This document shows positions 1 to 64,000 of a stretch of DNA of 64,000 bases, piece by piece; positions within the stretch are counted from its first letter, which is position 1; each line of letters starts with the position of its first letter. Origin of the DNA: Theocolax elegans. Its lineage: Eukaryota; Arthropoda; Insecta; Hymenoptera; Cerocephalidae. The notes under the pieces are model-generated. The model ran no database searches. It worked only from the letters and a program-made list of their open reading frames with translations, and was not told where the DNA came from. Position numbers and translations under genes: made by a program. Location: positions 80,131,986 to 80,195,985 of the forward strand of contig CM047426.1 in assembly GCA_026168455.1 (NCBI GenBank), given 5' to 3'.

Positions 1-2217
1 TAAGTATCTTTTTCGGAACTATCTTCAACGACAAAGGATCAATTTTATTTTACAAATTTTGTTTTTCTACATACTGTTGAACAGCATGGTAACGTGTAGT
101 TTTTTCCTGAGATCGAAAAGTGTGTAAACCCTATGGGCATACTCGTATTACGTCGAAATTCAAAGGAAAGATTGGTAGAAATTTTGTTGACAAAGCTTGT
201 AAAATCAAAACAAAGACAATGATTTGACTCGTTTTATTTTTGGAGGGAATTATTTCAATTTACAGTAAACGTTTCAATATCAATTACGAAGCATTTCGTC
301 GGATATTGGACAATTACTGTCAAGCTACATGTAATTTGAAGCGGAATCACGTTCCTGCTCTGTCTCTATTACAGTACTGTAGCTCAACAATCTCGACAAT
401 TTCACCAGGATTATATATTTAGCATTAAAATATCCATTTTTTTTATCATTTAACTGGCGATTGACGAATTATTAACAACTTGTCATTTTCCTTAAAATTG
501 AAACAATAATTCTCGAATATAATCATTGGCGATGTTATTGCCGTTTGTTTTTAAAATATAAAAATGTCAATATAATCATTGAAAAATTAAAAAGCGTTTA
601 GTATTTTTTAAAAACTTATTTTTAAAGATAGTTTGATTTAACGGGGTAGTGTACCTGATTGTTACCCATTGTACGAAATATGTTAATTATCAGATTTCAT
701 TAACAAAATCTACTATTTTACGTAAAACTCAAATACAGAGGTACTAGACAATTGAATAAATTATACCACTACAATGTTTCAAACGTATTTTCCAACTGCA
801 GCTTTAAACATGTTTGCACCAAAAATACATGTTTCCGTGCAATCTTTTTTAAAGGTGTCTTTTATTTATTGACTTGCAATTTTATAGAGTGACACATGGT
901 TCCATTGCCTAGTGCTTCTTCTGTCTTTGAGTTTTTTTATACATTATTATTTTTTTTTGATAATAGAAAGGTAAGTTTAAGAAATTAAAAAATTAACATG
1001 TTATAGGATATGCCACTAGTAATCTGTGCATTTAAGACATTTTTCACACCATAATTTGATTATTTTAATAAAAAAATGTCAGAGTTATCAGTACCCGCAA
1101 TGTAACTATATAAACTATAAACTATAACTCTTGTGCTTTTTATAAAGTTTCTTAAAATATCTATAATTTTTTACGGGCGCTGTAGTATGAAAGTTCCATT
1201 GTACGTATTAATCATGATATTTAAATATCCAAAAGTAATAAATGCAACGTTACAAATGCAATAGAAGTGTCCAGTAAATTCTCTCCACTCCGAATTTATG
1301 CTAGAAGCCTTGAAAGTATAAAAATCAGCGGTGTTTCTTACTGCGCTTATTCAAAACATAATCTCGCGAGAGCCATCGAATCGAAAGGCTGCATGAAATA
1401 CGCGGCCAACCTCGGATTTGAAAGCAACTAAGAAAGAGCGAAGCCGTGGAAAACAAAGAAATCCCAAACGAGACGGAAATAAAAAGTTATGAAAACCCGA
1501 TAGTGAAGAAGTGTCGCGTAAAAGTATGGGCAAGAGAAGGAGCGAGAAAGAGATGGTTTTCTTCCATCTTCTCGTTGCCTCCCTGAACATTTTTCCCAAG
1601 GCGTGCCGCAAAGTGTTTCTTTCTCTTTCTCTTGGAGAGCAACGCCGGAGGTAGGAAAGAAAGTGGAAAAAGCGAGAGTACTGAGAGACGAACAAGTGGC
1701 ACGTACAGCATGAAAAAGAGAGGGAGGAGATATGGTTGATACAACAATGCCGCCGGAAGCTGTTAGAAACTTGAACAAAACGACGAATGAGACACGTATA
1801 TATGAGGCGAGATATACACTAAATCAGCCGGTCAAACATTTAAAAATACTGGAATGGTGCGAATAAAATATTTTCCGACAAGTATTGCAAAACTTTAAAC
1901 AGTTCTTTTTAAATTTATATATAATATTTACGTATACTACGTAGAAAATAGTTGAAACTGCAAATTTCTTTTACTTTTCTGAGAATAATGACTGTGATCT
2001 ATAGTTAACAATATTTTCTTACGAAAAAATACGATCAATACATGTTTCACTGAAACACGTTATTCCCTTGCACTGATAAATTCTCGCGCTATTTGCTCTG
2101 TACATGCTTTACTGTTAAATAAACTGGGCGCTTAAATTAACTGGTTTTTATGTGTGTACATAGACATAAGAAGAAGGGCCTGTCAAATTTTTAATTAATT
2201 GTGTCTTTGTTTCAGGC
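1..2217. other. Non-coding AT-rich DNA
   Basis: No gene is supported here. A more GC-rich, purine-biased patch lies at about 1330-1790. It produces overlapping minus-strand frames of 86-116 residues, all Ser/Phe/Leu-rich translations of a polypurine/polypyrimidine tract with no recognisable motif. The rest is AT-rich with short poly(A)/poly(T) runs. Confidence 0.6.
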
Positions 2218-2363
2218 CGGGCTCAGCGATTTATTTTCGTCGAGCGTGACAGCGCGACGAAGACGAAGCGGCGCAGAATTCGTTCGTGCGTCAAGCTGTC
2301 AAAAGCTCTCACTGAGTGCCATCGTCTCGGATTCCGGTATCTGTCGTCTTTCGAGCACGATAT
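2218..2363 (+). other. Possible exon after a splice acceptor
   Basis: A pyrimidine-rich tract ending in TTTGTTTCAG (to 2215/2217) is a good 3' splice site. It is followed by an abruptly CpG-rich segment that stays open in one frame from about 2218 to a TGA at 2361-2363. The encoded stretch of about 48 residues has a run of Arg residues and many Ser, and matches no family I recognise. It could be a last coding exon, a 5' UTR exon, or a conserved regulatory island preceded by a chance acceptor. The composition change and acceptor are visible; a coding role is inference. Confidence 0.2.
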
Positions 2364-3239
2364 GATCGAAAAGTGTACTTTTCGCATTTTTAATGCGAAT
2401 GTGGATACTTAGAGACCCGTCAAGATATTCATGTATGCAGTACGATCTTTTTAAGAACGATTAAGTATATCTTGCATATATCTACATCTTACGGTAGTCG
2501 CTAAACTCGAACATTATCCTGGAATATCAGCTCATATTTTATAAAAAGAATTGTCCAGAAAACGGATAAGTTTTTATTTGTGCGCATTTTTAAGTGCCTT
2601 TTACACATTATTTATAGTAGAATTTTTAAACATCTGATATTGGATGCTTGTCACATATTTACATGCTAATTAAACTATATATACTTGAAAGCAGGAAAAA
2701 ATATGTAGGAATCGTATTGAAAATAAATGCCGAATCGCTACCCGTATAGAACTAAAAAATCAAATCGTGTGGTACATTAAAGTAATAAAGGTAACCTGAG
2801 CGTGTCGACATTCCCCAACAATTATAAAACAAAGAATCGATCTTCAACGGCCTAAGATTTCTAAAAAAGTGTCGTTACTAGGTATAGGGTTACCAGATGG
2901 AAATTTTTTTTTATCAATATACCTAAGAAAGTAAAAGAACGAAAATCACCAATTGACCATTCTACTGATCTGAAAATGAACTGAATCTGGACTTCACTAA
3001 TAATAGAAAAGACGTTAATGCTTGGTTTCGATTAAGTTTAGTAAGTTGTCCGTGCTCTTTTAACTCAGGTTATTAACTCATGCAACTCAAGCGAGAAAAG
3101 GCAGAGTTACGTCACGCGGACGTGTGTTTTAGAACCGTATTCGGAACTATATACGTACGTGGTCCTTGGAATTTGTGTAGAGAAGCACAATGTGTTTATT
3201 GTTTGTAGTACGGCGATAGTAGATCGCAGGAGTTTACTG
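2364..3239. other. Non-coding DNA
   Basis: AT-rich sequence with no supported ORF. From about 3095 the sequence becomes CpG-richer and leads into the tandem repeat that follows. Confidence 0.5.
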
Positions 3240-3363
3240 CCAACTATTGTTGTGAGGTTCGGCGAGAGCGAGTCCCCTATCAACCAATGATGTGCGGTAT
3301 GGCCAGACTGTGACCACTACTAATCATTGTTGTGAGGTTCAGTACGATTGTGATCACTTCTAA
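3240..3363 (+). repeat. Diverged ~41-bp tandem repeat, three units
   Basis: Three consecutive units starting near 3241, 3282 and 3323 share the frame C(A/T)A-x3-ATTGTTGTGAGGTTC-x(8-10)-GTGA-x-CAC, with the middle unit most diverged (ATGATGTGCGGTATGG). A partial fourth unit may start near 3363. The block sits in a CpG-rich segment (about 3095-3490) unlike its AT-rich surroundings, which could be a long terminal repeat or UTR of an old retroelement. No coding sequence, paired repeat or target duplication was found. Confidence 0.4.
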
Positions 3364-3490
3364 CCACTAGATTACAAATTCTGCTATTGTATGACCGACT
3401 ACGAGGCGTTCAAGAGAAAACCCGAAGTCGCCAGTTACCCAGGAAGTTGAGCACTGGGTGAAGCACCACCACGTACCAGTACGACGCGTC

Positions 3491-4569
3491 GATATCGAAT
3501 TACGTAAATATACATATACATTATGAAATCGAATGAGCATTTGTATAAGTAAGGTTCAAGAATATTACCTGATATATTCAAGTGTACTTATACAATATAT
3601 TGTACAATATATTGTATTATCAGTAATTGTCATTTTATATTAACTGCAGTAGTTTAACTCTGTACTAAAGCAGTTTTCTCATTTCAACTGGATTTTTTTA
3701 ACGTAAATAATTTATTTTGAAGAGCAATTGAATTTTTAGAATATTATATTTTTTTGTTAATATTAATATAATTAAAATTTTACTTAAATCTATCTATTAG
3801 AAGATCGTTCTGTGTTTCTCTTTTAAAATCCACACTATTATGACAGAAGTAACTGATGTGGAAGACACATGTGTTTCTATATTGGCACAAGAAACGAGCA
3901 ACATATGAAGATAACAAGAAGTATCGGCCTATGGTTTAACGGTAGAATATATATTATATCAATAATTCTTACAGTAAGTTTTTCAAGGCATCAATAACTA
4001 TTTTATATTGGAGACTAATTAACAACGTGTTTTGGGAGCTCAATTCTATATAAATGAGCAAATTTCATAATATAAATGAACCTGCGATTTGGCCAATTTT
4101 TGATGAAAAATTGGTAACACTTCTATACCGGGGTGATTAATTATTAATGACAATTCGTTATTATATATAGTCACGCTAATAATTACTTGCCTTCAGTTAA
4201 ATGTATATATAATTTTACATACAAATTTATGAATAATAAATATTTTATATTTATTTTTTAGTTTTTTAAAAATATGAATAGTATTATTTGTTTGTACCTC
4301 GTTTCATTCGAGCAGTAAACCCACCCGCGGGAAAAATCTTCTACTTTCATCCTATATTGCATAATGTTCTAATTGAAATTTATTGCTATGCTGATTAGGA
4401 AACTTTATATAATTATCTTATACTAGAGCGAGTGATAAATTTATCAATAAGAACCACGGGATAATTAACAGTGGATGATCATATATTTCCAGCACGACCC
4501 TACTTTCGTGTCAATTGTAGTAATAGATCAAATCGTACACCAAATTTGGGTGTAGCGCTGCTTAATATT
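3491..4569. other. Non-coding AT-rich DNA
   Basis: No gene supported. Around 3591-3620 there is a short palindromic run of TACAATATATTGTA type repeats. Nothing else stands out. Confidence 0.5.
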
Positions 4570-4660
4570 TCTATCTCTCTTTCTCCCCCGCTCTCTCTCT
4601 CTCTCTCTCCCTCCCCTTATCGCTGTCCCTATCTCTATCTCTCTTCCTGTCTCTGCTGCT
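4570..4660 (+). repeat. CT-rich microsatellite
   Basis: A polypyrimidine tract of CT dinucleotides interrupted by CCC and TAT, with a pure (CT)n core near 4590-4610. The small plus-strand ORF across it is only a Ser/Leu translation of the repeat and is not a gene. Confidence 0.85.
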
Positions 4661-7600
4661 ATTGAATAAAATTTTCATAGATTTATTTTAAACTACAGAA
4701 AGCAAATGTCCTTCAAAATAATTCTCTACTCTCGTAGAATCACCTAGTCAAATTAAATTATTTATAGTACAAAGCTATTCTAATGTCACATTGTATTTGC
4801 GTCTAAAGTAGCAAGGGGATTAATTTACAAAACAAAAATAGACAGACAGTGGGTTATAAGCCATATAAATATCAGATAAGTCTCATTTTTCAAGAACGAA
4901 TTTCTGCGTACAAAGGTAATTGGAGAATCTCGTGTAACGTAAAAAAATATAGAAAAGCTCTGTATAGTAAAAACGAAACGGGATGATACCCTAGTTCATT
5001 TCGTTCTGTTCGTTCTTTTTAATAATGTTATATTAAGCTTCTGCAAATCAAAGGATGTTTGCCGGCACTACCAACAACTTAGCGCTAGATTCTGTACCAA
5101 AAATCTTTCGTCAGTTTTCGACGGAGTACTCAGGTAAATTTCATTACACCGGTTAGAAGATGAAAAGGATATATGGTAGAGAAAAATATTGTGCGTGTGG
5201 AAAAAACGTGCGGTTCTTCTTATTTCGGTTCATTTCCATCGCTTTTTTAAAATATTTCACATTTTCTGTTTTGGTTACATACATACTTATTTTATTTACC
5301 TATGGTTATCATTTCTTTATCTTTAGCGGTGACTTTGTGTTTCTTTCAAGATTTACGGTTGTTCGTAATATTTCTAGAAAAATAGCTAATTCAAGGAGAA
5401 TATTAATTATTTTAATTCATTTTTTAATTTATATAACATATGGATATTTCACACGTAATTGATCTTAATGAATTAGCACATCAAAGTATATGGCTCAAAT
5501 TACAGTGTACCAAAAAATTTAAACTTTGTTTATGTAATTATAAAAGGGAACTTTAATCTTAATAATTAATAATAAAAAAATTACATGTATTTGAAAAGTA
5601 TATTCATATAATGTAAATAATACTGTATTAATAATATTAAAATGTTAAAAACCACTGAATTAAACGAGAATCAATAAATTAATTTCTTAAAAACACTTTT
5701 TATGTTTAAAGGAAAAAAAGCTTTGTCTATTTCATGAACTTCTTTTCGTGTAATTTCCCACCCCTACAGTTTACATACATATTTTAATTTCGTATATTTT
5801 ATTCCGCAGTAACAGATCGCGTGAACTTCCTACACGGTATTTATACTAATTCACAAATTCTTTATACTTACAAGAAGATCTTGGGTAAAACAGATTGATC
5901 TGAAACTGAAAGATACGACTCTGATCGCGACCAAAATACAGCCATGTGTCTTGAGATTTCCATCAACGCGAGCTGGAGACAAAGATTTACGATCTTTTTG
6001 AAATAAATATAGAGGAGTAGACATAATTATGTAAATTAAAACAACTCCAGTTTTAATATACTTCAAACATCTGCCAAATTAACAAAAAGTTGAAATCAAG
6101 AGCTTTATTAGTTTGAAAAATTAAATTAAAATTTATCGTTAATTTTTATTGCACTATTTACATTTGATAAAATCTAATTTTTTACTACTCGAATTTGTAT
6201 TATTTATCTAGTAATCTAGTATTAGCAATGTTGTGAAACGTTGTGTAATGCAAATGTGACGTTGGACGTTGGAGCCCTAAATATGTATTTTTGTTTCATT
6301 AAAAGATAGAAATGCTCTAATAAACTTTTAAGACTAATAGATGAGCGACAAGATCGCCAAGGTAAAAATGGTGACATCGGTGTTTAGCTCGAGGGTACGC
6401 AAGGTTCCTTTGCGACATACGTATAGAAGATAGAAAAATGCGGATGAAGAGAAAGAGAAGAAAACGAGGCGTAAGAAAGGCGCGCGGGAGAAACGGCCTG
6501 AGGGTTTGCGAGGCCGGCTCGAGAAGGAAAAGTCTCTTCAGTAGAGAGGATCAGCGAGCAATACGACGTTCTAAAATGAGAATTTTAAATCCAATTCTAC
6601 CAAAGCATATTTAACCGTTCGACGCTTCAATATTCTCTTTAGAAACGGCGGATTTTTCTTCATCGTCGAGTCTATAATCACCCAACAGTCAGAGGTCATG
6701 TAGCAATGCTTTGTTTCCTTCCACTCGTTTTCTTTGCTCTTGTTAGTTTCTTCGTACCCTGCCTTTGAATTTTGAATGACTCGGAAGGGTACGAAGATTT
6801 TTTTATTTTTATTTCTTTTCTACTTTGATGGTTTCGACGGATAGTTGTTACGAATTTTGTGTAACTACAGTCTTGAAGCGCTTCTTCCCTTGGAGCAAGT
6901 GTACGCCAAATATTAGATAGTGGAAAAGTTGAGTGAAACGATAACCGAGTCAAAATTTATGTCAATCAAAAGTTATAACGTTTCGTAAGATTATGCTAAA
7001 AAGTTTTAAGACTTATTATTTCAGCGGCTTAGAGGTTACCCTACTTTTATACTTTTTGTAACTCACTTGGTCATTTCGCCAACTTTTCTGGAGAATAGTA
7101 ATAATGGCAAACTCTTTTCAAGTTTAACTCGTTTATATAATTTACACACACACGCACACACATTTCATACTCACCGATAAATCGGTACTAAATACTGATA
7201 CTTGCTAAAAGAACACAGGAAACTTAGGAGATTCTATATATAAATTTTTTTTAACTGTAGAAGATGTTTCTTGAAGTAGAAATGTTAAAAAATATACAAA
7301 GTGTTATTATTCTGAAAAAGTATATAAAATACTATTTTTGATTTAATGATTAATAGAACTATTAACTATTCAGTGAATTTTTGCACTAATACTTCTGTAA
7401 TTTTAGTTAAAGAATTTTCTAAAATTTATTCAGTATGCAGCGCATTACATTTAAAGCGTAAATTGAAAAAAAGAAAAATTTCAGTGTGATAAAATCTAAA
7501 TTACTGAAAATGCTCTTAGTGTATAATTTAAAAATGATAATTCACATAACGCAAGTCCTTAACGTAAATTTCCAACGAATCCACCGAAAAAGTACAGAAG

Positions 7601-9539
7601 AGCCAAGTAATACTTCTGCTCCGTCAGAGTAAAAAATCAGTTTTTCGCACTCGAGAGAATCCCCGGTGCAAATTCTTCTCTTCTTCTTAGTCGAGCGGAA
7701 GTAGTTTCTGTTTCCCCGCTATATTTTTGTGCGCGCGAACGGCACGTGCTGCTTCGCAATATCGACAGGCGTTAAATTACGCGACAAATTGGCGCAGCAG
7801 TGTTTAACTGTAATCCCGAGCGTAGCTCCAATAATTGGAGTAAAGACGTCAAATGGCCGCACCGCAAGAAAAATCATCCTGTCCTCGAGACGATGGAAAG
7901 AGAGCGGAAAAAGCATTGGAAAGGGAATGGGGGAGAGGAAGGAAGACGGAGAGGAGAAAAAAGTGCTGCCGCTGTAATTGGTGGCATCTGCGCGGCCTTC
8001 CCGGTTCCGCGAAATTGATTGAGTTTATAGCGCACGGCTAATTGGCCTGGCTGGTTATATACGGAAAATCCGCGGCACGAATCGAGTACCCCACTGTCGT
8101 ATGCATTATTCAGGATTTTTACCTCCTTTTTTTTCTCAGTTGTACTTTTTCTTTCATTCCGACTTTTTTGTAGGACTGACCGAATAGGCAGCTGCGCTAC
8201 TGCACAGGCTCTTGTTATTTTTGTTCCTTGCCTTTTTTCCAATGGAGCGCAAGCTGAAAAATCTCACGGATAATTGAATACGACTGTGATTTTATTTAGA
8301 ATGAACCAAAGGAGTGTTGCATTTGAATTACTTTCTTTAAATAAATCATTTTTATTTATTTCGTTAATGTTTTTGCAATTCTTTTAACCATCTGTATTTT
8401 GGGTTTTCGATTTTTGAAAATCATAATATTAACCATATGTCAAAATTATCTACTTGCTCTCAAATGTTCGTACAATTTTTATAAAATCATTATCGAATTT
8501 ATCTACGTTTATATACCTAAATTTCAGGAAGTTTCAAAAATATAAGTTAGTAACTAGAATAATTATACATGGAAAAAATGTTGCGTACTCTAAACACTAA
8601 AATTTCTAAAAGAACACAACTAACCGTGGATAGTGAAACTAATTTCTATTTATATTAATTAATAGATGATTAAAATTGTAGGTAATATAGGTATGATATA
8701 TAAATTAAGGTCGTTATACAAGATTTCGGTATAGGAGACACTTTTTATTCGTATACTATATAAATACTATTAACAGTTAAACTTTGTTCTTACAATTATT
8801 TAACATTATTATCGAATTTAACCAGCGCTGTTTTGCGGTTACAATATATTTAAGTATGACCGTAATTAATTTAAATACGATAGTAAATTTCAGAACTGAC
8901 TTAATCCTGTCGGAGATGTACTTATCCAAGAAAAGAGATCGACGAGAAGGCGCTGATCAGCTACGCAAATCGCGTTATCCCGGTAGTAGGTGAGCGTCGG
9001 TGATTTCGATATAGTTTTTGGCAGGCCAAATCTCTTGGTGAGGCGATCGTCCGTCTTTGATGACGGCTTTGGAGAGAGAGAGCGAAAGCCTGCTTCGGAC
9101 TTTACACCTGAGGAAAGATTAACTATCTCCCCACTCTTACCACTCACACACAAGTTATATCGATAAATAGGATTAACGAATTAGTACGAATTTATTCGCT
9201 AGGCCTTCTTAAATATAACTACGTCACCATCTCTTATGAGAAGACTTGTTACAATAGTTGGGTGAACCAACCTGATTGGTAGTAAGTTAATAATGATTTA
9301 GGTAATTAAATTATTTATTTAGTCATTGACAAAAAAATAATTACCGTAAGGTGAATCAAATGGTTACATCAACTACTTTATTTTGTTTAGAACAACTATT
9401 GATTATTTCTTTACACTAACCAATTAATTAGTAACATTTACTACTTATATTACTTAAATAACTAGTTACGTGCGAGTACTTGAAAAACTCGTCTCGATTT
9501 AAGTACTCGAGTTATCATAACTCGCTTTACTGAGTTATT
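4661..9539. other. Non-coding DNA with CpG-rich islands
   Basis: No gene supported. Islands of higher GC lie at about 6370-6560, 7620-8250 and 8915-9130. Several overlapping frames run on both strands of 7719-8242, which is the signature of GC-rich non-coding sequence rather than of one gene. A short CA repeat lies near 7145-7160. The ORF at 5160-5462 is Phe/Ile/Tyr-rich and looks like a chance frame. Confidence 0.5.
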
Positions 9540-9640
9540 TGCTCAGTTTGAACTACTCATATAAATCGAATTACTCGTTCCGCTTGAGCTACTCGACAAT
9601 TCGAATTAGTCAAACAATTCGAACTACTCGTCTAACTCTG
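9540..9640 (+). repeat. Degenerate short tandem repeat
   Basis: Five imperfect copies of the core GA(A/G)(C/T)TA(C/G)TC, with starts near 9550, 9569, 9585, 9603 and 9620, a spacing of 16-19 bases. The repeats follow a related stretch rich in ACTCG/GAGT words from 9470. It looks like an old, diverged minisatellite. Confidence 0.45.
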
Positions 9641-12600
9641 TTGCTTAGCTTAACCAACCTCTTTTTTCGTGAATGGTACATAAAAGTGTTTGGATAATCT
9701 ATTGTAACCCACTTACTGGTAACTCGATATTGTGAAGTTACTTTTTTTGCAGCTAAATAATATTTTAATGCAAGAAGAGAAATTAAATTTTAATAAGGTA
9801 AAAAAATACACGTGTATGCCATCTTAAAATTTTTTAAAAATAAGATAAGTGATCTATTTACCAACTGTTATTTTGTTTGCTTAATGTTATTTTTGTTTAT
9901 TAGCTTATACTTACAATTTTTTACATTTACAAGCTATATTTTCTTATTGATCTGATTAAAGATTGTTCGTATAGGAGCTTGAAACTTCGTAAAGCACATA
10001 AGTACAGAGAGGGTAACGTGGAGGTGAAGGGGGGATTTGAAATTTTCAACTTTTTGTAAATAAAAAAGTTGTTTTAACGCGTTAAACGAATTGTTGAGTT
10101 ACAATTGATCCAACATTATTCCATTTAAATACTTAAATTAAGATTTCGTTATTGATCTAGTGAACCCCTTGAAATACTTCACCTTTTTTTATTCCAATTT
10201 TATAATAATCAACGGCAAAGAAAAATAGCAGTTTGGAAGGATAAAATCACCGTATAAAAAATTAATGGAAAGCGCAGATTTTTCAACTATTTGCGAATTC
10301 TACTTTCACTTTCCCCCTTTTTTGCGTCGTCTCCATACGCGCCGAGTGTAAAAAGGAAAGCGCATGGAGCGACTTTCTCACGTTTCGCACAACCGTTAGC
10401 TATCAGACAGAGAAAAATAGGTAAGCTAGAATGAATAGAAAAGATAGAGTGGGGATCGGGATAGTCTGCGTCAGTGAGGATATAAAGTTTGAAAAAGATA
10501 AGCCAAATAAGCTGATTAAAAGGTTTTTATTCCGATCCTTGGTTTTCCTATTTTCTACCCTTCTTCTGTTTTTACTGGAGGGTCGACATGTTTATCTGAC
10601 TCATTTTCTCTGCCCGAAACACAGAAATACGCGAGGAGCGTAAATATCGTTATATTGGACGTTTTAGAACGAGCGTTTGTTTATCTAGTATTCTTATGAA
10701 CTTTCACCCGTAAAAAAGTATCCGCGCTTACAATGAGTATTTTTAAAACAATATCTTTGTTTTATTTATTATGGTCGACACAATGGAGAAATAAACCGAG
10801 CTATTACACATTGCACACACTGTATTAAAAGATAATGCTAGCACAGTTGTTGCAACCATGCAAATAAGCGTGAATCACAATTTTCGCGTACTTTATTTTA
10901 GGTTATTTTGAAAATAAAATATACTTGTGTTAATTGGATATTATCTTACTTTTTATACGTTTTATATAGGCCACTGAGTATCGTGCTTGAATAGTCAAAG
11001 TCCGCTTACTTTTTTTTATAATTTGATCAAACCATTTAAAATAAGTATAAAAGAAAATTCAAAGCGGTTTAATTAAAATGTACCAATTTCCGCTTTGATC
11101 ACTGAGAATAACATTCGCATTTTAAAATAAATAATAATTCAATATTTAATATGCTCGTTGGCTTTTCAATGACATTGTTACAATCATGCACTTGCTCTGA
11201 AATGCAACTGCGATCTCTTAAATATATCACAAGTATTTTAATTTTCTTCCCTCTTTGGATTCATAATTACGCTTCTTCTCTACTTTACGATAAATCTTTC
11301 TTTTCAATACCGAGCATAATTCTAGCATCTTGCAATTATTTTCTTTAACACGTTTGCTTTAAATAGCATTAAAACCTCCGTTCTTCAATAATTGGAAAAT
11401 ACTCTTGAGCATAAATGTTTAATATTAATTCTTTTGTGAATACTGCGTTGAAGATTTTGTATTAAACCAATTAAAATGAAATATGAAACGATGTAGGTAT
11501 TTATGTAAGTAGAATTTTACTTGGTTTCTTTGATAAGCTAGAGTAATTGAATTTCGCACTTATAACAGTGTCATGCCTTTGGGAAACTTTTACCTTTAAT
11601 GCAACTTTAAATGCAGATTGGTAGTATAGATAAAAATGAAGTTTACGTAGGCTCTAAATAAAAATTAATAAATAATTTCACCTGAAACTTGTAAAAGAAC
11701 CTGAATCATCTCGTTTTTTGTTGCAAGTAAGTATATAAAAATAAGTATTAAATACTTAAAACATACAAGGATTTCCATTACGCTCGTCTGAAATATCATT
11801 AAATTATGTATGAGAGCCACCATTAGCAACGATCAGGTACTCAAAAATTCCCCGAAAATAGAGTATTCCATATCAATTATCGGAGGATTGGGGTATTTCC
11901 CGTACGCATTGTGCAATTACATTCAAGAAACCCGTAATTCGAAACGAAATCACGTGCACCTTTAGCGTCTCTTTGGTCGGTGGTGCGATCACATACAAAA
12001 CCGTGCACCCTCCTCAAATCCGGTGGTATTAATTATACAGCGTTCGCAATTACGCGACGTATTTACAAACTATTAATAATTATATACGCAGCTATTAATA
12101 ATAAATGACGATAATTATATGTACAGAGGAACGTGTTGGCTTTGTGTCTATCCGTGAAATTTGGCGCATACACCTTGCGACACTGCGCGATTATCATTAG
12201 CCCGACTTCGTTTTCCGAGAGGAAAAGGGTTTCTTTGCTGAAATATTTATGCAATTACGCTATCCGCTCGGAGTAAGGGCACACTTTTCGGCTATTATCT
12301 CCCGCGACGAGTTCGCTATTCATTATGCAGTTCGGCCTTTATTGCACCTCGTAATGGAGGTCGAAGTTTTACGAGCGCTCGGCGTGGTTATTTAGTTTTA
12401 AGCGCGTTCGGCGAGTGTTTATTTTTGAACTCGAGAGCCAAGGATGGGTGGGGCGGACCGAGGTCGGTGGAGCGGGGGCGACGAGGTGGGAGGGAGGGGC
12501 AGAATTTCACTCGTTTATGGGTTGCTTTCCTCTTTCTATTTTGTTATTTTTTATTATCCTTTTGTTCGCCGTTTTTCGGACTAGATTATGAGATGCGCAC

Positions 12601-15600
12601 CGAGCTCTCTGTGGCGGCTAGAATATTTTAGACTCGAGCCTTTGTAATTTTGATAACACTGGAGTTCGTTTTTCGGATGAGATGACGGACGGGGTTGACC
12701 TTTCGTTATAGTTCGAGTAAAGGACGATTAATGTTTGAACGAGGCTGAAATTTTAACGTAGACGGGTGTATTTACAGTTCTTTGTTTCTTTCGCCGAGGC
12801 AAGTTGCATCGTATTTGTAAATATGTATGACTACCACAGACTGTTTCATAAATGTTCAATAACTGGAAATCACATGCAATTGTTTTTATCAATTGTATGT
12901 AATTAGTAAGGTGTTGAGCTACATTATCGATAATGTACATTTCTATATGAGACAAATCCTTATCTTTAATAATAAATTATTTATAACATTGAAATTGAAA
13001 AAATCGACAATTTATAAATTAAAAATTTAGGCGGTAGTATACGATGTTAAGACGTTATGTGATCGTAGTAACATGGAAAGCGCCCGTGGAAGACGTGTAC
13101 TAACCTATTCCCTCTTCATCGCTGTCATCTCCTATAAATTGTAATCCCGCTTGCTCTATAAAGAGACAATTCATACATGATGGTTACTTTATACTTGTTA
13201 AATTTTGCATTTTTCTTCATCAACGTTTCAAGATAATATTATGCGCTTAGTTTTAAGCAAATTAAATATACCTATATCATCATTTTTGGATTTTAAAAAT
13301 AAAATTACAGAATGAAATTGAAATATCAAAAACTATTTATATATAGTATCAGAAAAACGAATAATTATTTTATTTAATTTTGTATGTAAGACAGTGAACC
13401 TGACTTTAATATATATTCATCATTTTAAAATACTCGTAATCGCGCGATATAACGCAACGAAAGAGCTATCTTCAAAAAGACATTGCGATAAATTCTGAAA
13501 AAACCCTTTTTTCTCGAAAGAATCCTGAAGAAAAAAATCGTCGTCCTTTACACTCGATAAAATTCCGTGGAGTCATTATGAAAGAGTCCACGCTGCAATT
13601 TTCTTCATCCCTCTCACCCCGTTACGGGATATTCACCTCGATAATTGGAGGGCTTTTCTCCCGCGCATTCTACTTCCTCTTTCATTTTCCAACGGAGAAT
13701 CGCAAAGCGTTTTTCCGTGCGCTCGACAAGCTCGAGGGAATGCGATTCGAATTACCCACGCATGCCGCCGCCGCCGCCACCGCCGACTTCGACTCCCACT
13801 GCGTCGCGTTTTCAATTTCGCCTTTTAGAATTCTGTGCCGATTTATTATTAGGTCACGAGTTTTTTCATTGTTGTTTACTTTTTAAAGATTCACTACAAT
13901 GTGCGATTGAAATATGTCTTGAACGTTAAAGATTTTTTTCACCGAGACTGACATACAACAGATTCGCAGAGTAAGCTCAAAATATTGTGGGTAACTATAT
14001 TTCTCGTTTTCCAATAGTACTTAGATATTCTTAAATTATTGAATGCGACAAATAAATTAGTGATCAGTTTGTTTAAAAAATTCGAAGTTAAACATAAACT
14101 TACGGAACGTTACATTAAATGGAAACTGCATAGTACGTTTATCTTAGTTTATTAAAGCTTATGGAATACACAATATGGAAAAAAATTAAAATTAAAATTG
14201 TCGTACGTGGAGAAATCCTGATGCGTAAACATTGTTAAATAACAAATGAAAAGAAATAATTAATAATCTGTAGTTGTTTTAAAATAAAAAAAAATGTTTA
14301 TCAGAAAATGTATATTTATGAAGTTTATTATTTAAAAACACACGTTACTCTTTATTCCTTTAAAATTCAGACTCCTAGATAAATCGTATAGTTTTGAACC
14401 CTACTTCATCTTATCCTAAATAACATTGCGCGTTTTGTGTGCCGCATTACCTTACCAACTGATGTGTTTCCCGCTTTACACTATCCAAGCATTTCAGTTT
14501 TTTGATTCTTTAATTGATGATTATATATTTTAATTTTTAAGAACGTCAAGTATTTCCTATCGATATTTGATAATTAAATTATTATATTTAAGTTGTAGAT
14601 AAAATAACAGCAGTAGATTACCCTTGTTTATTTGTTTAAGAAGTAGAACTTAAGAATACTTAAAACACTTATTTAACGATAAAATACGTTATAATTTATA
14701 TAAGCAGGAAAAAGTAGTAACTCTGGTGTTCTTTTAAGGTGTTGGGAGGTAAGAAATCTTTCAATTAGTTAATAACTAGTTCAGAGAGAAGAGCGATTTG
14801 ATACATTTCACCCGTAACCCGTTTAATTAATTTGAGTTTACTATTCAAATTACGCAAACGTACGTCACAAAGTTTATCAGGTAGGCCAGGATCCCTTAAC
14901 ACAAAGGGGAATAAAATTATCTGAAGTCGTAGAATACACCTCATTTGCGCGAGAAAGTACCGGAAGTAAAATAAAAAAGTCACTATTCAGATTAATACCT
15001 CGCAATTTTCTCAATGGCCTAGCTCGCACCTGCTCGCCCGCAACAACTTACTTTTTGCGTCGTTAAATCTGTCTTTTGTTGGGCAACAAACGTCAAACTT
15101 GCGAGAACACCGCAAGGCGTCGTAGCCGTGTATACGCCAGGAAAGTTTAATTAATAACAGCTACGAAGTTGGAGGAAATGGGTGGGAGGGGAGGGGAAGT
15201 GGCTTCGAATAAGTTATATGCAAATTAGCGGCGAGCCGATGTGCGTAGCCTAGACGTACGGTAGCGCTATCCGGTTAAGGTGCTCTCTAATTGTGCCGTA
15301 CCGTATACGCTCCGACAATCGTGCCCGTTAAAGGGCCAATTTTGCGGGGGGTATAGCGAAACGATATTACGACGGAAATCGAGCTTGCTTCTGTTTTTAC
15401 TGCCTCCAACTGAATTATCGATAAGGAACGTAAAATGAGGATTGCAGTAAGATATTTTTCACGGTGCTTCTCAAAACTTTCGGAAAACCGAAAACGTTTA
15501 CGATCTTATTTTATTTACCTAATACTTTTAATTATACCTATATGTATATATTTATTTTATAAACAGTTTAATTATTTTAAAATGCACGAGTCAGGAACAA

Positions 15601-17760
15601 TTTTAATAATACTCTTTAATTTTAATGGATTATAATCATTTTAAATTTATACATTAGAAATTCATAACTTAACAAGACCAGTATCTGAACTTTGGGCAAC
15701 AGATTTTAATGAAACTTAGCAGGCTGTCTTCTGGTACCTAAATGAGAAGTCCGGCTTCCGTAACTTTAGTCCAATTGACTCTTGTCTCTGAAATGTTTAG
15801 AGACCTTATCTTAAATTTAACACGGACGTATAATATTAATATATAATTGAAATGGACGAAAAACTTTTTATTGTAGCATTTATATAATTAAATAATGAAC
15901 AAATTTTTATAATTATAGTGTGCGGCATAGTAATTTTTAAATGATTTTCTCTATAATCATTAATAATTTCTTAAACACTTAAAATTTGTTTAATAAACCT
16001 AGTAAAAATTGCCACTAAATTCGATATAATAAATAACCTTTTTAATTTATACACATTATAATTTTCAGTGCTAATTACTTATATAAGTACTATTTACAGT
16101 ATAATTAAATAAACTCTTATACAAAAAAAATGTATAACCAACAAATTATATATTAAGTTGCGGTAGATATTTTCTATCCTCATCATGACGTATACGTAAA
16201 TCGTATTGACAATTTATTTATATGTAATTCAATTTTTTATATTTTATTGTAGAATATGTGAAATATATATATAGAATTTTGTAACCAGAATATAAAATGG
16301 TATTAAGAATCAAAAACTTACAGTGTGTATTGGAAAATGATCTACTTTCAAATTTATTATTACTTTATAGCACGAATTATTATGAATATTATATAATAAA
16401 ATTTCTTGTTCTTATTATGTACAATATACATATATCAAGTGTTTGCATAAGTTAAGGGTAAAAAAACCTTTGACTCTGATCGATGTTCGTTGAATATTTC
16501 GTAAATATTTGATAATATCCCTTTCATTATATTTTGATAATTGTAAGCATTGTCGATTAAGGGAGTTTTTAAATTCCTAAAAAGGAGCTTTAGTCGATAA
16601 TACGACATCGCGATTAAGGATTAATAGATGCGGTGACTTTAATGTATATGCATGACCAACGAGAAGGTGTGCCTTAAATTAAGTAGGCTGTGGTGTGTTG
16701 AATAACGCAGCAACATGTCCTCTTACGCTAATTAAAGATAAATACACATATTACGAGGTAGAGTCGATTAAATGTTGAGTAAAAGATTTTTTATTCTTGT
16801 ATTCTCTTGGTATCCCTTTTATCTTTATCAAAATTATCATTAATTATTTAATCATTGTTTAATCCGATAACATATGTTGCAGCGCAATATTCAATTAGAA
16901 TAATTTTTTTATTAACAATTCTTTTTTAAATTTACAATATCGAATATATGTATTTTAAAATAAGTAAAAGTTAATTCGAGATAAAATATTCCATATTTTA
17001 CAAACTTTTAAATTTAGATATAAGTAAAATGTAATTAATGAGATCGTTGGTATAATTTTTCTTTGACTAAGGGAATATTGATCATTTAAAGTAAAAGTAA
17101 AATTGCAATAACATTCATTTAAAAATATTATTTTGAATTGTATTTTTTTAAAGTTTTACATAGAAAATAATGTAGGGATCAGTTGAAAAATAACTTTAAA
17201 AAATGTATAAACCGCAAACTTTATAGTCTTAGGAAAAGCAGCGCGTTACTAGTTACGTACGCTATAACGCTGCGCTCATAGCGTTTATAACTCGTATAAA
17301 TGTATTCAGATCTCCCCTAGCCGCTGCAATTACTAAATAAATGCGTATATCTATATACGTTGTATCCTCTTATTAATTACTCTTCTTCACTCTCGGTTAA
17401 TTTAGGTAGTGCCTAACTAGCGATCATCGTGCTACATTAGTATCCTCTACACATAACAGTAAAGCAAAGTGTTCATGTAATATAAAGTCTTTCTTCAAAT
17501 TTGTGCCGTAGAAGCAATATTCGGGACATAACGAAGTATCTTAGCCAAATGGCATCTTACCACGGCTATCGCATCGTTACAATGGAGGAAGGTGCGATAT
17601 TAAAAGCTGCATGAACGAGTCAAACGATGTATATGTACTAAGTAAATAATAATAATTAATATTTAGGCAACGTACTGTATTACGCTTGGATTTACGCAAA
17701 TAAATAATATAATTTAATTATACGTAAATTAAAATAAAATTATACATATATTAAAATAAT
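9641..17760. other. Non-coding DNA
   Basis: No gene supported over this 8-kb stretch. CpG-rich islands occur near 11930-12700, 13560-13830 (with a short GCC repeat near 13765) and 15000-15400. ORFs in them (for example 13578-13886 and 12425-12631) overlap others in alternative frames and match no family. The intervening DNA is very AT-rich with poly(A)/poly(T) tracts. Confidence 0.5.
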
Positions 17761-18134
17761 CTTTATTAAGAGAGACCTATTTTTAGCTGAACCGCCGATA
17801 AATGCTATCACAGAAGTTACATTTTAATACGTTATTGTTTTTAAAGAAAAACTAAATTAGCGTAATTTCATTTGAATAGATTGAATACAAAATAAAGATT
17901 TCTGTGTGAAATAATGACTGTTAACATTAGTGCACTTAGAAAATAATTCATTTGATGTTACAATATTTATCGACACTTAGCAAATATAACACCTAGATTA
18001 GTTAACTATTAATAAATTTCTTAATATCTAATGAATTCTTCACTACGTGAAAATACATTTATAAAAGCATTATTCCTAAAAATTTTGGTAAAATTCTATT
18101 TTTTAAAATTACAGTTTAGTAGAAACCTAACAAT
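17761..18134 (+). repeat. Tandem duplication, copy 1 (374 bp)
   Basis: Starts CTTTATTAAGAGAGACC and ends AACCTAACAAT. The next 374 bases repeat it almost exactly, head to tail with no spacer. No ORF of note lies inside. The few differences (for example CACTACGTG here against CACTCCGTG in copy 2) indicate a recent duplication or unresolved haplotypes. Confidence 0.9.
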
Positions 18135-18508
18135 CTTTATTAAGAGAGACCTATTTTTAGCTGAACCGCCGATAAATGCTATCACAGAAGTTACATTTTA
18201 ATACGTTATTGTTTTTAAAGAAAAACTAAATTAGCGTAATTTCATTTGAATAGATTGAATACAAAAATAAAAATTTCTGTGTGAAATAATGACTGTTAAC
18301 ATTAGTGCACTTAGAAAATAATTCATTTGATGTTACAATGTTTATCGATACTTAACAAATATAACACCTAGATTAGTTAACTATTAATAAATTTCTTAAT
18401 ATCTAATGAATTCTTCACTCCGTGAAAATACATTTATAAAAGCATTATTCCTAAAAATTTTGGTGAAATTCTATTTTTTAAAATTACAGTTTAGTAGAAA
18501 CCTAACAA
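18135..18508 (+). repeat. Tandem duplication, copy 2 (374 bp)
   Basis: The second direct copy of the preceding unit. Its right end, CCTAACAAT, is followed directly by AGTACATT and the hairpin-bearing element. The small ORF starting at 18406 runs from this copy into the element and is not a gene. Confidence 0.9.
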
Positions 18509-18517
18509 TAGTACATT

Positions 18518-18596
18518 ACGATACGAGTGCGCAAAGTAGGTTGTTCCCGCACGAGCGAAGCGAGTGCGAGATAACCTACGAGCGCACGAGTATCGT
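18518..18596. repeat. Left-terminal multi-step hairpin
   Basis: Four successive pairs of complementary arms are nested symmetrically over 79 bases, closing on a loop containing GAGCGAAGCGAG. This could extrude as a cruciform or be a folded-DNA recognition site for a recombinase or transposase. The pairing is visible; the function is inference. Confidence 0.75.
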
Positions 18597-18729
18597 ATAC
18601 TATTTTTCCTACTGAGTGCGCAAAGTTCGACACATTTGAGTAGAACCGCGTGGGCGGAGGGAAAGTTGGGGGGCGGGGGGGTTCGGGGGGGCGGAGCCCC
18701 CCCGCTTAAAAAAATGAAAAACCGTTAAT

Positions 18730-18975
18730 TTAACATTTAAATTTAAATTTTGTTGATATTTCGTTTAAATACACTAATAAAACGGACTCTGCAAATGATT
18801 TCGTATTTCTTGTACTACGCCACTTTTTGAACTCATTGTAAACTTTTGTATATTTTTGTTCAGAAATATTTAGCAACGTATTCAAAGCTATTTCTTTTGC
18901 TGCTTCAAGCTATTCCGGTGGCACATTATCGAACACATCGTCACTATCACTGTCGACCCCACTTACTGATGTCAT
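18730..18975 (-). pseudogene. Truncated recombinase-like N-terminal ORF with in-frame stop
   Basis: Reading minus from an ATG at 18975 gives an 81-codon frame with one internal TAG (18912-18910) and a TAA at 18732-18730. The first part is acidic, with a run of Ser-Asp pairs. After the TAG comes a helical stretch with the spacing Y-x3-Y-x2-F-x2-W, then a Ser-Phe-Ala-Glu-Ser-Val-Leu-Leu-x-Tyr-Leu block. That pattern resembles the N-terminal core-binding domain of tyrosine-recombinase-like (Crypton-type) proteins found in arthropod repeats. The catalytic part is absent, because the sequence turns into a G-rich hairpin. Family assignment is from memory of the pattern only, so confidence is modest. 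Confidence 0.35.
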
Positions 18976-19170
18976 CCTTATTCAGAACATATAAATACGT
19001 ATATATAGAGCCGCAAGTGAGACGTCAAAATTAAGATTGAAACTTTTAACTTTTTTATAAATATAAGATGTTGCTAAGTAACAAGACGTAAACAAATCGG
19101 CGTTCGAGTTACGTGCCCATATTCATACATATTGTATTGCGCCCAACTTCTTATACTTTCCTACGTGTTC

Positions 19171-19230
19171 AACCACTTTTCCGCACGCTTAACTACTTTC
19201 CCGCACGCTCAACTACTTTCCCGCACGCTC
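19171..19230 (+). repeat. Three tandem 20-bp repeats
   Basis: Units at 19171-19190, 19191-19210 and 19211-19230, with consensus AACTACTTTCCCGCACGCTC. The last two are identical. A decayed fourth may lie at about 19146-19170, and an inverted partial copy (GCGTGTGGGAAAGTGG) at 19247-19262. Lying just inside the right end of the element, they look like subterminal protein-binding sites. Confidence 0.75.
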
Positions 19231-19339
19231 AATTATAGAAATTATAGCGTGTGGGAAAGTGGAACTTTGCGCACGCAAATGAGTGCGCAAACTCGAACTT
19301 TGCGCACGATAGTAGGAAAATGTATTTAATACGTACATT

Positions 19340-21979
19340 TTAATATTTAAAATGTATGAATTTCTTTCAAATGGAATACTTTAATTTGGAGTACGTTAAC
19401 TAACATTATAATGAAGAACGAAATATTAATTTAATGTTACAACGAATCACGTAATAATCTGAAATTAACAATTTATAAAGTAACAGGCAAATTGAAATGC
19501 AACTAAAATTAAACTGCCTAATTAGTATAATTATTGAACGTTAATTATAATTCAACGAGTGGTCTTAATGACTTTTTAATAAGAAATTTTGGTTATCCAA
19601 CACCTATCCATTAAAAATTAAGTTTCAATGAAAACTCTCGAAGCGGTCTGAAATTAATTCCGGCAGTAGCAATCGATTGATAATTCCATTGAAAATCAGA
19701 CCATTTGTAAGCATGATAATTCTCTGTATATATACAAATCGACCTTCCACCGAAAAAAGTCAACGACAATCCAATAATTACGAGGCTTACGTAGCGCGAA
19801 TTTCTTTGTTAAACTTTATCCTGGAGGTTCGATTGTACGAGCCACGACACCTTTCCGTAAATTAACAAAACTTTCTAATAGTTCCTTCAGCGTCCCCTCC
19901 CCCCCTCCTGAACCAAAGTTTCCATCGTATTATAATGACTTGGGTTAAACATTGCACGCGGAAAACCCATCATCCGGAAGATTCATAGTTTCGAATTGGA
20001 TCGAGGAACTTTCTTTCCTCTTCGTCGCCCCCTTTTTTTATTCCCGCCTGCGTCTCTTCCGCTATCAGTCTTTCCATTCGCTCACGAGGCGAATGCTAAG
20101 GACTTCCCTAAAATAGGTTTCCTCCCGAGTCGCGCGCAGACATTTAAATAGACAAAGCTCTGCCATGAACATTCGGTCGGAGAGAATAAAAAAAGACGAA
20201 GGGGGAAAGCTTCGTTTCCTCGTGTCTGTCTTCGGTAAAAATTTTTACGCCGCGTATAAAACTTCGGTACACGTAAAAGGAGTCTCCGGTACCCGAAATT
20301 GGGAAAGAGGAAATTGCTAGAGAAAAGTTTTCCCTGTGAAGTTATGATGCCGTGACGTTTAATTAATTCTGAATATATAGAAGTAGAGGCACGAATCGCG
20401 TTCTATTATGTCAACGGAATTTGGATGAGCTATCGCCAGAATATTGCACATTTTTGACTTGTAATATGCTTAAGAGTGCGTGAAAAATTTTAATTATACT
20501 CCGTGTATCTGCACTTTTAATTGCGTCCTTGTGTATTTCTGTTCAAGGAAATTCGAGTTCTCCATCGAGGCGCTTTCGTTGCCGTTTAATTATCTGATTG
20601 ACGCACACACGCACACGCACATAAATATATTATAAGAGTGTATTTAATACTGCATAAAATTAATATTATTATCCTCGCTTCATTTATTTAAAACTTAAAC
20701 GAATGACTCTTTTTAGCGAATCAAATCTTTCCCTACTAAGGTGACACGGTTTATCTTTTTAAAAAGCGAGGGCTTAACTCTGAATCAGATAGTTAAATTT
20801 GCATCATCTATCTTTTCCTTGGGTTGTTTCAAGTGAAAAAATTAAGTTCATTTAAATGAATTTGTTTAACAAAATATTCTTAATATATATGTATATATAT
20901 AAGTCACAGTTACACAAATGATTCTCATTCCAGTTTCAGAATTAATTTCTAGTCATTAAATAATCTAAATGTGACTGCTATTTATATACTGTTAAATGTA
21001 AGATAAAAATTAATTAATGAATAATAGTACTAAATTTTAAATACGAATCTCACTTCGTTAATAATGTATAAACTTTTATTAAAACATTTTCTATTAATTT
21101 CTCGTACTTACCAAAAAATATCAATATTAATTATATTGATTATCAGATGTGGTATTTAAATAACATTTAAGAACTTTACTCCCATCGGTGAAAAGTAAAA
21201 GAGTAGAAGCAATAATCGATAACAAATATTAATTGACTAAAATTTTGCATCAATCCGGAAAAGTGATAATCACCGGTGATGTTTTAGGACGAGCGGTAAC
21301 GGCGGCCCTGATAAAGTTATAGCGCGCGAGGTCTGATGCTTCATCGATGTTTATGGCTACCCAACGAGAGTCAAGTCTAAATTATGTGTCGCTCCCACGT
21401 CGCGCCTACGACATCAAACATCCTCTATCTCGTTCGACAGACGCGTACGTAACGTAATTTTGCGAGAAATTATCTCATCGAATGTACGATTGAACGAAGT
21501 ATAACTTTGGTCTTTCGCTGCGAGTTCTCTTTAATTGATTTAAAAGGTATTTAACCGGCTAACTTCATTGACAAAATATCACTCGTGAAAAGTATTTTAA
21601 CTGGAGCCTTTGAAGATTTCCTATTACATTTATTTCTTTTTTACATAGCTTTAGTTGTTTCTTCTACTATTTCGGACCTGTGACTAATTTGCCTATTTCT
21701 AGAGTAAAATAAGGCAATATGCTACATCTAAGGAAAAAATTGATGTAATAAGTACATAAAACATTTTATTGAGTGAAGTAACTAGAGAATACCTTGATGT
21801 CTAAATATTTATTTAATTATTAACAACAATTTAATTTAAAGTCTTGAAAGTATCGTATTTCCTAAAAGGAGGAGGGGGGAGGTAATATGCTACATAATTA
21901 CAAAAACATCAAATTTTAATTAAGAAATTAAATTACTCGTAATTTAACATTTTTTTCTACAATAAAACAAATATTACAA
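19340..21979. other. Non-coding DNA
   Basis: No gene supported. Moderately CpG-rich patches lie at about 19890-20300 and 21260-21500. They have no long frame and look like regulatory islands or old repeats. Short CA-type and TA-type runs occur near 20605 and 20885. Confidence 0.5.
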
Positions 21980-22170
21980 CTAGAGAAAATAAAACAACAT
22001 CATCAAAATTTGTGCTTTACAAAAAGGACAAATTTCACTTTCACAACAATATTTATGCATCCCATTGATCACATTTGTTACATAGCACCCCAATTGAATT
22101 TTGGTTGTTTTTTATAGTAGAAATTTATGTAGCACACAGAACAAAAGTCATCGAAACTTTCTTCAACCAT
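21980..22170 (-). pseudogene. PHD-finger-like remnant, frameshifted
   Basis: From an ATG at 22170 (minus) a short frame runs to a TAA. Allowing small frameshifts near 22075-22045, the reading continues to a TAG at 21982-21980. The combined frames show C-x2-C, about 19 residues, C-x2-C, then a Trp followed by H-x2-C, and a final C-x2-C. That is the zinc-ligand order of a PHD (C4HC3) finger, with an unusually short last spacing like that of cysteine-rich tails on transposases. The adjacent upstream sequence contains no obvious continuation. It is probably the decayed 3' end of a transposase gene; a host PHD exon with sequence errors is the alternative. Confidence 0.4.
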
Positions 22171-25100
22171 TTTTAGCTTCAAAATAAAAGAATAATAATC
22201 AGCATAATCAAAAATAGTTTCTTTTCTCTTTTACTGTCTTTCTATATATTTATATACAGTAATATTTAAACAGGTGAGTCACACAAGTGTTAAATTTGAC
22301 ATGTAAATAAACATGTAGATTTCTACCTAATGAAATAGTTTCTCGCGTTATATTTATTGTAAAATTATTTTCTAGATTTTGAGGCTCTAAATATCAGTGG
22401 TGCATTACCTAACTCATTTTGTGACGTTTTGCTCCTAAAGCGCAAGAAAATGGAATGAATACATAATAAAAGAATATTGGTTCTTACGTTCCAAAATAAG
22501 TGATTCAAGATATACATAGTTTTAATATAATTAAGTAAACATTGTCATAAATTAACTTAAATGTTACAAAAAATTTTAGATTTCGAGCAAATGACTCTAA
22601 ATATGTCGTGAAAGCAATTGAAAACTACGGTGGAATATTATAATATTTTGGCAACATTGTGCACTGTTCATAATAAATACTCAAATCTTACTCTACTGAC
22701 ATCTATCTACAATTCAAGGAAATATAGCTAAGTAGCATATTCTCTTCACTTACATTCCTTTACGTTACTAATTTTTAATATAAAACCAAGTGTGACAAAT
22801 ATTTTAGATCCATTACTAGTGGCGTTCACTGCACTCTTAAATAAATAATTGATGTACATGAAAATCTCATTAGACAATTTTTTAGTTGTTTATCTAACGT
22901 CAGTATTGATTTAAATTTGATTGTTTTAGCCCAAATTAATGTAAAAGCAACATCTATAAATAAATAAATGTATAAATTTTCCGGAAAAATAACTTACTAT
23001 AATTCCAATTACCATTAATTAATTAAGAATTGTTAAAGTAAAAGTTATTAAAAATGGAAGAATGAATCTTTAAACTTTTCATTCCATTAATAATAATTGA
23101 CTAATTTAAAAAATCTATTTTTATTGTACTTTGCAGTACATGTATGAAATTATCGACAATTTGTTCTTATATTTTATAAATACTATTCGTAAATTGAAAT
23201 CATCCTGTTGGTATAAATCAACAATTATACAACGTATAACATACCTATTTTTATTCAAAAAGCATTGAAAATCGAAAATTTCGATCACTATTGACATTAA
23301 TATTTTCGGTTTTTTGTACCAATTAATGCTACACAGTTATTTGTAAATACATTACAATGTAATCCTACTGGAAATTGTTGCCTTAACTTATTACTTGAAG
23401 AATTTGTATTAATTAATGCAGAAGAAAGATTTTCAATATCGTATATAGGTAAAAGAGAATTGCTTCAATAAATTGCATCTACAAATAGTTACTTTAATGA
23501 AAGATTTACATAAGCGACTACAAAATGTATTTATAACAATAAGCTTTTATTCACAATTACACATATTCGAATTAAAATAATGTATTAACAATCTATATAT
23601 CTATAGCTATTGTATTTCAAAATATTTTGATTTATTTTGTACTATATAAAGATAGGTAATAACTAAATAATAATTATAATTAAGAATATTAAAATATATA
23701 CCAATATTATTATCAACTTTTGTAGGTCGATAATATCTTTGATGCATCTCTATATACTGAAAAACAAGATTAAAAAATAAAAGTTCCACAAAAATAGAAG
23801 TTCTGTGCAATATCAATAAATCTTTAAAACATCCACAAGTAACATAATAATTTTAATATTTTGTTAAATTTCTATACAAATTATTTTTGTAATATAAATA
23901 TTCAAAAATATATAAAAAATTTATTTCTGCGTAGGTAATTTTTATTCGATTCAAAAACTATTTCTACTCTTCTGATATTTGCATTACTCAATTATTTCCC
24001 TTTTAACGCACTACATATATCTTCCTTACTTTTTTCCCCATTAGCATAATGATTTTTAAAATTGAACATGAATAGTTCAACATAATTAAGAAACTTACGT
24101 AATGCATATACGCACACAACCTTTTAGCATATTTAACGATAGCCTACGGCGCTTTATACTGATCAACTATGAATACAACTCAAGTATAATGTATTGTTAA
24201 AATAATATACGGGTTATTTAGATGAATTTTTAGAGCTTAATTTTTATTCGCCATTTTAAACCAGACGAAAGGCATCGATTTCCTCTTTAATTTTTTGCTA
24301 TATTTCGACTACTATGCTACTATATATATCTTTTACTTCTGTATTTAAAATTATGTAATATATTTTGTATTTAGAACCACAAGATATTTTTATATTTATA
24401 TTAAAATATGTGTAAACGAAGAAAAAATAGGTAAGTGTTAATAAATATTGCGAAAATATTATTGCTTATTTATTATAATTATGAATTTTATGAATTCATT
24501 AATGATTTTGTCATTCTAATTACAAAATTGAAGAAAATGAATGATGTGGATGAAGTGCTGGTAAACAAAATTACTTGATATTTAATATATAACTTTTATT
24601 TACCCAAATATTTATAAAAAAAATTCCATTGTGTAGTTTGGAGTTTATTTTTTTACTTCTATGTAAAAGTCAACTTTCGAAAAATATTTTAAATATTTAT
24701 TTTAAAAAAAGGGAAAATAGAAATAAAAGAGGTCACTGTTTCATACATTTGTTTTTCTGCAATGGATTCTAGATTCAATTTGCCACATTCAATTGACCTC
24801 GAAGGCACATAAAAAAATTTGTTGTTTTAAAAACTTCTGAATAAATATTATGATGAGTGTTTTTATATGCCTAAACATATAATTTTTTTTTCTAATAATT
24901 TTATTAATTTAGTAGAAATGTTTCCTATCCCTGCACATTAAACTTTTTTACTGCAAAAATAAGTATTTATTTACACTTGAAGACTAGAAATTTGCTCTAA
25001 GAAATGTCTATTCACCTGAAACAATGTTTAAATATATTCTTATTGTATAAATGCAAATACAACTTGCAAAAGTTAAGTTCTGTAGTTCGGTAGCGTATTT

Positions 25101-28100
25101 ATCTCTTCAATATATACATATATACATGCAGTTAATTTGCTGGAATAGAGCGAATGGCCAAATGCCGGTTTCCTACGTACTTAGCTTTCTAACTGCGACA
25201 TCCGGCTTTTTGTTCGCGTCTGTTTGCGCTTTGCGACTTATCGGTAGCTAAGCAAGAACCGGAACTTGACTAAAAACTAATTTCGGAAATCAGTGAAGTT
25301 GGATTCGTAAATGTAACTAGAGTATCTAATGAATGTGTGTTAGTATTACACTTTAAATTTCCTAATTAAACTTTACTTTTTACCAGTACTATAATTAATC
25401 TTACATCTTATGGTTATGTACATGACATTAATTTCTTTCCTACAAGAAAGTGATTTTATAATAAATTGTTTATGGTATTGTGGATAGAAGAAAGGTATAT
25501 GTTACAATAGTTTTCAGCTATAATATAAATTTTTATAAGCAATTTACAAAAACAACAACTGTTAAATCTTGTTTTTGATATAGTGCGACATCATTAATGA
25601 TACTGTAAAATTCATAATAATTTTATTAAAATGTCAATATTTGACGAGACAGTAAGTAATAAGAATTAAATAGACATATGTAAAACAATTATTGTTATAA
25701 TTAATAAAAAAATGTTTCACTCTCAAAAAGTATATTTTTAAGTTGATAGAGGATTTTAATCGAAACTTCATCTAATTAAAAAATTAATAAAGTCTATTTG
25801 TTGTTTAGCAAAATCGAAACAACATTGCTTCTTTAAGTACGATAACATAGGCGAAGAAAATTAAATAATAATTATTATTACATTTAATTTACATTACATT
25901 AATTTTAATCCTTTGGCATAAAATTAACTTTACAGATATACTGTTCCACTGATTTTTTATATTACATGAAACTTATTTATTATATTTGTTATGTAATAAA
26001 TAATTTTTAGAATAATTTAATAGGGCAGCGAATTTGCGAATTTTTACACCTCTCGAATTAGATCGAAAGCGCTGCATAATCGTTTAGTAAAAATACAAAA
26101 CAGCTCGCAGCAATTACTTTGTATTTAATTATGAAAAAAATTTAATATATTATTATACTAATTTTATAAATCATTAAATTGTATATCTCTCTATACAAAT
26201 ATAGATGTATATAATAAAATTGGTGCGTATACTTTGGATTTTACAATAAAACTGTAAAAAGTATTTAGACTGTGTGAAATTCTTATATTAAAAAAATACA
26301 TATCGGTAACGAGTTTAATATTTATCACAAGTTAAGAACTTTCTCATAAAAACCATTTAATCTACATCGTGGTCTTACAATATTTAAATTACAGAACCAT
26401 TAGCATGTACATATATGCATAATAAAAAACGCAGTGAATCAAAACGAGTAATTCATTCCAATTCATAAAATACACGATTGAATAAAACAAGGATAATACC
26501 AAAAGCAAATGAAAAATAAAAAGTTTGACTCCACGCACAACGAGAGTGTACCTTAAATTCAGTGCCCGCGGCCGCAACACTACACCAATATTGGAAATAT
26601 AAATATTCGCTCGGGCGCGAATTATTTGCTTTGCGAGACGCTCGCGCGCGCTTGGTATAATTTGTCGCGTGGAAATTCTAACGCAATTCGCAATCGAAAT
26701 TTCGGACGTTCACCGAAATGATTTTCAATGCCCAAGCCAATATAAGGCAACTCGTAATTGAATCGTTTTATCTGGTGCTAAAGTCGACACGCTGATAGAA
26801 TTACGCTACGTCGTTCATCGAGCAATCGCATATATTTTTCTCCTGAGCTTTTTCTTTTCGGGTGCGGCTCTTTTTTCCCGACCTCCGGATTATTGGAGCC
26901 TTTTTCCCGCGATGCTATTCGTTTGGCTGTACAAACTACTAATTTTTTTCTTGCCAAGAGTGTATGTTCGACATCTGCTCAATGTGAAATTGTTCCGATA
27001 GTTTCGCATGTAATTTGATTTTTGTTTTAAGGAAAATATAGTATTTGTATGAATAAATTAAACAAATTTACAGCAGAAGAGAAGAACTACATTTCTTTAT
27101 TGGCTCATGGGGAAAATGCCCAAAGGCACCAAAAACCCACTGAATGTTTTAATAATTCAATTTACAAAGGATAAATTTGTTTGTGTATTGAATATTTTTT
27201 ATCATTGTTTTAAATCGAATATTGTATGATAAAGGGTCCCACGATATCCTGAGATTGTTTTACCCTAATTTAGTGTTTATTTCTCATGAAAATCATGTAA
27301 TTGAATTATTATGTCGATTATTTCACCTCTATAGACATGAATTGTCTAAATGTTAAAATAAATTAAAATGCGACACTGAAAATCATATAAAACCGTTTAA
27401 GTATAGCACCGTATCCTAAAATAACGTGACTATTGGATTGCGATCATGTAGCTTGCGTGTTGTAAACCGTAAACCGTGTGACTCAAAAATAGTTTTAAAA
27501 CTACTTATACATTTAAACTATATTCATTTACAAGATGTACTATTATTAACTTATTAATTTATTAGTTTTATATATATTTCAATATACGTTGAGTCGATTC
27601 ATACATTAAAATATGAAATGTTCGATCATTTGGATATTAAATCAACTGTTTCAAAATTGAAGAAATCAACAATTAACAGAATAAAATATCGTTTATCTAA
27701 ATAAATGATTCCTTAATTTTCATTATTTTTAGTAAATATATTTTAATATAGCGAGAAAAGTAATAATCAATAAGAATTTAAGTAGAAATTTTCATAAAGG
27801 TTAACTAGAAACATTCGGAATATGTTGCATCAAGGGTCCTTTAGTCTTAGTTAATTTTAATTTTATTTAAGTAGATCTTGTGGTTAATTCAATGTGGATT
27901 TTTAGCTTCAGCCCCTAGTATAAATACATTACTTATTGCAATTACCAAACATAATTAAAAATTTCACTATTAGAACTTTAAGTCGATCATTTAATAAAAT
28001 GTCATTCTTTTTCACAATGTTAGACTCAAGTATATCTTAAAATTTTATAAATTAGGGTATTATACATTTTCTATGCCTATAAAATAATTAATACTATAGC

Positions 28101-29800
28101 GTATAATTATTTATCATGCTGGCGTAAAACTTTATCTTAAAATAATTTTCTTTTAAAACTCGTATTTTCTCGTTAAGTTGATGAAAGTTCGAAATTAAGA
28201 AATCCGAAAAATTTACTTGGAAATTTCGTCAGTGACAACCACAATCGGCATTCTTTTATCACTTTAACTCTACTTGGAAACGTTGGACATAGTTTGCTGG
28301 ACAAGCTAATGCGCCTTAAGGCTAATCCTTTAGAGGATCAGAGAGTGGAGTGGAAAGTTGATTAGACGTGGGATTATCATTTTACTGAATACTTATGCTA
28401 TTTATGTATATATGTATATATTACACACACACACATAACATTCTTGTTTTTATATGCAAATGTAAAAGTACACTTAATAATCAAAATTTATATTTATAAA
28501 GTAATCACTTAGAAACGCTACTGTTTTCAATTTTTAAATTAATTGAATTAATTTTTATCTAATTGAAAATCGTTATTAAACTAATCATGTAATTTTAATC
28601 TATATTTCGATTATTTTTAAATGATATTTAAATGACAATTATCTTACATACGTTTGAATTCAAAATTTATTACATTATTAAGAAAATTAATTTTTTTTTC
28701 ATAAAATATAAAGTGCTACGAACAACAAAGAATTTTATAAGTCTGCTTCGTAAAAGTGTTATAAATTTTAACAAATTTCTTTTACAAAATTTCACATTTA
28801 TAATTCATGTTTAATTTAATTTTAAAATTAATTTGCTTTCTACCGTTTTCTACAATTAACTCACAAAATATTAGTATGAGTGTACGATTCTTTTGCTCCT
28901 ACACTGAGAAAACGTTATAATAATTATTATCATAAATTTCATTACGAAAATTGCAGTGCAGAACGATGAAACCGAGACAATAAGAGAGCATTGTAAAAAT
29001 TACATATAGCAAGTTTTTTGCGATTCACGCAATTTTAACAATATTATAACGATAAAATAGAAGTTACTTTGCATCTTTTACTTTCGATAATTGGTTATTA
29101 TATATATTTTTTTAATAATATGAATAACTTAAATTCCCGATTATTAGAAAAACTACTCAATAAAAAGTTAGTAAAGTAGTGATAAAGAACCTTAAAAGTT
29201 TTACTTTTATAACATATCCTTATAATTTTTTAAATTAATTAATTATTTGATATAATTATTTAATTTTAACTACTTACAAATGTTAACGGCAAAAGTTCGT
29301 AAATGGTAAAATTTTGTGGGATGTTGTATTAATGTTTATTACACGATTTTCAAAATATAATGATAAATATTAGTAAAATATCATAGATATATTGACATTG
29401 TCACTTAAACAAAATAATCATACTTATGGGGAATAAATAAATTATTAATCGAGTAAAACAAATAGATCCTATTTTATTTTATAACATTTTAATTATATTA
29501 TACATATAATGTGCATAGCATTATAATTACCTTTATTATGATGGATACATCGATTGTCTTATCACAATTCTATCTTTGAAACTGCTATAGGTAGTTTCAG
29601 AAGTAAATTAATGCAACTCAGGGCTAAATCTTCTAGAGATCAAAGACTTGCTATGGGAACATAGATTGGATTTTAGATTTTCTCTACGTAGAAATGTCGA
29701 AATCATGAAACCTACCTAATTAACCAAATCAACGAAATGTCAATTAATATCGCATTGGGAAATTGACCTCACGAGTACGCAATAGATGAAAGCCAAAGGG
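22171..29800. other. Non-coding, very AT-rich DNA
   Basis: No gene supported. This is the most AT-rich stretch of the window, with many TA and poly(A)/poly(T) tracts and a short CA repeat near 28423. One CpG-containing island at about 26570-26900 is the only compositional break. ORFs here are under 70 residues and match nothing. Confidence 0.55.
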
Positions 29801-32800
29801 AGCAAGTGTCCAAAACAAGAGGCTTTCTCTAGCAGCGGTTCCTCGGTTCTTATTGATTTTGCCGTTGGCGAACGTCGCGCTCGACTCTGGTTTTCCTTCC
29901 CTGAGGGTCGTTAAGATTAAAGCCGGCCGAGCGTCTGCCCCTCGGCGCGGTGAACCCCTCCGGTATCGCCTGAAAAAACCCTAAATGATAATCTGGCCAA
30001 TGCTCTCCCTCTTTTGCTACCATCAGTTTCGAGAGTGTGGGAACAGTGTGGAGCAAAAAGAATGCCTTAAATCGAACTCAACTTGTGCTGCTGTGATTTT
30101 TAGACGTATTTGGAAAATCCTTATGCTTGTTTCTTTTATCTTTAATTTTGTTCCCTAAATCTTTTTGTCATTATTTAAATTGTAGCGTTTATAGAATACA
30201 TTACAAATGTTTTTATTGGTTATTTATCATCTTGGCTACCTTATTACCTTTGCACTATTCTGATCAACCTTACTATTATTTTGTTTATATTTTAATAAAT
30301 TTTAATGTAGTGAGATACTTATAATTACTACTTCCAATATATTGTTTTATGTTTCAATGTGAATGTGCTTGAGCAAATTAAATATTATAAATAATAATAA
30401 TTTTTGTTAAAGATGTTAAAATATAATAAGAAAATTTTCGGTTTAATTATCCTCAAACAAAGATGAGAACGGGAGTTCTGAAACAATTTCAAAGTATCAA
30501 ATTTTTCTGTAGCATATTTTAGCTCAGACAATTTGCAAGCGTAAGCAAAAGGTCACCTACTTTTCATACAATATAAGTGGCAATGAGAGATAAATTGCCG
30601 GAGACATGCATTTTTGTTTGGTACAAAACAAAGATAGAAAATATATTCTTTCAAAATTAGTTCTCTGAAAAGTATTAATTATTCAGCAACTGCTTAAGAT
30701 TTACAGGTATAGAAAGTATCTGTACGTATAATCTATCATCCAATATCGACAGTTTTTTATTACTTTTAATTGCCAGTAATGGATGATCTTGATTTTCAAA
30801 TGACAGTCTTAGTTGAACATTGATGAGTTTAAGTTGTCATAAGGAAAACTAAATGAAGATGTATATAAGCTAAAATTCCCTCTTATACGATAAATTAATT
30901 AAATGAAAAACCGCTGCACAATGTAAAAATGCATAAAATAAGATAAAATATTTTACAGTTACAAATCAGTATCAATTAAAATTGTATTAACTATACATTA
31001 ATAAATAACAGAATAATAAGATTTTATATTTGATCCTATTTATTGTTTCAGCGTCAAGTACGAAAAATATCGGTTAATTCAATGTAATCCCTACTAAAAA
31101 GTAATTCTAATAAAGACAATTTCGAACTCTGCATTTTAATAAAGTTGTCCCTAGAGAATATTTTAAAAAAATAATGAATTCGTTGAATATTTTTCTAGCG
31201 CAAATCCTTTCTTTTTTATACAGTTATACTGCTGGGTCATCGTGTTTCTTATTACGAACGCAATGTATACAACCTTGTATATGTATATATACGTGAGAAA
31301 GAAAGGTCGTAGGTATCTCTTAACCACGATACAGAAAATATTTCTTTCTAGTGCGTTGGCTATCCGATATCTGCCTCGAATTCTTTTTGGAATTCCCTCG
31401 CCGGAGACGCTCGAAATCAAAGAGAAAAAAAGATAAAAAAATCCCGGAAAAAAGGTACGATAATTACTATCGTTGTCACGTCTATTCGCCTGTCAGGTGG
31501 CGTGAGAAAGGAGAGAACGAGAATCCGGTGGTCTACTCTACTACTTTACTCTCTCTTTCAGTTTCTGTCTTACGGTGAAAAGTTTTTTCATCGAAAAGTT
31601 CTTCTTCTCTGCATCCTAGTTTCTTCCTTCCTTCCTTTCTGTCACCTTAAAAATTGCACCTCTACCCTATCAAAAAGGGGCTCGCATTCACGTATTTTCC
31701 TTCGTGCGTTTACTTCGATTTTTCGTTATTCCATTCGCGCTTCGTCCATTCTAATAATTTACTCTCACTTCTTAGTAGCAAATTCACCTTATGCACACAA
31801 AATTCACTCCATACTGTAAAAATTCCAATGTCCCTACAATTTCATTTAAATAATGAGTTCGAAACTTTGGTAATTCGGTATGGTGCTCACGTAAAAAATG
31901 CATTCGTTCACTTGAAATAATAGTTTACTTCTAGATCTGTTAATTTTTATTGTACATTATTATTTATTTTATCATTGTACTATGTTCGAAAGTCATGTAA
32001 CTATAGTAAATCCGTTTTAATGATAGTTTAAATGAGTTAGCTATGAAAAAGAAAAAACAATTGTTAGTCGGATAAGGATTCTACATATAATAGTTTAAAA
32101 TCCTCTTAGCAAGTCCGATTATACAGTGATTTATCTTGTAGTGGATTCTATTCCCATGGCTCAAACCTTCCAACTCACTTTGTTACCGAGAGTATTTCAT
32201 CGATAGATATTTATTCTTTTTTTCTGCAGTTGCTTTACTTTTTCAAGTTATTTATTAGTATAATAACTTTTCTATTAACGATTTAAAGAAACAAGTCTGC
32301 ATTGTATTGAAAGTATGTACTTATAGAAATTATTTATTTTAGCGAATATCTTTTTCCTTTATATTTGCATTTTATTTAATTTAAATAACCAACGACTTCA
32401 TAATAGAAGTAAATAATAAATGTTTACAAAATTATAAAAGCATTATGTATATAACTGAAAGTTAAAGATTAGCTCGCTCTACTGGATGAAAGTTCATCAC
32501 GCACATCCTTTCCCGCAGAGAAGATTAGTAGCTGACACAGGTCGTCCAGCTCTCGGAGGAAGATGACGAGAAGCAGTAGGATTCATCCGACTTTCGAAGC
32601 TCGGTTGTTTGCGGACACTCTGTTTGCGCAGGCGGTTCAAATCCGCGCCACTTAACATAGAGCACCCGTCGACGCTTAGCACCAATCGCGGTCCTAACTC
32701 GTTGCCTAAGCCCTCGCGCAATCTTTGACTTTCTAGCCCTCCTGATTGGCCTTGCTTGATTTCGCGTTCTCGGAGACACTTTTCACCCAAGGTCCGATAA

Positions 32801-35800
32801 TCGATTCCTCTAATGCGACGCTTCCGGGAAGGTCATTACGACTTACGCGCTAACAGACGTTTGACAACCGCTCAGAAGATTAAACGGGTCGATTCGATTA
32901 TTTTTCTTTCACAGACTTGTTGTTACCTCGTGTTATTTTTTCCATACCCGATTTCAGTTTGAAATTTGATATTATCTATTTTTACTAACTATTCAATAAT
33001 TCAACGTTTAAGTGGGCATTAATATTATTCATTAGATTATTCAGTTTTATCGGGTGCTGTATCTCCTAATTAGAAAATCAGATATTTAATAACAATTTTT
33101 ATTCGCTATTATTTAATTACAGAATATTATACTTTTTTTTTAAAACTGCTAGAGATTATAACCTTGTAGAAAATAGCTTTTCTATTTTCGTTTTCTTTTA
33201 CACAACTTTCTGTATATACAAGAATATTTTTGATTTGTCGTTTTTTCTTGTCAAATATAGATTCGCATGAAACGAGTTTGAAATTAAATTTTATTCAATC
33301 GCAATACACGGTGAATCAAAATTTTTCGTTAAGATGAAAAAAGAATTCTATTTGTATTGTAATATTCCTTCGACTTTATTTCAATTTAAAATTAAATTTG
33401 ATTATGCATAACCGTATTTATCTTTTTAACATTTTTTTGAGAGTAAATATATGCATGCTACAATGAATTTTTTAATAAAATGCTGCGGCACAATGGAAAT
33501 TGAAGGCCTGCAAAATTAATAACTTTAAAAATAGTAAAAGGAGATTTATCAAGAGGTTCAGCCTTTACTGTTTTTGTTGTTGAATATAGAACATAGCGAC
33601 CAGTATCTGGACTCGGAATGGGTATCTGTTCGTACCTTTTGATTAAAAAATATAAAATTTTGATGCTTTTTTCACAAACTGCATTTTTACATAACGATGT
33701 GAACGTCCGAGGGAGATGTTTTAGAGTCGCAAAATTTGCATTACTAACCAAGAGAAGATAAGGCTAATTAACGCGAGAAGTATATATTCTAAATGGTTTT
33801 GGAGCGTGATGTTTGCGAGTTTTGAGCAGATTGAAAGTTTCAAAGTAGATAAGGGTAGCTCACGATAAAACATTTGTTAAGTTTGGAAAAATATTCCTGG
33901 GTGCTATTTTATATATTGATCGACTGTGTCATAATATGTTTCTCTTACGGTTTCAATAGTAAAAATTCAAACGATTGCCATGACAATGAATAGGTAAAGG
34001 GCTAGGATATTTCGTGTATAGTTCTAATAATACTTTTATCTTTTTCGATTGAATTGTATTATGGTGTAGTAAAATAAATTATTTCATTGAGGTCAATTAT
34101 TCTTCACGTAAATTTATATTATTTAAATTTGACCAAATTATAACATTTTTAAACAATAGTAGTTGTAAACCATTTATTGTTAATTTCTTATATAAATATT
34201 TTGAATGGGTGTAAAGATTACTATCAATTTAAAATATCGAATAAAACTTAACAATTTTTTTAACAACTATGAAAAATTGCAATATATCTATTGTACAATT
34301 ATCTTTTCTTATTTTGAAAACGCAAATAAAAAAAAAAGCAATCCTTCGAAATTATAGAGTGATTTTCAATCATTGAACGAGCTTCGTCTACCACGAAAGA
34401 AAAACATAACAGACAATCGATGAAAACTTCTCCCTCAATATCGATCGAATTCCCAAACGAGTGTAAATTGGGATATTCCGCGCGTATACGCAAAATTCCA
34501 GGTTTATCGTAGCGGGAAACGCAACAGGGAAAGGGAGAGGGAGAGAGAGATTGAAAGAGTGGGGGAGGAAGGGAGAAAAAAGCCTCCCGAAAGAGATCAG
34601 GGGGTAAAGAAAATAACCCGGGAGAGGAAAAAAAATGTGTACCTACCTCGTTCTCGGCGATTTGTGTGTTCCGGTGCGACGAGGTATTCCGCTTCTGAAA
34701 CAAAAGAGAGAAAAAAAAATGAACGTGAAAATGTATACGATCGTTAGGTCGCGAGATTGCATGCGAGGGAGTTGGCGTATGCGCTAAACAATAGTATAGT
34801 TTCACGCCAAAGGAAGAAATTCGCTTATCTCCGTAAAGGCAATAGGTTTTGTTCAAGAAAAGAAAGCGCGAAGATATCCTCGATTATTGCAACCCCTTTA
34901 CCCTAGACATATATATGCGAAGACGCGAATATGTGTAATTACGACTTCCCTTTCGTGTGCATTTCTCTGAATATATACGATTGCGTGTGTGTAATTTTAT
35001 GAGTATAGGTTTGGAGAAAGTACAACTTAATTTCCTTGAAAAGTTTTAAGCGCGACCGAGCCTTCTTGTTTTAATCGATTTTATATACCTATGCTTCTTT
35101 TCTCTTTTGATACGTTGAATGCTCGTAATTTGGTTACTTTAAGACGGATATGGATGTAGAACTTACCATGTACATTACAAATTTGTAATATGATTATATT
35201 TATTTGAAAATTCAGTTTACGGATATTTTGTTTTCTTTTAAATACAGTACACGAAGACGAAGTTGTTTAATTGACAGTTAAATTGACAGTTAACCTAGAG
35301 GCTCGTCACGAGCAAATCAAACCCAAGAACCTAAGAAATATCTAGGGAATAAGAAAACCTGATTTAGATTGGTATAGGTGTCCGTCGGGTTATTTTGTTC
35401 GTATACGCGTTTGAGGTAATCTCTCTCATTGTCCCGGTAATGAGACGAAACGATAAAGTGGCGCGACTCGTTCGAAAGTTTATCAGCCAGGCCGGCGACC
35501 GGCTTAGAGTTGACTCCCCTTTGGAGCCCCGCTTCTCTCTTGTGAGCGTCGGCCATTGTGAAAACGTCACCGGATCCTCTTAAGCGGTGCTATTTTCGTC
35601 CTGGATCTCAAAAACAGAGGGTGAGCCCCGGGAATCCTCGGCGAAGAAAGTATATATAGTTCTGCGCGAGAAACTCGTCTGTCCAATAGTCGCTCGCGAT
35701 AAGGCGACGAGCCATTAAAAACTTAAATCTCGGATCTCGCGGCGCATCCACTCGTTCGCTCGCCGCCGTGTCCCCGTCGCCTTTCTCCGTTTCTGCCTTC

Positions 35801-36223
35801 TTTTCAGGCTTCAGAAGTACTTTGGTTAATTCGAGTTTCTAATTAATCCGAGCCCGGGCAGCCCTCCTGCAATAATGAAACACGCATCAATCTTGCAGGC
35901 GCAGCTTGGGGGTGGCTTTCGGTACCTCGTCTCTTATTCGACGCGATACGACCATTTCCTGCAGGGGACGCGGTGAATATCGTCCCCGTTCTTGCGTGAT
36001 GAAGGTTCATGTCAACGATTAACTAATCATCCTTTTCATCCCGAACGGAAACGTTACTATTTACATTTGATCGGAGCAATATTTTATTTACTCATTCGAA
36101 TACTCCTCGTACTCCTCCCCTACATTTTATTAAATTCTTTTCTCTATTGGTTTTAACACCAAAGTGTATTTTTGTATACACAATCGCCTTTTATTTCCTT
36201 AATTGCATTCGAATTAAAGACAT
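29801..36223. other. Non-coding DNA with CpG-rich islands
   Basis: No gene supported. GC-richer islands lie at 29840-30010, 31360-31600, 32490-32880, 34480-34760 and 35380-36000. The longest frame (34299-34856 minus, 185 residues) is a Ser/Pro/Phe translation of a polypurine tract and shows no domain. The island at 32490-32880 has frames on both strands and no family match. Confidence 0.45.
35651..35700 (+). promoter_or_regulatory. Possible TATA-type promoter
   Basis: TATATATAG at 35651-35659 stands in an otherwise CpG-rich island (about 35380-36000). About 25-35 bases downstream is a CTGTCCAATAG region that could hold a start site. No coding exon could be identified after it on either strand, so this is only a compositional hint. 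Confidence 0.15.
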
Positions 36224-36445
36224 AATTATATGATTAAACGAACTTACCTGTAAGTGAAGTTCTATCATAATTGTATGAAGCGCCTCTTCCGAAATGATCA
36301 ACATGTAGTCCCTTCACCCTATGCCGAATTGACCACAATTTTTAAAGTTTCAATGTAAAAAGAAAGAAGCAGATGTCTCTCGTGTCGACGTACCGCGCCG
36401 TTTTTCTTTCCGCTTTCATCCCCACTCGCTCGCATGTATCTCATT
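36224..36445 (-). repeat. DIRS inverted terminal repeat, 3' end in sense direction
   Basis: Positions 36300-36445 match the reverse complement of 41181-41326 with no difference I could find. Positions 36269-36299 match less well at GAAGCGCCTCTTCCGAA against TGCGCGCCTCTTCCTC. The outermost 45 bases (36224-36268) have no counterpart in the other repeat, so the ends are asymmetric, as in known DIRS elements. The repeat includes AGGTAAGT on the minus strand at 36249-36242, a strong splice-donor match pointing out of the element. Confidence 0.9.
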
Positions 36446-36519
36446 TTTTAAAGATATACCGTAACATAAGTGTAAGGGGTCCAAAATATTTGTGGACAAG
36501 GGGTTATTGTGGTGGGACT

Positions 36520-36630
36520 GATCATTTCGGAAGAGGCGCTTCATACAATTATGATAGAACTTCACTTACAGGTAAGTTCGTTTAATCATATAATTGTATT
36601 GCGCGCCTCTTCCTCATGATCAACATGTAG
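36520..36630. repeat. DIRS internal complementary region (ICR)
   Basis: Positions 36520-36595 are the inverted complement of the left terminus 36224-36299. Positions 36592-36630 are the inverted complement of the right terminus 41318-41356. The two halves share AATT (36592-36595), so the ICR looks like the sealed junction of the two element ends. In DIRS elements this region templates completion of the ends and circle closure. Just before 36520, GGGACT joins GATCAT directly, whereas the terminal repeat has seven extra bases (ACATGTT) at that point. Confidence 0.92.
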
Positions 36631-36760
36631 ACGTTTAAAGCATACTATGTTACGGTAAACAATAGATAAAGATTATATTTTGTTCATATAATACTTTATA
36701 ATATCGAACTAATACATAACTACGTAAAAATTAAAAACAATAATTTTACATTTTCAAAAC

Positions 36761-37768
36761 TTATGATTTTAAAACTGCTTTCGCAAACGCATTCATACTT
36801 GTATTTAAACGCAAATTATAGAATTTTGTAAATGTACTAGACGTTTTGGTCCAACCCGCGGTTCTACGCACAGTGTCTATATCTAGCCCGTTTCTCTTAG
36901 CAGCTGATGTAGATGCGTGGCGCGTTGAGTGCGCTGTAAATATATTTGTATCGATTCCGCTTTTTTCTAGGACATTTTTCACCCAACGGCTCAAAGTTTG
37001 AGATGTTACCGCTTTAAATGGGCATTTAAAAGAAATAAATAATGATTTTTCATTTTTTCGAATATCTTTGGATTTGTTTATATAACATTGCAATACTGAG
37101 GCAGCACAAATTTTTCTATTTTTACCATAGAAAGGTAGTACTAGAACGGGCTGATTTCTATTGCGCCCCGATGTTTTTATACGATCTGGAATCTTTATTT
37201 CTATAATATTCTGTTTTATTTCAATATTATCTATATTGATTAAGGAGAATGTCTGCATTCTATGTCCGGTAATCAATGCCAATAATGTAATTAACTTAGT
37301 CGTTAATTCTTTAATATTTAAATGTTCATTATCTGGTAAAGAAGAAAAATAATTAAGTACAATTTTCGGGTCCCATGTAGAGTCGTATTTAGGCTTTGCA
37401 GGTCTTAATTTTGACAAACCCTTGAAAAATCTTTTTACACTATCTTCTTGGTTTATATCTGCACCTATGAGTAATGATATCGCGGATCGGTAACAATTTA
37501 TTGTACTATACGCGGAACCGCTCTCATACAATTCTGTCAAAAAAACTAAAATTTTTGGAATGTATTTTTCAAATGGGCTTATCTTTTGTCTGTTGCAAAA
37601 AGACCACCATTTTTTAAAACAAGTCTCATATTGTTTAAGAGAAGATTCGGTCAAAGATGAGAGTGTTATTTTCCAAGATTCTTGCGGAATGTTCTTTAAT
37701 TTAAATGATTGGTAGATAAGATTGCGGCCACCAGGGTAGTTCTGCTCCAGAATCGCTCTATTTCCATG
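36761..37768 (-). CDS. Tyrosine recombinase (integrase) of DIRS element
   Basis: Catalyses site-specific insertion of the circular element DNA in place of a DDE integrase. Counting from a TTG at 37654 (297 residues to the stop at 36761), the catalytic set is visible: Arg132 in a T-G-H-R context, His242-x2-Arg245, Trp268 in the sixth-residue position, and nucleophile Tyr279. The preceding helical part, with a K-x-W-W core, is the core-binding domain. The frame has no ATG start. It is open upstream to about 37768, overlapping the RT ORF by some 70 nt in the -1 frame. A heptamer T-TTA-AAT at 37705-37699 lies in the RT frame directly before its stop, so expression by -1 frameshifting is likely. 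No stops or missing catalytic residues were seen. Confidence 0.9.
   Translation of the reverse strand, partial: HGNRAILEQNYPGGRNLIYQSFKLKNIPQESWKITLSSLTESSLKQYETCFKKWWSFCNRQKISPFEKYIPKILVFLTELYESGSAYSTINCYRSAISLLIGADINQEDSVKRFFKGLSKLRPAKPKYDSTWDPKIVLNYFSSLPDNEHLNIKELTTKLITLLALITGHRMQTFSLINIDNIEIKQNIIEIKIPDRIKTSGRNRNQPVLVLPFYGKNRKICAASVLQCYINKSKDIRKNEKSLFISFKCPFKAVTSQTLSRWVKNVLEKSGIDTNIFTAHSTRHASTSAAKRNGLDIDTVRRTAGWTKTSSTFTKFYNLRLNTSMNAFAKAVLKS
37669..37705 (-). promoter_or_regulatory. Predicted -1 frameshift site, RT to recombinase
   Basis: T-TTA-AAT at 37705-37699 is in the RT frame and is followed at once by the RT stop TAA (37698-37696). A -1 slip gives the recombinase frame, which is open. 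About 9 nt downstream a small bulged hairpin (TTC-CG-CAAG / CTTG-GAA) can form. This is weaker than the Gag-RT site, since the heptamer is less efficient and the stem short. Confidence 0.5.
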
Positions 37769-39780
37769 CTAGAACAGAATAAATTATTTTTTGTTTTAAA
37801 TCTAAATATTTCTGAAGTTACCATGGACTTGAATAAAGGATACCATGGTTGTGATGGCCATTCAGGTACCACCACTATGCCGCAAGCTCTGTCATTTTTT
37901 ATCTTTTCTAGTGATTTTAAAATCAATGAACATGGAGGAAAAGCATAAAAGAAACAATCTTTCCATGAAATTGTAAATGCATCGATTGCAAAAGAATCTG
38001 GATCTCGTTTCCAAGAAACATATTTTAAGCATTTTGCGTTTGATCTACTGGCAAAAAGGTCTATTTCCGGTTCTCCAAATAATTTGCAAATTTGTTTAAA
38101 AATTATATTAGATATTTCAACTTCTATGTGAGGCTTCAATCTTCTTGATTCACTATCTGCCTCTTTATTTAATTTTGATTGAATATATGTTGCAAAAATC
38201 CAGATACCTCTCTGTTCACACCATTGCCATATATTTCTCGCTACTAAATTTAAATTATCATATTGAACTCCACCCATTCTGTTGATATATGATATGGCCG
38301 TGGTATTATCAATGTGTAGTAAAATTTGACAATTTTTTAAGTCTTTAGCAAATACTTTTAAACCGAAGAAGGCAGCTAAGAGCTCCAATTCATTTATGAA
38401 ACAATGATTCTCGTCTATTTTCCAATAACCGTAAACTTTTTCATCGTTACAGAAAGCCCCCCAACCTGTTAAGGAAGCATCAGTAAAAATTTCTAAGTCA
38501 AACGTAGTTTTCCTTATAGGATGTTGCCCATTATTATCCACCGTTTTCCACCAATTTAGTTCACTAATTATTTCACGATTAATGATCATTTTACATTCGT
38601 AATTGTTATGATTCGAATCTAAAGCTAAGTATTTTAATCTTTCGCATATTTTGGTGTGAGCGAACCCATAATTAACTGCTGCACAGCATGAAACCAAATA
38701 CCCTAAAATTCTTGCAAAATCTCTTATTTTTATTTTTTGGTTTAACTTTAATTTTATTATTTGTTTTATGTTAGCTTTTTTACTTTCAGGTAATTCTACT
38801 TGCATATTAATAGAGTTATAAATAAAACCTAAAAAGGTACATTTTTGGCTTGGATTTAAATTACTTTTATTGTAATTTATAATAAAACCCAATTTTTCCA
38901 GTAATGCTATTGTTATATGAACATTTGATAAACACTCTTCGTAATTATTACCAATTAGCATTATGTCGTCTAAATACACAACTGATAAGAAACCTAATTG
39001 TCTTAAATAAGCAACGACCGGTTTTAACAATTTAGTAAAAATAAATGGTGCGACATTTAAACCAAAAGGTAGACATGTAAATTCATAAACGACTCCTTCA
39101 AATTTGAAACGTAAGTATTTGTAATGCGATTTATGAATGGGTACCAAATAATATGCATCTTTTAAATCTAACGATGCCATGAAGCAACCCGCGCTCATCA
39201 ATTTTGTGACAGTTCTTCCATCTTCTAACTTAAAATGTTGTGTTTCTATAACCTTATTTAAAGCTTTTAAATTTAAAATAAGTCTGCACTTTCTATTTGA
39301 CTTTAATGCTAAAAATATATCAGACAGAAATTGACCTTTTACCTTATTAGTACATTTATTAATAGCATTTTTATCTAACAATTCTGAAATAATTTTTGTA
39401 ATTTCTATTTTTTCTACGGTTGACCAATTTCGCTCTGCGGGTTCATGTAGTTGAAATGGTTTTGAATTAAAACGTATTTTATATCCATTTAACCATGAAA
39501 GAATGACTGAATCAAAAGTAATTTTTTCCCATTCTGAGACAAAATCTTTCAGCCGACCTGCTATCGAACTTACCGAATCATTTATTAATGCCTCGGACGT
39601 CGATTCTCGTCGCGCTTCACACGGGAGCTCAATTGTGACTGGTTGTATGGTTTCTTGTAACCTTTCCGTGTTTTCTGCCCGCCCGACGTCCTCTGTTGTT
39701 TTCCTTGATAACGGGGCGGGTTGTAAGAGTTTTTTGATTTTGGCGTGGGTTTGAGAATTTTTAAAGTACTCTCTAGAGCT
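37696..39780 (-). CDS. Reverse transcriptase-RNase H of DIRS element
   Basis: Copies element RNA into DNA. Numbered from the TTG at 39381, the RT palm shows Asp72 in an L-D-L-K-D-A-Y block and Y-L-D-D at 136-139. The thumb follows, then RNase H with Asp301, Glu331, Asp358 and Asp409. The C-terminal part contains the Y-A-F-P-P block and a W-P-x-Q-P-W motif that I know from DIRS RT proteins. The frame is open upstream to 39780 with no ATG, and the added N-terminal part carries the G-Y-x-I-x-F segment usual just before DIRS RTs. It overlaps the Gag ORF by about 195 nt in the -1 frame, and a phased A-AAA-AAC heptamer lies in the overlap. It is therefore probably made as a Gag-RT fusion. No methyltransferase domain was recognised. 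Confidence 0.93.
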   Translation of the reverse strand, partial: SSREYFKNSQTHAKIKKLLQPAPLSRKTTEDVGRAENTERLQETIQPVTIELPCEARRESTSEALINDSVSSIAGRLKDFVSEWEKITFDSVILSWLNGYKIRFNSKPFQLHEPAERNWSTVEKIEITKIISELLDKNAINKCTNKVKGQFLSDIFLALKSNRKCRLILNLKALNKVIETQHFKLEDGRTVTKLMSAGCFMASLDLKDAYYLVPIHKSHYKYLRFKFEGVVYEFTCLPFGLNVAPFIFTKLLKPVVAYLRQLGFLSVVYLDDIMLIGNNYEECLSNVHITIALLEKLGFIINYNKSNLNPSQKCTFLGFIYNSINMQVELPESKKANIKQIIKLKLNQKIKIRDFARILGYLVSCCAAVNYGFAHTKICERLKYLALDSNHNNYECKMIINREIISELNWWKTVDNNGQHPIRKTTFDLEIFTDASLTGWGAFCNDEKVYGYWKIDENHCFINELELLAAFFGLKVFAKDLKNCQILLHIDNTTAISYINRMGGVQYDNLNLVARNIWQWCEQRGIWIFATYIQSKLNKEADSESRRLKPHIEVEISNIIFKQICKLFGEPEIDLFASRSNAKCLKYVSWKRDPDSFAIDAFTISWKDCFFYAFPPCSLILKSLEKIKNDRACGIVVVPEWPSQPWYPLFKSMVTSEIFRFKTKNNLFCSSMEIERFWSRTTLVAAILSTNHLN

Positions 39781-41129
39781 TTAGATGCTTTTATTTTTTC
39801 TTCGAGCTTTTCTCCAAATAAAAACTCGTTAGCATTTGTATCAGTAAGAGTATTTTTGAGGGATGCATTTATGTTTGCTAGAATAAGACTTCGTCGAATC
39901 AGAGTTTCATCGTGTTGAATATCTCCTAGTAACTTTACTGCGTCACTTAAACTCTCTATGACTGGAAGGTCCTCTAAATCTCTGCCACCTTTCAATAAAA
40001 TTGTAAGAGCTTTTCCTATAGCTGCTGAACATGCTGTGATTTTTTGTTGCTTAAGAATTATGCGCGAGTCTCTATTAATGACCGCTTGTTGAACACTAGT
40101 TTTAATCTCTGCATTTAATTTTGGTGGATCACTAAAAAGGCAGTTTTCAGCAGGTGGATATTTTTTTATAAGATTTGATTTTTCATCATTTGGAAGGCCT
40201 TGTTTAATAACCTCTTCCCAGCGTACAACAATTTCGGAATGTAAAGGTGCAGCTAATACTCTGTCTTCATAAAAACGTTTACCTATGACATTAATTAACT
40301 CTTCGCTCAAAGGAGTTTCATCAAGCTCTTTATTATTATCCGACGTAGCTTGCAGTGGAGGTTCTATCCTTTTTCCGTTCGTTACGTCTCTTAACGGCGA
40401 TCTTGGACTTCTGTTAGTGTTACGAGAAGGTGTACTCTCACGGCTAATGCCTATAACAGACCGAACAAAAAGAACGGGGAATTGATAAATAATTGTTCAA
40501 CTCTGCACATTTTTCATATACATATATATCTATATACATATATGCACATCACTTAGATTTTAACGTGCGTTTGAGTGTTTCACACAAAAAATTTATAAGG
40601 TTTGAGACATTTTGTTGTATATTTTTCAGAGTTTATATAACGCAATAAGAATCTTTGCTATGAATAAAGGTTAGAGCCGTATTATTCTGTTCGTAACACA
40701 CTATACACGTATAGGTTAGAGCCATATACGCATAAGAAAACAAGATCGTCTTTTTTTTTTTTTTTTTTTTTTATACATATACAGGTTAGAGCCAAATATA
40801 CAATGAAAATTTGTTCGTGTTTCATACACTTTTGTGCCGGTTAGAGCCAAGCACAAGTTATTTCGATTATTGCGTATAGTTAAAATCATAGTTATAATAT
40901 TCATCAACTTACTCGAATTCGAGTGTGATCCTGAATCTGATGATGAGATAGTAGTCGGATCCGAAGAATCGGAATAGCTATCCTTGCGTTGTCTCGAATG
41001 CCTTCGATGTTTTTCCTTTCTTGAATGTTTACGCTTGTATTTCTTAAACTTTCGCTTAAAGCGTTTCAAAAGTCTATGCGATGAATCCTCTTCAGATGAT
41101 GTATATTCACGTTTTCGCTTATGACCCAT
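39585..41129 (-). CDS. Gag-like ORF1 of DIRS element, two exons
   Basis: Exon 1 is 41129-40913. It starts at an ATG in good context (GAAAAATGGG) and encodes about 72 residues dominated by Lys/Arg and His, then Ser/Asp, like an RS domain. Exon 2 is 40450-39585. The 462-nt intron has donor GA|GTAAGTTG and acceptor TCTGTTATAG|GC behind a pyrimidine tract. It is phase 1 and joins the two frames exactly (217 + 866 nt, 360 residues). Exon 2 has a helical middle part with a K-K-Y-P-x-x-E-N-C block seen in DIRS ORF1 proteins, and a basic C-terminus rich in Arg, Gln and Gly that could bind RNA. The unspliced message would stop at 40716, giving a 137-residue truncated product. Confidence 0.85.
39678..39735 (-). 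promoter_or_regulatory. Predicted -1 frameshift site, Gag to RT
   Basis: On the minus strand, A-AAA-AAC at 39735-39729 is in the Gag frame as required (AAA begins at 39734, Gag codon phase). An 8-nt spacer (39728-39721) is followed by CCCGCCC (39720-39714), a 29-nt loop and GGGCGGG (39684-39678), a perfect 7-bp GC stem. A -1 slip here enters the open RT frame. Heptamer, spacer length and stem all match the standard retroviral design. Confidence 0.75.
40451..40912 (-). other. Spliceosomal intron in DIRS ORF1
   Basis: A GT-AG intron of 462 nt with stop codons in all continuing frames, a 22-nt A run on the sense strand (40772-40751) and the four-copy hairpin motif. It links an ATG-led basic exon to the otherwise ATG-less Gag frame. 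The splice join is inferred from consensus sites and frame continuity. Confidence 0.75.
40584..40856 (-). repeat. Intronic array of four (plus one degenerate) 10-mer stem-loops
   Basis: The 10-mer GGCTCTAACC (sense, minus strand) occurs at 40848-40839, 40793-40784, 40723-40714 and 40678-40669. Each copy is framed by different complementary arms: TTGTGC/GCACAA, TATA/TATA, CGTATA/TATACG and GAATAA/TTATTC. A fifth, degenerate copy at 40608-40599 has arms ACAAAA/TTTTGT. Conserved loop with changing stems suggests RNA structure rather than simple duplication. Confidence 0.75.
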
Positions 41130-41180
41130 TTTTCAGTTTTAATTTTTCATCGATGTGGTTCTGTCGGCACAAAGCAAAAG

Positions 41181-41356
41181 AATGAGATACATGCGAGCGA
41201 GTGGGGATGAAAGCGGAAAGAAAAACGGCGCGGTACGTCGACACGAGAGACATCTGCTTCTTTCTTTTTACATTGAAACTTTAAAAATTGTGGTCAATTC
41301 GGCATAGGGTGAAGGGACTACATGTTGATCATGAGGAAGAGGCGCGCAATACAATT
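41181..41356 (-). repeat. DIRS inverted terminal repeat, 5' end in sense direction
   Basis: The reverse complement of 36269-36445, ending at 41356 with CAATACAATT. It probably contains the promoter, since the Gag ATG lies only about 50 nt inside it (41129). The outer 39 nt (41318-41356) are matched by the ICR. Confidence 0.9.
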
Positions 41357-42706
41357 ATTATTACATTATTATATTGTAAATAATATTTTGCTGATAATGT
41401 ACTATATACATCCGTAATTGTTTATAGATATATACCTGAAGTTTCATTTCAAAATAACATTGAAAAAAAGAAAAATTTTTAAACACAATTTCTTTTGTTA
41501 GGTAGTCAATCATTTCATTACATCTGCGTCTATAGAATTGCTTTCCAACTCAATAAAGAATTGATTCAACCATTTACCGATTACTTCCCTCAAGTTATAT
41601 TGATATATATTTATAATATAGATTTATAAAGTCACGAGAAAAGTTCTAACAAAATTGACAAGTATAAATTTTATTACAAATTATGAAGAAGATACTTTTT
41701 TCTTCCTTATGTTTTTCATAAAAAGTAACAGCAGAGACAATATTGTGAATAAATATTACAATAACTTAGATTTCACTACGGATTACGTATCTGTAATGCA
41801 TAAAACGTTGAACGTCAGTTTTTATTACAGTTATTAAATAATATTTTTGAGTTATTTACAGTAGTTATTGCCGTATTTTCGGATGTAAAATGGTTTTTAA
41901 TAAATTATAAATCCCTAGCTTTTCTGCTTAGTCGTTTAACATTAAATTAAAATAAATGTAAAAAATACAGTGCTTAAACGATTAACCATAAGGACATTTT
42001 AAAATATTAAGTTATTACATACTTTATGATAGAATTGAACATTAGCAGATTAAATATTTTGTACCCAGTAGCGAAATAAAGAGGAACCACAACAAAATCG
42101 AGTTCGTTCGCGACTCTAAGTATACAAGCACTAAACGCGACAATCACCGTGAATTCTCATTTGATTCGGAATCTGCGACTAAAAATTATTATCGAATTAT
42201 CCCATTACATAGTCGGAGATTCCCAATCTCTGCTTAGCACCGCGGTGACCCGATGGTCACTTATCAGTCGGTGAACGCTAATCGCGACCGTGCCGCGAAT
42301 GCATCGCGCGCCAGCCCGTACAAACGGGTATCGATCACGGCGATTATAATTGCCTCGAATTTGAATACACGCACCGGGGAGTTTCTGCATACCGGGAGGC
42401 GCATCGTCGCGCCCCGGAAACCAGAGGAAACTGCCTTCACGCTCCATTAAATCCTGTGCCATCCTCGACTATTCACGTTTCAATATACAACCTCGTTCAT
42501 CAATTATTTAGAGATATCTGATTCTTCTCTTTTTTCGGAACGATCTGCTCGACAACAATGTAAATGATTCCAACAATATATTTCACTACAATATACTTAT
42601 GTTCAACTTTTTGAAGTAAACAAATATTTTTACCACGCCTAATTATTGTACTGTACTTATTATAAATTTCCATAATTTAAATTATCATTCTGCAATTCAA
42701 TTAGCA
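41357..42706. other. Non-coding DNA
   Basis: AT-rich flank of the DIRS insertion, with a CpG-rich island at about 42080-42480 that has short frames on both strands and no recognisable product. Confidence 0.5.
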
Positions 42707-42710
42707 TTAA

Positions 42711-43092
42711 GGCGATGTGATACCCAAATTACAGGAACCTACATCTAAAATCCCAAAAATTTAAAAAACTAATGGAATTAAAAATCTGAAAAAATTTACA
42801 GGTAATGTTGAAAGCAAATCGAATACCGTTACAGAGCGATTTTTTCAAAATAATTAATTTAAAATGAATTATATCGAAATAACCATTTTTTGGTCGGTAA
42901 TATATAGATAAAAACAAAGCTGCACGGCTGCTCAAAAATCTCGTTGATTTATTGATAAAAAAATTTGAAAAAATTCATAGACTATCTTTAATGTAAATAC
43001 AACACCGTTACAGAGCGTTTTTTTCGATAAAGTAAACTGTTTGCTTGAGAAAAAATAAATACTGATTTTGTTTTAATGGGTATCACATCGCC
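42711..43092. mobile_element. TTAA-flanked MITE
   Basis: A 382-bp element with 16-bp terminal inverted repeats GGCGATGTGATACCCA (42711-42726, reverse complement at 43077-43092), bounded by TTAA on both sides (42707-42710 and 43093-43096). TTAA duplication is typical of piggyBac-type transposition, although the end sequence does not show the usual CCC start. Inside are two imperfect copies of a segment ending CCGTTACAGAGCG (near 42780-42845 and 42958-43020). No coding capacity. Confidence 0.8.
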
Positions 43093-43096
43093 TTAA

Positions 43097-43871
43097 TAGT
43101 AATCATTGGCGAAGAGAGTAGCTCTATGTTTTTGAATAAATTATAATTATTATTTGCCGAAGATTCAACAAAAATCCTGTGTTGTACTCACGCTGTACAA
43201 TTATAATCTCATTTCACTCGTGTCTTTATACAAATGTATATATACTTATTTATTTATTATTTCATTAAATTTTAATAAAAAAATATATTTGAGTAGTCGG
43301 CACAAATAATTAAGTAGATTAATTGAAATTGACTTTTCCAAGCCTTTAGCGGGTTCGCGAATGAAGACCTAAGTTTTGTTTCATTAAAGTTACTGTTAAC
43401 ACGTAAACTTTGATTTATTAGTATTAATCGATGTCGATTAATCCAAAAATTGTTCTAATTTTTATATTAAAAACAAAAATGTATTACTTGTTTGCGCTGA
43501 AGATTGTATAACTTATACCTATAGTTATTACGGATCAGATTAATTAATTTTAAATTTATTAATAATACTTAATAGCAAGAATATCCGGCTCCTACCGTCG
43601 TTCAGATTTAATGATTTATAAATGCTCAGATTTGGAAAAAAAATAATAATAATAATATTGTGAAATTACACATTATACACGCAATGAATCTTGAGTTTAT
43701 ATGCTATGTATATAATATAATACGTGTGTATATTAAAATTGAGTGGCACGAGGCCGTTGTCACACCGTTTTGTTTTCATATTGCGTTGTCGAGTCGAGTA
43801 TGATAAACAATTACAAAAGAAATCTTTTATTTGAAAGAATAGTGTTGTGTAGAATAAATTAAATATATATA
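43097..43871. other. Non-coding AT-rich DNA
   Basis: Nothing recognised beyond TA-rich tracts next to the foldback element. Confidence 0.5.
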
Positions 43872-44863
43872 GGATATCCCACGTGAAGTGGTCCGATCAA
43901 AATTTTTAAATACACCAAATTTTGGGTATACATTGCAAATGTTTTTCAGAATACAGAAAACAAAATTTTTAGTACTGCAATCTATTTGCTCAAAAGTTAT
44001 TCTAACCTCAAAAAGTGAATTTTTCCAAGTGTTTTGCAACACTAGCTGGGTTTACCGCTATTTAACTCAAAATCTATCAACTTTTACTATAGAACATTAT
44101 ATGTAACATTCGTTGCTAATTATGTCTGTAATTTATTCTTCTGTGGGTTAGAATTTCTAATCTCAAGGTCAATGTTACATATCAATATTCAACTTAAATA
44201 AAGTGTAAGTACGCCACAATTGATTTTTTTATCCAAAAGTCTAAAAAAAGCTTGAAGCAATACCTTTCAAATGGTCTGTAGCACTTGTATGGCCTTCAAT
44301 TCTGTAAAAAGTTATGATAATTTAAAGAAACACGCAATTTTTTAAAAAAATTTAAATGGGAATTACCATGTTAATTTTTGTGAATTTTATGTCTTTTTTT
44401 AAATTATCATAACTTTTTACTGAATTGAAGACCCCAAAAATGCTACAGACCATTTGAAAGGTATTGCTTCAAGCTTTTTTTTTTAGACATTTTTGATAAA
44501 AAAATCAATTGTGGCGCACTTACACTATTTTTAAGTTGAATATTGACATGTAGTTTATGTAACATTAACCTTGAGATTAGAAATTCTAACCCAGAAGGAT
44601 AAATTCTAGACACAGTTAGCAACGAATGTTATATATAATGTTTTATAGTAAAAGTTGAGAGATTTTGAGTTAAATAGCGGTAAACCCAGCTGGTGTTGAA
44701 AAAAACTAGAAAAAATTCACTTTTTGAGGTTAGAATAACTTTTGAGCAAATAGATTCCAGTACCTAAAAATTTTTTTCTGTATTCTGAAAAACATTTGCA
44801 ATGTGTACCCAAAATTTAGTGCATTTTAAAATTTTGATCGGACCACTTCACGTGGAATACCCC
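43872..44863. mobile_element. Foldback element, ~1 kb
   Basis: Two inverted arms of about 450 bp (43872-~44325 and ~44399-44863) with a loop of about 75 bp. The ends read GG(A/G)TAT(C/T)CCACGTGAAGTGG and the element sits in a TA-rich tract. The ORF at 43888-44106 on plus and its mirror frames elsewhere are simply translations of the arms. The arms differ at scattered positions, so the element is not brand new. A second, half copy lies at 62937-63455. No transposase is present. Confidence 0.88.
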
Positions 44864-45300
44864 ATATATATATATTTATATGCGTATTTCTTGAGCGACT
44901 TATTTGAGTGCTACGAATTCCATTGCGGAAAGCAAACTCCGTGGGTAGTCCACAAATGTTTAATGTACGCTGTAGCCTGGCTAAAATGATTGAGAGAATA
45001 GAAGACTAAAAGAATGTCAGTCGCGTCATTATCATCGGTATGAGCGGATATAATAAATCGGTTGACATCGTGTTGTAAGAGTTGCAACGATTGACACTAC
45101 TTCAAAGCAAGATTGCCTGAACAATGGTCGTAAAAAATCTAAAAAAGAAGAAGGTGACTGCAACGGACAAGACGCAATTAAAAACTGCGTCAATCATCAA
45201 AAGCCAGGGTTTGGATAAATGAATCCTGAAAATTAGGAGTGGTTTAACGATTGTGTTTAAACTTGTTGAAGGACAAACGTTTGCGGAAATTGCACAGGTC
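44864..45300 (+). other. Flank and possible LINE ORF1 remnant
   Basis: From 45123 an ATG-led Lys-rich stretch (to a TGA near 45222), followed by a frame with Gly-Gln-Thr-Phe-Ala-Glu, could be a decayed ORF1 piece of the R1-like element that follows. Too degraded to be sure. Confidence 0.25.
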
Positions 45301-45882
45301 AAGGACGTAGCGAGTACCACGATGGTATAGTTCGTCGACCTGGACTGTATTACAACAACAAGGGTCTTTATGGACGTAATAAACTGGGAATTTGGGCTGG
45401 ACACGGAAGACAGGGTTCACGTCTTTAACCCTAACGCTCGAGGTCTGGATATTGTGGTGTGCAAGTTTAACACCAATAAGACCACGGGTCTGTTTAAGAA
45501 AGGTAGAATTAATTTTGGATAGATAAACTACCGCGTGAAACCTAGGATACATGTACAAGTGCCTCGGGTATGAACAATTCATGGAAGAATGCACTCACTT
45601 CGTGTGAGAAGTACCTATTTTACGCACTTGTATCGTAATGTACTCTTAACAAACGATAGATAAAGTGCCACGCAACTAAACCACTGCTTGTGCTAGCGAT
45701 ATTGGACATCAGAAACTTCATCAATTGGAAACAGCTTTTCGGGATATTTGCATATCTTCTCCAAGTTTTAAGATTATCTCAGGAACCAAAACATCAGTTA
45801 CGAGACGAAATATTGACCAAGAAAAAGACGAATAACCATGAGGATCGTACATGGCTAAACCCTAAGTTTCGATGCAGCTTTG

Positions 45883-45954
45883 CAAATGCCGACGGACACG
45901 TCCCTAATTGCCTACGCCGATGACGTGAGGCATGTAATAATTGCCAAGGCATAA
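45883..45954 (+). pseudogene. R1-like LINE reverse transcriptase remnant (copy A)
   Basis: One frame encodes a Met-Pro-x-Asp-Thr-x-Leu-Ile-x-Tyr-Ala-Asp-Asp-Val block followed by Val-Ile-Ile-Ala-Lys, which is the catalytic Y-A-D-D motif and its surroundings in R1-clade non-LTR retrotransposons. Just upstream, in the same frame, is Phe-Asp-Ala-Ala-Leu-Gln, equivalent to the usual W-N-x-x-Y-D-x-x-L block. Stops and frameshifts break the rest, so only this core is recognisable. Confidence 0.7.
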
Positions 45955-46196
45955 TCCTTACAATCCATAATCCTTACAAAACTGGAGATCTGTTGCGCTT
46001 GAGAGATCTGTGGAGGGCTGTCAAGGCGCAAAAGTTTACTATGTCTTGAATGATGGGTAATTTACGGCTAAACAATGGTTATGTTTTAGCAAATTAGAGT
46101 CCTGTAAGCGAATTAAAGTCCCAGTTCCTCTAAGTTACAATATTTAGTGCCTTAACTCCTAATTGGTACTGTGGGTCAAAAATATCCCAAAATAAT

Positions 46197-46508
46197 TTGC
46201 AACTAACATATGCAGACTCTCCAGACACATTCAATAAAGAAGACATCTTTAACCTCATAAACACCAAAATTAAAAAGAAATGGAACCAAACGTGGAAAAA
46301 GTCAACAAAAAATAACAAATTAAAAAAACTAAAACCTAATGTCTTTGACTCAAACCCTGCAATCAAATTTAATCGAAGAGACCAAATACTGCTAACTCGC
46401 ATACGCATAGGACACACAAAAATTACTCACCAACATCTGCTCAAAAAGGAAAACGCAAATAAATGCCAAACTTGCAACGTATTCAACAGCATCGAGCACA
46501 TCATATAG
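46197..46508 (+). pseudogene. C-terminal end of a LINE ORF2
   Basis: A 103-residue open frame with a Lys-rich start, then R-R-D-Q-I-L-L-T-R-I-R-I-G-H-T and a Cys-x2-Cys followed by Glu-His-Ile. This is the conserved tail after the RNase H region in I/Jockey-type LINE ORF2 proteins. It ends at a TAG (46506-46508). A different LINE from the R1-like host fragment, and 5'-truncated like most LINE insertions. Confidence 0.7.
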
Positions 46509-46744
46509 AATGTTTAAAATACCAAAATGAAAGAAAGAAACTTATATCTAAAAATAATTTATGTGATTTACTTAATGATATTACTCAATGTAACAATTTA
46601 ATCAAATTTATAGATTCAATAGACATGCGTATATATATTTAAAACTGTATATTTTGTAAATAATAAACATTGTATATTTTGTATAGTCGCCAATACCCGA
46701 AAGGGGGACGCGACAAAAAATAATAAATGAAAAAAAAAAAAAAT
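46197..46744 (+). mobile_element. 5'-truncated LINE insertion with poly(A) tail
   Basis: The insertion interrupts copy A at ...CCCAAAATAATTT and ends in an A run (46733-46744), followed by ATTTTGAATCC. Copy B shows the uninterrupted site at about 47868-47874. The duplicated target is about 5 bp (AATTT), blurred by the tail. The 3' UTR contains AATAAACA and a GTCGCCAATACCCGAAAGGG segment. Confidence 0.85.
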
Positions 46745-46976
46745 TTTGAATCCAATAAAGTGTACTAGAAGTCGAGTAATGGATTATTTCTTTATTACTT
46801 TAATTCAAATGATATCCTGTTAACTCACTTAATTTTAAAAACATACCCTAAACTAAATTACGTAATATTTTTATGCAATAATATTAAATACCGGCATCGT
46901 GAGATCGTTAGAGTACATTCGGGCATTAATTACTCCACTATGCCAGTTATGTATATTGGCAACAACAGTGCCAGTT

Positions 46977-48065
46977 AAGGACGTAGCGAGTACCACGATG
47001 GTATAGTTCGTCGACCTGGACTGTATTACAACAACAAGGGTCTTTATGGACGTAATAAACTGGGAATTTGGGCTGGACACGGAAGACAGGGTTCACGTCT
47101 TTAACCCTAACGCTCGAGGTCTGGATATTGTGGTGTGCAAGTTTAACACCAATAAGACCACGGGTCTGTTTAAGAAAGGTAGAATTAATTTTGGATAGAT
47201 AAACTACCGCGTGAAACCTAGGATACATGTACAAGTGCCTCGGGTATGAACAATTCATGGAAGAATGCACTCACTTCGTGTGAGAAGTACCTATTTTACG
47301 CACTTGTATCGTAATGTACTCTTAACAAACGATAGATAAAGTGCCACGCAACTAAACCACTGCTTGTGCTAGCGATATGGACATCAGAAACTTCATCAAT
47401 TGGAAACAGCTTTTCGGGATATTTGCATATCTTCTCCAAGTTTTAAGATTATCTCAGGAACCAAACATCAGTACGAGACGAAATATTGACAAGAAAAAGA
47501 CGAATAACCATGAGGATCGTACATGGCTAAACCCTAAGTTTCGATGCAGCTTTGCAAATGCCGACGGACACGTCCCTAATTGCCTACGCCGATGACGTGA
47601 GGCATGTAATAATTGCCAAGGCATAATCCTTACAATCCATAATCCTTACAAAACTGGAGATCTGTTGCGCTTGAGAGATCTGTGGAGGGCTGTCAAGGCG
47701 CAAAAGTTTACTATGTCTTGAATGATGGGTAATTTACGGCTAAACAATGGTTATGTTTTAGCAAATTAGAGTCCTGTAAGCGAATTAAAGTCCCAGTTCC
47801 TCTAAGTTACAATATTTAGTGCCTTAACTCCTAATTGGTACTGTGGGTCAAAAATATCCCAAAATAATTTTGAATCCAATAAAGTGTACTAGAAGTCGAG
47901 TAATGGATTATTTCTTTATTACTTTAATTCAAATGATATCCTGTTAACTCAACTTAATTTTATGCAATAATATTAAATACCGGCATCGTGAGATCGTTAG
48001 AGTACATTCGGGCATTAATTACTCCACTATGCCAGTTATGTATATTGGCAACAACAGTGCCAGTT
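46977..48065 (+). repeat. Duplicated segment, copy B (empty site)
   Basis: The same unit as copy A without the LINE insertion. Compared with A it has four single-base deletions within about 170 bases around 47378-47500 (GATATTGG to GATATGG, CCAAAACATC to CCAAACATC, CAGTTACG to CAGTACG, TGACCAAG to TGACAAG). There is also a 35-base deletion near 47956. Confidence 0.9.
47555..47626 (+). pseudogene. R1-like LINE reverse transcriptase remnant (copy B)
   Basis: The identical Y-A-D-D-containing block to copy A, again without a continuous ORF around it. Confidence 0.7.
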
Positions 48066-49212
48066 AAGGGTTAACCCAGGAATATATGTTCAGTAAATAT
48101 GGGATTTAAAAAAAGCAATTAAATTGATATATAAAAATTTTCCAATCTCTTGCCTTATTTTAAACCATTTGCCATTAGGAAAGTGCCGTCAAAATAGTAC
48201 TTTTGGTTCTAGGCCGTAAAGTGGCTTTTACGGACCAAGTGGGGTGTTTGCGAATAATCCCCATAAGGCCGTAAAATTTTATGGATGTAAAACGAATATT
48301 ATTTTTCGATACATGTCCGAAAGTACCTAACCGGTGACAAAACACGCTTTTCCGCGATCACGCCATATTTCACTTTATGACCCAAAATGGTCCATAATGC
48401 TGCTAGGAGACTTAAACGAAACAACTACGGTGTTAGAGGTCCAGCTGGAACCTAGATAATTTCAACCAGGTCGAGGTCGACCTGCAAGATATCTGCAGAT
48501 TGTTTCTGAGGTGGTTCATAGTGTCAGTAACGAATGCAGATTCGGCGGGTGTTTCCAATCCCGAAGGACAAGAGAATAACAAGGAAAGCATGACCCAGAA
48601 GGTACCACGGACTGCATGGAGAAACACTTTGCACTTGGTAAGCTAGCATTAATTTAATTATGCGAATATGATATTACTTGTACGCGTTTAGTGTGAGCTA
48701 TAGAGAGATCATTGAAAAAATATTTCCTGTTTAACAAATTGTTTAGCAAATGCAAAAAAAGTACTTTTGGTTTTGAGCGATCCGTTAGAAAGTCGACGTT
48801 TTAAAAAACTATATATCATTTTTCTACGGAATTAGCGGATTATAATGAACACGAAAATATTCGATGTTGATACCTTAACTATGTATATGACTCACAAAAT
48901 AAGAAACACGTGCAAAGAAAAACTATACCATAAAACGTCTATATATGTAACATGAAACTGAGGCTAACAAACAGTGCTCTAAGTATAAATCATGAAAATG
49001 TATTATATGTAAAGTACTTTTACATTACTACTCCAGGTTGAAAAATGCCGATTTTAGCATTGAATAAGTTAGTCAATGTCAATAGAAATATATTATATAT
49101 TATATAAACGAGCTATATATATACAGGGCAGATATTTAGGATTATATCTCGCGAAGGACAAGGTAGAGAGGATCTTGGAAAAATAACTTCCTAATAAAAA
49201 AATGTGTTAGTA
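48066..49212. other. Non-coding DNA, possibly old repeat
   Basis: No gene supported. A GTACTTTTGGTT(C/T)T word occurs twice (about 48199 and 48761), and the island 48340-48630 is more GC-rich. This may be another decayed element; no family recognised. Confidence 0.4.
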
Positions 49213-49845
49213 AAGAAAAGAGAGATAGAGAAAAACTTCAAAGAGAAAAAAGATGCTATTTTACTCACAGAATATAGATCTGCAGGTTAAAACGAAATTT
49301 GGACAAAAAATTTTTTTTCAATTTTTTAGCATATCAAAAACTAAAAAACCTTTAATTAAGTTGTAGACAATGTAGCATTCTTTAACTTAATGTTATTCTA
49401 TTATTTTTAAATTAAATTTTCTAAATTTAAAAAATAAAAAAGTGATTTTTAGATTTAATAAATTTAATTAATATTAAATTTTAAGTTATCTAAATTTATA
49501 CTTTGTATTAGTTCATGTACATAATAAATATATTGTAATCAACGATAATATAAGGTTGAGTAAATTAAATTTGAGTAGATCCATGTATAGTTATTTTTTT
49601 TAAAATTTGTCTTGAAAAAATGCATAATTTAAGCGTAAATTTAATTTAAAAATAATAGAATAACATTAAGTTTAAGAATGCTATATTGTCTACAACTTAA
49701 TTAAAGGTTTTTTTTAGTTTTTGATATGCTAAAAAATTGAAAAAAAATTTTTGTCCAAATTTCGTTTTAACCTGCAGATCTATATTCTGTGAGTAAAATA
49801 GCATCTTTTTTCTCTTTGAAGTTTTTCTCTATCTCTCTTTTTCTT
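49213..49845. repeat. Long inverted repeat (second foldback family)
   Basis: Arms of about 220 bp (49213-~49437 and ~49620-49845) share AAAGAGAGATAGAGAAAAAC, ATGCTATTTTACTCACAG and CTTTAATTAAGTTGTAGACA words in opposite orientation around an AT-rich loop of about 180 bp. Unrelated in sequence to the 43872-44863 element. No TSD could be fixed. Confidence 0.85.
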
Positions 49846-51189
49846 TGAAATATTCCCATTTCCAAAAAAAAGCGTGTTTTTTTTCACAAAAAATGCGCTA
49901 ACATCGGTAAAAAGTGGGTTAAAAAAACGTCCGACCCCTCATTTTAAAGCTAAAACGATTACCTTTCAAACCCCGTTGGTTTTTTTAAGCTACGAATAAG
50001 GGAACTAAATCTGCAGCGGATCAAAAGAGGCATGATTTTTAGCAATTTTTCATCTCTTTTTAATACTTATAAAAAACTCAAATTTAAACTTTTTTACTTG
50101 TACAGTAGCATTTTTTAAAGGTTTTCACCTGCTCTTTCGAATGGCGTTGGATTTTTTGAGCTACGATGTTTTGCTTCTGAGTAATAAAACTTTTAATCTT
50201 TAGTGATTTTTGCGTAGGGTGGGCATATTGTACATCGATATTGTACTTTTTAGATTAATCATTAAAATTATAAGTTTGATTGAAATTTTATGTTAATCAT
50301 AGATTTAAAAACTCGTCTTATTCATTAGATTTTTAAACCTCATACGCTAAAGGTTGGCGTATATTTATACGTATATTTAGTGTAATGTTTTAAACGTGTA
50401 TATTACAGTTATAAAAAGATAGTGTGATGATTTTTATAGTAAAACATAAAAATTTATATTTTGTTTGATTTATTTTTAATCCCGAGAGTGCCTACTTATT
50501 TGGGAGTAAAGAATGCCCCCTTGTTGCTTATTATCTAAAAATAACTGGTTTTACTGATGACACACGGAACTTATGTGGGTCTGTCATCACTTTCGAAGAA
50601 ATATATGTATATGTATTTTTTACAAACGTGTACGATGATCACGTATAATTTCGGATAAACTCGAGAACGCGGCAGTTTAGAACATTTGATGTAATGCTTT
50701 TGGGGTTTTCGCATACTTTGTTCGTTTTTATCTTTAACAGAATAAAATAACGGGGTATTGTTCTGGATATAAATTCCTAAATGGTACCCGTATAAAACTG
50801 AAAACCAAGGCGCAAGATATAGTAAAGCAACAGATCCAGCTAGTTCACGACCATAGGATTTTCGTGGTAATTATAAAATCAAAGAATTTGGTGACACGAT
50901 TCAAAGATACTTTAAAAACATTGTGATTACAAAAGATAAAACTTACAAATGGATAACCGTTTTTCGACACATAGAACACATTTCATTTATTCTTGGGACT
51001 TTATTCTCTAGCGTTTATTGTGGGTACATATAGTTTTATATATACTCAATTTATTTAATTTTATCTTCACATTATAAAGTTTTTTATTTAGATTCCTTCA
51101 TATTCAGCCATATGATGTACTAATTAATTAGAAATACCTATATCGATTGAAAATAGAGATGATGAGCAGGATCGAGGTAAAAGCACTTT
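49846..51189. other. Non-coding DNA with a diverged direct repeat
   Basis: Two related blocks near 49955-49995 and 50115-50170 share ...CTTT(C)(A/G)AA-x-(C/G)GTTGGxTTTTT-x-GAGCTACGA or its close variant. They probably belong to the same repeat as the adjacent inverted repeat. No gene. Confidence 0.4.
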
Positions 51190-51434
51190 CAATTGGGAGA
51201 AAGTAGCAGCAGCGTTTTGGTGTTGGAACACCCACGCGGGAAAGCAGACAGATGCGCCTTTCGCTGTCTAGCGCAGTCAAGTGGCTGCGAGCGCGGTAAA
51301 TTAGCCCGATCTCGAGACGGTTATCCCGAAGCTGAGCTTCCCCTCTCACTCAGGGTGGTTCTTCTTCGCACTGTATCTCCGGGGTTTACCTATTACTCGC
51401 GCTGGAATCCGAGTTGTGCGTGTATATACGATGG

Positions 51435-51623
51435 ATGGGATCTACCAGACTGTCGAGACGGATGACACTTAAGTGGGGATCGTCTTCCTACTCGCGATTA
51501 TTATTGCTATCGGTGGTACTTGCCCTAGGACTAGGAATACAGAATCGTTTGTTTTGCGTTCTCAATCTTATTCCATGGTACGCCGATCTACATATAATAC
51601 CTAATATATTTTCTAAGTTTTAG
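51435..51623 (+). CDS. Candidate first coding exon with signal/anchor segment
   Basis: A CpG-rich stretch (51190-51430) that could be promoter and 5' UTR precedes two ATGs. The first (51431) gives a 13-codon uORF. The second (51435) opens a frame to 51623 whose N-terminal part has basic residues followed by a hydrophobic L-L-L-L-S-V-V-L-A-L-G-L-G run, like a signal peptide or signal anchor. GC content falls and the residues become unremarkable after about 51560, so a splice donor (GGTACTTG near 51506, or a later GT) may end the exon. No partner exon is visible in the window. Function unknown. Confidence 0.3.
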   Translation: MGSTRLSRRMTLKWGSSSYSRLLLLSVVLALGLGIQNRLFCVLNLIPWYADLHIIPNIFSKF

Positions 51624-52668
51624 TACAATATGAAACAAATTTTTGTAAGTTTTGGTTAAATCAAGCTTAGACGCAATCTTATTTATTGTTTAAATCTAAC
51701 TTTGTGTTATTTAATAAAATTAATAATTATCTACAACTTGTTCGTCGACTCATTGAAGAATAAATTGCATAAATCTCTATTGATAAAAAGTACTTTAAAT
51801 TGCTAAATAACTACTTATTTAAGGCAACTTATTTTACGTGATTATATGATAAATGCAATCTTGAATAGCGGTTTCTGTAAAAATAACTTCGCTATCTTTT
51901 AAAAAGTTACCTATGCATTTGATCTTTATAGATCTTTTCAAAACTTCTACAAAATATTCAAAGAAGTATCTAGAAAAAACTTACTTATTATACTTCACGT
52001 TCCTATAAGCTAAGCGTTTTATTTTGTACTGTTTTATGGTAAAAGCTATATTTTTTGCATCGATTTAAATTTTTTTCTTAACTTGACCGACTCACAATTA
52101 ATGTAATACAAAAGATGTAATTAAAAAAATAGATCATAAGAATAGATCAATAAAGTTATAATACAAAATTAAATGTGCTTTTAAATAAATCTTTATGGTT
52201 TACCTTGAATGAAATATTGTATTGTACAATACATAATTACACTGTACACAAATATAAATTAATTTAACTATTATATGAAATTTCATTTTTTCAAAATATA
52301 CATTATAAGTGCAGTTTTAATTATATACAATTAAAATTAAAAATATCGTTATATAAATATGCGCTTAATTGAAATCGATTATTTATATTTACCAAAATTA
52401 TTTATTATGATTAAACAAATTTATTAATATAATTATAATAGCTATCATTCGATAAGCGTAAGCATAAAGTGAATTCTTTCATAATAATATATTAAATGTA
52501 ATTTTTTTAATTATTTCTTTTCTTGCTATCAATAATATTTTAATCGTAATCATAAGCAATATAAATTAATAAACATCAAAATGATTATATAATAATATAT
52601 TTCACCACTGAAATTCAAATGACATAAGTACTGAAATTTAGTTTCAATGTTATAACTGTATTATATAT
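51624..52668. other. Non-coding, very AT-rich DNA
   Basis: Nothing recognised. Confidence 0.55.
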
Positions 52669-52865
52669 TGTTACGGGCATCGCCGCGCGACTTAGGTGTG
52701 CGGGAAGGATAGAATGAGCGATAAGACGCGTCGACTAATTTGAGCAGTGCATATAGGATCACGGACGTTACCTCGATAATTGAAGTACGAGATTCGTAAT
52801 CCATGGTCCCGGTGTTTGTATCCCGTCATCCACCATTTTTAGCTCCTCGTATTTTTTATGTTACA
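52669..52865 (+). repeat. Possible solo LTR
   Basis: A 197-bp CpG-rich island in AT-rich DNA that begins TGTTACGGGC and ends TTATGTTACA, thus with 5'-TG...CA-3' ends and a short terminal inverted GTTAC/GTTAC-like word. Gypsy-type LTRs often start TGTTACGG. The flanks (ATAT and GTAT) are not a convincing target duplication. Confidence 0.25.
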
Positions 52866-55800
52866 GTATGTGTATAATATAATCAAGAAGAACGTTTTAA
52901 ATATATATTTACAGCAAAATTTTACATTCTCATTATAATTCATACACAAAAACACATCAAATTTTTATTGATATAAAATACGAATAAAAATGATAAAGTT
53001 CATTGGAAAAATGATGATTTATGTATGCGTGTATATGTAGGCAGTCATAAATGATAGGGATATACATCAAACATTTTCAACATTCCATTTTCAGAAGCGC
53101 TACAATCGAATATTTAGCCTCACCTCAAAGTACGTAACCGGATTCCATGCCGGAACAAAAGTAACAAACTGCGAGCGTTCGTCTTTTCTATATTCTACAT
53201 AGAGTCGATTCATTCATTCGAGCATTTGGGGAAAACGGATTTTGCAGTGTTGCCTTCCGTTTTAGACTGAAAATTTTGACCAACTGCAACGAGAGCGGCT
53301 AACAATGTTAGTGCGCAAGACTCCACCGGTGCGAGTCGGGGAGAAAAGAGAGGAAGGAGAGAAGAAGAGGTAGGAGGAAAGAAGGGAAACTGTTTCATAA
53401 AGCCATCGCGACTCCACGTCATACTTCCCTCGTGTCTGGGAAATGTGAATGTGTCGTGACACATCGCCGGTGAATTAAGCGGAAATATTGAGATTCGTAG
53501 AGCCGGAGGAAGTAGCTGGAGGTACTTTATTAGAATGGATATGAAATACTCCGAGTTTAATGTTGGACTTTTGTAAACAGTTGCTCTTCTACTCCGCGAT
53601 TTTAATTTTAATAAAAATTTTAATCATAAGTTATTGTATCATGTCTTATTAAATGCATTGGAATGCCTTGTTATTACTTCGAATGTAATACAGACAAAAG
53701 TTTTATTTGTAAATATGCGTTATTATAACGGGGATCGATAATCTGTAAAACCAGAGGTAACATTAAATGAACTAATCAGTACCGCATAAAATGTATGTAA
53801 ATTTAGTTATAGATATGTAAAATGAATATTATAGCAATGTAATTGACAGCTTATGATTAGTGGAATAATAATTATATTTCTGTGGCTTCCCGCAAAATGA
53901 GATAAATCCACTTTTTGAAATTTTCTATTTTTTTATGGATTATGTACCTTTACGTATCGTACTTTCACGTAGACATATCTAGAATTGCCAAAGTTTTACC
54001 CAAAGACGAATGTAGACTAATAACGATTAATAAGTCCAGTTTTTATTGATTAGTGACAAATCCAAATAAATCCAATAAATTTTTGTAAAATTTGATAACT
54101 TAGATCAAAATTTTTTTTATTTATACATAAATTTTGCCATAAAAAAGGTTTAAAAATTTTTTTTTTATTAAACATATAGTTATAAAGAAAAAGTTCTTAA
54201 AGTTTTAATAATAAATGTAAAAATGTAATTTTTCTTTTCTTTTGTTTAAAAAAAACATTTTTTTCTTTAAAAACTCAATAACTTTTCGAAAAATCAGAAG
54301 AGTTTTTTTTATTACAAGTATTATGTACAATTCTACAATATTTTTTTTGTAAATTTTCAAATTGCAAAAAGTTAACTCGAAAAGTGGTCGAGAACCAGCA
54401 AACACAGATAAGTCCGAGTTTCCGTCAAATCGAGATAACTTCATGAAATTGCGTGTTTCCAAGAAGCAGAAATGATTTACTCTAGTCTTAATAATATCAA
54501 AATGTTTGTATTAAATGCACCTATAAAATAATCCCAGGGTTTCAACGTATTTCATTCGTTTTACATTTGAGCGAAATTTTTAATTTTCAAACACGATTTT
54601 CCTGAAATCACAAAAAGCTTACTTTCTCATTTTGCCGAGAAGCCGCAGATTTAATTCGTCATATTTACAACATAAATATAAATTAACAATTTCCACCAAC
54701 AAATATAATAATTTGAGGTTTTACAATTAATAACTTAGTTTATTATGTAATTAAAAATATTAAGATTTATATTATGTTTTTCTCTGTTTAATGATTCGAA
54801 ATAATAAATCAATTTTTCATTATAACTGAAAAATTACTTGTTCGTGACAAAACAAAAAAATTTTACTCGGGGTAAAATTTTACAAGTTTGGTATACCGAT
54901 AAACTGGAAATTACTCGATTTTATTATTGAACTTTCGATGTAGAAAACTTATAAAACGAGATGGTAATAATATTCTCGGTAATACTTATGAAAAATTTCT
55001 TTTCATAGATTACATATTTATGGTATTTTACATAGTATTTTCCAGTGTTTATAAATAATTAGTTATTTTTCAAACAGATTTAAAAATAGGTAAAATGTAT
55101 TTTATTTGTATTTTTTTTTTGAATAAAAGGAAATAGCGTAAAGAATAAAAACCTGAAATATTTATATCCCTATAAATTTAACGCATCCTAATAAAATATT
55201 GTATTTTCATTCGCATTAATTGTTTGGTTAAAAGATTCGCGAATGACCAAGGTATACGTAGAGATCCATTAGCCGAAAATTAATCATTCCCAGCGTGAAT
55301 CGCGAAATTCTCGTCTCCACTTTAAACAACGCATAAAAATAGTTTATACCGAAATTTACAGCCGCACATAAAGCGGGCGACCGAAAGGAGAAAAAGTACG
55401 GGAGCGAGGAAGCGACAGTACAATTCCGCGCTCGTAAGGCCGACTATAAATAATGAACTTGGAATCTCTCGAGCTTGGCGTACCTCTCCCCCCAGGTCGA
55501 AACAAGCGAGACCGGGTAAGCTTCTACTTTGTATCATCGCACCCGAGCACTTCCCTCGTGTTTTTTCTTCGAGGTTGTTTCGTCCATTTTTCCTCAGCTG
55601 CGCGCGAATGATGGAAAAATAAATGACGAGTAGGGGAGAAAAAGGTCATTTGTAACAATTGTACTCTTCGGCCGCGTGAACTTTGAACTTGAGCTCTGAG
55701 CATCGAGGTAAATTTATTTTTATAACCCGGAAGATGAGCTTTTGTCCCGATGTTTAAAAGATTGTAATTAATGATCTTGATGGATCGTCCTAAGAAATAA

Positions 55801-58800
55801 GGAGGATATTATCACTCGTAGCATATAATAAGGCACCTATTTATTTACTTGTTTTCCACATGCGACGGATGAGTGGCTGGTATTACGTGACCGATTTAGA
55901 GGAAAGCATTTCTGGTTCCCGATATTTTACGACTTCATAGACTGTAAATATCCGTATAAATAGTCCTCTCAACAATAAATGCTGTCGTTTTCAAGAATTT
56001 TTATGTAAAGTATAAAAATTTTTACGATATAGCATCAATTTTTTTCGTATATACAGATAAAAAGTATGGAAAAATGTCATAAATAATTTTATTTTTAAAA
56101 CAAGATTACGATTGAGATATTTATAACATTTTTTTTACAGACAAATTTTTTTTATATTTAATAACATACAATTTATCGCATAACACGTGTGTATATTTCC
56201 CTAGAAAAACATCAAAAAACAAGGGTTTAAAAATAAGTTATGGATCACATTGTCACATTGTAATATTCCAGATATGGATTACAAGTTAGAATTGTGAAAC
56301 GAATAATGAAGGTTATTGGTCCACGAATGTCCTTATTATATAACTAACTGATCGGCTTAAATGAGTGTTCAGCGTCGAGTCATACTAAAACTGGACCGGA
56401 TAGCCATGTGAGAACGCAGTAAAATTTTTTGAAACTTGAACTTATTGTGATTACTCTGACAGGGAAAAGGATACATCATATTATTGATTCAGTAAATATA
56501 TGGAACAAAACTAAACATTTAAACTATACTGCTGGTTTTTATGAAAATAAAACGAATTTTTTTTACGTCAATTGTTTGTATTTAATAAATCATTATTATA
56601 CATCATGTACATCATGAAATTACGATATTGCAGAACATTTTGTTATACTTGGAGAACAATTTTGAAACTGCTATTTAAGATTAATTAACCATGTTTATTT
56701 ATTTTCGAAAATTTAGTTACCACCCAAATTTGAATAAATTAGTAATAAAAAGAGACTTGGAAAACTTTGATAATTCTTATGTGAGTTTGCGGTACGTTAA
56801 AAGTTACATAATAATGAAAGATAATGCAAAACTAAAGCTACTCCAGTTTCGTAAGATCTTAAAATTACACAATTCTGTGACCGGTAAATATTCGTAATTT
56901 CACTGACGGTAGGACTGCAGCAATAATTCTTCCTTGAATAACCATTGAACGAGAATTAAAAATAAAGGAGAACAAACAACGAAATTATAATGATTCAGCC
57001 TTTGTACATTCAAGCGCTATTCATTGCATTCCTATGCAAATTTGCAAGATTTTCATCATCTCCCACTCCGAAACGCGTATTACACGCAATACGGATGAAT
57101 AAAACAAATTGCATCGCGGGAGGACGTCGCTTCACGTCGTTAATAGGGCACCCGTGCACGGTATTATTCCCTTCCTACCCCCAACTCGTATAAAGCTTCC
57201 GTCTTTGCTTTGTCCTCCATCAAATACACACTCAACGTAGCCACACTTACGAAGACTCTAGACTTAAGTATACGTCCACGCGAAAACATCCGTACGTCCG
57301 TTTATCCGAGTACACCCACTACACAAAGAATTTCGTTTATTTAATCCTCATTTTTAACACGAATTTCAAGGATTTTACTAGTTTATTTACTAGCGAACAT
57401 TACACATTTTCCACTGAGAACATTTTTATTTTTTAAATACTATTTTAAATAATAATTTGTTAATTCATAAGATATCCAGTGAATCAAAATTTTAAACGGG
57501 TTCGAATTTGCAAGTTGTGCTCATTAGATGCATTAATTATAATTTAAACGCTAGAGTTTAAATTATTTTAAAACAAGCTCGGTCTACTCGGGTTATATTT
57601 ATAATTTTTTAATGAAAATTTTATAATTAAATATTCTTTAAAGTATTTAGAATATGTTTTTTTAACTTAAAAAATAATGTCGTCAAACTAACATTTAAAT
57701 TATGCAATGTATTAGTAGCTTGACTATTAAAACGTATATTAAAAATTTAATCAAATTTAATTGATACAATATATTAAACGTTGAATAAAATATTTATTTA
57801 AATTAAAGTAAAATTGTGGTGACACGTAAAACGTAGAATGAAAAATAATGTGGACAATAATGGGCCGTGCATTCGAAGTAATTGAGTAATTGAGACTGGT
57901 ATCTCTAGTTTCCACGGGATATACATTTACGCCAATATTTTTACATGGTCTTACATTAATAACGTTATACATTTTCGTATATCGTCCATTCGCAGAATAG
58001 CAATTCTATTAGAATCGAAGTTGTGTATACACAAGGTTATTTATTACAGAGCGATAAAATAGTTTATTCCTTACAAACTGGAATACAAATGTAAGAATAT
58101 TTTCTGAAGCGGCGGTACATGATGCATACGCGCAATCTCATACTAAACACATGGATGCACGAGGAAAGATCGAGAGACGAGATATTTTACAGCCTCAACG
58201 GACGCACTGGGCGTAATAAAAGCTAGTATCGGAGCAGCGTTGCGTGGCAAATCGCGTAAGATGGAGGATATACCTCTCGTTCCCTCGACCCGGCAGGTGA
58301 GGCAGAGGTAGTAAACCCCGGGAATTGCCAGGTTCTCTCTTCACCAAGTAGTACGAGTCAGTGTCCGATGAGCCGCTGACTTTCTTCCTACACGCGTTTA
58401 CGGTCGCTGTGTATCGATTATTAGTCGCCTCGGCCCAACCCTCCTGCATTATTCATGCGCGGTCTTTATTCCTTTTTTTTCTTTTTCTCTCTGCCCTCTT
58501 CACTCCTCACTCCCCCCCCCCCACCCACCCACTCTCTCTTTCTCTCTCGCCATCCCACCACCACCCTCAAGCTTTTTGCAATGGAGGAGGCGATTAAACG
58601 CCGGAGATTCGTTAACACCGGCTTGGCTGCCGTAAGCGATACCTGTGGGCTTCTTCGCGGTGGCGAATGTGTTTTGAATATTAATAACTACCTTATCTCT
58701 TATTCTCAACCTAAGCATGAAAGAGTATGACCCCTTGAGATTTATCATCCTCGGATTATATGTGAATAATATTACATGCGATGCTTCATTGCAATCAAAA

Positions 58801-61791
58801 TCTTCTACGACTCATTAATTATTTTATTTTTATTTTCGAGTAATCGAAAGTTAAGCTACATAGATACTATGTAACTTAATTTGTAAAATAATTTCTAATT
58901 AATAAATTACTTTATACTAATTAATTGTCAGTAACAATGATTTAATTTGAATTGTTTTTACACCTTTTCTTTAAATATTACAGATTTCTAATTAAATTAC
59001 ATTACATAAATTAACGAATTCAATTTATAATAGAAATTTAATACTTGCTTTACTATTTACATTTACTGTACTACATAAAGATTTTAAATATACATCGTAT
59101 AGTTAACTTTATAATATTACTTATTCCATTTTATGATAATAATTATATTTCAAATATACGTATCCTGTTTTAAATGAAAGTTTCGTTATTATCCTATTTT
59201 AAGATCGGTGTACTCAACAATCTTTTACTTTATGGTTTTGCTATTGAAGCTCTCTAAGATACTCTTACGTATATCATGTTTCTTCTATCTTAGCATTAGC
59301 TTCAAAAATATTATAGTACGTTGTATAAAGTTGTTCTAGTTTCTAATTATAAAGTTTCTTACATTCAACCCTGTTATCATTCTATTTTCTTTCAAATAAT
59401 ATCCTTGAGACTTTATTTTGAGACATTATCATTTTATTAATCTATTTCTTTTTATTTAATTCTTTTATCAATACAAGAGTTCAGACAATTTTAATTTGAT
59501 GCTACTTTTAGTACTTTAAAATTCAGGTTAATATAAAGCACTTAAATTATTCTACAGATATATCTTTTTTACTCGCTCTTTCTTGCATCAATAACATATT
59601 CTAAACAAAAATGAAATAAACTTCATAACGCATCGCCTTGTTCCAATCCATCATATTGACTTTGAATAGTTCTGATATATTACTCTGTGCTTATACATTT
59701 TTCTCTTGAGATTGCGGCTAACACCTATTTGTATTTATTTAAATAAATTTCCTATTTTTGTGGAGATATTTAATCATGTTTCTTAATAAAAAGAATTATG
59801 TCAAGAATATTTATACGTTTCTGTAGAGTATTTTGTTTTTATCTACTCTAGATTATACTTTTGATTTTAAAAATGGTTTTGATTCGCATTTTGAGAAATC
59901 TTTGATTAATCTTTGATTAATTATTTGATTGTATACTAGTTAAAGTAATCAAGATGAAACAATTCGTCTTGAAAACTCTCTAAAAACGACAGAATTTTTC
60001 ATTTTTAACCAATAAATTTAACCGAGTTTTAATCAACGTTGTTTACAGCCCGTGGGTAATAAACAGATAAAACGATTCACGAGTGCTGTAAAATAAAGAA
60101 GAATAATGCCCTTTTTAATGCGCACTAAGAAAACAACTTGATTCCCCCGTTAGCCGCTCAATGAGCAATACAAGATTATACCGCGAATCGTTCGTTCAAC
60201 GTCGGTTCGACCTCACTACCGAGTGAATAATCATTTCCCGTCGTAACGAAGGAGATCGAGCAGTTTAAGCGGCTTCTTCCACCTCAGCTTGGCCGAGAAA
60301 GTTCTCGCGCCCTCTCGTGAAACGCCACGTGATTTCGTTCTACCTTTCGCGTTTACTCATTAACACTTGGCCGCACACGTCAGGTTCAATTTACGAGCGT
60401 CGGGCCCCTCTTACGCAAGCGTAGAACGTTGCGCGATAAATTTTCGTTCCTGCCGCCTGAGAATCCAAAGAAGATATTCCAAGACCGAGACAATCTTACC
60501 TCAGGCCCTTCCTCCTAGTAGAAGTAATCGCGTATGGTCAGACGCAACCTCAAAAAGATTGTTGCTTTTATTCTTTTCATTTTTGTCCGAAGGAAGGGGC
60601 CGAATCGAGATTTATGTACCTTTTTTGGGAGGCTGTATATTCAACTGCTTCTTTTATGCACAGTAAACATTACGATGCAGGTACCCGAAATTACGGGTCA
60701 GGGCCATGAAAAAGATGTTGCCTTTTAAAGCCGCAGCGTATGAAAAATTTTGTTGAAGATAATAAAAATGTATTAAATTTTTAACCTTATTGTGACAATT
60801 ATGCAAATATATATATTCTCTGTGCCGGGCGTTTTATATTATACTATACAAATAAAAAGAAAATAACAACTTAGAATGATAAAATTAAATATCTATGAGA
60901 ATAATGAGTTTAATTTAGTAGTCGAATTGACTGTTGTAATGTATAATAGCGTATTATACAAAATACTGCATTAATTCCTATTTAAGAGTATAGAAAACCG
61001 AATCTAAAGATTGCTTGGAGCAATTAGAATAACTTATGAATGGGAATGAAGTTCATTTAAGCTCAGAGACTCCCAGAGGTCATCCACGTAGACCCGAGTC
61101 CGCAGACTCAATCACGCCTATACGTACGCCTACAAATATATTGCAGATGTAAATTATCTTCCACATTTTTGGTAGACTTAGTTTAATTATATATTTTATG
61201 TTTAATTAAACATCAAAACATATAACTTCAAAAATAGTTTATTATGTATACTTCTGCAAAACTACATTTTATCTAAAGTTTTCCTGGTACTAATATGGTA
61301 ACTAAGCCACCAACAACTTGAAACTTTGTGAAGCAAATGTTAAGTTTAAAAGATTATATTTTTTATTTTTTAAATTAAATTTTACAAAATTATGTCGTAG
61401 AAAAATATAAATTTGTGATCGTAAATTATATGAATTCGTACGTTTTAATAGTATGTAGTAAAATAATTAATATTGCCTCTGGACAATTATTCACAGTATT
61501 ATATGCTTATATATTGTTTGCATAACTGAAACTAATTAATTTACAGCTATTGCATGAATTATACAGTAGGTGGTTTGCAAATCAAGATGTTATTATTGTT
61601 AATTACAACGATACCTTGATAAACAATGTTATGAGGATAAAAAATTGTAACTGTTCGTAAAATGGTAATTAATTTTTCGCGTCCGAGATGATAAGACGGG
61701 AGAATCCAAAGGTTCGATCAGGATTGCGCAGACTCCATAAACGTATTGAAGAAAGAGATACCAGGTACGCACCCTCCCTGAGCTGCACCGG
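52866..61791. other. Non-coding DNA with CpG-rich islands
   Basis: No gene supported. Islands at 53090-53530, 55250-55740, 57080-57310, 58080-58670 (with a C-rich and CT-rich run at 58510-58550) and 60150-60720 carry short frames on both strands with no domain. The intervening DNA is AT-rich with many poly(A)/poly(T) runs. Confidence 0.5.
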
Positions 61792-62339
61792 TTTGTCCGA
61801 TCGGCGCACGGGCATATTAACGAATATACCGGCTCATAAATCATATGGGCGCAGTGCGCACGAACCAATCGCCCTGCGAGCGCTCCGGAGGCGAGAGGGA
61901 CGCGTCGAACGAGCATCCACGCCCCGGAAATTACGTGTCCGACTCTAAACTCCGATGATTGATGAGCTCGGCACGAGAGCCGCTCGCGGAACGACGACGA
62001 CGACGACGCTCTCGATATCTCGCGCTCGGCTTTTTTCTGCCCCGGCGCTTTCCACTTCTCTGCTTTTCCTCTGGTCGCTCCCGTTTTTGCGCCCACCTTT
62101 TCTTATGCCTTCGAGAGGTTTCCTTGGTACCGCGGGCTTGTCATTTTCAACGGACCTTGGGCTACGGTTATTATTTATTGATAAAGGTCTTCGACTGGTA
62201 TTTTATTTCTGTTCTTTTAACCCTTTTTCCTTATTTCCAATTTCTTACTATTAATTTAATCATATTATTTACCGCTGTAGCTAGTGGTTTCAACGTACAC
62301 GTTCCTGATATCGGCCTCCAATTTTTAACTGCGTTGTGA
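61792..62339 (+). repeat. Segmental duplication, copy 1
   Basis: A CpG-rich segment starting TTTGTCCGATCGGCGC and containing a (GAC)n run near 61992-62008. It recurs 1663 bases to the right. Frames on both strands (for example 61629-62096 minus and 61955-62254 plus) overlap each other and look non-coding. It may be a conserved regulatory island. Confidence 0.85.
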
Positions 62340-62936
62340 CAATAAAACATTGATTGTTCATTAGTTTTCTCTACAATGTGTAAATGTCTTTAATAATCCA
62401 TAATACATAATCAACAATAAATACATATATTGCATTAAATACAATTAAACTGTTATAACTGATTACACATTATGAACTATTTACTCATTGTATCTAAGAA
62501 CTTAAAACAAAATTGTTGCAGTGATAGAAAAAAAGAATATCTCGATTCTGGGTAGTTCGTTATAAGATAAAATCAATTATGATCATACCCATCATATTTG
62601 TAGATTAAAGTACGTGGCGTTGTATTGCCCTCGGTTTTTTAGTTCCGTCATCAAAAAAAGGATGCTAGACAAGGCTTATTAAGGAAAACTGACAAAGGCG
62701 CGATAAGCATAGCGTGATAGTGGTCAAAGACACCGAGAAGCAGAGACGGTAAAAGACGACATTTTTCCGGCTGCTGTAAAATGTATATCAACTGAGCTTA
62801 TTCAGTTGTTGTAAATATCAAAGCAGCCGTAGAAGAGCGTAAGGAAAAAAGAGTTAATAACGAGTCGACTTTAAAGGAAAAGATACTGTTCAGATTTTGC
62901 AATCAATTATACATGAATATTTATGTATATATATAT
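62340..62936. other. Unique spacer between the duplicated segments
   Basis: AT-rich, with no gene seen. It ends in the TA tract that receives the foldback half-element. Confidence 0.5.
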
Positions 62937-63455
62937 GGGTATTCCACGTGAAGTGGTCCAATAAAAATTTTAAAATGCGCCGAATTTTGGGTACACATTG
63001 CAAATGTTTTCAGAATACAGAAAAAAATTTTTAGGTACTGGAATTTATTAGTTCAAAAGTTATTCTAACATCAAAAAGTGAACTTTTTCCAGTTTTTTCA
63101 ACACCAGCTGGGTTCATCGCTATTTAACTCAAAATCTATCAACTTTTACTATAGAACATTATATGTAACATTCGTTGCTAATTATGTCTAGAATTTATCC
63201 ATCTGGGTTAGAATTTCTAATTTCAAGGTAAATGTTAGATAAACTACATGTCAATATTCAACTTGAAAAAAATCTAACTTCGCCACAATTGATTTTTTTA
63301 TCCGAAAGTCCAAAAGAAAGCTTGGAGCAATACCTTTCAAATGATCTGTAGCATTTTTATGGCCTTCAATTCTGTAAAAAGTTATGATAATTAAAGAAAG
63401 ACGAAATTTTTTTAAAAATTTAAATGGGAATACCATGTTAATTTTTGTGAATTTT
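62937..63455 (+). mobile_element. Half foldback element
   Basis: Homologous to the left arm plus part of the loop of the 43872-44863 element, starting GGGTATTCCACGTGAAGTGG. It stops at GTGAATTTT, a position inside the loop of the complete copy, and continues directly into the duplicated CpG-rich segment. The right arm is missing. Confidence 0.85.
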
Positions 63456-64000
63456 TTGTCCGATCGGCGCACGGGCATATTAACGAATATACCGGCTCAT
63501 AAATCATATGGGCGCAGTGCGCACGAACCAATCGCCCTGCGAGCGCTCCGGAGGCGAGAGGGACGCGTCGAACGAGCATCCACGCCCCGGAAATTACGTG
63601 TCCGACTCTAAACTCCGATGATTGATGAGCTCGGCACGAGAGCCGCTCGCGGAACGACGACGACGACGACGCTCTCGATATCTCGCGCTCGGCTTTTTTC
63701 TGCCCCGGCGCTTTCCACTTCTCTGCTTTTCCTCTGGTCGCTCCCGTTTTTGCGCCCACCTTTTCTTATGCCTTCGAGAGGTTTCCTTGGTACCGCGGGC
63801 TTGTCATTTTCAACGGACCTTGGGCTACGGTTATTATTTATTGATAAAGGTCTTCGACTGGTATTTTATTTCTGTTCTTTTAACCCTTTTTCCTTATTTC
63901 CAATTTCTTACTATTAATTTAATCATATTATTTACCGCTGTAGCTAGTGGTTTCAACGTACACGTTCCTATATCGGCCTCAATTTTTAACTGCGTTGTGA
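63455..64000 (+). repeat. Segmental duplication, copy 2 (runs off the window)
   Basis: Matches 61792-62339 over the whole available length. Only two differences were noticed, both one-base deletions near the end (TCCTGATATC to TCCTATATC, GCCTCCAAT to GCCTCAAT). The copy may continue past the window. Confidence 0.9.

Follow-up and report, generated by a model that had tools for sequence, protein, structure and literature searches.

A probable programmed -1 frameshift signal between Gag and reverse transcriptase in a DIRS1-like element of Theocolax elegans

A DIRS1-like retrotransposon in the 64,000-nucleotide stretch of Theocolax elegans DNA analysed here (the window) very probably makes its reverse transcriptase (RT) as a Gag-RT fusion, by programmed -1 ribosomal frameshifting. 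Ribosomes on the (spliced) Gag message would reach the heptamer A AAA AAC with a 7-bp GC hairpin at the mRNA entrance, and in a minority of passages the tRNAs in the P and A sites (Lys, Asn) would slip back by one base and pair again on AAA AAA. Slipped ribosomes would continue in the RT frame to give Gag-linker-RT-RNase H-methyltransferase, while those that do not slip would terminate 47 codons on, as Gag. The sequence-only reading of this DNA had proposed such a frameshift, and the proposal is supported by the phase, the spacer, the stem and the lack of an early ATG in the RT frame, by the lack of a good splice acceptor into RT and a codon choice that favours the hairpin, and by a footprint of heptamer, fixed spacing and P-x-R in 129 Gag tails. 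From this evidence we infer that ribosomes slip, that they do so in a minority of passages and that relatives carry the signal in their DNA.

The element and the layout of the signal

The element is complete, 5.1 kb long, and has the window's minus strand as its sense strand. A tblastn search (E <= 1e-3) found no second DIRS copy in the window. Its main features are as follows.

36224-41358, minus (sense): whole DIRS1-like element, delimited by inverted repeats, internal complementary region and ORFs
41177-41332, unstranded: left inverted terminal repeat (ITR) arm, 156 nt, on the 5' side of the sense strand; 99% complementarity with 36294-36449
36294-36449, unstranded: right ITR arm, complementary to the left arm
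36519-36630, unstranded: internal complementary region, matching both element ends
40913-41129, minus: Gag exon 1, predicted, with ATG at 41129
40451-40912, minus: Gag intron, predicted, 462 nt, CGA/GTAAGT ... GTTATAG/GC
39585-40450, minus: Gag exon 2, with stop codon
37696-39780, minus: RT-RNase H-methyltransferase ORF, -1 relative to Gag, first Met at residue 195
36761-37768, minus: tyrosine recombinase (YR) ORF, first Met at residue 171

The combination of ITRs with an internal complementary region matching both ends is that of DIRS1-like elements. Positions 36519-36595 of this region pair with the right end at 36224-36300 (100%) and positions 36590-36630 with the left end at 41318-41358 (100%), 36590-36595 being common to both halves. 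In the sense direction the ORFs run from Gag through RT-RNase H-methyltransferase to YR, and all three are open. The RT domain was identified by Pfam PF00078 (78.8 bits, E 6e-22), which is likewise found in the RT relatives, and the recombinase by PF00589 (56.7 bits, E 3.2e-15). Matches to RNase H (PF17917, E 0.011) and to a Dam-like methyltransferase (PF05869, E 0.015) fall below Pfam's cut-off; PF05869 is present in many RT relatives among the matches listed. No Pfam match to a protease or a DDE integrase was found in the pol ORF at E <= 0.1.

Spliced Gag is predicted to comprise 360 amino acids. We place an intron here because an SR-rich reading frame runs unbroken across the exon junction, and the element seems to use splicing for Gag. 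An intron in a DIRS element would be kept through reverse transcription only if the genomic RNA stays unspliced. The label Gag is by position only: a Pfam search returned nothing above cut-off, and an AlphaFold model of modest confidence (pLDDT 66.8) gave no match in the PDB with E <= 0.001. The last helix of that model spans residues 217-234, and the slip site falls after it, in a region of low confidence.

The predicted Gag intron also contains four copies of a 10-mer that has no other exact copy in the window.

40669-40678, 40714-40723, 40784-40793 and 40839-40848, minus: copies of GGCTCTAACC

Each copy forms the tip of a small predicted hairpin, and the stem sequences differ. The repeats could be a Gag-binding or packaging signal confined to unspliced RNA; alternatively, they could be branch-point-like CTAAC repeats.

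The predicted frameshift signal lies where the Gag and RT ORFs overlap.

39585-39780, minus: Gag/RT overlap, 196 nt, from ORF positions
39729-39735, minus: slippery heptamer A AAA AAC, in Gag phase
39721-39728, minus: spacer, 8 nt
39714-39720, minus: 5' arm of the stem, CCCGCCC
39685-39713, minus: loop, 29 nt, with a short inner helix predicted
39678-39684, minus: 3' arm of the stem, GGGCGGG

Each part of the signal that the sequence-only reading had described was found in place. Read along the sense strand, the heptamer (39735-39729) is split tcA.AAA.AAC by the Gag frame and has the form X XXY YYZ in the zero phase. It is followed by a spacer of 8 nt (39728-39721), within the usual range of about 5-9 nt, and by a perfect 7-bp GC stem (39720-39714 with 39684-39678) enclosing a 29-nt loop. 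All of this falls inside the overlap, as Gag ends at 39585 and RT opens at 39780. The ORF positions also bear out that the RT frame is -1 and open from 39780; it has no ATG before residue 195, and that first Met lies inside the RT domain, so the downstream -1 ORF has no usable start. The predicted 43-nt hairpin has a stability of -17.3 kcal/mol. A slip at the heptamer would lead through a linker of about 58 residues to the conserved AGRL at the start of the RT region.

Other candidate components were considered as well. A second in-phase heptamer, T TTA AAA, occurs at 39765-39759, and its Leu-Lys is not conserved as a pair in the Gag alignment (A2). We rejected an H-type pseudoknot as stimulator: the best pairing between the loop and downstream sequence is 4 bp, and this was equalled in 993 of 1,000 shuffles.

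The signal against chance and its footprint in relatives

Some in-phase X XXY YYZ was present in 41% of overlaps with shuffled Gag codons, and 8.6% of such controls had a heptamer from among the four shiftiest; against this background the heptamer by itself is not remarkable. The heptamer together with any 6-bp stem occurred in 2.1% of codon shuffles, and together with a 7-bp stem (at least 6 GC, 5-9 nt spacer) in none of 20,000. The 43-nt hairpin is the most stable among 5,092 same-size windows in the element, and larger windows rank 8 of 5,084 (51 nt) and 21 of 5,075 (60 nt); a 50-nt window, which ends one base short of the stem, ranks 40 of 5,085. Dinucleotide shuffles were equally stable in 8 of 1,000 cases at 51 nt, 52 of 1,000 at 69 nt and 16 of 1,000 at 89 nt, and the fold of a 136-nt region was not unusual (z -1.05).

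The most telling test within this copy is the synonymous one, in which the Gag peptide was fixed and codons were drawn at the element's own frequencies. Among 40,000 such versions an equally stable fold arose in 29, the heptamer was kept in 2,592 and both occurred in 2. The stem is built from CCG, CCC, GGC and GGG, which the element uses less often than its other Pro and Gly codons. A chance origin of the signal is unlikely.

Gag relatives (P0121-P0249, n = 129) were taken from 25 of 25 matches and the best 120 of 186. With the window and the Gag portion of P0042 the total came to 131 rows, and leaving out P0142 and P0145, which end before the slip site, gave the 129-row set; the tails of P0196, P0233 and P0203 were read by hand. 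Named relatives include Trichogramma, Eretmocerus and Temnothorax, with Neodiprion also among the matches listed; by species and locus they comprise Trichogramma kaykai (TKK_0007801), Eretmocerus hayati (QAD02_022911), Neodiprion virginianus (LOC124297748), Temnothorax longispinosus and the Pararge aegeria protein of LOC120623526. A protein footprint of the signal is kept in both wasp and moth relatives. The Asn encoded at the slip site, N242, is present in all 129 rows (the window and 128 relatives among the matches listed); six positions in the exon-2 Gag alignment have values that round to 1.00, N242 being the sole one in the tail. Residue 241 is Gly in 95 rows, Lys in 26, Glu in 7 and Val in 1, again among the matches listed. 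Lys-Asn fits A AAA AAC and Gly-Asn fits G GGA AAC. In the 129 rows, drawn from the matches listed, Lys is preceded by Ser, Pro or Gln only, and Gly by Gln, Ser, Pro, Arg or Leu only. Three residues separate the Asn from a P-x-R (P246 in 127 of 129 rows and R248 in 124, among the matches listed), at the position of the stem's 5' arm, followed by Gly-Gly or a variant. The tail ahead of the motif varies, with 28-56 residues separating it from the last conserved anchor.

At the protein level the heptamer footprint fits 121 of 129 Gags among the matches listed. The other eight rows, seven with Gln-Glu-Asn and one with Gln-Val-Asn (among the matches listed), allow no standard heptamer; they are P0186, P0193, P0195, P0196, P0197, P0202, P0218 and P0219. 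By our reasoning G GAA AAC after CAG would call for a single G-U pair in the P site. The argument from the preceding residue is weak because the codon ending it depends on is available to most tail residues: residues without an A- or G-ending codon make up about 13-14% of the tails (background, 112 rows), and before Gly elsewhere in the tails they number 8 of 501 (112 rows).

On a tree of the Gag core, rooted at the midpoint and read with the warning that long branches meet there, 25 of the Lys rows fall to one side of a single branch (100/100), and one further Lys row, P0144, is nested among Gly rows and adjoins P0150. This placement indicates that the letter changed within the slippery set at least twice, and on the sequences at hand one change appears old and one recent. 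The same pattern means that the 129 rows represent far fewer than 129 independent cases. This tree requires three changes for Glu at residue 241, and well-supported branches force two of these.

In moths the motif lies within a longer conserved stretch, GNWxGPPRY..RGGRGG, whose Trp is found in 103 of 129 rows among the matches listed, and most wasp-type Gags lack the Trp and RGG but keep the N, P and R. The conserved tail, which is RGG-like in moths, could also have a function in the Gag protein itself. One wasp subgroup has Pro-Ser-Arg or Pro-Phe-Arg with Ser-Gly or Asn-Gly (for example PSR...SNGQ), and this replacement of the second Pro and its Gly partner should weaken or shorten the stem as drawn. 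Back-translated relatives had a mean of 11.7 GC-capable pairs, against 9.5 in shuffled order, and 106 of 127 lay above their own mean. This potential for a stem is only suggestive, as third positions are not given by proteins and the rows are related.

Among the matches listed, 125 of 128 Gags (the window and relatives, with P0042 left out) end no more than 60 residues after the site; Gag and RT are therefore separate readings in the relatives too. Two beetle gene models from Callosobruchus chinensis, P0050 and P0057, run from Gag into RT and lack the KN...PxR motif; they may be single-ORF elements with an in-frame Gag-RT or models with invented introns. Together with P0042 these are the only models longer than 900 amino acids in the best 120 RT matches listed. 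A scan of viral contigs (single RT, RT alignment) and genome contigs found no DNA of relatives.

Other routes to RT and production of the recombinase

An alternatively spliced RT message, in which exon 1 (ATG 41129) or another leader is joined to an acceptor in the RT frame, would leave the heptamer and stem incidental. The predicted Gag intron at 40451-40912 does suggest that splicing occurs in the element. However, the best acceptor-like site between 39780 and 39550 comes 21st of 289 AGs on a crude score, and splicing it to the exon 1 donor gives the Gag frame, while the best acceptor giving the RT frame (from the exon 1 donor only) ranks 102 of 289. Such splicing would also fail to account for the Asn shared by all 129 Gags, for its fixed spacing or for the codon choice of the hairpin, and we consider this route very unlikely. 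It appears similarly improbable that the tail G/K-N-xxx-P-x-R...GG is a Gag RNA-binding motif, with RT made through an internal non-AUG start or the like and the hairpin a by-product of Pro-Pro and Gly-Gly. The moth sequence GNWxGPPRY..RGGRGG, with its Trp in 103 of 129 rows among the matches listed, looks protein-related, and because Pro-Pro-Arg codons when reverse-complemented spell Arg-Gly-Gly, the pairing is partly forced. Against this, with the amino acids unchanged just 29 of 40,000 synonymous recodings reached equal stability, the N, P and R of most wasp-type Gags occur with neither Trp nor RGG, and the RT frame has no Met before residue 195.

It is hardly credible that this copy acquired its -1 offset by mutation and resembles a frameshift signal by accident. 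The element is a single copy and one DNA sequence, which leaves room for such an explanation, but its three ORFs are open, its ITR arms are 99% complementary, 125 of 128 Gags among the matches listed end within 60 residues of the site, and the codon-shuffle and synonymous estimates of chance speak against it. Re-initiation after the Gag stop was rejected, since the ATG just downstream is not in the RT frame. Programmed -1 frameshifting into RT is thus the explanation we favour. If it is correct, the true RT product would be missing from gene models that terminate at the Gag stop or connect Gag with RT through an intron.

A pair of putative splice sites could join the RT frame to the YR frame.

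39572-39573, minus: putative splice donor TCG/GTAAGT, phase 0 in the RT frame
37769-37770, minus: putative splice acceptor TTCTGTTCTAG/CAT, phase 0 in the YR frame

The donor at 39573 lies just past the Gag stop. The acceptor ranks 10 of 289 AGs by the crude score, and the YR frame, which has no Met before residue 171, opens exactly behind it, at 37768. The 39573-37768 junction reads in frame; joining the exon 1 donor (40912, phase 1) to the same acceptor gives a stop after three codons. This arrangement suggests that YR may be made by splicing. A more specific model, which we regard as doubtful, is that one slip serves two enzymes: the 39573-37768 splice would remove RT, and the same -1 slip would then give Gag-YR. 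A message keeping pol would yield Gag-RT and the spliced message Gag-YR, and intron choice and frameshift together would, if this is true, set the ratio of Gag to RT to recombinase. Val-Ser is found at the donor position in 15 of 31 readable rows (window included, of 121), with P0050, which is mis-anchored, counted among the rows lacking it. Inspected by eye, the gene models P0016 and P0042 likewise have RT joined to YR close to this position.

The end of RT reads T TTA AAT TAA (37705-37696, minus), which places a heptamer in RT phase beside the stop, with YR in -1. A frameshift from RT into YR is not favoured: both the C-terminus of RT and the N-terminus of YR look conserved in the overlap when inspected by eye, and five relatives examined lack Leu-Asn at the RT end.

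Relation to known frameshifting systems

Frameshifting of the -1 type between gag and pol in retroviruses and LTR retrotransposons uses X XXY YYZ followed by a spacer and a stem or pseudoknot, according to the available text of PMC5009743, and the sequence-only reading's comparison of the present layout with that of retroviruses and LTR elements agrees with this account. The resemblance extends to the type of heptamer, its phase, the 8-nt spacer, the downstream structure, the overlap and a startless pol in -1. In contrast to retroviral and LTR pol, the pol of this element is read as RT with putative RNase H and methyltransferase-like regions, with no Pfam match to protease or DDE integrase at E <= 0.1, and whereas the retroviral and LTR stimulators are stems or pseudoknots, the stimulator predicted here looks like a plain hairpin. 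A 2003 survey, as quoted in the available text of PMC5009743, found pol in -1 in 28 of 51 animal LTR retrotransposons. The element would share with these its solution to the problem of the Gag/Pol ratio, although they form an order separate from the tyrosine-recombinase elements.

In the accessible portions of PMC3266345 and PMC2685390, DIRS1-like retrotransposons have Gag, RT-RH-MT and YR ORFs, ITRs and an internal complementary region, an organisation that this element resembles, with its RNase H and methyltransferase putative, and the average length of 5160 bp given in PMC3266345 compares with 5.1 kb for this element. The same portions describe an overlap of Pol with YR; they contain no Gag/Pol frameshift, 'frameshift' in PMC3266345 denoting a mutation, and neither 'intron' nor 'splic' appears anywhere in them. 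Frameshifting has been suggested for Dictyostelium discoideum DIRS-1, where a figure legend in the available text of PMC5006619 indicates a +1 shift from RT/RNase H to the recombinase; the legend marks it 'not determined experimentally', and that text names no slippery site or stem. Both elements are tyrosine-recombinase retrotransposons with overlapping ORFs for which frameshifting is proposed, but the signal described here is -1 and leads from Gag to RT, unlike the +1 shift between RT/RNase H and recombinase. The earlier statement that DIRS elements have no well-established frameshift mechanism therefore stands for the literature searched, as far as its available text goes, and has to be qualified by this +1 suggestion.

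No proposal of a Gag-RT frameshift for DIRS elements was found in the available text of the freely accessible papers searched, which included PMC3266345, PMC3783388, PMC6681497, PMC9004415, PMC8226300 and PMC3587641 as well as PMC8547959, PMC5006619, PMC1965478, PMC5633606, PMC2685390 and PMC1224870. Within the same body of text there is no description of how RT is proportioned to Gag in tyrosine-recombinase retrotransposons. On the reading we favour, the element is a case of an old mechanism in what is, for the papers searched, a new place, gag-pol-type frameshifting in a DIRS element. If the signal is kept across insect DIRS elements, it would extend gag-pol frameshifting to another order of retroelements, and the pattern in the relatives, if true, would mean that two of the shiftiest heptamers have been swapped for one another.

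Elsewhere in the window, a long inverted repeat spans 43857-44877 with its centre near 44362, its arm pieces being 38-186 nt long and 86-97% complementary. From this arrangement it looks like a non-autonomous foldback element.
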